DNA of 64,000 nt from Diadema setosum (lineage: Eukaryota; Echinodermata; Echinoidea; Diadematoida; Diadematidae): assembly GCA_033980235.1 (NCBI GenBank), contig CM067070.1, forward strand, positions 1,444,478 to 1,508,477. The letters run 5' to 3'. A program made the translations under genes and the position numbers. A model generated the notes under the pieces. It was not told the origin of the DNA, did not search any database, and saw only the letters and a list, made by a program, of their open reading frames with translations. This document shows, one piece after another, positions 1-64,000 of the stretch (position 1 is its first letter; each line of letters opens with the position of its first letter).

Positions 1-1186
1 GACAGCTTCATTTATTCTGAGTATATTATCATTATATTTATGATCGCCCTGCTCTTCCTGCTGTTATTATTGTCAGCGACAAAGTATTTGCAATCGAGCA
101 AGAAAGAGGTAATTAATTTTTTTCCTCATTGTCGATTCAGGAGATTCAAGCATGGTACAAATTCGAGTTCAAACTTTGTCAGCGAATTGCTGCTTTCCTA
201 AAATACCAATGTGACATTTTGTGATTGAATTATAAGTATGTAGCCCTTGTCTGGTGCAACATTAAATAACATGTCTTTGTACTGTACTATAATCACATTG
301 TGTAGGATAATCAGGACATTTTGACAAGAGAAAGTGGGCACTAGACCACACATTCCTGAGCACTGTGGTCACTACTGGTCATTCAAGGATTCCTCCAAGC
401 ACACGCCTGTGTTCTGACAGGTTCCGAAGTCCAGACTGTGTGGTTGTCATGGCAATGCACATGATATATGTATACCAGCTTCTGGTAGGAACCTGCGTCA
501 TCACCCTTCTCTCTCACTCTTTCTCTCTCCCTCTCTCCCTCTCTCACCCCCCCCCCCCCCCCATGCTTTATTCACTCCCGTTCTTGGTTCCAATCTCCTT
601 CTGTCCCTGTCTCCCCCTATTCTTTTAACGTAGACCACTTTCTCTCCCTACCCCCTCTATCGTCTTTTCTTAGAAGATATAGGGTTATTCATTTCAAGCG
701 AAATGGACTGTTCCATCTGATGAAGCAAAGTTATGCAAGTATTAACAGTATGATATTTGAAAGTAATTAGTTTTAGAAAATGTTTCGTGTATTATGTGTA
801 TGAAAGTGTATTACATTGTGGTAAAACCAACCAAAAAATACGCTTCAACTGAAGACTCCACAAAACCCTCAAACTGCAGTATACCGTCCATCTAATTTAG
901 CAAGATGGTACGTCTACCTCATGTTGCATCATTTTGGCTCAAACTTTCTCTTCTTTTGCTTCTGCTCTTCAAGGTGCGAGGATATGTTGAGCATCCCAAC
1001 TTTTGACAGTCTTCACAACTTTTGGTATTTCAGGTCAACCCAACTACATTGACGTGACATAATGGCACGACGATAAAAATGTCTGCAATAAAATCAATTT
1101 CTTGTAATGGCTCAACTAATGCAGAGGATGTACAAATTTCGACTTTATTCGGAATTCCTTTGGCAAAACTGAACCATATTGTAAAT

Positions 1187-1875
1187 GTGACCGTGCACCT
1201 CAAAACGAACATAAAGTCGCACACACTGATTTTGCGTGAGGACTGAAAATAAGTGAAATGGGTCAACCTAGCCGAACTTGATTTTTTCATATTTTCTGAA
1301 AGAGCGGGTCTTCTTTTACATTATGCTAAAATTTGGTATCATAAAACGGGCGGGAAAGTGTGTTTTTTTAGCAGTTTATCTCTAACATTTTTGGTAGAAT
1401 AGTGTGATTAGGTGTGTCTTTAGAATCCCTTTTTCATTTCTGAAAAACCTTGTCCACACTCTTCACTTTCAACTCTTATAACTTTTGACAGGATAGTGCT
1501 ACTGCTTTGAAAGTTGGCATTGATTATGGACAGAATGTGTTAATGAGGCATGCTTAATTTCAGTTTAATCTTATAATCCCTTCATTGTTGTTACTCCGGT
1601 GGTTTACTTCCTGTTTTTTGTCCCATTCATCGCACAGCCAGCAGGGTTTGGTAAAGATTAAGCGCTTGAATAGACACTGTACTTCAGAGCCTCTTTTCTC
1701 AGTTCACACTTTTCCTGAGTTTGTGCTTTCTTTCCAATATTTAAATAGGTTAATAGAGTCCATTTGATTTGAGTTATACATCATTTTAAAGCTTAAAGTC
1801 TGCTCTTTCAGAATATGGTCTTAACTAAAAATTCATGTCTGGCGACTTTTTGTTTGTTTTGAGGTGCAGTGTCAC
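1187..1875. mobile_element. MITE family A, copy 1 (GTGAC-ended, 689 bp)
   Basis: The ends are inverted: GTGACCGTGCACCTCAAAAC at the left, and at the right the complement of a sequence ending GTTTTGAGGTGCAGTGTCAC. A 4-bp duplication AAAT flanks it (1183-1186 and 1876-1879). The opposite arm of the surrounding foldback carries the same site without the insert and with a single AAAT near 3400, so the boundaries are directly shown. It has no coding capacity. Other copies are at 16542-17192, 18900-20522 and 51655-52544. Confidence 0.88.
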
Positions 1876-2120
1876 AAATAATGTATGATTTTTTTTATTA
1901 GTACCATTAAAGCAAGATATACATTTCCTTTAAAGACAGTTGTCTACGTAATTCAGCAATCATGGTTGGGAAGTTATTTAACCACTCCTTGTCAGCATTT
2001 TGTGTGGTGAATGTTGATGTTACACCCATGTATTTTCTCTGTAGACCGAAAGGTTTGGATTGTGCTAAGTCGGTGTAAAAGTTAATTCTGTCTTGCATTG
2101 TAAGTTTGTCTTTGTCATTG

Positions 2121-3145
2121 AATTGCAGCTTTCATACTATAGCAATGTAACATTTTGTGATTGAATTGTGAATAGATTGTCCTGATCCTTATATTGACAG
2201 CAAAAACGGATTTGATATCGGGCAAGAAAGACTTGACTCGAATTTTGGCCATTTTCGAGTCTAGACTCGATAATGGCAAAAGTTCGAGTTTCAACTTGAA
2301 TTGCAGCTTTCCTACTATAGCAATGTAACGTTTTGTGATTGAATTTTGAATGGATTGTCCTGATCTTTATATTGACAGCGAAAAAGGATTTGAAATTGGG
2401 CAAGAAAGACTTAACTCGAATTTTGGCCATTTTCGAGTCTAAACTCGAAAATGGCAAAAGTTCGAGTTTCAACTTTGTCATTGAATCGCAGCTTTCCTAC
2501 TATAGCAATGTAATATTTTGTGATTGAATTGTGAATAGATTGCCCTGATCTTTATATTGACAGCGAAAAAGGATTTGAAATTGGGCAAGGAAGACTTAAC
2601 TCGAATTTTGGCCATTTTCGAGTCTAGACTCGAAAATGGCAAAAGTTCGAGTTTCAACTTTGTCATTGAATCGCAGCTTTCCTACTATAGGAATGTAATA
2701 TTTCGTGATTGAATTGTGAATAGATTTCCCTGATCTTTATATTGACAGTGAAAAAGGATTTGAAATTGGGCAAGAAAGACTTAACTCGAATTTTGGCCAT
2801 TTTCGAGTCTAGACTCGAAAATGGCAAAAGTTCGAGTTTCAACTTTGTCATTGAATTGCAGCTTTCCTACTATAGCAATGTAATATTTTGTGATTGAATT
2901 GTGAATAGATTGTCCTGATCTATATATTGGCAGCAAAAACGGATTTGATATCGGGCAAGAAAGACTTGACTCGAATTTTGGCCATTTTCGAGTCTAAACT
3001 CGAAAATGGCCAAAATTCGAGTCAAGTCTTTCTTGCCCAATAACAAATCCGTTTTCGATGCCAATATAAAGATCAGGACAATCTATTCACAATTCAACCC
3101 GCACAAAATGTTACATTGTTATAGTAGGAAAGCTACAATTCAATG
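2121..3145. repeat. 185-bp tandem repeat array at the foldback centre, last unit inverted
   Basis: Direct units begin at 2121, 2298, 2483, 2668 and 2853, so spacing is 177 then 185, 185 and 185; the first unit lacks a few bases. Each unit carries an internal hairpin built on ACTCGAA/TTCGAGT around TTTTGGCCATTTTCGAG. In the last unit the hairpin becomes the switch point (2995/2996), and the sequence then runs on as the reverse complement to about 3145 and into the right arm. Near-identical 62-residue frames recur on the minus strand simply because the unit repeats; they are not genes. Confidence 0.85.
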
Positions 3146-4613
3146 ACAAAGACAAACTTACAATACAAGACACGCATTAATTTTTACACTCAACACAATC
3201 CCAACCTTTTTGTTTACAGAGAAACTACATGCATGTAATATCAACATTCACACACACAGCATGCTGACAAGGAGTGGTTAAATAACTTCCCTACTATGAC
3301 TGCTGATCAAAGAATTATGTAGGCAACTGTCTCCAAAGGAAATATATATATATATATAGTGGTATATATAAAGGTACTAATAAAAGATATTACACATTAT
3401 TTACAATATGATTCATTTGCGCCAAAGGAATTCCTATCAAAGCCTACATTTTGTACATCTCTGCCTTAGTTGAGCCATTACAAGAAATGAGTTTTCATTG
3501 CAGACGTTTTACTCGTCGTGCCATTAAACCACGTCAATGTAGTTAATTTGACCTGAACTATCAAAAGTTGTGAAGACTGTAAAAAGTTCGGATGCCCTAC
3601 ACATCCTTGCTCTTTGAAGAGCAGGAGCAAAAGAAGAGAAAGTTTGGGCCAAAATGATGCAAGATAAGGAACACGTACCATCTTGCTAAATTAGAGGGAC
3701 GGCATACTGCAGTTTAAGCGGTTGTGGAGTCTTCAGTTGAAGCGTATTCGTTTTGGTTGGTTTTACCAAATGTGTAATAAGCACTTTCATACACATAACA
3801 CACGAAATATTTTCTAAAACTAATTACTTTCAAATATCATAATGTTGATACTTGCATGACTTTGCTTCATCAGATGGAAGAGTCCATTTCGCTTGAAATG
3901 AATAACCCTATCTTCTAAGAAAAGACGATAGAGAGGGGTAGGGAGAGAAAGTGGTCTACGTTAAAAGAATAGGGGGAGACAGGGACAGAAGGAGATTGGA
4001 ACCAAGAACGGGAGTGAATAAAGCATGGGGGGGGGGGGTGAGAGAGGGAGAGGGGGGGGGGGGGGGAGAGAGTGAGAGAGAGAAGGGTGATGACGTAGGT
4101 TCCTACCAGAAGTTGGTATTTACATGATATATCATGTGCATTGTCATGACAACCACACAGTCTGGACTTCGGAACCTGTCATAACACAGGCGTGTGCTTG
4201 GAGTCCTTGAATGACCAGTAGTGACCACAGTGCTCAGAAATGTGTGGTCTAGTGCCCAATTTTACTTTGTCACGATGTCCTGATTATCCTACACAATGTG
4301 ATTATAGTTTAGACTATTCAACCTATAACACAGCACAAAGACATGTTATTTGATGTTGCACCAGACAAGGGCTACATACTTATAATTCAATCACAAAATG
4401 TCACATTGCTAGTTTAGGAAAGCAGCAATTCGCTGACAAAGTTTGAACTCGAATTTGTGCCATGCTTGAATCTCCTGAATCGACAATGAGGAAAAAATTA
4501 ATTACCTCTTTCTTGCTCGATTGCAAATACTTTCTCGCTGACAATAACAACAGCAAGAAGAGCAGGGTGATCATAAACATAATGATGTTATACTCAGAAT
4601 AAATGAAGCTGTC

Positions 4614-5390
4614 TGACAAAGACCTGCACTCCAAAGACATAAGCAAATTGCCGAACATAAAGAGTATTCTTCCAACCGGCTTCGGGAGGGTTAGCGCGAT
4701 ACAGCTCTATTAGTTTCACCATTCTTTTTCATCTTCGTTTATCCTCTTCTTTTCCTTTTCTTTTTAAAGACGGGTGCTTTATACGCGGCGGTCAAGGTAT
4801 AGCAGCTATATAATCGTGTAACGAAAGGTAGGTCCCGTCTGCGATATCATTACGGCATCGTCAAATCTAAAACATTTGATAACAAGCCTAGAAAATAACA
4901 GTTTGCTTTGTTTTTCGCGAGTAAATTCCCTATGATCAGCACTTCCCCGTCACATGTATACTTAATTTCTCTTCATCAATATCGCGTCATATTATCCGTC
5001 TTTACATGTAACCAGTTTGCACCAGGGCATTTTATTAAATGCAGAATTATGGTTGTATTCCATGTGTCAGGATACAATTGTCTCGACATAATCAAGTAAA
5101 TTAGACGGACCGATGATCTCGTTATAATGACATTCCCCTATTCCATTTTTGTTCTTGCATATGTTAAAGGCTGTACAGTACACTTGTTACGTAACTCAAT
5201 CACAAATTTGATATGGAATTGCAGTAAAAGTGTAATTAAATAACAAAATAGCGCAGATTCCAAAGCTATTGCTGTAAGGCTTGAAGTATTCAATGACAAA
5301 GAAGGAGACACAGGCTCCCGATTTATCGCTGGCTTTACAATTACCAATTAACGAAAATCTGCAACTTAAAATTTGAAATTGAGATTCCAA
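4614..5390. other. No gene seen
   Basis: AT-rich sequence between the visible end of the foldback element and the heptamer satellite. The first tens of bases may still belong to the foldback element. No supported exon, RNA or inverted repeat was found. Confidence 0.5.
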
Positions 5391-5621
5391 ACTCGAAACT
5401 CGAAACTCGATACTCGAAACTCGATACTCGAAACTCGAAACTCGATACTCGAAACTCGATACTCGAAACTCGAAACTCGAAACTCGATACTCGAAACTCG
5501 AAACTCGAAAGTCGAAAGTCGAAAGTCGAAAGTCGATACTCGAAACTCGAAACTCGATACTCGAAACTCGATACTCGAAACTCGATACTCGAAACTCGAA
5601 ACTCGAAACTCGAAACTCGAT
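5391..5621. repeat. Heptanucleotide satellite (ACTCGAA/ACTCGAT)n
   Basis: About 33 uninterrupted copies of a 7-bp unit, mostly ACTCGAA and ACTCGAT, with a short run of AGTCGAA near 5510-5535. Because 7 is not a multiple of 3, several frames stay open on both strands and give heptad-like peptides; these are artefacts. The core ACTCGAA also occurs in the hairpins of the 185-bp array at 2121-3145. Confidence 0.95.
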
Positions 5622-6007
5622 GTTTAGCAACACACACTTTTATGCATACAAGTCTAGAGGCAAAGAACATACCTTGCTTAGACTCTCGAAATGTGAAACG
5701 ACACAATATTTTGTGAAGAAAGAACAAGGTTTTTATTTCGAAGAAATCGAAAAAAAAAATGAATTGTTGGATAAAGTTTAGTAATGAAGAATAATTTTGC
5801 TCAATATCATACACTTTTAAAGTATACTTTTGAAGGGGGGACCTTGCAGTGAGCATTATCTTTTTGGAATGTAGGTATGATGGGAGAACTATTCTCGACT
5901 TGCAATTGTGCTAACTTTTGGTTTCTCCCTTTAGCAGCAATATCTTCTGGGTTTTTTTTTCAGAACATTTGTCCATGCATCTGTCTATGCATTCTTATTC
6001 GTATTTC

Positions 6008-6013
6008 TTTATT
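6008..6013 (-). promoter_or_regulatory. Candidate poly(A) signal of the Ly6-like gene
   Basis: AATAAA on the minus strand about 400 nt downstream of the stop codon at 6414-6416, a reasonable 3' UTR length. Other weak candidates exist further downstream, so the choice is tentative. The rest of 5622-6413 shows nothing else. Confidence 0.4.
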
Positions 6014-6413
6014 AAACTGAATTAAACTACACCATAACCTGCTGTTCCTATGTAGGATAAGTATATACAATTTGCATGTACAGCTGTAAATACCTGAAAT
6101 ATCATTGTATTTTTTTTTCTAAAAGTTCATATTATCATATCTTATGTATTTTCATGCTATATCAATATGCAATATGCAATATGTTGTTAATAAAATTCAA
6201 GTCAATGTACACATTTTGTCTGGTTAACAGATAACAGTCCTCTTCTTGCCTCTATGAAGTAGGGCTAATACCGATTCAATCGGGCAGAATTGCATCGTCT
6301 TTTTCGTTTAATCTTTGTGATGTGATGCGAACGATTCCAGAAAATTTCACGTAACTAAAATTATTCCCTGGTTTTAGAACGGTTATTGGTGCTAAATCAG
6401 GAAAACCACCCCT

Positions 6414-6820
6414 TTAAGCGATGTTGATAGCAGCCGTAACAGAAAGGGAAGTGCCAATGAACAAGAGCGCCCCGTTCATTGTGAAGTGCATAGCGCCCCC
6501 TCGAGTCGTGGTCTGCATAGTTGTGCCAGCATCTCCGCCGCGGCTGCCGTCCCCTACGATTGGCGCGGCGACGGTCGTTCCTGCCGCAGGTGGCGCTGTA
6601 GTGGTGCCGATGGCGTTGCAGTTGTCGCCCGTGTCGCACACACACAGACTGCCGCTGACCCCCCTGTACGTCAGACCAAGCGGTTCGAAGATTTCCTTTA
6701 GTGTATCGGCAACGGTGGCTGCGACGAGGGAGGCAAACGTATCGCCAGAGATGCAGAAAGTTCCCTGAAGCCCGCCCTCATCACATCCCAGCTCCCTTCG
6801 AGTAAATGAGATATTGCCCA
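6414..6820 (-). CDS. Ly6-like gene, terminal coding exon
   Basis: The exon opens after a pyrimidine-rich acceptor ending CTCAG and enters in phase 1 (first two bases complete a Leu codon with exon 2). It encodes the second half of the LU domain (cysteines 6-10, ending CVCDTGDNCN), the Thr/Pro/Gly/Ala stalk, and the hydrophobic C-terminal GPI signal. It ends with TAA. A 115-residue frame on the opposite strand over the same bases is a shadow. Confidence 0.8.
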
Positions 6821-9723
6821 CTGAGCGTAGGAAGGAGAAATGTGAAAATAAAAAAAGAACAGGAGCGAAACATAATGTCAGTTGTCATTCGGCAATCCTA
6901 TGTACAATGACTCATCACTGAATGGATGGCTAATCTACGCAAAATGAATCATAGATGTGACAGGTAACACAATCATATCACACAAACGGTCAAATTACAT
7001 TCGAAGGCAATGATGGGATACCAAGAAATTTAAGTCTGACGAGTGCAATATTCCCTAGTGCGCTGTGAAATATAAAAATGGATATTACTTTTGAATAATA
7101 ATATTATTTATTGATATCATCATCAATATAGTAATATCATTCATTAATATATTATACAATTTGTACAATTACTATTTGGAAAAAAAAAAATGTATTGTGA
7201 CTCTATTTGGATATCATTTTGTCATCGCAATAGCACAAAAAACGCACGAAGCAGATTTCACTTATACTTTTGTAACACAAATCCCTCTTCCATAATGTAT
7301 ACATCCCTCTTTCTAATCAATTGCCTTTTTTAATTTATAATACTACCACAAGTTCAGCTACTATTACACTACACTGCATACTGTAGTAGAAACGGGTACT
7401 CACGAGTTTCATGCGTGTAGGTCTGTTCGACCACATTTGCCTTGCACGCTCTCGGCATGGAACAGTTCACTGTCAGCGGAGCATCGCACGATACGGCGTC
7501 CGGATCACTAGGCGGGATAAAGGCGGGGTTAGACGACGTCATCTGAGTACACTGCTGGCATTCTATAGAATCCTCGCCTGATTCGAAACACACAATGAAA
7601 GCCCGGATGTACGTTCATGATAATAAGCCTTTTTTCCAAAGGTTTCACAGGCTGGCCATCATAGCGCAGAAAGATCGTAGTAGCCAAGCCCCTCAGCCGG
7701 AGAGAATAGTACCCCATCCCCTATTTTCTATGAGACATGCAAATGTGACAGCAGCTATTCATGAGCTATAAAAACGATGAATATTTGTAGACGGTTTTGT
7801 TCTCTCTTTATGTATAATTCAGTGTTAGTTTACCATTGTTAGCAAATACGTATGTTTGTTAGTAAGTTAATAGTTGCTTTGTCAGTTAGTTAGTTTGTTA
7901 GTGTTTGTGTGACTGCTTGATATTGATAGCTGCTTATCTGACTTCTTCTCAGCTCTGTTGAGTGGTTATGATTTCCTGCACTAAGCTAAACTAATTATGA
8001 TATTTGGACACTTCTTAGAAGAGCCTCGCTTGGACTTGCCTCTCGCGTGCCTCCCTCGCGCTAGAACTTTGGTTGTTTCTTTTGTAATGACTACATATCG
8101 AGATGGTCTTTGACGAAAGGAATTGTATGCATTGTAATTGTATGATTACATACAAGATATAACATTATACATGGAGATTCTCAGAACAAAAACATATAAA
8201 CTTCCTTTCAAAGTTTTAAATGGAAGGTCATCAAAAAGAAATATTCAGTTTTGTTTCACAAAAAAATAATATTCAATGTTGTGCAATAAATTTCTATTTA
8301 TGACTTAATTGAAAGTGGACATAAAACACTAATAGAAACTTTTTTGAAAAGAAGTACAAAAGCAATGGCATTTTGAGAGCACTGTGAATCGAATATTCTC
8401 AGTGAGCACACTGATGTTCAGTTGTACCGTTTCATTTCTCCATTGTGGGTAGGGCGATTTAAATCAAGTTAATACACAGAATCCCTTCCCCTTAACACTT
8501 TCCTTTATAGAGCTATTTTTCCCTAACACATTGACTCACTATTTAGTCTGTTCAAGGATGGCAATTATTCTTTTCAACAATTGGAATCAAGTACAATTTG
8601 ATTGCGCATTAAGTACATTAAGGCAGATAATTTCAATATGACTTGATACGGGGAGAAAATGAATTGCATACAATGTCCATACAATTCAATAGATTGCACT
8701 GTTATTACCAGAAGGAACCACCTACTAACTAATCTTATTATAAAATGGATACAAGTTTTCTAATAAATGAAAGAAACATGAGACATACAGAAGCAAATTA
8801 TGCAAAGATGGAACACAGATGCCAGTACAAACACATAGTGCATACATGACTCTAGCTGCAAAAGAGCTCTACCGATATATTATGCTAACTTGTATTCTTC
8901 TACTTGTTTTTTTTTTCATAAATTTATGTTAATCTGTCTGCAACTCACTCTGATCGTATGTACATTCTTTGCCTCTCTATCTCAGAACAGCCGTCTGTCC
9001 GTCTTCCAAATAATGTCACACGAATTTCTCACGGACTTTGACGCGCAAATATTCACGAACACAACTGCGGCAAGTCTTGCATCAAGACTAGTGGGGGAAA
9101 AAGCTGATGTATAGTGGAGGAAAAAAGAAAGTTTTTGCAACCTAGAGAACAGCAATGTCAGGGACAGCATCCCCCAACGGGCGCGCCAAAACAAACAGAA
9201 GTCGGGGGACCACAGCGGGGGCGCCATTTTGCCTCAACCGTTGCGAGTCTCAGTGCAGTTATTTATAGCCACAGACATTTCGTGGGTTTCATTCAACTTC
9301 ATTCGAATTTCATTCGATATGTTGCAACACAGAGTCATGAATTGTTTTCATTTCAAGTAGAACGTACCACAACATGAATTTACGTCGAATGAACTCTTTG
9401 TATCAATGTTACTGATGCAACACAGCACTTTTTTCAATCTATGCTGTCAGCAGAAGTGGATATTTTTAAGGAGAGGGGAGATGATTGCAAGGCATGACGA
9501 AATACTAGTAGCCTGGCGTTGGCGCCAGGCTGAATCATCAGCTTACTCATTCACGATCACCGGGCGACCGGGCCGAATGCGAGGGTTATACATCAAAGGA
9601 TGAAGCAGAGTGTCCTTCATTGGTATGACCATGCCCCATGTAATTACTACACAGCGGTCTGTGTGTAGCTCCATGATATGACGCACTTTCTTGGGCAGCT
9701 TTTACCCCGCGGCATCAACCCCT

Positions 9724-9764
<41 letters not shown>

Positions 9765-11499
9765 ACACACAAAATGCCCTCGTGCCTTCCCTCCTCTCGA
9801 ATCACCCTCTCCCTCCCCCATATCTCTCCACCCCGTAGATTTTTCCAGTGGCATAATTATGCCTGCATTTGACCAGGGAGGTGAGCTCACCTCCCTGATT
9901 TGACCCAGTCCCCTACACACTCAGAGTATTACAACTTGTTCTCCCCTCCCTCCCTCTCCGCTTTGGCCCACGTATAAGGTGTGTGCTACGCATGTTGTAA
10001 TGCGCGTATGACATGTATTTAAAACGATTGTGTATGTATGTTTGTATGTATGTACATTGTATGTGTGGGTGTTTCTTACTCTGTATCTGCGTGTTTATGT
10101 TTGTTTGTTTGTTTGTTTGTTTTATCTGCCCATTTCCTTCTCGCTTATAGTTGATTTGTTGGCCCCCACCAATCGATCTTTCGAAGTCCTGACAGATACA
10201 GGTTTTGTTGTGCGGAAAATGATTCTGTGTTACTTCATTTTCATTTTATGTTTGTTTGTTTGTTTGTTTGTTTAAGGCGGATTGGTTTCCGGAGCAACCA
10301 GTGTGCAGGTAATATGCTCTGTTTCCTATTTCTTTCTTTTAGCAAGTCGAAATTCCTTTATATCCTGGATTGCGACTCTTCACACCATAACAGTAGTTGT
10401 TTTTAACGTCTGAAACGCCTGATCAAAAGCTCGCGATAACAGCCTTTGTCTTCAAATTTGATATCCTATGATTAGGCCTATATAGTTATGTATTTTACTA
10501 CATGTCAATGCCATGTTGCGTAAAGAAACCTTGAGAGTTTGTCCAACTCATAAATTGGCGTTCCTTTGACTGACTTATTTGTATTTCGTATTTTGTGATT
10601 AGGAACTATCTGCCAATATTATATCTGACATGGAGATAACTTGCATCTGCCAAAAAACAAGCAAACAAACAAACAAAAAACAAGACAAAACCTAAAGAAA
10701 AAAAAAACACACACACACAAAAAAAAAACAGATACAAGAAGAAACTTCCCGAGGTTTGCATTTGATACGGTGTTATGTTGTAAAATATACGTTTTCATGG
10801 CAACAGATGCTAAGTAGCTATAATTTTCCTCACAGTTAATGATCAGCACACAAAATTCTCTGCTTTCAGACATAAACACGAAGTATACGTGACAAATTCC
10901 GGCGAAAATGATCGTTAGCTATAGCTTGCACCATTTATAATGAAGTCACCAACATGTGATTCGAGGTTCGCGATTGGGGCCAAGGATATGCCATCACTTT
11001 ATGCAATTTAAGGGATCGATAACAACAGTTTGATAGCTACGAAGCAGACAATTATAAGGAAAGGTGGGATATATTTTTTAAATCATAAATCCCAGAATGG
11101 TTCCTGGTTAAGACATACGTGAGGTATCATTTTGAAAAGTTAAAACTATAATTAGGCTCTATCTGACGGCAGACTCAATTTAAACCGTTTAAACCTTTTC
11201 ATGATATCATTTTTTTTTTCAGTTGGTTCTGCAATGATTCGTTAGTTAACAAAAGTTACTGGTTGTGACTGCCTTCAATACGTATAATATACGTATTTTA
11301 GGCAGTCACAACCAGTAACTTTACAATGAGGCTATATTATAGCCTCATTGAAAAGTTATGCCTTTTTGTTAAGGCCTTCCAGACACTACTCCTATTAAAA
11401 CTGCCGCGGTTGGTATTTAACTCACTCTTATAAAGTATTGCCTTCAACTCTTGTGTGTGTGTGTGTGTCTGTGTGTCTGTGTGTCTGTGTGTGTGTCTG

Positions 11500-11530
<31 letters not shown>

Positions 11531-12705
11531 GCGTGTATAGGTATGTATGTGTACAGCAAGCGAAGACAACTGTCATGTGACTATCTGGTTTGCAATAAAT
11601 CAGATATGGGGATATGGTGATTTCAATGTATTAAAACAAACAATAATACAAATTCCGTTTGTTAAAAGAAATGGAACACTAATTTATGGTATCTTAGTTT
11701 ACTGCTTGTAGCTTTTGTGATATCTATTCGTATGTGTAGTTTGTGCAATTGAGCACGCCATTATTGATGAGTAAGAGCAAGTTGATCAAAGAAGTGGAAC
11801 TTTTTTTTTGTTGTCTTTTTAAGACTTACAGTGTATATAGGCGTATGTAGAATTTTGTATCACTTTTGTACATGGTATGAATGTCTCTCCCCATTTAATA
11901 AAAATGATTTAGCAGCACAAGTGAGACGAATATAGCTACCTTAATTTTCTTGTTTATATTCGTTTCATTGCTAATAATTATGATGTTGATATCGAACGAA
12001 AGTAAAAAAAAAAGTTGCATAATATGAATATCATCATCATATTTTTTTTTTTTTTAAGTGTTGGGTGTACACATCTCTGTATCCATTACTGTGTGTGTGT
12101 CATGGTCCGCATCAAGGCCAAATACGAATACATTGATTCAACAATATCAGTTGTCATCAAGTGAAAATGTAAGGTTTTACGTATTTACGACGAACATAAT
12201 AATATTCCAGCTTCCTTCCCTCAACTCATCTCAAAGACAAAACGCGAACGTGACAGAATCAATTAAACGCGCACATCTATGCTTGCAAATCAAGCTGATT
12301 ATACTATGGTGATGACACATTTTGTACATTATTTTCCCTGGAGCTATGGTCTATATTGAGACTGAAATCATTCACATTAGCGTCATTTAGATTATCTTTA
12401 TTTATCAAAACTGATAATTTTCATAAACTTGTGAGATCCATCTTTGTGAGTAAAATCATAACGTACAGTAAAAATCTACATCATTCTTCTTAAAAGAACA
12501 TGGACAAACTGACATAATTTAAATCCCATTTAAATCCCAGTGAACTATTCAAACTCAATGACTTAATCACTATTATGATTTGATTGTCTGGTTGAATGAG
12601 AACTTTGCTCTTTGTACTGTATCTTCCGACTTTGCAGTAGTACAACACACTCTGTATTTAGGCCATGTAGGCCTACATAATTATACATGAGCACATCCCC
12701 TTTCA

Positions 12706-12748
<43 letters not shown>

Positions 12749-14287
12749 ACACACAAAACACACACACATAAACACAATGAAACACACATTAAGAAACGAT
12801 ATTGTAATACTTTATTACACATTTCATCTTAGCAGTGATGGTTGAAGCAATGAAAAGAAGTGCATTTTCATAAATGAGTAAAGACCAGCAAAAAAGCAAG
12901 CATTTGTTGAACTTCACTCTGTGTAGTTGCCAATTAACCCCTTCTGTACTACTAGTATGTACATTAGACAGTGTGTCTGAAGTTACGTCGATTTTTATGT
13001 CAATCATTTAAATCAAGGCACACAGATCTAATGACGAAATAATCATTAATCTGATTATGATATATATTTGTGAAATGTTCCCTTTAAAGGTAGGGAATCC
13101 CATTTGCACACCTTAAATGAAGAGTTGTATAAATACAGTGGTATGTTGAAGAGAGTATCATTTTAGAAACTCCCATAAAGTATTGAAAGTGGAAGGTAAC
13201 ATTTAGTACATTTTTTGACCGTTAGATTTTGAATTGAATTGTTTTCGGGGCTCACCGTAAATTCCAGTACATTACTAGGCTACCTTTGCAGACCCATGTA
13301 CTGCATGTGTGTCCATCATGTATATTTTGTGAAGAAAGTTCATCAACACTTACAAACATTTCTATATACATTCTTGCCACACACGCTATATGTTATTACA
13401 TCAACTCTTGTACTTTTAGATTTGTGTTTATAGATCACAAATACAGAAGAATGCAACAAAAAGGCTTAAGTGTGGCTGACACACAGAACTACTGAGTAGT
13501 TGAGTTCTGTGCATTATTCAAATTTTAGATAACTGTTGACTTCCAAATTTCTAAGCAGTGGCCTAAGCAAGTCCCCTGAGGTTCATATTTAATGTTTTGC
13601 TGCATTTTGGGAGGTCTGTAAAAGGTATCCCATACCTTTAAGAATACATCACAAGATGTTACCTTATACCACATCCAGACGCAAGGACTGGCCTAATAGG
13701 GCGTGCTACATATACCGACAACAATCATTCTTACCGGCTTTTAGAATTCCATCATAATAACTTACTTCTCAAAACTTATTCAATTGTTTCGCTGCGTAAA
13801 CCTAAATTCTGAAAATATACAACGGGTCGTATGTGTTTTCATCAAAAAAATCAAACAGTTGATAGTCATTTCTAAACATATCAAGTTAGCGTGTGACATG
13901 TTTATACCCCTAGGGAATATTACTTCCCATTTAATTTCCCACGTTCTAGCTTTCGCAAACTTTCGAAATCCTGCCACGCCTGAAGAAAAAAAATAATTAC
14001 AAGGCAAAATGAAAGTAATCTGAACATGTGATGAAAGAGTTTTTTCCCATTGTTTTTTTTTTTTCATGCATGGACACGCAAACTCACTGTCACACACACG
14101 CACACACACATACACAAACATGAACATGTTACAAACATGAAGCAATTTTCAAATGAGTTTGCACACTATCTTGAAGGAATTTATTTTAATATTTGTATTT
14201 GCATTTCATACCCACTGATTCTCATCGTTGCTGTTACATAATTAGTTAATGAGTAATTGAAATCAATAACTATACGTGCAATACATG

Positions 14288-14342
<55 letters not shown>

Positions 14343-17300
14343 CATGACAACGGTAATGGAACATCGGTTAAAGCAGGTACTTTTCTTGCTAAATACAATA
14401 AGTAGATTATTCAATGATATCTGCTTTGCAGGATCATCCCCCCCCCCCCCCCATTTCCTTATCAGCTGGACTTTCTTTTCTGATAGAATGATGATGTTGA
14501 TAATAATAATAATGATAATAATAATAATAATAATAATAAAATAAAAAGAATTATTTCACGAATAGACCGATCCAAACGAAATAGGAATGTTCCAAAATGT
14601 CGTAAAATAAGAACACTCATATTCCAGTAAATTGCAGGACCACTGTTGATAAGAATGAAACACACTACAAAAACAGCACTCACTCGTCCGACCCCATTTG
14701 GGGCCTCCCCCAATAGACCGGTTTACTAATGATATGCATAATGACGTCAACCCCACGCGAACCTAGTGATTGTAACTAAGTCGGGCAAGCGAAATAAGCG
14801 CGGACGCGCGCGTCACACTGTTTTTGCATTCACGCGTGTATTGTCTACGATCATTACTCGCTGCGGATAATCGACAACTTTTGTTTGCTATAATCTTGTT
14901 TTGAGATGGCGTCAGCTTCAAGTTCTAGCCAAAGTTCGAGCAAGCCATGGAAGAATTGGACAGTTAAGGAATTAACTGAGTATTTTAGGGATATAGGTGT
15001 GAGCACAAGCGGCTACAACAAGGAGAAACTCATCAAACTAGTGCAACTGCCGTAGCCGATTTGGATTTGCCCATCAATCCCGACCTCTCCCGGGCGGACA
15101 CCGGCCGGTCACTGCAAGAGAAGCTCGCTCTGGTAGGCTGCTCGTTCTCCGATCCTAACAAGCTCGCTGGGTTTACATCCAACTTCGAGAGTATTCCAGA
15201 TTTTGGACTCTTTGACGTGTTCAACTACCTGATCATCAATCGGACTGACTATGACTGGAAAAGCTAAAGGGATACAAGTCATTTGAGGACTACCGTATTT
15301 TCGCGGATGGGAGTGTTTCAAGCCTGCAGTTCAATGAGGTTTCGGACACGAGCCCTTTTCGTGTTTTCCTTAGTGAGGACTTAGGCTGGACATACCTCAA
15401 CAAACCAACGTACCAGACCTGGGTCGTGATGAATAAGTCAACGGGGGAAATAAACGTTGCCTACTGTGAATGTCAGGGAGGTTAGGTCTATCATTGTTTT
15501 TGTTTTTAATTTTAGGTCTACGTCTAGATCTACTCTACACCTCTAGATCTAACCGTTAGTCTATATAGGGCTAGGCCCCCTAACTGTTATTGTTAATAGA
15601 AAAATAGGTCAAAATCGTCATTCTATTTCATGAAGTCTAATCAGTCTGAGTCTAACTTAAAAAAAAAAAAATCCTTGGAAACATATCGATATGTGAGATT
15701 CGTTGTCTAGTTTAGATTTCACAATCAGTCATAATGCTTAAAATCATTGAAGTTTGAAGTGATGCGGTCATACTGTTGTGTGTTCCGTAGCAGCAGTGTT
15801 TTCCACCCATTTTCAGAACTATTGAAGACAAAATCGAAGCCAAAATTCAATAAAATCGAAACTATAGTCCAAATTGCGTTTGATCACAGCAGAATTTTCC
15901 CTCATCTAAGGTTGGGAATTGATTTAGAGCCACACGAAATGCCAGGAGGTAAAGTCGAAGTTGATGCATCGCACACATGTACACAACATACACGTAAGTC
16001 TACATGTGGGGACGTGTCGGGGACGGCTGCAGCAGCCGACGTTGCAGGCTCGCATCCTTTGTTTGCCCGAGGTTGCGGCCGTGTGCAAAATTAAAGATCT
16101 GTGCATACAAACCGGCCTATTAAATCAAGTTCCGACCTATGTCATGAATACTTCAGGGAATCGTGATAATTTACGTTCATTAATCACACGATTGGGGAAG
16201 CGCACAATGGGGAGTATAGGAAATGAAGAGAGAGAGAGGAAAAAAAAACCACTATATATATATGAAGGGTTTGTTTGCAAAAACCGATAAGTCCATTTTT
16301 GATTTTGATTTTGAAGTGCGGTCTCTGTCATTAAGTACAAAATAATACCTTTGAAATGATATATTGGTCACTACATATAAAGGTATATTTTTGGTCAAAG
16401 TTATGGTCAAAAGAAGCAAAAAATTTCTTATTATTCTCTTTATTTTTCTTGACCTTTAATCGCAAATATCTCCATTTGACAAATATGGATTTATCGGTTT
16501 TTGCAAACAAACTCTTCATATATATATATATATATATATATGTGACCCTGCACCTCAAAACAAACAAAAAGTCGCCAGACATGAATTTTTAGTTAAGACC
16601 ATATTCTGAAAGAGCAGACGTTAAGCTTTAAAATGATGTATAACTCAAATCAAATGGACTCTCCTAACCTATCTAAATATTGGAAAGAAAGCACAAACTC
16701 AGGAAAAGTGTCAACTGAGAAAAGAGGCTCTGAAGTACAGTGTCTACTCAAGCGCTTAATCTTTACCAAACCTTGCTGGCTGTGCGATGAATGGGACAAA
16801 AACAGGAAGTAAGCCACCAGAGTAACAACAATGAAGGGATTATTGGATTAAACTGAAATTAAGCATGCCTCATTTCTGAGGTCAAAGTTATCATGAACAT
16901 CATGAACATGAATCATGAACATTCTGTCCATGATTACTTCCAACTCTCAAAGCAGTAGCACTATCCTTTCAAAAGTTATTACAGTTGAAAGTGAAGAGTG
17001 TGGACAAGGTTTTTCAGAAATAAAAATGGGATTCTAAAGACACACCTAATCACACTATTCTACCAAAATGTTTGAGATAAACTGCTAAAAAAACACACTT
17101 TCCTGCCCCTTTTATGATACCTAATTTTAGCATAATGTAAAATGCAAAATCAGTGTGTGCGACTTTATGTTCGTTTTGAGGTGCACTGTCACATATTCTT
17201 CTCTCTGTTACACACACATACACACGCACAAACATACACACCTTTTACCATCACTCATCTTTATGGAGTGAACGCCTTTTTGACACGCTAGGTAGAGTTA

Positions 17301-17586
17301 ATATATGGGTTACATCTCATGTTAGTAGGCCTACTTATTCATTCCTCAAACAGGGCAGCGAAATGGAGGAAGGGGGCATGCTGGTGAATGAAGAACCTTC
17401 TTCGGGGGGGGGGGGGGCACACGCACACACTGGACGATGAATCTATGCGGAATTAGACACACTGGCGACACTCAGTGGAGTTGAATATCATTTTAATTCC
17501 ATTATTCGTTAAGGGGTGGGGTGGGATGACTCACCATTTGAGAGGCCGCCACACAGTAGCATCACTGAAGCCAGAAGGAGCATCAT
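6414..17586 (-). CDS. Ly6/uPAR-domain GPI-anchored protein, three coding exons
   Basis: Joining 17586-17535, 7577-7404 and 6820-6414 gives 633 nt, 210 residues plus stop. Both introns are phase 1 with GTGAGT donors and CAG acceptors. Residues 1-18 (MMLLLASVMLLCGGLSNG) form a signal peptide. The mature part has ten cysteines at about 24, 27, 48, 56, 62, 88, 98, 135, 137 and 142, ending CVCDTGDNCN, which fits the ten-cysteine LU three-finger fold; canonical members have adjacent eighth and ninth cysteines, here separated by one residue. Two N-glycosylation sequons (NCS near 55, NIS near 78) are present. A Thr/Ala/Gly-rich stalk (about 145-185) and a hydrophobic tail ending AAINIA suggest GPI anchoring at the cell surface. 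Ligand and role are unknown. The domain is complete, so no coding exon appears to be missing. Confidence 0.78.
6821..7403 (-). other. Intron 2 of the Ly6-like gene
   Basis: 583 bp, donor GTGAGT at 7403-7398 and acceptor CAG at 6823-6821 on the minus strand. AT-rich, with an ATT-rich patch near 7095-7165; no other feature seen. Confidence 0.75.
7404..7577 (-). CDS. Ly6-like gene, middle coding exon
   Basis: 174 nt, phase 1 at both ends, so it keeps frame with its neighbours. It encodes the start of the LU domain with cysteines 1-5 (ECQQC, then SCDAP, NCSMPRAC). The upstream acceptor reads TCAG directly before GCGAG; the donor is GTGAGT after ACTC. Beginning just after the signal peptide with the first CxxC is the usual gene structure of the Ly6 family. 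Confidence 0.8.
7578..9866. other. Part of Ly6-like intron 1: no further exon seen
   Basis: AT-rich intronic sequence. It contains a CA dinucleotide run at about 9725-9762 and a short hairpin at 9510-9531 (arms AGCCTGGCG, loop TTGG). The block 8890-9600 has several short open frames on both strands but no splice-consistent or recognisable protein. Confidence 0.5.
9867..9904. repeat. 24-bp perfect palindrome flanked by 7-bp direct repeats
   Basis: ATTTGAC (9867-9873), then a spacer-less palindrome whose half is CAGGGAGGTGAG (9874-9897), then ATTTGAC again (9898-9904). The layout looks like a minimal insertion with a target duplication. Confidence 0.8.
9905..11251. other. No gene seen; TTTG tetranucleotide arrays
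   Basis: Intronic sequence with two (TTTG)n arrays at about 10097-10122 and 10249-10273, and an A-rich, CA-containing stretch at 10645-10735. No supported exon. Confidence 0.5.
11252..11350. repeat. Two adjacent hairpins, possible short MITE remnant
   Basis: Hairpin 1: perfect 23-nt arms at 11252-11274 and 11300-11322, enclosing a second palindrome (ATACGTATAATATACGTAT). Hairpin 2: 27-bp palindrome at 11324-11350 built on CAATGAGGCTATA. The same ATACGTAT inner palindrome recurs at about 47597-47615. Confidence 0.75.
11449..11540. repeat. TG/TCTG microsatellite
   Basis: Compound (TG)n and (TCTG)n run. Frames rich in Cys/Val or in His/Thr across it are artefacts. Confidence 0.9.
11541..13083. 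other. No gene seen; CA microsatellite
   Basis: AT-rich sequence with a (CA)n array at about 12709-12745 and nearby CA-rich tracts to 12790. No supported exon or RNA gene. Confidence 0.5.
13084..13641. mobile_element. TTAA-flanked MITE family E
   Basis: Left end TTAA then AGGTAGGGAATCCC; right end, read inwards on the other strand, TTAA then AGGTATGGGATACC. Flanking TTAA at 13084-13087 and 13638-13641. The inverted repeats are short (about 15 bp, imperfect) and nothing is coded. The AGG start after TTAA is shared with families B, C, F and G in this window. Confidence 0.55.
13642..14741. other. No gene seen; simple repeats
   Basis: Contains a (TA)n array at about 14291-14338, a C-tract near 14437-14452 and an (ATA)n/(ATG)n run at 14489-14541. 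Leu- and Ile-rich frames here come from these repeats. Confidence 0.5.
14742..14749. promoter_or_regulatory. CRE-like TGACGTCA in a CpG-richer block
   Basis: A perfect CRE octamer lies about 160 bp upstream of the SAP-like open frame, within 14700-14880, which is unusually rich in CG dinucleotides for this window (for example GCGCGGACGCGCGCGTC near 14800). It may be a residual promoter of the gene fragment at 14906. Confidence 0.35.
14906..15485 (+). pseudogene. Frameshifted SAP-like/SWIM-like gene fragment
   Basis: Three consecutive pieces in different frames read as one protein. Piece 1 starts at ATG 14906 with a Ser-rich tail and then a SAP-like helix pair (KELTEYFRDIGVST, then YNKEKLIKLVQL) and stops at 15053. 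Piece 2 runs from about 15049 to 15267 (INPDLSRADTGRSLQ to NYLIINRTDYDWK). Piece 3 runs from about 15266 to 15485 (YKSFEDYRIFADGSV to NVAYCECQGG). The ending resembles the start of a SWIM-type zinc finger (CxC), as in invertebrate SAP/SWIM proteins often joined to a YqaJ-type nuclease. No intron is needed between pieces. Piece 3 could instead end at a donor (GGAG/GTTAGG). It sits inside the Ly6 intron on the other strand. Family placement is from memory of the motif style. Confidence 0.5.
15486..16252. other. No gene seen
   Basis: A poly-A stretch occurs near 15658-15670, after the gene fragment. A short GC-rich palindrome (CGGCTGC A GCAGCCG) lies at 16024-16038. No supported exon. Confidence 0.45.
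16263..16518. mobile_element. MITE family D (TIR GAAGGGTTTGTTTGCAAAAA)
   Basis: Left end GAAGGGTTTGTTTGCAAAAA followed by CCGATAAGTCCAT; the right end is its near-exact reverse complement (16486-16518). Both ends abut TA-dinucleotide runs. About 256 bp, no coding capacity. The right TA run borders the family A insertion that starts at 16542. Confidence 0.7.
16542..17192. mobile_element. MITE family A, copy 2
   Basis: 651 bp between GTGACCCTGCACCTCAAAAC and the inverted right end (…GAGGTGCACTGTCAC). The 4-bp flanks are ATAT on both sides (16538-16541, 17193-17196), though the left one lies within a TA run. The copy has no nested insert and serves as an empty-site reference for the copies at 18900 and 51655. 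Confidence 0.85.
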
Positions 17587-17598
17587 ATTGGCGAATTC
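17535..17598 (-). CDS. Ly6-like gene, exon with start codon and signal peptide
   Basis: On the minus strand a pyrimidine-rich acceptor (CCCATTGTATAG) precedes 12 nt of 5' UTR, then ATG ATG at 17586-17581, seventeen codons and one base before a GTGAGT donor (17534-17529). The peptide MMLLLASVMLLCGGLSN is a typical signal sequence. The acceptor implies at least one non-coding exon upstream. Coding bases are 17535-17586. Confidence 0.75.
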
Positions 17599-18899
17599 CT
17601 ATACAATGGGAGAGACGAATACAAAAAACGACAACATTAAGAACGTGAGACTAATTCAAGAAAAGTGCGTATCAATCGATCCGTGGCGGTATACGTTGAG
17701 CGTTGAACCTAAACATGCCCATCAGCGTCTAGTCTACAGGGAGCCGTAATGAGGGTTTTCCATAGCCAATGTCCGCCGGGAGAGTTGTGCTTACACGAAA
17801 AGATGCTACCCTGGGCAAAGATGACAATATCGATGTCATCCTCGCGTTATCTCCTAATTTATCATAGCATGGGGGACGGCATCCTACCCGCATCCCTAAA
17901 AAAGTGGACAATTAATTGAATGAAGGAATAAAAAAAAAATGATTACATTGCATTGAATAAATAAGCCTAAGTAATGAAAACGTTGAAATAAATACATTTC
18001 AGTTTGGAGTCATCCTACATTCAGTAACTAGGAAAATGGTATACAAAATAAAAAAAAAAATGAAATAACACAAACACACAGATAACAATGTAGAGTATAC
18101 ACAGTATTTTGGTAAAATACACTATGTTGAAACGGAAAGCGAAAATTCCTTAAAATAATGAGAATAATAATATTACAACTACTGGTAATAATAATACTAA
18201 TCATCATCATCATCATTATCATCATCATCATCATAATCATCAGTAAATAAGTGTTTAGTAATATATTATTTTTTCCAAAAGTTGTCCTCTAAAATAAGAA
18301 ATCCACTCAAGAATATTAGCAATTAATAAGAAAGAGAAAAAAAAATCCCTTCAGAACAGTTCCAAATTGGATAGGAAATAAAGAGATGATATGCTGAAAT
18401 TTCAAAAATTGTTGGAAAACACTTCTTGGCCAGTCGTTATGAATGTTCAAGTCATCAAATTGAGTATGTCACACTCTCACAGGTTTTTTTTTTTTTTTAA
18501 TCTATTTCAGATATTTATAAGATCTTGTCAAAACATATATTTCGGGAGAATGAAATTTCAAATTGTCACATCTTTATTTATTCATTTTTTTTGTTCATTT
18601 GAAAACAGAGAATTATTTTCTCTTTGTTTGGATTGTATTCATTTTTGGAGTTGATTTCTTAAAGGGGAATTGGATGATCGAGTGTTACAGAAGGTCGTGA
18701 GGTTACATTGTACAGTCAAGGAGCTGGAACGAGAACCTCCACGATGATTTCATGAAAAAAAAAATAAAAATAAAAGATAAATGAATAAATAAGAAAAAAA
18801 AATAATACATACATATATAAATAAATAAATGAATAAATAAACAAATTGATTAATTAATCAATCAATCAATTGATATGCATAACTATATAAATACTATAT
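17599..18899. other. No gene seen; CAT and AATA simple repeats
   Basis: (CAT)n at about 18200-18240 and (AATA)n-rich sequence at 18755-18870. No supported exon. This region lies upstream of the Ly6 start-codon exon and would be intronic if the 49.4-kb promoter belongs to that gene. Confidence 0.45.
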
Positions 18900-19507
18900 G
18901 TGAACGTGCATCGCAGAAGCAACAAAAAGTCGGGCGCAATGATTTTGTGTGAGGACTGATAATAGGTGAAATGGGTCAACCTGTTCAATTTTGAATTTTT
19001 CGTATTTTCTGAAAGAACAAATCTCCTTCTGCATTATGCCAAAGTTTGGGATCATAAAACAAACAGAAATTATGTTATTAGAGGGTTTTTTTTCGGACTT
19101 TTATTTTGGTAGAAAAGTGGGTATAAGTGTGTATCTAAAAAGAGTCCCGTTTCATTTCTCAAAAACCCTGTACACACTCTTCACTTCCAACTCTTATAAC
19201 TGAAGAAGGAAAGATGCTACTACTTCGAAAGTTGGTATAAATCATTGACAAAAGTGTGCTGATAAAGCATGCTCAAGTTTAGTTTAATCTGGTAATCCCT
19301 TCAGTGTTGTTGCTCCGGTGCTTTACATCCTTTTTGGCCCTTTCATTACACAGCTAGCACGGCTTGGTAAAGATTAAGGAAATTAGACCCTATACTTCAG
19401 AGCCTCTTAATTCTCTTTAAAGTTCACAGTTTTCCGATTGGTTTCTTTCCATCATTAAGATAGGTCAGGAAAGTCCTTTTAAATTGAGTTATACGTTACT
19501 TTGAAGC

Positions 19508-20073
19508 TTAAAGGGAAGATAAACCCCAAGAGCAATGTGGATTGAGTGAAAGCAGCAACATTAGTAGAACACATCAGTGAAAGTTTGAAAAAAATCGGAC
19601 AATCGATGCAAAAGTTATGAATTTTTAAAGTTTTGGTGTTGGAACCGCTGGATGAGGAGACTACTAGAGGTTATGACGTATGAGTGGACAACAGTACCAA
19701 GAAAATATAAAGAAAATTCTACAAAAATCCATTTTTCATGAAAATTACAAATTCCATCAACTTGATATTGACATATGTTAAGGGTAGCAATTATTCCCCC
19801 TGCTTTCTGAAAGAGGTTGGTCCATTGCTCTTTCATGATTCTAGAAAAGTGAATTTTTGTTGAATTTCCTTTATATTTTCTTTGTATTGTTGTCCACTCA
19901 TACGTCATATCCTCTAGTAGTCTCCTCATCCAGCGGTTCCAACACCAAAACTTTACAAATTCATAACTTTTGCATCGATTGTCCGATTTTCCTCAAACTT
20001 TCACTGATGTGTTCTACTAATGTTGCTGCTTTCACTCAATCCACATTGCTGTTGGGGTTTATCTTCCCTTTAA
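19508..20073. mobile_element. TTAA-flanked MITE family B, copy 1 (nested)
   Basis: TTAA, then AGGGAAGATAAACCCC, long inverted repeats (about 170 bp, outer and inner arms both pairing), then the complement and TTAA. The host MITE copy at 1187-1875 has the uninterrupted site with one TTAA (near 1797), which proves the TTAA duplication. No protein is coded. The central part, with ATTTTCATGAAAAA-type motifs, is also partly palindromic. Confidence 0.85.
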
Positions 20074-20097
20074 AGTCTGCTTTTTCAGAATCTGTTC

Positions 20098-20471
20098 TTA
20101 AAGGGATCGGAAAGTTTTGATTGAGACCTAATTTTTGGTGAGATAATAAGAAACCTCTGATGAAATATGACGGAGCATTTAATTATATGAGGAATTCAAC
20201 GTTTATTTGATGAAAATTCGTTTTGAAATGGCTGAGATATCAAAAAAAGAGCGATTCTTATAAAGTGTGGGACCCATACTTTACTACGATTGTTTTGTTT
20301 TACTTTGTTTTTGGATGTTTCAGTCATTCCAAACCCGATTTTCATCAAATAAACTTTGAATTCCTCTTAAATTGGTATGCTCTGTACTATTACCATAAGT
20401 GTTTTCTTGGTATCTCGCAAAAAGTTAAAAGCCCAATTCTCATCTCCACCAATACTGTACCATCCCTTTAA
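20098..20471. mobile_element. TTAA-flanked MITE family C, copy 1 (nested)
   Basis: TTAA then AGGGATCGG at the left; ACCATCCCT then TTAA at the right. The unfilled site in family A copy 1 (near 1822-1826) has a single TTAA. The interior is a loose palindrome (GAGATAATAAGAAACC on one side, GTTTTCTTGGTATCTCGC on the other). Other copies: 52810-53097 and a decayed one ending at 24110. Confidence 0.82.
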
Positions 20472-20522
20472 CTAAAATTCCACGTCTGGCGACGTTTTGT
20501 TGGGTTTGTGATGCAGGGTCAC

Positions 20523-21122
20523 ATATATACATATATATTTTGACAAGACAGTCACAAATATAATTGGCCACTTAACTAATGGCTGAACCCTAAAAGGCAT
20601 GACGTCATAACCAATCATTGGTTTTGTCGTTGCTTAACCCTTTATGTGTCAATGAGTCAAATGTGCAAGACTTTCATACACAAACCAATGAACAGGAAAT
20701 AAAAGAAGCACACAAAGGTTTAATATCCAAAGTGTGTCCTATTCCTTTCTTTGACACACTCCTCCTTTGCTCCCCCCCCCCTACTCAACCTTCACACAAT
20801 TACACTATACATCAAGTATCGCCTTCCCACTGACTCCTTGCCCTGACAACTGCAGTAAGCTAGTATGTAGCACAACATTTCATATCAACTTTCAGACGGC
20901 CTCCAGAAGGGTTATAATCCCAGTGACCCTGCGAGGACAGAAACCGGAGCGGGAAAAAAAAAATGCCGAGAGGTCGCGATCCCGATCTGCGTGCAGGTCG
21001 CGTACACTAGACCTCCTTGCTCGCCTCTTGTTGTTGTTGCTTATTTTTTCCCCTGCTACTTGGAATTTCAGCCGTAGCCTTGCTCCCGGTATACTATCAC
21101 TATGTTGGTACTTTGCGAGGTT
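20523..21122. other. No gene seen
   Basis: Includes a TGACGTCA octamer near 20600 and a moderately GC-rich block at 20900-21050. A 161-residue open frame crosses 20767-21252 but shows no family resemblance and runs into the palindromic element at 21123. Confidence 0.4.
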
Positions 21123-21290
21123 GGGGCGCCAAGTGTCACATGGTTCCTTTCGTCACCAAAATCGAATCAGTCATTTTCTAGAAGAAATGTTCATTTCGTT
21201 ACGAAATGAACATTTCGTAAGGAAATGGTCATTTCGTCGACGAAATGATTGATTCCGTAACGAAACGGACAATGCGACACTTGGCGCACC
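21123..21290. mobile_element. 168-bp element with 17-bp TIR and an array of ATTTCGT palindromes
   Basis: Ends GGGGCGCCAAGTGTCAC and, inverted, GGTGCGCCAAGTGTCGC. Between 21170 and 21270 lie four successive palindromes of the form ATTTCGT-ACGAAAT, with variant centres (TTACG, TAAGG, TCGACG, TAACG). No coding capacity. Confidence 0.7.
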
Positions 21291-22559
21291 ATATGTGACC
21301 ACATTGGAACCGCAGATACCAACCCAGCAACGGCAATCCGAGTCGTACGTCTGCGTGTCACGCATCAGTGTTTATCTTGGAATCAAACCAGAGCTCAGTA
21401 TGACGCTGTCAACTCACCCCCTTTAAACCTAGCAAGCTCTTAAATGCCAGAGATGCGGAATATAGACGGGTTATGGGTATTACTAATCAAAGAGGGTTGT
21501 GAAAATGTTAACGCTATGAAGCCATCACCAATATGATAATTGCTCGCGGAGCGAACCGTTCCATTGGAATAAGAGTCGAAATACAGGAAATTGTATAAGG
21601 TAATATCCCTCTCAAGGGAATAAACCATCTTTACGCTTTGTAGATCACTGATCCTAATGACCTAATGACGAATGATATTCTAGGCTGATGCAAATCATGA
21701 GATATTGATATGTGTGAAGTGTTGTCCAGTGGTGCTTCGAATTAGTTTTCATCTTGAGCGAGAATTGGTGGTTCACCATGAGCTGTGCCCTGTAGCAAAC
21801 GACCTGATATGATTTGCATCCATTTTTATGAGGCAGTTTGCCTCTCCGCCTCCATCTCATTAAGTTAATTCGACGAGAACATCAGTCAAATTTGAAGGTA
21901 CAACGACTGTCGCACTGAAATTAAACAAAATATTAAAGTGTTCCCGAGTGCTTTACTTTGAACTTATCAAAGACATTTTTTTTTCCATTTGCTGATGAAA
22001 CGAAAATCCAGCTCTAGTGCTTCAAACCAGGTGTAAAATGTGACTTAGGGATAGACAGTAACAGCCAACGTAAGAGTTTTGTGTTTCACTATTTGGCAAA
22101 TTTGTACTGTATTTCACGTTTCTACCCATGCCTTGGCGACCTTTTCTGAAAACCAAATTGTAGACCACTTGCTTTCGTTTCTCTTCATATCGTATTTTAT
22201 CTGTAGTTTGTTATCCCTCCTGTTCCGTTCCTCCTTTCGTCCTTGTCCTTGTCATAGTCCTTTCTTTCTGTTTGTTTCGCCCGACGTCATAATATAATTT
22301 TTTTTTCATACTTGACGTCCTTGACGGACCTTGAGATGCCCCCATCTTCTAGAGTAATTCATAAAACTTACAAGCTGAGCTTCTCTAGTAAGTTGCTCTT
22401 TTTCATAACGGTTACAAAATTAAATTTTATTGCTTACTTATTTATTTACCTACAGACAAAGTTAACATTATAATTGTATCCATGATTTGTTGAAGCTTAT
22501 GTGATTCAAAGATCCTTGAAATATTGTGATCCTTATTTCTTTTCTATTACTTTATGTGG
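21291..22559. other. No gene seen
   Basis: Ordinary AT-rich sequence with short unrelated open frames; no splice-consistent exon or repeat boundary was recognised. Confidence 0.4.
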
Positions 22560-22956
22560 AAAAAAAAATCACTTGAATTGAATTGAACATGAATATGTTA
22601 ATAAGTTTAATCAATGTTAAATATTAATAGGTACAGAAAATGCGAACAATAGTTATAACAAGATTGTTTCTAGAATAAAACATTTAAAGGTTTTTGTTGT
22701 TGTTTGTTTGTTTGTTTTTGGTGTTTTGTTTTGTTTTGTTTTGTTTTTTTGTTTTGTTTTTTTGTTTTTTTTTTTTGGTTTTTTTTTTTATTTTGCATTG
22801 AGAGAAAATAGTGAAATTCCTAATATTTTACCCTTTGTCGCAAAATTTTTATATGGTAGGATGTTTGTGATACAACAGACCTAAACGTATGCATTCAATG
22901 TGATTACCCGATTTTTTTTTTCGCTCACTGTTCCCAAGGGCACAGGTTTCCTTTAA
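22560..22956 (-). mobile_element. MITE family G, inverted decayed copy with T/G-rich insertion
   Basis: Read on the minus strand from TTAA (22953-22956) it begins AGGAAACCTGTGCCCTTGGG and follows the family seen at 25719-26153 and 48258. A T/G-rich low-complexity stretch (about 22690-22790) interrupts it. The left limit is approximate. Confidence 0.5.
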
Positions 22957-23689
22957 ACTTGTTTGCCATAAATTAACAAAAAATCTTTCTATTTGTAACT
23001 GTTTAATAGAGATGGCAATAAGTGACGCATTTCGAATTTCTTTTCCTTCAGATACTAATGTAAAACTTATGGTAGTTGCGAGGCAACGAAATCTTCCCCT
23101 TGTAATAATTACAACGATGCTTTAAAGTGCTTTGAATATTTCATAGCTTCCCGATATTTGTTTCTTTACCGAAGTGAAGCGTAGACTAGTTTGTTGCAAG
23201 TTTTCGCAGTATCCATTTCCTTAAAAGGGAAATTAATCCAAATATACAGGTTTGAGCAAAATGCAGCACTACAATAAGTAGAATCCATTATAGTAATGTT
23301 TGAGTAAAACTGGTTTCAATCGTTCAAACGTTAAGACCTGTTAAGCATTACGTGCCACAGTCTGGTTGAGAAGATAACGAAAGTTCCTTACTTCACTGCA
23401 GAACAACAATAAGAAGAAAGTATTGACTATAACGATACTTCTATGAAACTTCATCTTTATATTCATTACACATGCTTTGATACAATTGCTACTGAAAGAT
23501 TATTTCTCCTGCATGGTTTCTGCGGAAAGAGGTAAGTCAAGTGCTCCTTCATTTTGCAAGAGAAATGAGAAAAAACAATCTTTAAATCGTTGTGTCTATT
23601 TCCCTTTTAATGTTATTCTGCAGTGAGGTGAGAGCTGTTTTTTTTTTTTCATAATTTCCTCAAACTGAATTAATGCGTTTTACCTACAT

Positions 23690-24110
23690 TGCTGCAATCA
23701 CTAAATCAACATATATTTGGGTTTAGACGTATCTTCTTGGTCCTAAACCCTAAATTCTTATTCGGTGAGATAATGAGAAACCTTTTATGAAACATGAAAT
23801 AGCATGTAATAAAAAAGAGGAATTTCCGTTATCTTAATGAAAATTGATTTTGAAATGACTGAGAATGCAAAAGAAAAAGAGAGCCTTTTATCCTAATGAT
23901 AGTGTGACCCACCTTTTATTAGGATTACTTTGTGCTACTCTGTCGATAGATATGTCAGCAATTGCAAAACCGATTTTCATTAAATAAAGTTTAATTCATC
24001 TCAGAATTGTATACTCTGCATTATTTCATAAGTGGTTTCTTGGTATCTCGCAAGAGAAAAAAGTTAAAAGCCCAATCCTCATCTCCACCAATACTACACC
24101 ATCCCTTTAA
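23690..24110. mobile_element. MITE family C, decayed copy
   Basis: Matches the body of 20098-20471 (GAGATAATGAGAAACC, then CTTGGTATCTCGCAAG and CTCATCTCCACCAATACTA) and ends CCATCCCT-TTAA at 24107-24110. The left end is not recognisable. Confidence 0.55.
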
Positions 24111-25718
24111 ACTGAAAGCAACTGAAAGCCACTTTGGGTTGCGCCTCTCTTTACGCGGTCTACCGTAAACAGTCATGTGCGCCGCTAAATGGGATCAAGA
24201 GCGAAGTCTCGATGGCGCCTCGCTGGTATGTTGTGAGAAGATGTCTTGAGGTATGTCGAAATATCTTCTTACATTGCACGAGTAGCACCAAGTAGCACTC
24301 CCTGAGTCCTCTACAATTGATACAAAACAACCCCTAAAACAAAAACATTTTGTCATCTTTTCAAAGGTTAGCTTTTTTGAAGGTTACTTTTATTGTAAAA
24401 GTATGTTAATGCGAAATTGGAAAAAAAAAATAAAGAATCGTCCAAAATTTCGTTATTCCGAATATGAAATAATGTTCGTTATTTTGAAGACCATTAATCC
24501 GAAAACGGAAATGGGTTTGCAAATCCGGCGGAAGTTTGCAACTACGCACCCTCAAATCATTTTCTGATGAATGGATTGTATTTCATTTTTCTGATCAAGG
24601 ACACTTTTAAATAAAGATAATCACCCTAAAAAATTGAAACAGCCAAATCATGTATTATGAAGAATCTTATTAATGGGAATGTGCCCATTATGTAAATGGA
24701 TTCAGAAAAGGAAACATTAGTACAACAAACCAGTGAAGTTTTGGACAATCCGTTCAAAAGTTATTATTATTATTTTTTTTTTTTTTTACGTTTTGGTTGA
24801 ATCCATCTGCCGTCAGCGCTGAAAAAAAAAATATATAGGCCTATATATAAAGATAGAAGACTGTAAAGTTATTGATGTCTAAGAAGATCAACAGTATAAT
24901 ATAGATAAATACTGATTGAATTATACATATTCTTTTTTTTTTTGGGGGGGGGGGGCACAATGTTAAAGCATTTGACTTATCTCCTTCAGAATACGGAGGG
25001 CATAATGCCACACATAGTTATGTCAGTCAAAGATATATGATTCCATTAAAAAAACAGATACGTTTGTGAAAATTAACCATCAAATGCGGTGAAAAAAAAA
25101 GTAACACGTGGTTCATACCCTCATGTGAAGTAATCGAAATTTTGAATTTGTACATTTCTCCATGGTATTTGGTTCAATCTCTCATGATTTAGTGTAAAGC
25201 ATGCCCCAAACAATATGAAAATCGAATAACTTGCAATCTATCACCTGGGAGCAAGACTAGATATATGTCTACCTCTTTCGCCACGGGATGATGACGGGCA
25301 ACCAGGCAGGAATGCCAAACCAAGGTCTTGTGACGTCATTATTCATTTGTCTCGCGCAACATACATGCAACTGACAGTGCGGTATTTGTTGCTTGTAGGT
25401 CTAGCGGTAATCTTGAACATGAGCTGCTCTATTTTGATTTCCTTCCTTTTTGGGGGGTGGGGGGGGGTTGGTTTAAACTCTACCAATTGTTTCAAGCTTT
25501 CAGGCTCCCAGCCAGAGGAAATTTGGAGGTCGAATAACGTACTTCCTCATTAAAATGCCCCATCCTTCCTCAACGCACGCAATCCCAGGTGCGTCTCATG
25601 CCCCCCCCCCCCCTCCACACGTATCCACACACTCACGCATCTATAGACAATTTTCCATTGAACGTCGAAATAGGTGTAGGGAAAATGGGATATGTACGTT
25701 GATAATGGAGTGATGATG
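24111..25718. other. No gene seen; decayed family B pieces
   Basis: 24690-24820 holds weak family B remnants (ACATTAGTACAACAAACCAG, GTTTTGGTTGAATCC). G-tracts occur near 24945 and 25450, and a C-tract near 25600. No supported exon. Confidence 0.4.
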
Positions 25719-26153
25719 TTAAGGGTCCTGTTTACCTTTGGGAACAGTGAATTTAAAAGTATTCAAGATATCACATTTGATGTATGTGTAGGTCTGTTGT
25801 ATCACAAAACATCTTACCATATAACATTTTCGCAATAAAGCCTAGAATATGATAAAGGAGATATCAGTATTTTTCTCATTAAACCATAACTGTACACAGT
25901 TTAGTCTGCAAACATTTTTATTATAACTATTGTTCACATTTTGTGTATTTAACAACAATTAACATTAATTATATGGATTCAATTTTTTACAGTGGTTGTT
26001 TCTACCCCAAACTCACATTTTTTTGAACTATTTCAAAGCACTAATGCTTGGTTTTTGTTTTATCTGCACACGGTAAATTATGCCTTTAATTTTCTTTGTC
26101 AATAGTGCTTGTAAACTGTAATAACTTTTGTCCTGGGTTTAATCTTCTCTTAA
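25719..26153 (+). mobile_element. TTAA-flanked MITE family G
   Basis: TTAA at 25719-25722 followed by GGGTCCTGTTTACCTTTGGG; right end CTTCTC then TTAA at 26150-26153. It aligns along its length with 48258-48650 and, reversed, with 22560-22956. About 435 bp, no coding capacity. Confidence 0.6.
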
Positions 26154-27770
26154 GCAAAAAAAAAAAAAAAAGTCAATATTATCGGTAACAACAGCATCGT
26201 TTATAATATAACCATTATATTGAAAAAAAAAAACGTAAGATCTTCACTACATAGTAACTGCTTGTTTGTTCAAATAAATTGTTTTTATAAACAGTTCAAT
26301 ATAATGTAATATTTATAAACATAACGAAAGTCATTGCTCTCCTCATTACTCTTCTCGTTGGCTCTAGTCATTATAAATACATAAGCTATAAGAGGAGCAA
26401 TAATCTATTACTTGCCGTGTTATTTCTGGGGAAAATCAGAGAGTAAGTTCTATAACATAGAATTAAATGTATGATTATTCACTCAATGACAGGCAATGTG
26501 AAACATATGAATTGCAACCTGAAAAGGAATTTAACAAGTTATTTAGAGAAATGTCTCAAGTCTCGTGCGCCAGACGTATTACCGTCATTCAGAGAGATAG
26601 AAGCAGACAGAGAGACAGATAGAAAACACAACTTGTCACACTCATCAAAAATATATATTATTCAAATCAGGACAGAAGTAAAATGATGTGTGTGCATGGG
26701 TGTTGTACGGTGCTATTTCAACGACAGGAATTCTCAAAATATCATGGTGAATCGTTTCACACAACTGGGTAATACATCTCCCGGAAATGTGAATAGCAAC
26801 AGTGTTCTTTGTTTGTTTGTTTGTTTGTTTTTAGAGAGAGAGCATTATAATATATCACGTGAATAAGTGATGGAATAGAATCAGGTTTCCTAAAGGTAAT
26901 GATCTTTGGTGAGATCGGTGTCGTTAAAAATGGGGACGAAGCCCATGTATACTCGGGGCTTGAGTTAATTCGGCAATATTAGTAGAACACATCATTGAAG
27001 TTTGAAAAAAAAATCGAAAAATGGAACAATTGTTTTTTTTTCAGAAATGAATTGAAAACGTATTATTTTTTTTCCTTTAAATTTCGGTGCCGCCATCGCT
27101 GCATGGGAAAATTTTAACAGGTCGTGACGACACGATGGACAGCCACATAAATAAAATATAAAAAAGGAAAAATTCCACCCATATAATGTCTCTTCTTAAT
27201 GAAAAGTACACCTTCCCTCTAACTGCCATTATTATAGAAAGTTATTACAATTCCTCCTGTTTTCCGAAATAGATAAGTCAAGTGCCTCTTCCCAACCCTA
27301 TTTATAAGATGAAAATATGTCACATTGTCTGTTATTTCTTTCCAAATTGAATGCTGTCTGTACGTGTCAGAAAAATGTGAATGTTATTAGGTATTCGAAA
27401 TCAATACAGAAAATGTGAATTGCATGCACGCACCGTAGAAATTACGTCACAAGAGTATAGTATACACACACGCTGGCATCAGTAGGAGCGGCAGCAGTAG
27501 GTATAAGCACAATATTTTTCCCCACATTGTCCGTTTTAAAGTGATGAAATAAGACTGGTGAAGATGGAGAATAAAGCTTTAACTTTTTGTGAGATAGTAA
27601 GAAAACACTCAGGAAACGTTGAACTGCATATCACGTGCAAATTTGGGCTGCCGCGCATGAAAATGGATGCGCGATGGATTCTGGGAGAGATCCATTTCGC
27701 GGCGGATTTGAACAGGAACCATTTAATGCTTATTTCATTCCAAAAAGGAAAGTGAATTATTGTACTTTAT
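26154..27770. other. No gene seen; decayed family B remnant at 26965-27260
   Basis: The remnant keeps ATTAGTAGAACACATCA and a diverged ACACCTTCCCTCTAAC right end. A (TTTG)n array is near 26807-26832. Nothing coding is supported. Confidence 0.4.
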
Positions 27771-27820
27771 TTTGTTGTTGTTGCTATTGTTATTGTTGTT
27801 GCTATTGTTATTGTTGTTGT
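27771..27820. repeat. TTG/CTATTG microsatellite
   Basis: Imperfect array of TTG and GCTATTGTTATTG units. Confidence 0.85.
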
Positions 27821-28394
27821 ACATTGGAAAAGGCAATTTGTCCTCAACTTTATTTCACTTTCAGCGAATATTAATCTGAAATCGCCTGGTTCCCTCTTTC
27901 TTCTAAGTTTCCAATTAAACATTGACAATAACTTTTCCTTGAAACAATTCGGTTATAATTTGCCTATTTTAATTGCATCCTCTTTTATTTTTCACATTGC
28001 TTGAGCAACGTTTTCTTTATTACCCACCCCCCCCCCCCCGAAAAAAGAGCTGCATTGATTTATATGTACATGCAAATGTTATTATTGTAAAAAGCCGTAG
28101 AACTTGCCCATTATCTCACACACACAACTGTTCCAATTTGCGTACATGTTTTGCACTCTATATACCGTAAATGACTCTGGATGGGGGATGTATGTCACAC
28201 CAAGTTGGAAGTATGGGACTGCGTTCAAACCAACACGAAAAGCCAACACGCAACAGCACATTGCAGTGCATTGCATTGCAGTGCAGCTTTTTATTTTATG
28301 TTAAAACAAAAGAAATAAAAAGGAAAAATCGGAGGGGGCGCCTCCCCTTAACCGCCCCTGTTCCTTATCCCGAAACGTATCTAGTATTAAAGAA

Positions 28395-28450
28395 TTAGTG
28401 GAAAAGTGAGCAAAGAAAATGGGATTCCATCTTGCTCACTTTTCCACTAA
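28395..28450. repeat. 19-bp perfect hairpin
   Basis: Arms TTAGTGGAAAAGTGAGCAA (28395-28413) and its reverse complement (28432-28450), with an 18-nt loop. Confidence 0.85.
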
Positions 28451-30238
28451 TAATTTATATTCTTTCTGGTCAGTTTATTCTGTCTTTATTAGTATTAAAG
28501 AAGATACAGAATATTAGTATACTTTAGAAATAATAGAAGGTTTGCAAGATTGCAGAAAATAAAGCCATGTCTGCAGTAGCATAAGGGAACCATATAATGA
28601 CAACGGCCATGAGACTTTGTGCTTAAAATTGAAATCCCCATTAGAGCATGGTTAAGAAGTCCTGATTTAATGATCAGTCCAAATTTAAAGTTTACGAGCT
28701 CCACTTCTGCATGGTCTGTTAGTTGCTGCTTTCTAGCTGCAGTCTAAATGTTAGATCGAACACGAATGCTTACCGTTAATGTACAACTCCTTGAATGAGA
28801 ATGTCAAGAACCACGTTCCTAGAGCCAGTCGTACAGGGATACAGATTATCGGCACAAACTTGAAAGTGAATGAGTTTTTTCGCATGTCGAACAGGAATTT
28901 ATACCTTATGGAGCACAGGCGATCATTTCGCGTCTGTTGCGCAATTTATCTCTGGAACCCACCCCTTTGTAGTAAGAGCCAAGAACAGTATCCGGGTCTA
29001 GTTTGACTACGCGAGGTCAAGGACAAGGTAACCTCACACTCGAACATCTTGTTCATCTGACACTTCTACTGGCATAGATGTTGTTAGTACCGATAATCAT
29101 GTAAGTATAATCAGTGATGTTCCTAACTGACGACGACATTTGGTTTTTGCCGCTGGTTCAGTGACAACATGTATACTGAGTACAGTAAACTCAAACTGTT
29201 TTTGACGTAGTATGATGACAAAGCAGGATTCACGCCAGGATTTTCTCATACTTGTGGATTAACGCAAATGCACTATAGGCGCGTACACAACGAAGCGCGA
29301 AAGACTCCAATGTTCAATACAACACAGATAAATCACCGCTAAAATACCACTTTGGAAAGTCCATGCACCTATATATAAAGAGAAATGAGGACAAACTAGG
29401 CTATGAGGAAGAAATTGCTACACACAGACGAGAGTAATAACTCCTAATAACTAAAACATTTGCACTCTTTGTTAACATGTGGAAACATAATGTACACATC
29501 ATTTTCATAAACATCTGAAGGCCACCGTATATTGTATAGAATTTTCAGTATTGTTTGAACAATCCCACTTATGTGATTTTTTTTTTCTCGTCGAAAGCAA
29601 ACAAGCAAAAAAAAAAATACATAAAAGTTGAAACTGACTGAAGTCTTTTGCTCTCATCTTTACAAGGGAAACCAGAGCAGGCATTGTTTTTATGTTCGAT
29701 GCAAAAGTACGTCAGCAGTGAAACTGTCAATACATGAAGAACAAGGATAGCGATACAGTGACAAGAACGGCAAGAACCCAAAGTGGCACTTTTCATTCAA
29801 AATACTTAAATTATGTTTGTAATGATATCAAGGACAGCATATTGTGCTTGTGATTATTTGTTGCTCGTTAGAAAGTAATACATACTAACAAAACACGCAA
29901 ATAGAAAAAAAAATAGCAGCAAAACTAAAACTAAGTCACAACATTGAAGGTCGCAGGAGAGATTGAGCACGGAGTGGGATGGTGGGGGCGTGCAAAGTTT
30001 CATAAGAAAAAACTTACTTGCAATATTGGAAATATGGGGCATTAATATTTTTATCTTATCAAGCGGCACTAGTTGCAACAGAATTATGCAATGCTGAAGT
30101 GGTCATGACGTTATTGGCCTACATTTCTTCCATTAACCTGCAAAGTTTTCTTTCGCACCTCTTAGTTTCAATCAAAGTAAAAGACTGATATGCATATTGT
30201 ATGTTTGTGTCAAAAATAGTATATATAATCATTATGCT

Positions 30239-30280
<42 letters not shown>

Positions 30281-31342
30281 ATTATACACATATTATAAAC
30301 ATATATATATAATTATAAGTATATACAGCAGAAAGCACTAATGAATTTATTACCACGCACTCCGTGAAGAGTGAAAGATCAGGAATACCTTAATCGTATC
30401 TTCCTTGTCCAAAGACCCAGTTAAAAGAAGCCACTGTCAATACAGTTTAGTACGATTAAGTTTACATTGGACCTTATCTGTTACAGCAAATTAGTTCTTA
30501 ATTCTATTTTCAACCATGTATTTTTTTTTCACAACGACGAATCTGCGCTTTTTACATGAGGTGAAGGCGGCATCCATTGCTGTGTTATTTTGTTGCAAGG
30601 CCCCTAGGAATAACAGCATGTAAACGACGGGGCAGATATCCCATGATACTCAGTTTGTGAATGAGAATGGCTACCGCCCAACAAATCAACGCACTATTGA
30701 TAACAAGGCAACGCAGTTATAATGTTAATGCGCTGGGCGCGGATTTGCAGACCTACTGGGATTGCTCGGTCCACTGTTGAAACATTAACTCTCCTCGCAA
30801 TGCTAATTTGAGAGCGCCCAAAGATCACAGGGTGAAGCATCCGGAATCCAGTATGGACCACGAGGTACACCATCCTTGTGTTTTTCCATTATGACCACGT
30901 GATGAGAGACTTACAGGTCAAACTGCGGGAATGGACATACCAATGCAACCCTGTGAACTCTTGTGTACGGAATTTGCCAATAGCAAAGACATTCGCAATG
31001 ATAAACTACTAGTAATACAATGTATAATACGCAATGTGTCAACTGTGTTTTGTGTGGATATTTATGTGTGTGTGCGTATGTATATTATTGCACACATATC
31101 ACGTATCCTTCCATATTATCAAATTACTCGGTGAAGTGCTTTCACTCTCACCTCAAACTCATATCCTGTCGCCATGCAAGTGAATCTATGAATGTAGGCC
31201 TACATTCACTTGACTTTGATAGACTTTGATGCATTAAAGAAAGCGTGTGCTGCTCGGTCATAATGTAAGAGCTTGGCAGAAAATAACATTACATTACATT
31301 TTGAGTTCGACTTTTTTTTTTTCCAATTATACAACAACAACT

Positions 31343-31388
<46 letters not shown>

Positions 31389-33056
31389 AAAATCCCACCG
31401 GCTTCCAAATGTTGCCTTATTTCTAACTTTTGTTCTACATGAAATCATCTAAAAGTATTTCGTTGCCAAGGGCCTTTTATCTATGTTTTTCCCTTTACAT
31501 TAATTGACAGCATGTATATAACAATATCATAAGTCTACAGACCTACGCATTGGTTTTGTAAGGACTCTGAGCTAAATTCGCCGTATGATGTGGGACTGCA
31601 GTCATACCAACCTTTGCTTGAAATGGGACTAAAATAAAATAATTGAATTTCATTACTTTAATTTCGTTTAGAATTTCTTTCACTCTTCACTCCCTCTGTG
31701 TTGTAGGATTCTGCGTTAAAAATTATTCAAGAACTCACATGTCCAAATTTTCAAGTATGATGCTTCGAAAGTGACGTCTGTGTTACTCTAGATGAAAATG
31801 ACATACATACACAGACCTCGGGGTAAATTCCATGAGCATTCTAATGTATTTGAATGTAACATGGCCAGATCCTATCGTATTTAAACGGTGTTGGATTTCG
31901 CCTATTTTGACATACACCGTACAATGTATTGTTTGCATTTTGCTTCACTTGCTTTGACACGGACATTTCTGGATGTTGTTTGTATTAATGATATTCTAAT
32001 GAAATCTGCTTCTTTATTCCGTATCGGGCACGCCACAAGTTAAGTTTATAGTGATATTTACTAGTACTCCAACATCTTTTTGTGAAAATGATAACTCGAG
32101 AAATGTTGAAATAATGTTGATGATGATAATACTAATGATGATGATAATGATAATAATAATAAAAATAATAATAATATAATAATAATAACAATAATAATAG
32201 CAATAATGCTAATAATAATAGTAATGGGTTTCGATGCACAAATCTTTCCAGCGGTGTTCTTTATATTGTTATATTTATTGTATATATAAGCTTGAAATAT
32301 TTTGTTTGAAATAATGAAACCACATATTATCACATTTTATGAAAAATCAGATATGATCATTTTGAACACTTAAATTGGTTTTCTGAGGCACGGCTGTCAA
32401 CTTGAGAGTTGGGCATCGATGACGTTGCACCTTTTGGCAGGCTCTTACACGATCGCTTGCAGGAATTATTTTTTTTTTTTTCAAATCGCGTACGGAGACA
32501 ATTTTTTATGTCCACGCGTATAAATTGGTGAAAGGTTTTATTTTTTACTCTTCTTAATTATCAATACAGTGAAAATCTCAGGACTGCTTCCCTTTAAGTA
32601 CCATCGCTGACTACAAGCAACAGTGCAAATAAAATCACAGTCAACGTGTATGTAATATCGGGAACTCATTACACAAGCCTTTAATCTCTGAAAGGAAAGT
32701 TCTTGTCTGTCGTTTGTCCGTTGCATTTTTTATATTTGTTATTCTTCCTCTTACTGAAAACTTTGCTCTTCTTTAGGTTCTGTCGTAATAAATCCTATAG
32801 CTTTCAACCGTTTCCGTCGAGTTAGCTGCTGACCTCATAAAAGATTGTAAACATAACCCATCCCGATCTAATAGGCATCATTCTCAAGAAAATCCAACAC
32901 TCACCAGTGAATGGAGTCACGGTGATATACTTTGCATACTTTATCTCAGAAAACCGCTAACAAGGTCGCTGTGACAACAGCGACAGATTGCTGGCATAGA
33001 TTACCATTGTTTTCTGTCAGTCGTGCCAACGGGGAAACTTGTCTGAAATGATTAAA
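28451..33056. other. No gene seen; simple repeats
   Basis: Contains (AT)n at about 30240-30272, (CAA)n at 31331-31389, and (ATA)n/(ATG)n at 32107-32223. A small inverted motif around GTAGGCCTAC lies near 31195. Scattered donor-like and acceptor-like sites (for example near 28770-28830 on the minus strand) do not define a convincing exon. Confidence 0.4.
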
Positions 33057-33350
33057 GGGGTTTTTACACTTGTACATTTTTGCTTAGTCCCGTACCAACG
33101 GTGGAGCTAAGGGGGGCCTTAGCCCCGCCGTGGTACGGGACTATCCTTAGCCCACTTTCTGTTTACACCCGCTTTTGCCAAAGTGGGCTAGCCCCACCGA
33201 TAATCTGGTACTATCTGGCCCTGCAAAATAGCAGGGTTAGCACCGCAATTGCGGTGCCAAGCAAGTGAGTGTAAACAGAACGAAAAAACAATCCTGGGCT
33301 AAGCGACGGAGACGAAGTCCGGGGTTAAGAAACACAAGTGTAAAAAGGGC
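33057..33350. mobile_element. 294-bp MITE family I with nested hairpins
   Basis: Ends GGGGTTTTTACACTTGT and, inverted, GCCCTTTTTACACTTGT. Inside, TTAGTCCCGTACCA pairs with TGGTACGGGACTA within the first 100 bp, and TTTACAC/GTGTAAA motifs pair across the middle. GC-richer than its surroundings. No target duplication was recognised. Confidence 0.65.
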
Positions 33351-33407
33351 TTCAGTAGATTAAGTGAATGCAGCAACTTTAATTGGAAACATCACTACAA
33401 AGGATGT

Positions 33408-33896
33408 TTAAAGGAAAACAAAACTCAAAGAGAAATGTGGATTGAATGAAAGCAACAATAATAGTAAAGCATTTCAGTGAAATTTTAAGGAAAATCGGAC
33501 AATCGATGCAAAAGTAATGAATTGTAAAAGTTTTGGTGTTGGAAACAATGGATAAGGAGACTACTTGAGTTCATGACGTCATGTGTGGACAACAATAAAA
33601 AGAAAATATAAAAGAAAATTCAACATGCTTTCACTTTTCTAGCGTACTGAAAGAGTGCTTGCCAAACTGCTTTAGAAAGCAGGTGGAATAATAATGCTTC
33701 CCATATGTCAGTATCAAGTGGATGGAACATGTAATTTTCATGAAAAATTTATTTTTGTGGAATTCTCTGTATAACTTCTTTTCTTGCTATTGTTGTCCAC
33801 ACATGACGTCATGAACTCCATTAGTCGCCATAATTATGCAGTCATTGCAACGCCAACATTTTAAAGATTCATAACTCTTGAATCGATTGTGCAATA
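33408..33896. mobile_element. MITE family B, copy 3 (decayed, right end lost)
   Basis: Begins TTAAAGGAAAACAAAACTC and follows family B through GTTTTGGTGTTGGAA and both TGACGTCAT inner motifs, but lacks the final TTAA end. Confidence 0.65.
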
Positions 33897-34907
33897 GCGG
33901 TTGTAATTAAATTCTTGAACGTCCTATATATATTCCTCACGAGCCGTTCTATTTTGTCCGCCTGATATCCAATCTTTGAAACTATCATACATAAGGAGAT
34001 GACTACAACATACCGAGTAGAGCTAACACCTGTTTTAACGTAGATTGAAACAAGTTTCATCTGGTTTGTGTCGAGGACAGGTGGCTATTTTATAATCATG
34101 TTCAGTTATATTTAACAGTTTTGTTTTTTCTTCCTCCCACCATTTCCTTTTCTTCCTCTAGGTATCCACATCCGTATCAGATTCCGTATCCGTTCGCTGT
34201 TAAAATGATCTACCTGTTTCCGACTTTTCAGTGTTGATCTACTTTTGTCCGGTCAGTTGTGTAAAAAAAAAAATAATAAATTAAAAAAAAATAACAAACG
34301 GGTGATACATATCTTCATATCACAAGTAAGCAATTTAAGCGAGTGAACACGCCAGAAGGAATAGGTCGGAATATTACTCCTCGCATAACATTCTACTTTT
34401 TTAACATTCTGAACAAAAGAATAGAAACAGAACAAAATATCCAAAGAACAAACAAGAAAACAAAAACAGGAAATGTCGTGAGTGTGAAAAATACATTTAG
34501 ACAGTTTGTTCTTTTCTCCTTCCTCCCTTGAAATTTAGGAAGCAGTCGCTGTTAAGGTTACACAGTCTTGCACGCCATTGAGATCTAACAAGGCTCCATG
34601 ATGCAATGAACTGTAATTCCATACATCACAGTGTTGCAATGTGTAGATCCCTGCTGACAGGATTATAAAAGATTTTACTCTATGGTCCTCGACGGAATCG
34701 TTTCCGCGTAGGTGTGTATTATATTCCGTGGACAAAATGCTTCAAAGTACTTGTGTGAATGGATGCGACCAGCATTCAAACCTACACTCAGCTGCCCTTG
34801 GGCATGCAATTTCCTACCACTTCTATACCCAAACAATACTTGAAATCTTCAATAATGCCACGCTATCGCTTGAGTAGATAAGACAAAATGGGCGGGGCAT
34901 GTTCAGT
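33897..34907. other. No gene seen
   Basis: AT-rich sequence with an A-rich run near 34263-34300. No supported exon, RNA or repeat boundary. Confidence 0.4.
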
Positions 34908-35473
34908 TTAAAGGGAAGATAAACCCCAAGAACAATGTGGACTGAGTGAAAGCAGCAACATTAGTAGAACACATCAGTGAAAGTTTGAAGAAAATCGGAC
35001 AATCGATGCAAAAGTTATGAATTTTTAAAGTTTTGGTGTTGGAACCGCTGGATGAGGAGACTACTAGAGGTTATGACGAATGAGTGGACTACAATATCAA
35101 GAAAATATAAAGAAAATACTACAAAAATTCATTTTTCATGAAAATTACAAATTCCATCAACTTGATATTGACATATGTTAAGGGTAGCAATTATTCCCCC
35201 TGCTTTCTGAAAGCGGTTGGTCCACTGCTCTTTCATAATTCTAGAAAAGTGAATTTTTGTTGAATATCCTTTATATTTTCTTTATATTGTTGTCCACTCA
35301 TACGTCATATCCTCTAGTAGTCTCCTCATCCAGCGGTTCCAACACCAAAACTTTAAAAATTCATAACTTTTGCATCGATTGTCCGATTTTTCTCAAACTT
35401 TCACTGATGTGTTCTACTAATGTTGCTGCTTTCACTCAATCCACATTGCTCTTTGGGTTTACCTTCCCTTTAA
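34908..35473. mobile_element. TTAA-flanked MITE family B, copy 2
   Basis: Same length (566 bp with both TTAA) and near-identical sequence to 19508-20073: TTAA then AGGGAAGATAAACCCC, right end CTTCCCT then TTAA. The high similarity suggests recent spread of this family. Confidence 0.85.
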
Positions 35474-37072
35474 GGAAACATGATCTTTAATTCCAGCCCC
35501 TACAATATGCTTATGATTTCAAGCATCCGGTGTGCCCCCTCCCCCCCCCCCCAAAAAAAAAAAAAAGAGAGAAAAAAAATATATATATCATATAATATAT
35601 ACATATATATATTTTACAGTCAGTAGGGTCATTACCGATAAAGAATTGTGGACACTTTAAATAGCAATGACTTTTGGGGTTGATCAGTCTCCTTTTCAAC
35701 ACCGGTAGTAGCGCAGTTTGACTGTAGTAGAAGTAGTAGTGATATAATAATAACGATATTAGTCACAGTTGCAATGGTAAGGATGATGATTATGATCATG
35801 AGATATTTGACATGATATGAGTCATTAACGCCAAAGAATTATCGAGAATGCCTTAATAAAGAAATGCATTTGGGAGTTGATCAGTCTTCTTTTCAACACA
35901 AGTAGCGGTAGTCTTGTAGAAGCAGAAGTTGCAGTAATAGTAGTAACAGAAGTAGTAATAGTAGTAGTAGTAGTGGTAGTAGTAGCAGTAGTAGAAGTAG
36001 TAGTAGTAGTAGAAGTGGTATAATGATAATGATAATAGTCACAGAGATGACAAGGATGATGATGATGATAATAACATATTGGATATGGATTACTTGTGAA
36101 AAGAATATAGTGATTGGAAAAAAAAAAAGTAAGCCAAAAATGTACGTTAACATAGGTAATTGTCATTTTGTTTGATTTTTTTTTAGACACCGTATCATGT
36201 CTGAGCAATTAAAAGTTTATCTAACATGTATATTTTGATCAAAAACATATATTAAAGTAGTAAGTGAAGACCTAATCCTTCAATACGAAAAGAAAAATAG
36301 CATAATCAAAATTGACAACAAACTGATTTTTGTGGGAAATACAGAAATGCTACAATATTCATAGTTGTTATTTCAACACTTTTTTTATTGCATACCTATC
36401 TAAGGATTTTCTCGTTTACTTATTTTCTTCTACACAATTTGGACGAAAGCTGTGGTACAGCAGTGAAACGAACTGAGAGAAAATAAAACAAAGTTTCCGT
36501 AGGTCACTTTCTTGTAACTACAAGGAGCATTGCCTTGACCTTTGACCCTCGCCAGCCAATCGTGCCGTTGCCTCTGGCAAGAAATTCCTATTCGTCTAAT
36601 ATTTTCCTTCGTCAGTACATTCTTATGAGGCAAAGCCCTATATGTACTCATATTCACAGTTCACATAGCATATTATCACGTTTGCTAAACGGGAATGCCA
36701 GAGTTAAGCCAGCTGCACAGAGGTCACAAAACTGCGCGCAAAAGTATCACGGTGCATGTTGTACTGATGTATGGGCTGGGCTGGTATTCTGTCGGAATAT
36801 CTACATTGCGACTTACATACCCACCAGCGACTTTTGCGTTCACAGCTTTTACCATAAATAGGAAAATAGCATTGGCTTTTCTTTCAGGAAACAATGGAAA
36901 CTACACGGGTACGCCACAGCATGCACGTGACCGTATCTGCGTAGTCTGAGACGTCCAGACTGGACAATCAAATCGAATTGATATCATGGATTTCAATCAT
37001 GTAGACCTACTCTGTGTAGCACAAATCTTCTATCCAGAACGCCCTATAGATCTACAGTATCTATCTATAATA
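35474..37072. other. No gene seen; poly-C/A and AGT microsatellites
   Basis: C- and A-tracts with TA repeats at 35540-35615, and (AGT)n-like runs at 35725-35750 and 35930-36020. Two similar blocks (35640-35750 and 35820-35910, each with GATCAGTCTNCTTTTCAACAC) suggest a local duplication. A 108-residue frame at 36535-36861 has no recognisable domain. Confidence 0.4.
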
Positions 37073-37125
37073 TTTTTGCGATAAAATTCTTCATAATATT
37101 ATCATGAAGAATTTTATCGCAAAAA
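37073..37125. repeat. 22-bp perfect hairpin
   Basis: Arms 37073-37094 and 37104-37125 (half containing GCGATAAAATTCTTCAT) around a 9-nt AT-rich loop. Confidence 0.85.
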
Positions 37126-37231
37126 CGATCTCACTCCATTCTTGTTGAGTTGGGATATTCGCGATTAAAGTTGCTAAAATCAAAGAAAACAATAAGAAAA
37201 TACAGGATGTTTTTCAATCATCACTTCTAGT

Positions 37232-37290
37232 TTCATTCATTCATTCAGTCATTCATTCATTCATTCATTCATTCATTCAATCATTCATTT
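37232..37290. repeat. ATTC tetranucleotide microsatellite
   Basis: (ATTC)n with minor interruptions, just left of the gypsy insertion. Confidence 0.9.
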
Positions 37291-37398
37291 CCAACAAAAC
37301 CATATAAATGTATTACAAAAATTGAATACAGCGTGTTACGACCAAAATCACTCTGAGAATGATCGCACAAAAGAAACAATCAACTAATGTTCAGGCGG

Positions 37399-37404
37399 TT
37401 TATT
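37399..37404 (-). promoter_or_regulatory. LTR poly(A) signal
   Basis: AATAAA on the element strand; repeated in the 5' LTR at 42154-42159 and kept in copy 2. Confidence 0.6.
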
Positions 37405-38015
37405 AACAGTGATATTGTGGGTACAGACTCGTAATCGGTTTTCACATCAGTACAATAATGATCAATAGAAACAGTTACAAATCAGTCATGAAATCACTTA
37501 CACTTAGTACATGCAATATCCCTGGAAATGTCCAAATACGATGCTTGATGCACAAAGGAATGATCCACGATGCACCGATGAATGATACCTTCGACGTAAA
37601 TCCAGAGGTGCAGGTTACGATAATCCAAGGTATAGATCCGGGGTAAAATCCACGATAGATGTCCACAGTAAAAATGTTCACAGCGAAACGTGTAGAATCC
37701 AGACGTTATGACGACCACGTCCAGTTGATGCGTTGAATGATGATTCACTTTATAATGTCCAGCAAGGAATCCAGCCCGTCACAGCTTTGCCGTAATAATG
37801 TCCGTTGACACTAAAATATGGAGTCTCTCTCCAATGTAGGCAATTAATTCTCTGCAGGCAAAATGTCTCCCAGGCCTTATCTCCACAAACACAGTTTGTA
37901 TAGCAGGTCAGCAGGTAACACAGGACTGACTATAACAAGTCGCTTCAGAGCCAGAAGTGACGTAACTCTCAGAGCAGAGGTGTTGGGTACTCTGCCTACC
38001 TCAGAATTCCTCCTG

Positions 38016-38023
38016 CTTATATA
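38016..38023 (-). promoter_or_regulatory. LTR TATA box
   Basis: TATATAAG on the element strand, about 460 nt from the U3 edge. It is conserved in the active 5' LTR (42772-42779) and in copy 2 (59450-59457). Together with the AATAAA it implies an R region of about 600 nt. Confidence 0.6.
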
Positions 38024-38219
38024 CTATCCATTCACCCCTTTCTAGTACATTCTGTAATTTTCTCCAACCTGGGGCTACATACCTGAACATACTAGCAAGT
38101 CCAAATTCCAGGAATCCTGGATGACTCACTTCCTAATATGTGCATAACATCATTGCCAAAATTAACTACCAATCACCTTGGGCTACAAGGGCAGTGCCTC
38201 ACTCAGCCAGCACTTCCCA

Positions 38220-38380
38220 GAATTTTCTGGAATGGGTTAAATCATTCTAGATTGAGTGAGCTATAATGTATTTCCTGTCACATGCATACATGTACTGTAG
38301 CTACATTGTATACCACATAGAAAATTCTCCACTGATCTGGTCAGCCTGTATGTACTACATCTATATCATATAGAATGTTC
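38220..38380 (-). promoter_or_regulatory. Heat-shock-element-like motifs in U3
   Basis: Three matches to the nGAAnnTTCn heat-shock pattern: GAATTTTCTGGAA (38220-38232, three units), GAAAATTC (38320-38327) and GAATGTTC (38373-38380). All lie upstream of the TATA box on the element strand. The three-unit site is kept in copy 2 at 59655-59667. A TTCCAGGAA palindrome (STAT-like spacing) lies at 38106-38114. Confidence 0.4.
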
Positions 38381-38476
38381 TCCATTAATCTGGTCTACCT
38401 GTGTACATACACATTAAACAACCATGCATACAGCCTTGATACATGTACATAACTACTTGTGTGTACATTTGTGACA

Positions 38477-38485
38477 CCATCCCCC
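38477..38485 (-). other. Polypurine tract
   Basis: GGGGGATGG on the element strand, directly next to the 3' LTR, where plus-strand DNA synthesis would be primed. The same tract is present in copy 2 (59913-59921). Confidence 0.65.
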
Positions 38486-38812
38486 ATGTGAAAAAGAAAG
38501 CCTTGCCGTAGCAAGGGTTTCTTTTACCTTCACAATTTCTCATTGTTATTTACAACGAATGTGAGGTAAAATCCAAATCAAGCAACAATAATCACATACT
38601 ATCACAGGCCTTTTCAACAGCTACATTAATTCCATGTTCTCTTTTCATGGATACCAGTTACATTGATATTGCTTTGATTCTTGAAGCTTATACAATGTAC
38701 AATCATGTCAAACTCAAAGTGCATGTACATCAATAATGGAAAAGCTATACACATATAGGTGATATGCAGGTGAAAACTTTTCATCTTTGTATTCTACTGT
38801 GCTATCCACTGC
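38486..38812 (-). other. Short untranslated tail where RT/RNase H would be expected
   Basis: About 330 bp between the integrase stop codon and the purine tract, with no open frame of note. In Gmr1-like gypsy elements (gag-protease-integrase-RT-RNase H order) the polymerase would follow the integrase here. Copy 2 has the same short tail (59922-60250). Confidence 0.6.
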
Positions 38813-41800
38813 CTATGTCACACCAACTGACTTTCTGTCATAGCACTCTTTCAACATATTGACATGACACATTCTCTGTTCTTTGCGTCTGTCTGGTGTG
38901 CTGATCACATAGTTCACATCATTGAATTTCTTTTTGACACAATATGGGCCACTGAACTTGGCTTTCAGTGGTTCACCTTGTATGGGCAGCAATACAAGAA
39001 CTTTGTCACCTGGTTTGAAAATTCGGGCTTTGGCATTTTTGTCTGCCTTTCTCTTCATAGAGTCTTGTGACACTTTCAAGTGTTCCCTAGCTACCTCACA
39101 AGCCTTTGAAAGCCTCTCACGAAACTTTGACACATAGTCAAGTAGGTGGACTTCATCATCCTCAGTCATGAATTTCTCTTTGACGAGCTTCAGTGGGCCC
39201 CTAACTTCATGACCGTACACCAACTCAAATGGGCTGAAACCCGTCGACTCATTTGGGGAGTCCCTCGTTGCGAACAGCAGGAAAGGGATGCCCTTATCCC
39301 AATCCTCGGGATACTCCTCACAAAATGCCCTAATCATTGTCTTTAGGGTCTGGTTGTAGCGCTCCAACGCACCTTGGGATTGGGGATGATAAGCTGACGA
39401 CTTCAGCTGCTTCACACCCAAACGATACATCACCTCTTGAAATATGCCTGACATGAAATTTGACCCTTGGTCAAACTGCACTTCCTTGGGCAACCCATAC
39501 CTAGTGAAAAACTGCACTAGAGCATCTACCACAGTCTTAGCAGTGATATTTCGCAACGGGATAGCCTCTGGAAACCGTGTAGACATATCCATGATTGTCA
39601 AGAGGTACTTATGACCCGACCTAGTCCTAGGCAAAGGTCCAACACAATCAACTAGAACCCGACTGAATGGTTCTTCAAACGCAGGTATCGGAATCAATGG
39701 CGCCGGCTTCACTGAATGCTGTGGTTTACCAGCCACCTGACATGTGTGACAAGTCTTACAGAACTCAGCCACATCCACATTCAACCCTGGCCAATAGAAA
39801 TGCCTCATGATCCGATCCTTTGTCTTTCTGACGCCTAAATGGCCGCCAACAGGTAACTCGTGAGCAATCCTCAAGATCTCACTGCGGTAACTGGGAGGGA
39901 CAACAACTTGACGGACCACCGTCCAATCCTCATCAGCTGGCCTATGGGGAGGTCTCCACTTCCTCATCAAAATGCCATCTTTGACATAATAGCACTCAGG
40001 GACCTTTTCAGCCTCAGCCTCAGAACACGCCGTCTGAGACAAGCCTTTCAACTCAGAGTCTGCCTGCTGTGCTTCAACCAAGGAAGACTTGCTAAACAGC
40101 CCATCACTGTTAGCCTCGGAGCCTAATACAGCAACCCCATCATTCAAATCCTTGAAAAAGGTTTCTGCCAACCAAACACCGGAATTCTCCTCCACATCAA
40201 CAGAATCCGCATCATCTTGAACAGCTCTACGAGCCTGAGACCTAGTCACAACACAATCTGGGAAAATCCCAGGAAACTCCTCCTGCAACTGCTCAGTTTC
40301 AGCAACCACCACTGGTTTATCCGAAACAACTGGAGACGCAACCACCTTGTCCCCAGCCAAGTCATTCCCCAACAGGAAGTCAATGCCTACCATGGGCAAC
40401 TCAGGAACAACTCCAACAGTGACAGGACCAGAAACTAGGTCACACTTCAAATCCACCCTATACAGTGGTACTGACATATAACTGCCATCAACAGTCTGAA
40501 TCAAGACTTTTGCATTCACTGCACTATCTGGTGGAAAAGTCATACCACCATCCACCATCAACGACTGAGAGGCCACCGTATCCCGCAGGATGACTACTGG
40601 TTTACCTGCCTCACCAGAAGTACATGGGGTCACCTCACCATCAAACAAAAAGCTACGATAGCTCTCATCCACCTGCTTAGTCCTGTCTTTGAACTTGGGA
40701 GATCGACTTTCAATGGCCTGTGTTTCACTGAACGGGACACTATTTTCAGGTAGGACACTTTTTGACATGACAAATCCCATGTCCTTCTTTGTTTTGTTTT
40801 GCAACTTCCAACACTGTGACTTTACATGCCCTGTCTTGTTACAGTGAAAACATTTGATGACATTTGCACTTGTACTGGACCCTTTGTCAGATTGAGGCTT
40901 TGGTGCCGATGAAGTTTCAGAACTCGTGCCTTTTTCAGAACCAGCATTCTTTGGATTGCTCGACTGATTTTTGTCTCTCTTATTTCCAGAGAAATTCCTG
41001 AAAGGTGGTCTGTTGTCATTTCTGTGGGTCAGCTCATACTCATCAGCCATCAAGGCTGCTTTATGCAAACTTGTCACTTTGTGATCATCCAAATGCGACC
41101 TCACACTGAAAGCAACACTCTTTTTGAATTCTTCCAAGAGAACAACCTCACGTAGGTTATCAAAATTCTGATCCACTTTCAGGGACCTGTTCCACCTATC
41201 GAACATCATTTCTTTTTCACGAGCAAACTCAACATGTGTCTGGCCTTTGCGGTACGAATTTCTGAACTTGTGTCTGTACGCCTCTGGCACCAACTCATAA
41301 GCATTCAACACTGCCTTCTTGACTGTAGCATAGTCACGTGATTGCTCTTTTGAGAGAGATGAGTACACATCGGCTGCTTTGCCGACAAACACACTTTGAA
41401 GGAGCATGGGCCAAAATTCCTGTGGCCAGTTCAAACTGTCAGCCACCTTCTCAAATGACACAAAATATGCATCAACTCTGTTTTCTTCAAACTTTGGCAC
41501 CAATCGAATGTTCCTAGCCAAATCAAATTCAGAGGGAGCCCTTTCACGATTTCCAACAGTCTGTGCATGAGTCAATTCCATCTCACGCAATTTCACTTGT
41601 TGCTCCACTTCGAATTTCTTAATTTCCAGTTCCTTTTCTCTCAATTCCATTTCTCTAGCCCTTTGCTCTCTTTCTATTTCTCTTTGTTTTTCCATTTCCA
41701 TTTTAGCAAGCTCAAGCCGTGTTTGATCAGACATTTGAGTTTGATCTAAAATTTTAGTTTCTTCTTTGAGCTCCATGTGACCAGCTACCAAGTCAAGAAT

Positions 41801-41953
41801 TTCTGCCTTTCTTACACCTTGTGGAACATCTACATTCAAATGCTGTGCAATAGCAGTCAAATCACATTTGCGTAAGCTTTGCAAGTCTTTGAGGGACAAA
41901 TCTGTCCTCTGAACAAATGCCTGAACATCCATTGTACTGATTGACATTGTCAC
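38813..41953 (-). CDS. Gag-protease-integrase polyprotein (1046 aa) without reverse transcriptase
   Basis: Order: N-terminal SAP-like helix pair (about 14-55), charged Glu/Arg/Lys coiled coil (about 65-125), gag core (about 140-320), CCHC zinc knuckle CFHCNKTGHVKSQC (about 368-381), retropepsin-like protease (about 450-540), linker, integrase HHCC finger (about 698-740), catalytic core, and a basic C-terminal domain (about 940-1046). The integrase triad is present: Asp in VDCVG (about 768), Asp in DQGSN (about 827) and Glu in ALERY (about 863), with 35 residues between the last two. The protease motif reads DTVA, where a retropepsin expects DT/SG; copy 2 has DTGA. No YxDD-type polymerase motif or RNase H is present, and the linker of about 150 residues between protease and integrase is too short for either. 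The frame is otherwise intact. It would make particles and an integration complex but needs RT from elsewhere. Confidence 0.92.
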   Translation of the reverse strand: MTMSISTMDVQAFVQRTDLSLKDLQSLRKCDLTAIAQHLNVDVPQGVRKAEILDLVAGHMELKEETKILDQTQMSDQTRLELAKMEMEKQREIEREQRAREMELREKELEIKKFEVEQQVKLREMELTHAQTVGNRERAPSEFDLARNIRLVPKFEENRVDAYFVSFEKVADSLNWPQEFWPMLLQSVFVGKAADVYSSLSKEQSRDYATVKKAVLNAYELVPEAYRHKFRNSYRKGQTHVEFAREKEMMFDRWNRSLKVDQNFDNLREVVLLEEFKKSVAFSVRSHLDDHKVTSLHKAALMADEYELTHRNDNRPPFRNFSGNKRDKNQSSNPKNAGSEKGTSSETSSAPKPQSDKGSSTSANVIKCFHCNKTGHVKSQCWKLQNKTKKDMGFVMSKSVLPENSVPFSETQAIESRSPKFKDRTKQVDESYRSFLFDGEVTPCTSGEAGKPVVILRDTVASQSLMVDGGMTFPPDSAVNAKVLIQTVDGSYMSVPLYRVDLKCDLVSGPVTVGVVPELPMVGIDFLLGNDLAGDKVVASPVVSDKPVVVAETEQLQEEFPGIFPDCVVTRSQARRAVQDDADSVDVEENSGVWLAETFFKDLNDGVAVLGSEANSDGLFSKSSLVEAQQADSELKGLSQTACSEAEAEKVPECYYVKDGILMRKWRPPHRPADEDWTVVRQVVVPPSYRSEILRIAHELPVGGHLGVRKTKDRIMRHFYWPGLNVDVAEFCKTCHTCQVAGKPQHSVKPAPLIPIPAFEEPFSRVLVDCVGPLPRTRSGHKYLLTIMDMSTRFPEAIPLRNITAKTVVDALVQFFTRYGLPKEVQFDQGSNFMSGIFQEVMYRLGVKQLKSSAYHPQSQGALERYNQTLKTMIRAFCEEYPEDWDKGIPFLLFATRDSPNESTGFSPFELVYGHEVRGPLKLVKEKFMTEDDEVHLLDYVSKFRERLSKACEVAREHLKVSQDSMKRKADKNAKARIFKPGDKVLVLLPIQGEPLKAKFSGPYCVKKKFNDVNYVISTPDRRKEQRMCHVNMLKECYDRKSVGVT

Positions 41954-42066
41954 AATGTATTACACACAATGTACAATTGAACAATCAACTCAACTAGTAT
42001 TTTGTCTGTACCAATATTCTGGCTTCCGGAACGTTCCAAATTCTAAGTTTGGCTTTAAATTCACTT

Positions 42067-42084
42067 CTCGGACACAAGCCCCCA
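42067..42084 (-). other. Primer-binding-like site, tRNA-Pro type, with a 2-nt insertion
   Basis: Four nt downstream of the 5' LTR on the element strand: TGGGGGCTTGTGTCCG. Copy 2 reads TGGGGGCTTGTCCGCGA, close to the tRNA-Pro-complementary site used by gammaretroviruses (TGGGGGCTCGTCCGGGAT). Copy 1 has an extra GT. Confidence 0.5.
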
Positions 42085-42088
42085 ATTT

Positions 42089-43232
42089 TGTTACGACCAA
42101 AATCACTCTGAGAATGATCGCACAAAAGAAACAATCAACTAATGTTCAGGCGGTTTATTAACAGTGATATTGTGGGTACAGACTCGTAATCGGTTTTCAC
42201 ATCAGTACAATAATGATCAATAGAAACAGTTACAAATCAGTAATGAAATCACTTACACTTAGTACATGCAATATCCCTGGAAATGTCCAAATACGATGCT
42301 TGATGCACAAAGGAATGATCCACGATGCACCGATGAATGATACCTTCGACGTAAATCCAGAGGTGCAGGTTACGATAATCCAAGGTATAGATCCGGGGTA
42401 AAATCCACGATAGATGTCCACAGTAAAAATGTTCACAGCGAAACGTGTAGAATCCAGACGTTATTACGACCACGTCCAGTTGATGCGTTGAATGATGATT
42501 CACTTTATAATGTCCAGCAAGGAATCCAGCCCGTCACAGCTTTGCCGTAATAATGTCCGTTGACACTAAAATATGGAGTCTCTCTCCAATGTAGGCAAAT
42601 TAATTCTCTGCAGGCAAAATGTCTCCCAGGCCTTATCTCCACAAACACAGTTTGTATAGCAGGTCAGCAGGTAACACAGGACTGACTATAACAAGTCGCT
42701 TCAGAGCCAGAAGTGACGTAACTCTCAGAGCAGAGGTGTTGGGTACTCTGCCTACCTCAGAATTCCTCCTGCTTATATACTATCCATTCACCCCTTTCTA
42801 GTACATTCTGTAATTTTCTCCAACCTGGGGCTACATACCTGAACATACTAGCAAGTCCAAATTCCAGGAATCCTGGATGACTCACTTCCTAATATGTGCA
42901 TAACATCATTGCCAAAATTAACTACCAATCACCTTGGGCTACAAGGGCAGTGCCTCACTCAGCCAGCACTTCCCAGAATTTTCTGGAATGGGTTAAATCA
43001 TTCTAGATTGAGTGAGCTATAATGTATTTCCTGTCACATGCATACATGTACTGTAGCTACATTGTATACCACATAGAAAATTCTCCACTGATCTGGTCAG
43101 CCTGTATGTACTACATCTATATCATATAGAATGTTCTCCATTAATCTGGTCTACCTGTGTACATACACATTAAACAACCATGCATACAGCCTTGATACAT
43201 GTACATAACTACTTGTGTGTACATTTGTGACA
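42089..43232 (-). repeat. 5' LTR of gypsy copy 1
   Basis: 1144 bp, about 99.8% identical to 37334-38476. On the element strand it starts at 43232 (TGTCACAAATG) and ends at 42089. It contains the same TATA (42772-42779), AATAAA (42154-42159) and heat-shock-like motifs (for example 42976-42988). Confidence 0.93.
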
Positions 43233-43745
43233 AGCGCATAAATGTCATCATATAAAGTAAAGGATAAATTTACAGAAAACTTGTAGGAAAATGTTGGAAA
43301 TGGGGAGGAATGCTAAAAAGCTGAGCTTGTAGGCCTTTATTCCTTGTTATGTCACAAGGCATTTCTGGAATATTGAATTTCCCTCTATCTGATGATGGAC
43401 TTGAATATTGTAAAATGTTTAAAAATGGCGCTTACTTCGTTTTGTTATAAAACTCTACATTTTTCGTTATTGTTGCCCTAAAGAGGCATCATGGATCATT
43501 CAAGTATTCTAATCCAGCGATGACAGGCACAAGGATTAAACCAACATTTTGAAAAATCATACCTTTGAGCGTTTTTTTTTTGTTTTGTTCTTTAAAACGT
43601 CAGTGATTATAATAATGCAGTACTGATAAACCTGTTGTGTATTCTCTATACCCCCCCCCCCCCCACCCCCGATGCCTTTCTCATACGAGCCTCTCTCTCT
43701 CTCCCTCTCTCATAGTTTGTACTCTACTCATCTCAGTTTTTGGAG
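43233..43745. other. No gene seen
   Basis: Begins with the AGCG target duplication. C-tract near 43650-43666 and a (CT)n run near 43690. Confidence 0.4.
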
Positions 43746-43860
43746 TCCAAAGGGGCCTGAGCTTTCGATCCTAGCAGAATCTTCGTCAGAGGCAAAATGA
43801 CAAACAGGCAGGGAGAGCAATCCCATATAATAACTTCACACAACAAGAACAGTCAGGGAC
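43746..43860 (-). mobile_element. Penelope-like or LINE-like 3' tail with a hammerhead-like motif
   Basis: On the minus strand: GCCTCTGACGAAG, a hairpin (GATTC, loop TGCTA, GGATC), then CGAAAGCTCAGG. CTGACGA...GAAA resembles the hammerhead ribozyme core (CUGANGA...GAAA), but one extra A lies between core and stem II, and stems I and III are not clear. Motifs of this style are familiar from the ends of Penelope-like elements. No polymerase frame is attached. Confidence 0.35.
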
Positions 43861-43983
43861 AGGCTGCATGGGGACACAGAACAAAGGACAGTTTTTAATC
43901 CAAATTTCATTCACATACTGGCTGCCCTTGACAGTAAGTAAATTGCATCTGGATAGAGGCTGTGTGGTCCTCCCCCCCCCCTT

Positions 43984-44016
<33 letters not shown>

Positions 44017-44941
44017 TTCCCTGTCTCTCTCCCTCTGTCTCAACCTACAGGATACAGCCTCCCTAGAGCCTCATGAACTCAGTCTACCATTACAGTGATC
44101 ACAAAGAACGACGAGCTGAACTAACCTTGAGTATTCAAACCACAGCACACCACATTAACGCAAATTAGATCGGAATATTAATGTAATCAGCACGATATGT
44201 CTCTGAAATGCATTTGCTGTATCCCCGCAAAGCACTAGTCTGGCTTCCAGACCGTCGACTCGTACTAATTTCCTTACCAGAATATTAACGCCCTCTAAAG
44301 ACAAAAGAAGTAGCAGGTTCATGTGGATAGTTTGCCTTCGGCAAAGGCATCGACTTCGTCGCTGCGGAGAGGGCATTTTGTAAAACGAGTACAGTTGGCA
44401 AAGGGTCTGGAAACCAGACTACGCAAGCACAGACATCTAAAACATTGCAGATCACTACGTAGATGGACGCACTCACATCTAACGCTAAGAGGATATTGAT
44501 AGACTCTTTTTGGCTCAGCGCACATTTCCCACCGTCCTCCCCTAGGCTTGGCTCCTGATGAAGCGCGTGCCGTAATGTGCGCATGAATACACTGCCAATC
44601 ATCACGTGTCACCCCCCCCCCCCCCCCCAACGTGGCTATCATTTCACTTCCCTTGTGAATAAAATGCATCTAGGGACCTTAATGACTCCAATACAGCTAG
44701 AGTAAGCCTCAATGGCCTTCACTTCTATCGGATGCTTTTTTAAATTGAGTTGTTTAGGACCTTGAAAGTTGGCATCCGCTACGAGAGTATTATAGAGCAA
44801 GAGAAAATTCTCAACATGAACAACAACGAACGGATGCATCAAAAACAGTCGAAGGTCAGGCATGGAAGTGAAAATATAGAATAAATGATAAAGTTTCATT
44901 TCTATCAGAAATCTCTCCAGCATATTTCAGTTGGTATATTA
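43861..44941. other. No gene seen; CT microsatellite and C-tracts
   Basis: C-tracts and (CT)n at 43973-44030, C-tract at 44608-44628. The open frames at 44285-44669 show no domain or splice support. Confidence 0.4.
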
Positions 44942-46094
44942 TATAGTCAGACCGCAGCACGTATGCTAATGAGCCGATCCGGCAAGATTTATTCAGCACT
45001 CTCGTTGACGATCTTTGCGTTCGAAAGGTGTCACGTCGTGCGAGATTTTGCGAGAGTTTGAGGCTATGGTTTTCACAGTGTAGCGACTTGTGCATACATT
45101 CGTCATGGCTACAAGTCACGGTACAGTTCTGCAGACTTTGATCTTCATTTTGATACTAAATTTGCGTATAATATCGGATCTTATCATGACGATATAATTA
45201 GTTGAATTTGCGTAAATGTTACCTGCTTTTCACGGAAGATGCTGTCATCTTAAGTTCGTTTTTGGTTCCTGACCGGTTTAAGAAACTGTTGTTTCTGATT
45301 TTGGCTTTTTCGTAGAGAGGAAACTTAGATACCCATCATATATTGGAGTCAAGGAGATGCAAGCATGATTTATACTATTTTGTTTCTGTTTTGCAATGTC
45401 TGTAAAATTCACTCCTAAGCCGAAAGTATGCTCCACACAAAGTGTACAGTGAGGCGAAAGAGCTCTCTCATTGGACAGTGCTTGCATTCAGCACTTGAAC
45501 TTGGCTTGAACTACACGCGTGCCAAGAAACCGCAAGTGGCATCAAACAAATTTTATGTAGCAGCGTAATGACGTAATGCAAGCGCTGAATGCAAGCGCTG
45601 TCCAATGAGAGAGGTTACTCTTGAGATTGCACGGATTCAAGCTAATCAGCACTGACATCGATATTTTACTGGTTCCTGACCAGTTTAAGCAACAGATTGT
45701 CAAGATGTTTACATGTATAGAAAGATTAGAGATAATACGAAATACGCATTTTCATTGAGATGCGAAGTGAATTCGGTATTCTTTTGATGCCCTGAACGTG
45801 TACTGCACCAATTACTTTTTCATCACTTTTCAAGCTCAGATTATGCCGCCATGATACTTTTCATTTACAATAATTTGAGTAAGATGTGACGATGGTTTAC
45901 ATATTTTCCTTGAATTTGCTACCCAATTTGTGAATATTTAAGGTGTTTTTTTTTGTTGTTGTTGTTGTTGTTGTTGTTGCCGAAAGCCAAAGGACAAAAT
46001 CCCCTTCCGCAGCTCATGTATGCAAGTCTAAGGCGTGCTTGCATACGAGTTGAATAAATACAAGCGAATTATCGGGTACTGCGGTCTGACTGTA
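44942..46094. mobile_element. Tc1/mariner-like non-autonomous element (about 1.15 kb)
   Basis: Inverted ends TAGTCAGACCGCAG (44944 on) and CAGTCAGACCGCAG (ending 46092), each next to TA (44942-44943, 46093-46094). A second inverted pair lies inside at 45463-45497 and 45579-45613 (CTCTCTCATTGGACAG...). A diverged direct repeat GGTTCCTGACC(G/A)GTTTAAG is at about 45265 and 45670, and a (TTG)n run is near 45953-45980. No transposase. Confidence 0.6.
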
Positions 46095-46288
46095 TACCTA
46101 ACCTGTACTTTCAGACAAAAAAAGAAAAAAAAAATATGCCTACAATAATAATTAGGCAAGATCATGGCAATTACTACAGTGGTATGATTAATGTTTGAGT
46201 CTTTTAATTTTCCGGGGCCACGAAACGTTTTCTTGTTTCTTGAGGATCCGTTTTCCCTTACCGGTAAACATATTTTTATTTATATTGT

Positions 46289-46348
<60 letters not shown>

Positions 46349-48257
46349 AATGTTGTTGTTGTTGTTGACTTCATATGCTGTTTATAACCCGTAACATTAC
46401 CGTTACACTAGCAGAGTAAAAATAATTGAAAAATAGAATAGAAAAGTGCAAGGGGTTATAGAGTACCTACATTCGCCATTATTTTGCTGTTTAAGGCAGG
46501 TTTTTAATCTTGAAATGGTTCATTATTATTCAATCTTTAAATGCAGTCGATTAGTCATACATAGCAGACAGCATGCTGTTGTATATGACGGATTTCCAGA
46601 TCTTACTGTGTTGCATTTCAGTTATAGATTCAATCTTTTTATTCTTTTTAAAATGTTTTTATTCTGTTTAAAAAAAAGTTTCTAATCTTTTATCGTCTCT
46701 GGTTAGATAAAACAAACTGCAGTTGTCATTAGGCCTATGGGTAATAGCCTAAAGGAGGACGGCTAAGATTGCTCGCTTCCACAGACACGACAGAGCTTGA
46801 TTAACAAGATATGATTTTTATTTACTACGTTGCACAAAATGTAGACAAAGGAACGTTGAACGGATTAGCAATGAATGCGACGCTAATGGCGGTATAGTGT
46901 TATTTTACTACACCTAATGACTTTCCGCTCCTTCAAGTACCAGTGACATTGGTAAATAGTGCACATAAAATGAAATTGGACCTTGATGGACCCTACAAAA
47001 GGACAATTAAGGTAGACGTATTGTCGGGGGGATTGGGATGCTCGTAATTCATATCAGGATAAACTCTGATCTTACAGCCACTTTCACTCTGTCTTCCGGG
47101 ATAGGGTTGTTATTTCTTGTCAGTTATTGTTCGTTCGTTTGTTTTACCCTTTTAAACGTTGCCTTTAAAATTGTCGTGTAATATTGTGAGAGCTAAAAAA
47201 TACTCCAAATCTCCCGAGGGAGGCTGAAAAGAAGGGCGAGACAAGTAAAAATACAAAGTCAAAACAAAGAAAAAAAAAAACCAAAACACTCATGATTTCA
47301 TGATTTCTTTTAGTGTAATTTGTACGGGTAGCCGAATTTCTCGATCGATCTTCGCAGCTGGCATACATATTGTTCTCCAAAAACTATACCGTAGGACGGT
47401 TACAATAACGACGATGGTAATCAGCGCCCCTCGGTTCCTTTTCCGTCTTCCTCCACTTTCATGTCCACGTTCAATATGATACAAAACATTGGAGACTCGA
47501 GCACAGCGTAAAGGTTTACATTGTCAAGAGAGCAGGCACAATGATATAATGATTATTATTAAAACAAATCTGAATCGACGAGTTCTAATAGCAGCAATAC
47601 GTATATTATACGTATTTCATTGTACCGTCGCTATCGACATTATCTATTGCAAGTACTTAAAGGGGGAGTATAGCTACATTGCAATAGAGGTAAAGACTCC
47701 TTGTAAAATTCCGTTTTATATTGCATCATTGTAGTGCTCTACTTTGGAGGGGCAGGAGTTCTATCTCAATAGCTCTTTGCAAAGTACAAGGGTGTGGCTT
47801 TAATCTAAGGGCTGTCGATTGGATACTGCAATAGCTGCTAAAACAACAACAGCAACAATAGAGAGAAACAACCTCACATTGCGGGACATGTTGAGTCAAT
47901 GGGAAGCAATACGCTGAACACTGGGGATCCTGTGACGAATAGGTCACAGATTGGACGGGGGTCACTAAGTTCGTAGCTCCAACAAAAACCTCGTCATGCT
48001 CGTGGGGTGCTGATTCGGCTTGCTCCCACCACGCGGCATCTATACGTATAAATGAATATTTTGGTAGGATGCTTCCAACAGAAATACGAGTACAGCAAAT
48101 ACATGGAACTGGATGAATAGAACTAAGGATGTTTTGTAAGACAATCTGTTCGGATTTTTAAGAAAACATTTCAATATCATGAGGTCAGATAAACCGACAA
48201 ATGAAGAGCAAAATGTTAATCTTCCAGTTTTGTGAAGTGTCAACATTCAGTGAGTCT
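46095..48257. other. No gene seen; long TTG microsatellite
   Basis: (TTG)n at about 46288-46368 produces a poly-Leu frame that is not a gene. A palindrome on ATACGTATATTATACGTAT lies near 47597. No supported exon. Confidence 0.45.
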
Positions 48258-48650
48258 TTAAAGGCATTTTTTACCGTTGGGAGGAGTGATTTAAAAAAAG
48301 CAAAATGTTTGAGTTATCATATTTGATGCATATGTGGAGGTAAATTGTACAACAAAACATAATACGATCTAAAGAAATTCACAATAAAGCATAAAATATA
48401 CGGAGATATTACTATTGTTTATCAGTATACCATAATGTACACTGTTTATTACAGAAACAATTTTATTATGACTATTGTTCACTTTTTGTATAATTAACAA
48501 TATTAATTTCACTGAATAGCATTTTTACATTAGTTGCTCTTATCCCTAACTCACATTTTGGAATTATTCTAAAGCACTAAAGCTGAGTTTTTGTTTCATC
48601 TGCAAATGGTAAATAATGCATTTAACTGAAATAAAATTTTAATAATTCTC
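48258..48650 (+). mobile_element. MITE family G, second copy
   Basis: Starts TTAAAGGCATTTTTTACC and aligns with 25719-26153 over its length (GTTGGGAGGAGTGATTTAAA..., ATTGTTCACTTTTTGTA...). The right end is not sharp. Confidence 0.55.
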
Positions 48651-49104
48651 AGTTCCTTCATGAAGAGCGGGTCAAGTGATGTTAACTCGCGTTTTATCTC
48701 CATACAAGCCTTTCAAGACAACTTCAACACTGTAATGCCTACTCTAAAATCTCCCAGAATAAGAGGACGCTCTTTTGGTTACATGGATAGATAAACAACT
48801 AAATCATATCAGTTATATATCAGTTATAATTATCACAATGTAATAGTGACAGCTATCGTATCATTATTCATACTGGAATAAATAGAGCGGAAAATGGCCG
48901 GAAGGTCCCACTTGTCTTAACACAGGGCAGATTGTGAAGATCGGCCGTCACGGACACAAAGACACACAGACACACGCACACAAACACACACGCACACACA
49001 GACACACAGACACACACACACATACACACACACTTATACACACAGCTTTCGTGTGGTATATGCGGTGTCTCTGGTGTGCCTTACGGCTATCTTCCTATTT
49101 TTGA

Positions 49105-49140
<36 letters not shown>

Positions 49141-49386
49141 GTGTTGATGTGTCACTGAGAGTAAAAGAGTGTGCCTCAAGAAAGAAACAGACAAATGAAA
49201 AGAAACAGATCGAGATCTTTCAAATATAACATGAAACGAAAACACCATTTTTCGAGTCTTCGGAGGATTTGCCAGCCTCGATATCACCTATTGTGCATGA
49301 ACTTCTTATACGATTATGTCGTTGTTGTTTTGTTAAAACAGTTTATATAAGGGAGAGATACATGGAGAATCCGAATGGGAACTTAC
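48651..49386. other. No gene seen; CA/TG microsatellites
   Basis: (CA)n-like tract at about 48957-49040 and (TG)n at 49107-49137. The two are inverted relative to each other and could pair. Confidence 0.45.
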
Positions 49387-49565
49387 CGCACAAATGTTGT
49401 TCCAAAATGCACCAAAGAAAGGATTTTGCTTGCAGCTAGAGAAGCGCGCTTGAAGCCGGGATGGGTGCGGCGGAGCTGTGTAGCGTGCGAGCAGGCGATA
49501 TACAGCAACGAACTACGAAACTGACTGTGCTCTTCCTTCGCTTTCGCTCACACTATTTATCCAAC
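49387..49565 (-). promoter_or_regulatory. Candidate promoter and non-coding first exon
   Basis: On the minus strand: TATA-like GGATAAATAG (about 49562-49553), an Inr-like TCAGTT with its A at 49522, then about 136 nt without ATG in a relatively GC-rich block, ending in a strong donor (GTGCG/GTAAGT at 49387/49386). The TATA-to-Inr distance (about 37 nt) is a little long. It has the right strand and form to be the missing 5' UTR exon of the Ly6-like gene, 32 kb upstream of that gene's start-codon exon, but nothing links the two directly. Confidence 0.3.
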
Positions 49566-51654
49566 CAGCACATAGTCGACCACACCCTGCAGTCCTGTGA
49601 GGTTATCTTGCAGTTTGTCAGACATGTCAGAGGAAGGCCCACTGTTTTTGCGTGCGCACGCACGCGCAAGGACGATATGATAGGCTGGTAGTAGTGGTTT
49701 AACGCCAACAACTTTCGATTGCAACTGTTCAAAGACAACGCAAGATGGAATCACTTCACTTCGCATTGCCAGATGTATTGAAGATGGATTTTTTTTTTTC
49801 TCACAGAACCAAAACAAAGTTGGGGCAGTCGGAATCTACAGGAAATGAATCGCTGTTCCCCGCGTTCTTCGCATAATCCTTATACAAAATCCTGCGTGAG
49901 ATCCTAGTATTGTGGAGCCATATTCACCATAACACATTCCTTAGGATTTTTAAAGTTTATCGACGTTGAAATTTATCGACGTTGAAGTCTGTACAATGTC
50001 AATTCCGCACCAAGTAGTTTAGTAAGGTCTACTGCACAACACAGTAAGATTTCATTTTCATACCATATCCAATTGAGTTGCCTTTCACTTTTTCCATGCC
50101 GAAGGGTCTATTACAAATGGACACAAATTTCACACAAAATAGCAGTAATGCACCTATTGACAAGACGCACAGATGGTAATTAATAATCACAGAGCAAAAT
50201 AGGAGAAACGGATTAGTAGACGTTTCATTCAAATCAGACTTTAGGCTCTGAATCTTACGTGAATTTGAAACATCCAAACTTTTCAAACTCAGGGTCACTG
50301 TATATTGATGTTAGAGCTGCAACCCAAATCGATATTGACTATTTTAAAAACGTTACTATCTCTTTTACCTGAAAGCAGTAGGAATACGAATTTTTAATAC
50401 TCACATTTCCTACATTATGTTTGGATTCACTGAGACATTGATAAAATAAAACCATTTCATTAACGATTACTTTTAATTTAAGGTATAGTGAATTGTTTGA
50501 GGGTCGTAAAGAGAATTGTTCTTAAAATTGAGGGAAAATTTGCGGTGACACAGAAAAAAAAAATAAAGTTAATAGTTATTCAAAAATTATCAAAACTCTT
50601 AATGCAAGTGTCAGGACAGATTTAAGAAAAAGAAAAAGAATAAAGAGTCATGTTTTTCTTCCAATGCCAAATTTATGGTTGCGTCAATCTACTACATCAT
50701 TGAAACTACACAAAAATAATAAAATAAAGCGATTTCAACAAAAATCATTTACCTACAAAGAAAGAGCAATCGATTTCAACTTTTCAGCGGTAATAAACCA
50801 CGTCTACTTCTGGCATATACCTGTAACTAGTCATTTCAATCTGACATACATATTTCTATACTGACCTGAATAGTTCGAGAGTCGTTATATCAGTGTGTTA
50901 TCATCCAACAGTCACAAAGAGACTTCCCACCTAAAATGCATAATATAGCAGATGGAAAAAAATACCAAAATAAAATAACATAAAGAATTTTCAAAAGAAT
51001 TATTTTAAGAGATTTTAAAACTCACGTTATGTATTGTCTTCAATTGCTTTTAATATGAGGTGGCGGCGGCGACGTCCAGCCTAAACTCCGGCCCTTGTCT
51101 AATGTTCTTACTGAGGCCAGATTCGCCGCTCTTCTGTGTGTATGTGTGTGTATGTGTGTGTGTGTGTGTGTTAGTTAGTTAGTGTGTGTATTATTGTGTT
51201 TTAATGTTGTTGAAATTGTTTCATTTTTCGTTGTTTATGTTCGCCTGTTGTGAATTTTTTTTTTATTCAATTTTAGAATTTAATGAAGCAGGGCAACTGT
51301 GCTATAAAAGAGTCGATGTCTTCAGAAAAACAGGAACTAATCAGGCTTTCGAATGATTGTATGAAAAAAATGATAATTATGTTCATCTGTGTGAAGTAAA
51401 AGTACTATTTTTTAGAATACCTTTCCTATAAAGTGTCGTCAAAAGTAAGTTGGAATCAGAGAACTCCTAAGAAGCATTAACTTTGTTTTTTTTTTCTAGT
51501 CCGAAATGAAATCCAATGTCATTTTGTATTGATTAAACAACTGTCTTGGAATATGTTGCGGAACCAACTTTTTTTTTGTCAGTTTCATTTCTTTTCTTTT
51601 CTTTTCTTTTTTTTTTACTTTTTTTTTTTTAGTTTGAATTGAGATTTGTCATCT
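49566..51654. other. No gene seen
   Basis: AT-rich with a (TG)n run at about 51135-51175 and T-rich tracts near 51590-51630. Short frames only. Confidence 0.4.
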
Positions 51655-52544
51655 ATGACCCTGCACCCCAAAACAAACAAAAAGTCGCCAGACATGGATT
51701 TCTAGTCAAGGGCAGATTCTAAAAGAGCAGACTGTAAGCTTTAAAATGATGCAATACTCAATTCAAATGGACTCTCCTAACCTACCTAAATGATGGAAAG
51801 AAAGCACACACTCTGGAAAAGTGTGAACTGAGAAAAGAGGCTCTGAAGTAAAGAGTCTATAATTCAAGCGCTTAGTCTTTTCTTAGCAACGCTAGCTGTG
51901 CCATAAATGGGACAAAAACAGGATGTTAACCACCGGAGCGATAACAATGAAGGGGTTATCAGATTAAGCTTAAATTAGGCATGCTTTATTAACACATTTT
52001 GTCCATGATTAATGACACCTTTCAGAGCAGTGGCATTATCCTTTCAAAAGTTATTATAGTTGAAATTGAAGAGTGTGTACAGGATTTTTAAGAAATGAAA
52101 AGTGGACTCTATTAGAAGCATCTAATCACACACTCTAAAAACGCAAATGTTGAATCAACATTTAAAAGGGCCGAGGAGTGACAGCATTTTTTGAAGTGTT
52201 GCATCCAACTTTTAAAATAACATTTTAAATGTTGAATCTAGCAGGAAAACCAACACTTTCAAAATGTTGTCACTCCTCGGCCCTTTTAAATGCTAATTCA
52301 ACATTTTGTGTTTTTAGAGTGCACTATTCTACAATAAAGTGTTTAAGAAAAACTGCTTAAAACACAGTTTCCTGTTTGTTTTATGATCCCAAACTTTTCC
52401 ATAATGTAGAAGAAGACTTGCTCTTTTAGAAAATATGAAAAACTCAAGATTGGCCAGGTTGAACATTTCACCTATTTTCTGTCCTCACACAAATTCACTG
52501 TGTGCGACTTTTTGTTCGTTTTGTGCAGTATGATGCACGGTCAC
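51655..52544. mobile_element. MITE family A, copy 4, with a nested MITE
   Basis: Starts ATGACCCTGCACCCCAAAAC (first base mutated) and ends GATGCACGGTCAC. Flanks ATCT/ATTT are an imperfect 4-bp duplication. The extra length over copy 2 is mostly the 191-bp element at 52131-52321. Confidence 0.75.
52131..52321. mobile_element. CACTCTAAAAA-ended palindromic MITE (nested)
   Basis: Ends CACTCTAAAAACGCAAATG and its near complement (…TTTTTAGAGTG); the long arms share AAAAGGGCCGAGGAGTGACA. Comparison with the unfilled site in copy 2 (TAATCACACTATTC near 17050) shows a net 2-bp duplication, CA. No coding. Confidence 0.75.
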
Positions 52545-52809
52545 ATTTGATCCGTGACAAAATGTATTAATGCTCCTTTTTATGTCAACAAAGGCCTTGC
52601 AGACAAAACAGGTTTGCGGAAGCACATTGTTGTGGTTACCTAAACTGAAAATGAAACTGCATTGGTGTCTGATTGCTTCAAATTAGATTTTAGCCATAGA
52701 GTAGAATTTTATGTTTAATCGAAAGCTGTTGAAGACTATTCCCGAGACTACTGTGACAGGTTTCTATGGGAAATGCATGCTGTATTGAAAATCACTGATC
52801 CTCAATAAG

Positions 52810-53097
52810 TTAAAGTGACTGTACAGTACTGGTTTAGATGGGGATTCATGTTTTGAACATTCCTAAATGAGATAATAAGAAACCTCCTATGAAATATGAA
52901 AGAGCATGTAATTTTAAGAAGGATTCAACGTTTATTTGATGAAAATTGGTTTTCAAATGTCCGAGATATAAAAAAAGTGATAATAATAAAAGTCAACAGG
53001 CCACGTCACTTTGACATCTCATAGAGTGGTTTCTGAATATCTCGCAAAACGTTGAAAGCTAAATCCTCACCTCAACCAGAATTGTACACACCCTTAA
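52810..53097. mobile_element. TTAA-flanked MITE family C, copy 2
   Basis: TTAA then AGTGACTGTACAGTACTGG; right end CACACCC then TTAA (53094-53097). The body matches 20098-20471 (GAGATAATAAGAAACCTC, CAACGTTTATTTGATGAAAA) with a central deletion. Confidence 0.65.
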
Positions 53098-53236
53098 GTC
53101 CGTTTTTTTTTTATCCGTGATCGGAGTGAGGGAACTGAAGTACAATGGGGAGGACATGCTTCACGGAGCAGTGTAACCTTGGTGATAGCTCGTGACCTTG
53201 ACAACATGCTAGGCTGACAGGCAAACACATAATTTT

Positions 53237-53315
53237 ACACACACACACACACGCACATACATACGCATACACATACACACACAGACGCACACACACACAC
53301 ACACACACACATACC
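53237..53315. repeat. CA microsatellite
   Basis: Interrupted (CA)n; a Val/Cys-rich minus-strand frame is an artefact. A (CT)n tract follows at 53602-53638. Confidence 0.9.
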
Positions 53316-53597
53316 ACATATACACTCATTTAAAGCTCCTTTTGCTTTATCGATCTCATAATTTAAACTATGCTTTCAAACACAAATTAACATGTCTCAT
53401 GAGAGAGACAAAATTCGTTGTCGCTCTATAAAACAACTTTTAGAATGTGAATGTCTTATATTTTTGCTATTATAAAATTCGTACTTTCTAAACCAGTAGA
53501 TATTTAACAAACACCTCATTTTTATTTGTTCTGGAGGTATTTCTGGAGTTACCTTAATTCACGCATATTTTATAGATATATTTTGCCGTAACCCACC

Positions 53598-53638
<41 letters not shown>

Positions 53639-53641
53639 GGC

Positions 53642-53830
53642 CTAATAAATTCCTGTTCACTTTATGATCCGAAACGTTAGCATACTGTAGAAGAAGACTT
53701 GTTCTTTTAAAAAAATAGCAAAAACTCAAAATTGGCTCGGTGGACCCATTTCAGCTTTTTTTTTTTTTTTCAGTCCTCAAACAAATTCAGTGCGTACGAC
53801 TTTTGTGTGTTTTTTGTATGTTTGTTTTTT
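53642..53830. mobile_element. MITE family A fragment
   Basis: Matches the right part of copy 4 (TAGAAGAAGACTTGTTCTTTT..., CAGTCCTCAAACAAATTCA, GCGTACGACTTTTGTG). Both ends are missing or decayed. Confidence 0.6.
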
Positions 53831-55541
53831 GTATGTATTCTGCACTCTGAGCGCGCTGAGTCTGCCAGGTTTGCTAGTCTTCAGAAAGAAACTTTTTCTA
53901 CAACTTGTCATATGATTCCCTGCGGGCAGAGTCAAGTTACTGGTGAAACAATCTTTTTATATCTACTCCTCTAAATTATGGAAGAAACTGCTGTTTATAT
54001 TATTTTTAAAAAATTAGTAGAAAAAATAAACGGTATTAGGGAAAAAATATACAGGAAGGACTATACAGAGTCTGAATGATTAGACTAAATTGTTAGTTAC
54101 TGCTTTCTTCCTTGGGCTTTGTTAGTTACTGCTTTCTTCCGTGGGGAAACTTGCAAAGTTGAATCAACTGGATGCAGTTACTGCTTTTTGGAAAAGTGAA
54201 AAAATGAATTTTTAGTCACTTTCATTTTTTTTTTCCTGCAAAACTAACCTATTAACATTGAAGAGCATTGGGTAAACTATTCATTTTTGCAAAAAAGTAG
54301 ACATTCATAAAAATGTCAGTTACTGCTTTTTTCGGTAGGGGGGCAGAGGGAAGAGTGAGGGAATAATGGCATGTCATTTTCAGAAAATCGTCCTCCTCCG
54401 ACTTTCGGATCCTTTTGTTGCAGCGGGTCACATTTTGTTTGCTAACAAGGGAGTGCAATTAATATGTCAGTGCAACTCCAGTGTCTTTAAAACGGAACAC
54501 AATCAATATTGCGTGCGCCGGAAATGGGTGAGATATGATAAGGACCATTATATCTCGACACTTTAGCCTTCTGAAAGCACTGAAGCGGGAAGTAAGGGTG
54601 AAAAAAATATTCTTTTACATTAATAAAGTATCGTTGATTGCTTCATTTCCCTTTTTTCAGGGGAGGTGGAGGCTGCAGGGGTACAAGGTCGTTATTTACT
54701 AGGCCTACGCATGTCACACTTGTGTCTTCACAATTATAATGTGAATGTACCTTTAAAAATGTGTGTTCGATCTGAAATTTGCTTGACTACCAAAAGATGA
54801 AATAATGGAAGCTGTGAGCAAACCGAACGCGCAAATCTTTAAGCAGATTGAAAACTCCATCACCATCATCATTATCATCATCATCATCATCATCGTTCTC
54901 GTCGTCGTCGTCGTCATCATCAACAAACAACAACTACAACTGAACGAGTAAGTAGGCTCTAATTGAAATGCCCAACTGAATCACCACTACGATCATGTAG
55001 ATGAATAATATTGATCTCTTTGTCTTCAATCACGTCTACATGGATGAGGGAAAATCTGGTAAAGTCTACAGCATCGAGATCCACGTGATATCGATGATTT
55101 TGACCTGTTGTTCCCCAATTGCATGTGTCTATCCCTTCCTCCTAACGAAGACAGTGGCGGAGCTGTTCTGGAGCAAACTGAAGTTCGTTAGCCCGCAGGA
55201 GCTCAACATGATCAGGATAACATGAAGACGCCGCGGATCATCCCGCCACACAATGCGTCTTGAAGTATGTCGTAGCGACGACGATCTCAACAAGCTGCGT
55301 AGGGGATTTACCATCTCTCAGTTTGGTGTTCTGCCCAAAATTCACGCTTTGCTTCTGCCTATTAAAGAAGACTGTCAGGATTTTGTTCGTTATTTTCGTT
55401 AGCGTATAATTTATCATTATTATTATATCAAAATATCCCATTTTATCGACGAAAGCAAATGCAAGAACGTATTACACAAACCAGTTTGTGTGTTTGTCAA
55501 TGGTTTTCACCTCCTCTATTTCCTCCATCCCTTTCTCTCCG

Positions 55542-55578
<37 letters not shown>

Positions 55579-56102
55579 GACTTTCTATATATATCTATCT
55601 CCCTCTCTCTCTCTTTCACGCGCATCATCACACATTTGTAACGAATGATATCTTATCCAACTGAAACCATGATAACACAACAAACAAGATATGTTGAGAG
55701 TCATCACGTTTCCCGTATAATATCTTAAAGAGGGAAAGCGATGATAGTGCAGCTGACATTTCACAAAATATATTATATGGCACATCATAATCACTCATTC
55801 AAAACTTAGCATCAGACAAACGTATGTCTGCTAACAAACAAACAAAAAGAAAAAGAAATGTCTCAACATTATACTTCTCGTGATGACTCGATCATCACAT
55901 AATACATACTTTTTTTTTAAGTTTTAAAGATAAACCAAAGCTCATGGTGAGCAATGTCGACTAAGACCAATAGTATTGTACCATAGAAAAGCCTATGGTG
56001 AAAAAAAAAAAATATTCGGGTAATTCGGTATTTTTATCCGATGACGGTGTTCCGAAACAGAATCGGTACGGACAGGTCTGATGAAGACCTGCTGTTCTAG
56101 CC
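53831..56102. other. No gene seen; CAT/CGT and CT microsatellites
   Basis: A 20-bp block TTAGTTACTGCTTTCTTCC is directly repeated at about 54091 and 54121. (CAT)n/(CGT)n at 54847-54925, (CT)n at 55540-55615. The block 55020-55320 is less AT-rich with frames open on both strands, but no domain is recognisable. Confidence 0.4.
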
Positions 56103-57225
56103 TTAAAGGGGAAACTCAGTCCAAATATAACTTAGTCTGATAAAAAAGAGAAAAGCATTTTACGAGTTCAACGGTAAAAACTTGACTGAAATCGGATGAA
56201 AAATAAGAAGTTATGGCATTTTTATAACAGTTCTTGTACAGTGCATATGAATATGCAAATGAGTGAGCTGACTATGTCATAACCTCACAATTTCCATTGA
56301 TCGTGTACATAATACGAAAATTCAATGTTTCTGTCATTGAAACCTGAAACATGATGTTATTCCTGGTTGAATAACTTCAGAATAATGATTAGTTAGATAT
56401 ACAAGGATTTGAGCCTTGGGTATAATTGAAGACCTGAATATAAGAACGGCCCAAGTCCAATTTTTGGCCAAATTCAATTTGACATGGGAAATTGTAGCGT
56501 ATGCATGGACTCATCTTGTGTATAAATGATAAATCCTAATTACCCCCGGAAGTGCCTGAAATGAATGAGTGAAATCTTATATGAATGTAAGAATGACTCA
56601 AGTCCAGGACTTGGGTCATTTTTACATTGATATTATAGCGCCCTCTCTCATCGCTTCTCTCATCTCATATAGCAGCCTATCCTGTATATGATTCAAAGAA
56701 CGACCCAAGTCCATACGATTCAAAAAACGACCCAAGTCCATCACACAAAATGGCCTCTCTACAATTAATGTAAATGTTAATTTTGTCATAATAATATATG
56801 TTCTAATTTGTATATACAATGTTACCTTCCCATCACAGTTAAATAGAATGTTATTGGACAAATAAAAAAAAAATATGAAGTTTTTTAAAGTTTACTCGAA
56901 ATGGTCTTCCATGGGCTTGGGTCGTTCTTATATTCAGATACTGAATTGCGTTTGAATGAAAAATGATGGAGATTTCACAATTTTATGTACGAACTATATG
57001 GTAAGTTGTGAGGGAATGGCATGCGCACTTTGTCATTTGCATAGTCATATTATTGACCGTTCGAGAACTGTTTCCCGAAAAAGCAGTGTAACTTCGAAAT
57101 ATAACAGCTTCCTTATTTTTCATCCCATTTCGATGAAAATTATATGATTGAACTCGAAATTGAACTTGAACTTGAACTTGAACTTCTTATCTGGCTAACT
57201 TTTTTGGACTGGATTTCCCCTTTGA
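56103..57225. mobile_element. TTAA-type MITE family F with a nested inverted-repeat element
   Basis: Left TTAA then AGGGGAAACTCAGTCCAAA; right, inverted, AGGGGAAATCCAGTCCAAA next to TTGA (a mutated TTAA). Inner pairing includes an ATTTGCAT-type motif on both sides (near 56255 and 57035). About 504 bp in the middle belong to the nested element. Confidence 0.65.
56434..56937. mobile_element. Nested element with repeated GACCCAAGTCC motif
   Basis: Ends CTGAATATAAGAACGGCCCA and, inverted, CTGAATATAAGAACGACCCA. The end motif (ACGACCCAAGTCCA, allowing one or two changes) recurs inside near 56591, 56607 (inverted), 56700 and 56726, giving six copies in both orientations. No coding. Confidence 0.65.
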
Positions 57226-58454
57226 TATCGGTGAAATATGACACTGATTATAATACGTGTGAGAGGATAGTATAGCTATATAACGCTGTTCATTACGCTC
57301 TGTAGCCCTACTCAAACAACGGTTGGTTGGTTGGGGAAAAGGGTGAAGTCAATTTGTATTATTTCATCGCTTGACTGCTGCATCGTGGTGTTCAGTTCAA
57401 GTGAAATCGAGCCTTTTTATTGTGAAAATTAGTGTCTCCGCAGATGGTAGACACGCACTTTGGGGCGCATCCAGAAATTCCGTAAAGGGGGCGGGGGTTA
57501 AAGGAAAAAAATTTAGTTCACTGAAAGAAACCAAAAAAAAAAAAAAATCAATTTAAAAAAAAAAGGCCCCGGTGCATTTTTCCTTTCTCGCGCCACTTCC
57601 GGCTTTCATTGGCCGCGGCGCAATGTTCTGGTGCCACTACAATCGGCTGACACAGATGGTTTCTTTGAAGAGATAATGGGGGCGCATGTGCTCCCTTTCA
57701 TCTTTATTCTTTCCATTTCTTTCATAAAAAATAATAATAATAATAATGATAAAGGGGACGTCAACGCCTCCTCTCCCCTTGATCCGCCACGGTACTCTAG
57801 GGTTTTCAATCACTTGAATGTATACATCCATGCTTCTTTCCCACGGCGCATTCAACAATGCGAAAAAGAAAGGTACACGGTTATGAACGTAATCATCCAT
57901 TCATATGGCGGATATGTTTGTCTTTAAAATAAAAAAAAGGATCTACCGGTTAGCTTCTGTTGTTGTTTTCTTAAAGACGATTTTTTTTTTCCTCTTGATG
58001 TTTATTGATTTCATACAAATCATTCATAAATGAGCAGCTATTCATTTGAATGATAAGCTATTCATTTAAATAGTAAGTGATCATCTGACAGTTGTTTTTT
58101 TTTGTGTGTGTTTTTTTTTTGGTGTGTGTGTGCGTGTGTGCGTGTTTGTGTGCGTGTATGTGTGTGTGTGCTTTCGAGGGCGCTGTATTGCCTGTGTACC
58201 TCTCAAAACTTGCTCTCCGAATTTCCCGAAAATGGAGTTTTTTTTTTTTTTTTTTTTTTTTTTTATTTTACTTTGCATTTTCCAGTGTAGTGTACACTTA
58301 ATGACCATTTTTAGCATTTTCTTTTTCTTTTGATTTACTGTAATGTTCTTCTTGGCAAAATAATTCAGGCTGAGGTGGATCGCTTGCAGTACAGAATGCT
58401 GGCGCTAGACTTACTTTCCATGCTCTTTCACGTTCTCATGCCACTCCTCTATAC
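57226..58454. other. No gene seen; simple repeats
   Basis: (AAT)n near 57728-57747, (TG)n-rich tract at 58100-58170 and a poly-T run at about 58238-58264. No supported exon. Confidence 0.4.
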
Positions 58455-58743
58455 GTCAACTCCACTGGGTGCCAGTCAAAGCAAGAATATCCTTCAAGGT
58501 TCTCCTACTGGTCTACAAGGTAGTCAACAAAAGAGCTCCAGAATCATTGGGGAGTGTCTGGCACGATACTCTCACTCTAGGTATACTCGTCTTTCATCAT
58601 CAGGTACCTTCACTCAACGCGCGAACAAACTACCTGGTGATGCAGGTCTCTCCTCTAATGCTCCCAGGCTGTGGAAAAAGCTCCCTCCTCTCCTGAAATT
58701 ATCACCAACACTGGATTACTTCAAACAAAATTTGAAGACCTAA
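58455..58743 (+). pseudogene. LINE (non-LTR retrotransposon) polymerase C-terminal fragment
   Basis: First frame reads LHWVPVKARISFKVLLL then YKVVNKRAPESL; after a one-base shift near 58548 the second frame reads GECLARYSHSRYTR, APRLWKKLPPLL and FKQNLKT before a stop. LPV(K/R)xRIxFK...LVYK...APxYL and APRLWNxLP...FKxxLKT are hallmarks of the end of CR1/L2/Jockey-type LINE ORF2. Upstream polymerase is absent, so this is a 5'-truncated, frameshifted copy. The gypsy element is inserted 31 bp after the stop. Confidence 0.7.
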
Positions 58744-58774
58744 ATAACTTATTGTGAAATCCCTATCTATGCAC

Positions 58775-59912
58775 TGTTACGACCAAAATCACTCTGAGAA
58801 TGATCGCACAAAAGAAACAATCAACTAATGTTCAGGCGGTTTATTAACAGTGATATTGTGGGTACAGCCTCGTTATCGGTTTTCACATCAGTACAATAAT
58901 GATCAATAGAAACAATACATTACAAATCGGTAATGGAATCACTTGCATATTTTGTTATCAAGTAATCCTTTGAAAATGTTCAGATACGATGGTCGATGCA
59001 CCGATGAATGATCCTTGACGCACCGATGAATGATTCCTCCGACGTAACTCCAAAGGCGCAGGTTATGATAGTCCATGGTATAGATCCGGGGTAAACTCCA
59101 CGATATATGTCCACAGCGAAACGTGTAGAATCCAAACGTTATGACGACCACATCCAGTTGATTCGTTGAATGATGATTCACTTTATAACGTCCAGCAAGG
59201 AATCCAGCCCGTCACAGCTTTGCCGTAATAATGTCCGTTGACACTAAAATATGGAGTCTATCTCCAATGTAGGCAAATTAATTCTCTGCAGGCAAAATGT
59301 CTCCCAGGCCTTATCTCCACAAACACAGTTTGTATAGCAGGTCAGCAGGTAACACAGGACGGACTATAACAAGTCGCTTCAGAGCCAGAAGTGACGTAAC
59401 TCTCAGAGCAGAGGTATTGGGTACTCTGCCTACTGCAGAATTTCTCCAGCTTATATACTATCAATTCACCCCTTTCTAGTACATTCTGTAATTTTCTCCA
59501 ACCTGGGGCCACACACCTGAACATACTAGCAAGTCCAAATTCCAGGAATCCTGGATGACTCACTGTCTAACTATGTGCATAACATAATTGCCAAAATTAA
59601 CTACCAATCACATTGGGCTACAAGGGCAGTGCCTCACTCAGCCAGCACTGCCTAGAATTTTCTGGAATGGGTTAAATCGTTCTAGATTGAGTGAGCTATA
59701 ATGTAATTCCTGTCACATGCATACATGTACTGTAGCTACATTGTATACCATGTAAAAAATTCTCCACTGATCTGGTCAGCCTGTATGTACTATATCTATA
59801 TCATATAGAATGTTCTCCATTATTCTGGTCCACCTGTGTACATACACATTAAAACAACCATGCATACAGCCTTGATACATGTACATAACTACTAGTGTGT
59901 ACATTTGTGACA
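58775..59912 (-). repeat. 3' LTR of gypsy copy 2
   Basis: 1138 bp. It differs from the copy 1 LTR in a block near 58935-59040 and by scattered changes elsewhere. It retains TATATAAG (59457-59450), AATAAA and the three-unit heat-shock-like site (59655-59667), but the GAAAATTC site is mutated. Confidence 0.9.
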
Positions 59913-60250
59913 CCATCCCCCATGGGAAAAAGAAAGCCTTGCCGTGGCAAGGGTTTCTTTTACCTTCACAATTTCTCATTGTTATTTACAATGAATGTGA
60001 GGTAAAATCCAAATCAAGCAACAATAATCATAATTATGCTTTCACATGCCTTTAGAATAGCTTCATTAATTCCATGTTCTCTTTTCATGGATACCAGTTA
60101 CATTGATATTGCTTGAATTTTCGGAACTTATACAATCATGTCAAACTCAAATTGCATACCGGTACATCAGTAATGGATAAACTAAACACTGTATAATGTG
60201 ATGTGAGGTGAAAACCTTTCACCCTCAACTTCTACTGTGATATCCACTAC

Positions 60251-63200
60251 CTATGTCACACCAACTGACTTTCTGTCATAGCACTCTTTCAACATGCTGA
60301 CATGACACATTCTCTCTTCTTTGAATCTATCTGGTGTGCTGATCACAAAGTTCACATCATTGAGTTTCTTTTTGACACAGTACGGGCCACTGAACTTGGC
60401 TATCAGTGGTTCACCTTGTATGGGCAGCAGTACAAGAACTTTGTCACCTGGTTGGAAAGTTTGAGCTCTGGCATTTTTGTCTGCCTTTCTCTTCATTGAG
60501 TCTTGTGACACTTTCAAGTGTTCCCTAGCTACCTCACAAGCCTTTGAAAGCCCTTCACGAAACTTTGACACATAGTCAAGTAGGTGGACCTCTATCATCC
60601 TCAGTCATGAATTTCTCTTTGATGAGCTTCAGTGGGCCCCTAACTTCATGACCGTACACCAACTCAAATGGGCTGAAACCCGTCGACTCATTTGGGGAGT
60701 CCCTCGTTGCGAACAGCAGGAAAGGGATGCCCTTATCCCAATCCTCGGGATACTCCTCACAAAATGCCTTAATCATTGTCTTTAGGGTCTGGTGGTAGCG
60801 CTCCAACGCACCTTGGGATTGGGGATGATAAGCTGACGACTTCAGCTGCTTCACACCCAAAAGATACATCACCTCTTGAAATATGCCTGACATGAAATTT
60901 GACCCTTGGTCAGACTGCACTTCCTTTGGCAACCCATACCTAGTGAAAAACTGCACTAGAGCATCTACCACAGTCTTTGCAGTGATATTTCTTAATGGGA
61001 TAGCCTCTGGAAACCGTGTAGACATATCCATGATTGTCAAGAGGTACTTATGACCTGACCTAGTCCTAGGCAAAGGTCCAACACAGTCGACTAGAACCCG
61101 ACTGAATGGTTCTTCAAACGCAGGTATCGGAATCAATGGCGCCGGCCTCACTGAATGCTGTGGTTTACCAGCCACCTGACATGTGTGACAAGTCTTGCAA
61201 AACTCAGCCACATCCACATTCAACCCTGGCCAATAGAAATGCCTCATGATCCGATCCTTTGTCTTTCTGACGCCTAAATGGCCGCCAACAGGTAACTCGT
61301 GAGCAATCCTCAAAATCTCACCGCGGTAACTAGGAGGGACAACAACTTGACGGACCACCGTCCAATCCTCATCAGCTGGCCTATGGGGAGGTCTCCACTT
61401 CCTCATCAAAATGCCATCTTTGACATAATAGCACTCAGGGACCTTTTCAGCCGCAGCCTCAGAACACGCCGTCTGAGACAAGCCTTTCAACTTAGAGTCT
61501 GCCTGCTGTGCTTCAACCAAGGAAGACTTGCTAAACAGCCCATCACTGTTAGCCTCGGAGCCTAATACAGCAACCCCATCATTCAAATCCTTGAAAAAGG
61601 TTTCTGCCAACCAAACACCGGAATTCTCCTCCACATCACCAGAATCCGCATCATCTTGAACAGCTCTACGAGCCTGAGACCTAGTCACAACACAATCTGG
61701 GAAAATCCCAGGAAACTCCTCCTGCAACTGCTCAGTTTCAGCAACCACCACTGGTTTATCCGAAACAACTGGAGACGCAACCACCTTGTCCCCAGCCAAA
61801 TCATTCCCCAACAGGAAATCAATGCCTACCATGGGCAACTCAGGAACAACTCCAACAGTGACAGGACCAGAAACTAGGTCACACTTCAAATCCACTCTAT
61901 ACAGTGGTACTGACATATAACTGCCATCAACAGTTTGAATCAAGACTTTTGCATTCACTGCACTATCTGGTGGAAAAGTCATACCACCATCCACCATCAA
62001 CGACTGAGAGGCCCCCGTATCCCGCAGGATGACTACTGGCTTACCTGCCTCACCAGAAGTACATGGGGTCACCTCACCATCAAACAAAAAGCTACGATAG
62101 CTCTCATCCACCTGCTTAGTCCTATCTTTGAATTTGGGAGATCGACTTTCATGGCCTGTGTTTCACTGAACGGGACACTATTTTCGGGTAGGACACTTTT
62201 TGACATGACAAATCCCATGTCCTTCTTTGTTTTGTTTTGCAACTTCCAACACTGTGACTTTACATGCCCTGTCTTGTTACAGTGAAAACATTTGATGACA
62301 TTTGCACTTGTACTGGACCCTTTGTCAGATTGAGGCTTTGGTGCCGATGAAGTTTCAGAACTCGTGCCTTTTTCAGAACCAGCGTTCTTTGGATTGCTCG
62401 ATTGAATTTTGTCTCTCTTGTTTCCAGAGAAATTCCTGAAAGGCGGTCTGTTGTCATTTCTGTGGGTCAGCTCATACTCATCAGCCATCAAGGCTGCTTT
62501 ATGCAAACTTGTCACTTTGTGATCATCCAAATGCGACCTCACACTGAAAGCAACACTCTTTTTGAATTCTTCTAAAAGAACAACCTCACGTAGGTTATCA
62601 AAATCCTGATCCACTTTCAGGGATCTGTACCACCTATCGAACATCATTTCTTTTTCACGAGCAAACTCAACATGTGTCTGGCCTGGTTTAGGTACGAATT
62701 TCTGAACTTATGTCTGTACGCCTCTGGCACCAACTCATAAGCATTCAACACTGCCTTCTTGACTGCAGCATAGTCACGTGATTGCTCTTCAGAGAGAGAT
62801 GAGTACACATCGGCGGCTTTGCCGACAAACACACTTTGAAGGAGCAAGGGCCAAAATTCCTGTGGCCATTTCAAACTGTTAGCCACCTTCTCAAATGACA
62901 CAAAATATGCATCAACTCTGTTTTCTTCAAACTTTGGCACCAATCGAATGTTCCCAGCCAAATCAAATTCAGAGGGAGCCCTTTCACGATTTCCAACAGT
63001 CTGTGCATGAGCCATTTCCATCTCACGCAATTTCACTTGTTGCTCCACCTCAAATTTCTTCTGTTCCATTTCAAGTTTCTTCATTTCAATTAAAATTGTT
63101 CTCTTTGTTCTCTTTCCCTCTCTCTCTTTCTAATCTCATCTTCTCTTTCTCCATTTCCATTTGCAATTTAGCAAGCTCAAACCGTGTTTGATCTGACATT

Positions 63201-63454
63201 TGAGCTTGATTTGGAGTGTTAATTTCTTCTTTGAGCTCCATGTGACCAGCTACCAAGTCAAGAATTTCTGCCTTTCTTGTACCTTGTGGAACATCAACAT
63301 TTAAATGCTGTGCAATACCAGTCAAATCACATTTGCGTAACCTTTGCAAATCTTTGAGGGACAAATCTGTCCTCTGAACAAATGCTTGAACATCCATTGT
63401 ACTGATTGACATTGTCACATGTATTACACACAATGTACAATTACTATAGAACAA
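60251..63454 (-). pseudogene. Frameshifted gag-protease-integrase of gypsy copy 2
   Basis: Five frame segments (63454-63086, 63084-62644, 62647-62069, 62111-60576, 60598-60251) correspond in order to the 1046-residue protein of copy 1. Breaks lie in the coiled-coil region (about 63085), in gag (about 62685), after the zinc knuckle (about 62150, one base missing) and in the integrase C-terminal part (about 60593, one base extra). The protease motif is DTGA, as expected for an active retropepsin, and the integrase D, D35E residues are present. As in copy 1, no RT or RNase H is found between protease and integrase or after integrase. Confidence 0.88.
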
Positions 63455-63534
63455 TCAACTCACTGGTATTTTGTCTGTACCAATATTCTGGATTCCGGAA
63501 CGTTCCAAATTCTAAGTTTTGGCTTTAAATTCAC

Positions 63535-63552
63535 TTCGCGGACAAGCCCCCA
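63535..63552 (-). other. Primer-binding site, tRNA-Pro-like
   Basis: TGGGGGCTTGTCCGCGA on the element strand, four nt from the LTR; 15 of 18 positions match the complement of the 3' end of tRNA-Pro. Confidence 0.55.
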
Positions 63553-63556
63553 ATTT

Positions 63557-64000
63557 TGTTACGACCAAAATCACTCTGAGAATGATCGCACAAAAGAAAC
63601 AATCAACTAATGTTCAGGCGATTTATTAACAGTGATATTGTGGGTACAGACTCGTTATCGGTTTTCACATCAGTACAACAATGATCAATAGAAACAATAC
63701 ATTACAAATCGGTAATGGAATCACTTACATATTTTGTTATCAAGTAATCCTTTGAAAATGTTCAGATACGATGTTCGATGCACAGATGAATGATCCTTGA
63801 CGCACCGATGAATGATTCCTCCGACGTAACTCCAAAGGCGCAGGTTATGATAGTCCACGGTATAGATCCGGGGTAAACTCCACGATATATGCCCACAGCG
63901 AAACGTGTAGAATCCAAACGTTATGACGACCACGTCCAGTTGATTCGTTGAATGATGATTCACTTTATAACGTCCAGCAAGGAATCCAGCCCGTCACAGC
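63557..64000 (-). repeat. 5' LTR of gypsy copy 2 (partial)
   Basis: Only the R/U5 side is in the window; it matches 58775-59215 with about ten differences. Confidence 0.88.

What the first reader, a model, noticed from the sequence alone, without database searches (positions are those of the whole stretch)
38477..42088. A recently active gypsy lineage encoding gag, protease and integrase but no reverse transcriptase
Seen: an intact 1046-residue frame holds a CCHC knuckle, a retropepsin region and a full HHCC plus D,D35E integrase. RT and RNase H are absent between protease and integrase and after integrase, and only about 336 bp separate the stop codon from the LTR. Copy 2 (59913-63556) has exactly the same arrangement, so the loss predates both insertions and the RT-less form spread. 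Known: Gmr1-like deuterostome gypsy elements have the order gag-protease-integrase-RT-RNase H, and the protein style here fits that group, so a 3' deletion of RT/RNase H would produce this structure. Inference: it supplies its own particle and integrase and borrows polymerase in trans.
Basis: partly seen in the sequence, partly recalled or inferred. Interest (0 to 1): 0.88.

Follow-up and report, generated by a model that had tools for sequence, protein, structure and literature searches.

The report
Polymerase-less jumping gene in sea urchin
A sea-urchin retrotransposon that makes its own coat protein, protease and integrase but has lost the copying enzyme appears to be copied by, and to keep recombining with, complete sister elements, so the two forms act like two alleles of one gene pool.

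Summary
The element at 37334-43232 (minus strand) has two 1.14-kb LTRs, a 4-bp target duplication and one gag-protease-integrase frame without RT or RNase H. In the window's own genome (886 Mb, probably a sea urchin near Diadema) a 20-base signature of the RT-less junction occurs 185 times. Of 20 further copies fetched, 19 lack RT. The 21 RT-less copies examined share one junction and one stop; 19 of 21 frames are open; 18 of 19 complete LTR pairs differ by 3 bases or fewer. Young complete elements (about 7.4 kb) with related LTRs exist beside them.

The trans-mobilisation reading is strongly supported, with an addition: in the copies sampled, RT-less and RT-plus forms are not differentiated in leader, gag, protease, integrase core and nearly all of the LTR, only within about 0.2-0.3 kb of the deletion. 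The deletion behaves as an old, single-origin allele in a recombining pool, implying co-packaging and template switching.

Corrections: the window copy's protease motif is DTVA, not DTGA; copy 2 is frameshifted. Semi-autonomous elements are known (mouse IAP 1Δ1, wheat Sabrina and Quinta); this is a new variant.

The parts
37334..38476 (-). 3' LTR of copy 1 (TGTCAC...GTAACA on the minus strand)
38477..38487 (-). polypurine tract next to the 3' LTR (ATGGGGGATGG)
   Evidence: read by eye
38477..38812 (-). 3' non-coding tail; its last ~240 bases match the stretch that follows RNase H in RT-plus copies
   Evidence: W1 v L023: 94% over 238 bases
38700..38938 (-). block private to RT-less copies around the deletion: last ~125 bases of the frame, TAG stop, junction (about 38780-38795), first part of the tail
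38813..41947 (-). gag-protease-integrase frame, 1044 aa from its first ATG
41021..41287 (-). SCAN-like capsid domain (residues 223-311 of the 1046)
   Evidence: E 1.5e-6
40811..40858 (-). CCHC zinc knuckle (residues 366-381)
   Evidence: E 0.006, below the curated cut-off
40151..40666 (-). retropepsin region; active-site motif reads DTVA in this copy (codon 460 at 40574-40576)
39731..39901 (-). integrase zinc-binding domain (H2C2)
   Evidence: E 1.3e-20
39383..39670 (-). integrase catalytic core (D,D35E, motif read by eye)
   Evidence: E 1.5e-13
41948..42088 (-). leader with a primer-binding site resembling tRNA-Pro (TGGGGGCTTG...)
   Evidence: the tRNA assignment is recalled
42089..43232 (-). 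5' LTR of copy 1
37330..37333 (.). target-site duplication AGCG, left
43233..43236 (.). target-site duplication AGCG, right
58775..59912 (-). 3' LTR of copy 2
59913..63556 (-). internal region of copy 2: same junction and stop, four frameshifts
63557..64000 (-). 5' LTR of copy 2, cut by the window's end

Best explanation
It is a semi-autonomous Gmr1-type Ty3/gypsy element. It encodes Gag, protease and integrase; the 3' third of the polyprotein (RT and RNase H) was removed once, by a deletion of about 1.5 kb (shown for the copies examined). Its RNA is packed, together with RNA of complete sister elements, into mixed particles; the sisters' RT copies it, and integrase of either source inserts it (inferred). 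During copying the polymerase switches templates, so gag, protease, integrase and LTRs are exchanged between the forms, and only sequence next to the deletion stays private (the pattern is shown; template switching is the inferred cause). The RT-less form is thus an allele of one recombining pool rather than a separate lineage. Its own Gag-PR-IN product is probably used (weaker inference).
For: No RT in the element or in 19 of 20 further copies fetched. One shared junction in 21 of 21 RT-less copies examined. 185 exact genome sites of the junction 20-mer, 0 for the reversed control. LTR pairs of 19 complete RT-less copies: median 0.09% different; target duplications at the exact ends in 16 of 19. 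RT-plus partners: 10 loci with LTRs 91-97% like copy 1's and integrase DNA 97% identical, plus L023; the RT motif YIDD in 11 of 11. Fst about 0 from the leader to frame nt 3015, then 0.70 in nt 3016-3110; on the 3' side 0.56 next to the junction and at most 0.11 beyond. 117 polymorphisms shared and no fixed difference from the leader to nt 2915; linkage decays within 25-50 bp; at least 53 recombination events by the four-gamete rule, 45 without broken copies and CpG sites. The two labels are as mixed as shuffled labels in trees of the LTR (10 changes v 9.3; L021 and L023 sisters at 100/100) and of integrase nt 1967-2915 (11 v 9.4). 19 of 21 RT-less frames open.
Against: No RNA, particle or transposition data. 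Copies were sampled by likeness to the window's frame (RT-less) or to P0002's RT (RT-plus), not at random. Fst before nt 1966 rests on only 3-4 RT-plus rows. Two of 13 windows on the 3' side other than the junction one have low p: Fst 0.045 (p 0.03, the next 110 bases) and 0.112 (p 0.01, inside the LTR). A tree of frame nt 1870-3100, which includes the private end, separates the labels by one branch (97/85); without that end they mix. The four-gamete rule also counts repeated mutation. In the private block pN/pS is 0.27-0.40 v 0.09 in capsid and integrase core; RT-plus copies give 0.25-0.33 there on four variants, so that stretch may be less constrained in both. Residues conserved in relatives changed in RT-less copies there (Arg1023, Tyr1037), so their integrase tail may be weakened. 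As coding regions are exchanged, open frames and low Ka/Ks do not show that RT-less copies need their own proteins. Gene conversion between integrated copies could add to the mixing.
Confidence: 0.86

Rival explanations
1. Recurrent origin: each RT-less copy arises anew from an RT-plus element (splicing or a recurring polymerase jump), so no recombination is needed.
For: It would explain the shared LTR and coding haplotypes. Short similar runs lie at both borders of the deletion (GAAGAGGGAGAAG and GAAGGTGAAAAG, by eye).
Against: The 21 copies examined carry the same private block, which differs from the 11 RT-plus copies (between 11.9%, RT-plus within 0.4%, frame nt 3016-3110) and is itself diverse (6.7%), so it is old. 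No GT...AG intron signal was seen at the borders by eye.
Confidence: 0.05
2. Pure passenger: the RT-less form contributes nothing, and its open frame is a by-product of youth and of recombination with RT-plus copies.
For: Frames are refreshed by exchange; constraint is looser in the private block than in the core; copy 1 with a DTVA protease is a very recent insertion, though the change could postdate insertion.
Against: pN/pS is still below 1 in the private block (0.27-0.40; 28 nonsynonymous v 20 synonymous variants where about 3.7:1 is expected without transition bias; no formal test was made). 19 of 21 frames are open, though the sample was picked by likeness to an open frame.
Confidence: 0.3
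3. A host gene domesticated from a retrotransposon.
For: Open gag-integrase frame without RT.
Against: LTRs, target duplications and 185 dispersed junction sites.
Confidence: 0.01
4. Assembly artefact: RT was dropped by the assembly.
For: Repeats are hard to assemble (general knowledge).
Against: Same junction at 21 loci, and RT-plus copies resolved in the same assembly.
Confidence: 0.01

Closest known systems
Mouse IAP 1Δ1 (passages of PMC6466679 and PMC7411935)
   Same: Deleted subtype of a young LTR family, with a protein-coding frame, requiring proteins in trans from full-length copies, yet responsible for most new IAP insertions; its fusion protein is reported to help in cis.
   Different: An endogenous retrovirus; the 1.9-kb deletion takes part of gag and pol and makes a gag-pol fusion. 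Here gag, protease and integrase stay whole and RT-RNase H is gone, which the integrase-before-RT order permits.
Wheat RLG_Sabrina_SA and RLG_Quinta (passages of PMC9744471 and PMC11302176)
   Same: Gypsy elements that keep Gag (Quinta) or Gag-protease (Sabrina_SA, called semi-autonomous) and rely on an autonomous partner.
   Different: They also lack integrase; Sabrina is described as having hardly any sequence homology with its partner. Here the forms are one family exchanging sequence.
Gmr1-like Ty3/gypsy elements (Goodwin and Poulter 2002, title seen in a reference list)
   Same: Pol order with integrase before RT, found in the RT-plus partner; SCAN-like capsid (SCAN derives from Gag of a Gmr1-like element per a passage of PMC3424704).
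   Different: RT and RNase H absent in this form.
Onsen of Arabidopsis (abstract of PMC5668417)
   Same: High-rate pairwise recombination between family members during transposition, compared with sexual exchange.
   Different: The abstract reports recombination of old with young members, not a coding deletion allele.
BARE1/BARE2 of barley (abstract of PMC3735527)
   Same: One-frame element with a defective subfamily packaged in the partner's particles.
   Different: BARE2 lacks Gag, the opposite loss; BARE1 makes Gag-only RNA by splicing.

Membership tests
Gmr1-like Ty3/gypsy | integrase encoded before RT | tested here: met
   Pfam order in P0002, P0003, P0006, P0010; L023 of the same pool has RT after integrase in one 1552-aa frame. 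The RT-less form keeps only the first part of that order.
Gmr1-like Ty3/gypsy | SCAN-like capsid | tested here: met
   (E 1.5e-6)
Gmr1-like Ty3/gypsy | placement by RT phylogeny | not tested
   no reference Gmr1 sequences at hand
Semi-autonomous LTR retrotransposon | LTR pair, target duplication, PBS and PPT | tested here: met
   (exact-end duplication in 16 of 19 complete RT-less copies; PBS and PPT read by eye in the window's two copies)
Semi-autonomous LTR retrotransposon | lacks an essential enzyme but keeps an open coding frame | tested here: met
   (19 of 21 frames open)
Semi-autonomous LTR retrotransposon | autonomous partner with shared LTR ends, active at the same time | tested here: met
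   L023 has the same termini and an LTR pair differing at 1 of 1151; 10 more RT-plus loci with LTRs 91-97% like the window's. Activity is judged from LTR pairs only, and from one RT-plus copy.
Semi-autonomous LTR retrotransposon | mobilisation in trans shown by experiment | not testable with these tools
   sequence data only
TRIM / LARD (coding-free LTR elements; definition recalled) | no coding capacity | tested here: not met
   1044-aa frame
Mouse IAP 1Δ1 | deletion fusing gag to pol in an endogenous retrovirus | tested here: not met
   gag, protease and integrase regions all retained

The most novel reading that the evidence does not exclude
The RT-less form is a stable, useful allele rather than a parasite. 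In an element that translates everything as one frame, it raises the dose of Gag-protease-integrase over RT, doing by deletion what other elements do by frameshifting or splicing, and the pool keeps both forms while recombination keeps every other region in common.
Probability: 0.28. Interest if true: 0.85.

Novelty: new variant of a known kind. Interest (0 to 1): 0.66.

Why it matters
It is an animal case in which a polymerase-less LTR retrotransposon and its helper can be told apart by one deletion while the rest is exchanged. That makes the genome itself a readout of co-packaging and template switching, and allows tests of whether defective elements pay their way (Gag supply) or only cheat. 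It also shows how the integrase-before-RT order lets one 3' deletion remove only the polymerase.

Tried and rejected
A lineage-only reading (RT-less copies as a clade evolving apart) was my first view after comparing the two window copies (Ka/Ks 0.35 by counting; 0.445 by maximum likelihood, p 4.9e-5). It was dropped when copies from the genome showed no differentiation away from the junction. The Ka/Ks result is kept only as a description.

I first suspected P0001 (1172 aa, no RT domain, from another source) of being the same RT-less form; its tail looks like a degenerate version of the stretch before RT and has a different end, so I set it aside. Of the 120 relatives listed, 32 failed my RT test (no RT stretch of about 120 residues or more; a few keep RNase H or RT fragments); they end at many different points, as broken frames or gene models would, and were not counted as RT-less elements.

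Scans for related DNA in genome contigs and viral contigs found nothing. Pfam missed the protease, so I used a structure model. On contigs C1-C6, of 91 such sites 43 lead to the exact RT-less junction, 31 to a scored RT hit and 17 to neither; one of the 17 is L016, an RT-less copy with a variant junction. 56 exact junctions lie on C1-C6.

Full report
What is there. Copy 1 lies on the minus strand: 5' LTR 43232-42089, leader, one frame 41953-38813, a 336-base tail, 3' LTR 38476-37334, with a 4-bp target duplication AGCG and LTRs that differ at 2 of 1143 sites. Pfam finds a SCAN-like capsid, an H2C2 zinc finger, an rve core and an integrase C-terminal domain; RT and RNase H are absent. The protease region escapes Pfam, but a model of the 172-residue piece (mean pLDDT 71) matches HIV-type proteases (best E 2.3e-5). 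In this copy the active-site triad reads DTV instead of DTG; in an alignment of 35 rows this glycine is nearly invariant, and the other 20 RT-less copies examined read DTGA. Copy 2 has the same layout, runs off the window at 64000, and carries four frameshifts.

Complete relatives. A protein search gave 1889 hits among 7986 scored candidates; among the 120 listed are full polyproteins with the order capsid, integrase, RT, RNase H (P0003, 67% identical over the whole frame; P0002, 86% over 79% of it). The frame's TAG aligns with a glutamine of the closest of these relatives, and likeness to P0001 continues for several residues beyond it, so the stop is most simply a nonsense change, with the RT deletion further 3'.

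The host genome. The window is part of an 886-Mb assembly of 96 contigs. One host frame at 6417-6884 has a single database relative, 95% identical over 88% of it, in Diadema setosum; I infer a sea urchin of or near that genus. Searching with the frame gave 47 matches from 40 scored of 524 candidates, 94-97% identical for the full-length ones other than itself. Of the 20, 19 lack RT and one, L023, has it. L023 is 7433 bp with an internal region 1517 bases longer than copy 1's, a 1552-aa frame and LTRs 90% like copy 1's. An RT-RNase H query gave 99 scored of 2371 candidates, 67 of them with an open-frame length of at least 1500 aa in the tool's table, one of these with a stop inside the match. 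Ten of these loci (L029-L038) have 3' LTRs 91-97% like copy 1's and integrase DNA 97% identical to it.

Origin and number. The 21 RT-less copies examined (19 fetched, two in the window) carry the same junction block and stop. The tail beyond it matches the stretch after RNase H in RT-plus copies (shown for L023 and L029-L033). The 20-mer AGTCAGTTGGTGTKACATAG occurs 185 times in the genome, its reversed control 0 times; an integrase 30-mer common to both forms occurs 291 times. On contigs C1-C6, 43 of 91 such integrase sites lead to the exact RT-less junction, 31 to a scored RT (a capped list) and 17 to neither. By these exact markers RT-less copies are about half of the pool.

Age. Among 19 RT-less copies with both LTRs complete, 4 pairs are identical and 18 differ by at most 3 bases; 16 show a target duplication at the exact ends. 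Yet the junction block is diverse among RT-less copies (6.7% in frame nt 3016-3110, v 0.4% in RT-plus), about as deep as the LTR pool (5.3% and 5.5%). The insertions are recent; the deletion is old.

One pool. In 150-base windows from the leader to frame nt 3015, Fst between RT-less and RT-plus copies lies between -0.11 and 0.05 (lowest permutation p 0.12); in the last 95 bases it is 0.70 (p 0.01) (21 RT-less rows; 3-4 RT-plus rows up to nt 1965 and 11 after that). On the 3' side it is 0.56 beside the junction (p 0.005) and 0.045 in the next 110 bases (p 0.03); of the 11 windows that follow (the last 110 bases before the LTR and the LTR itself) one reaches 0.11 (p 0.01) and the others lie between -0.05 and 0.05 (20 RT-less and 11 RT-plus rows). 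From the leader to nt 2915 there are 117 shared polymorphisms and no fixed difference; among RT-less copies linkage falls from r2 0.20 within 25 bases to 0.05-0.07 beyond, a PHI-like test gives the lowest p that 300 shuffles allow (0.0033), and the four-gamete rule asks for at least 53 recombination events, 50 without the two broken copies and 45 also without CpG sites. In the LTR tree the two labels are as mixed as if shuffled, with sister pairs such as L021 (RT-less) and L023 (RT-plus) at 100/100. A tree of frame nt 1870-3100 does separate the labels by one branch (97/85); it includes the private end, and when only nt 1967-2915 are used the labels mix completely (11 changes against 9.4 for shuffled labels).

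How it works. Shown for the copies sampled: one junction, wide spread, recent insertion, complete partners with related LTRs, and exchange nearly everywhere but at the deletion. From established retrovirus and retrotransposon biology: such exchange is expected when two RNAs in one particle are copied with template switching; the Onsen abstract compares it with sexual exchange. Inferred: RT-less RNA travels in mixed particles and uses the partner's RT. Open: whether its own proteins matter. 19 of 21 frames are open, and pN/pS is about 0.09 in capsid and integrase core, but those regions are exchanged with RT-plus copies, and the sample was picked by likeness to an open frame. In the private block the ratio is 0.27-0.40, with changes at residues conserved in relatives; RT-plus copies give 0.25-0.33 there, on only four variants. 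So there is some constraint, looser than in the core, and no formal test.

Compared with what is known. Mouse IAP 1Δ1 is the nearest functional parallel: a deleted coding subtype that needs proteins in trans and whose product helps in cis (passages). Wheat Quinta keeps Gag and Sabrina_SA Gag-protease (passages). I found no description of a gag-protease-integrase element without RT in the listings of ten full-text searches of the open library; most subscription papers are not held and most listed papers were not opened, so this is weak evidence of novelty. A one-frame element is expected to make RT and Gag in equal amounts; BARE1 makes Gag-only RNA by splicing (abstract). The boldest reading left open is that here the deletion allele does the same job.

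Noticed in passing
window 58315-58740 (+): Two overlapping frames look like the C-terminal part of a LINE (non-LTR) reverse transcriptase; copy 2 sits directly beside it. Judged by eye from the translation.
   Followed up: no
frame nt 166-465 of the element (about 41489-41788 in copy 1): The gag N-terminal coiled-coil stretch is far more variable than the rest (9-16% between copies; pN/pS 0.52 in RT-less, 0.41 in RT-plus copies), with indels.
   Followed up: partly
3' LTR, about 770-990 bases in: A stretch of the LTR is 13-16% diverse among copies while its neighbours are 3-5%.
   Followed up: no
G000:C6:13987187 and 13991899; C7:28574429 and 28579178: Two pairs of RT-less junctions on the same strand lie 4.7 kb apart, the spacing of one internal region plus one LTR, as in tandem elements sharing an LTR.
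   Followed up: no
window 6417-6884 (-): A 156-aa frame whose only listed database relative is an uncharacterised Diadema setosum protein, 95% identical.
   Followed up: partly
window 2110-3022 and 5389-5620: A 185-bp tandem repeat (5 copies) and a 7-bp minisatellite AAACTCG (33 copies).
   Followed up: no
P0020 and P0075: Gypsy polyproteins filed under bacteria (Breoghania sp., Campylobacter sp.): probably animal DNA contaminating bacterial records.
   Followed up: no
P0099, P0067, P0087: Large clusters (1006, 297, 122 members) of related proteins that end soon after integrase; RT-less forms, or frames broken before RT, may be common in other animals.
   Followed up: no
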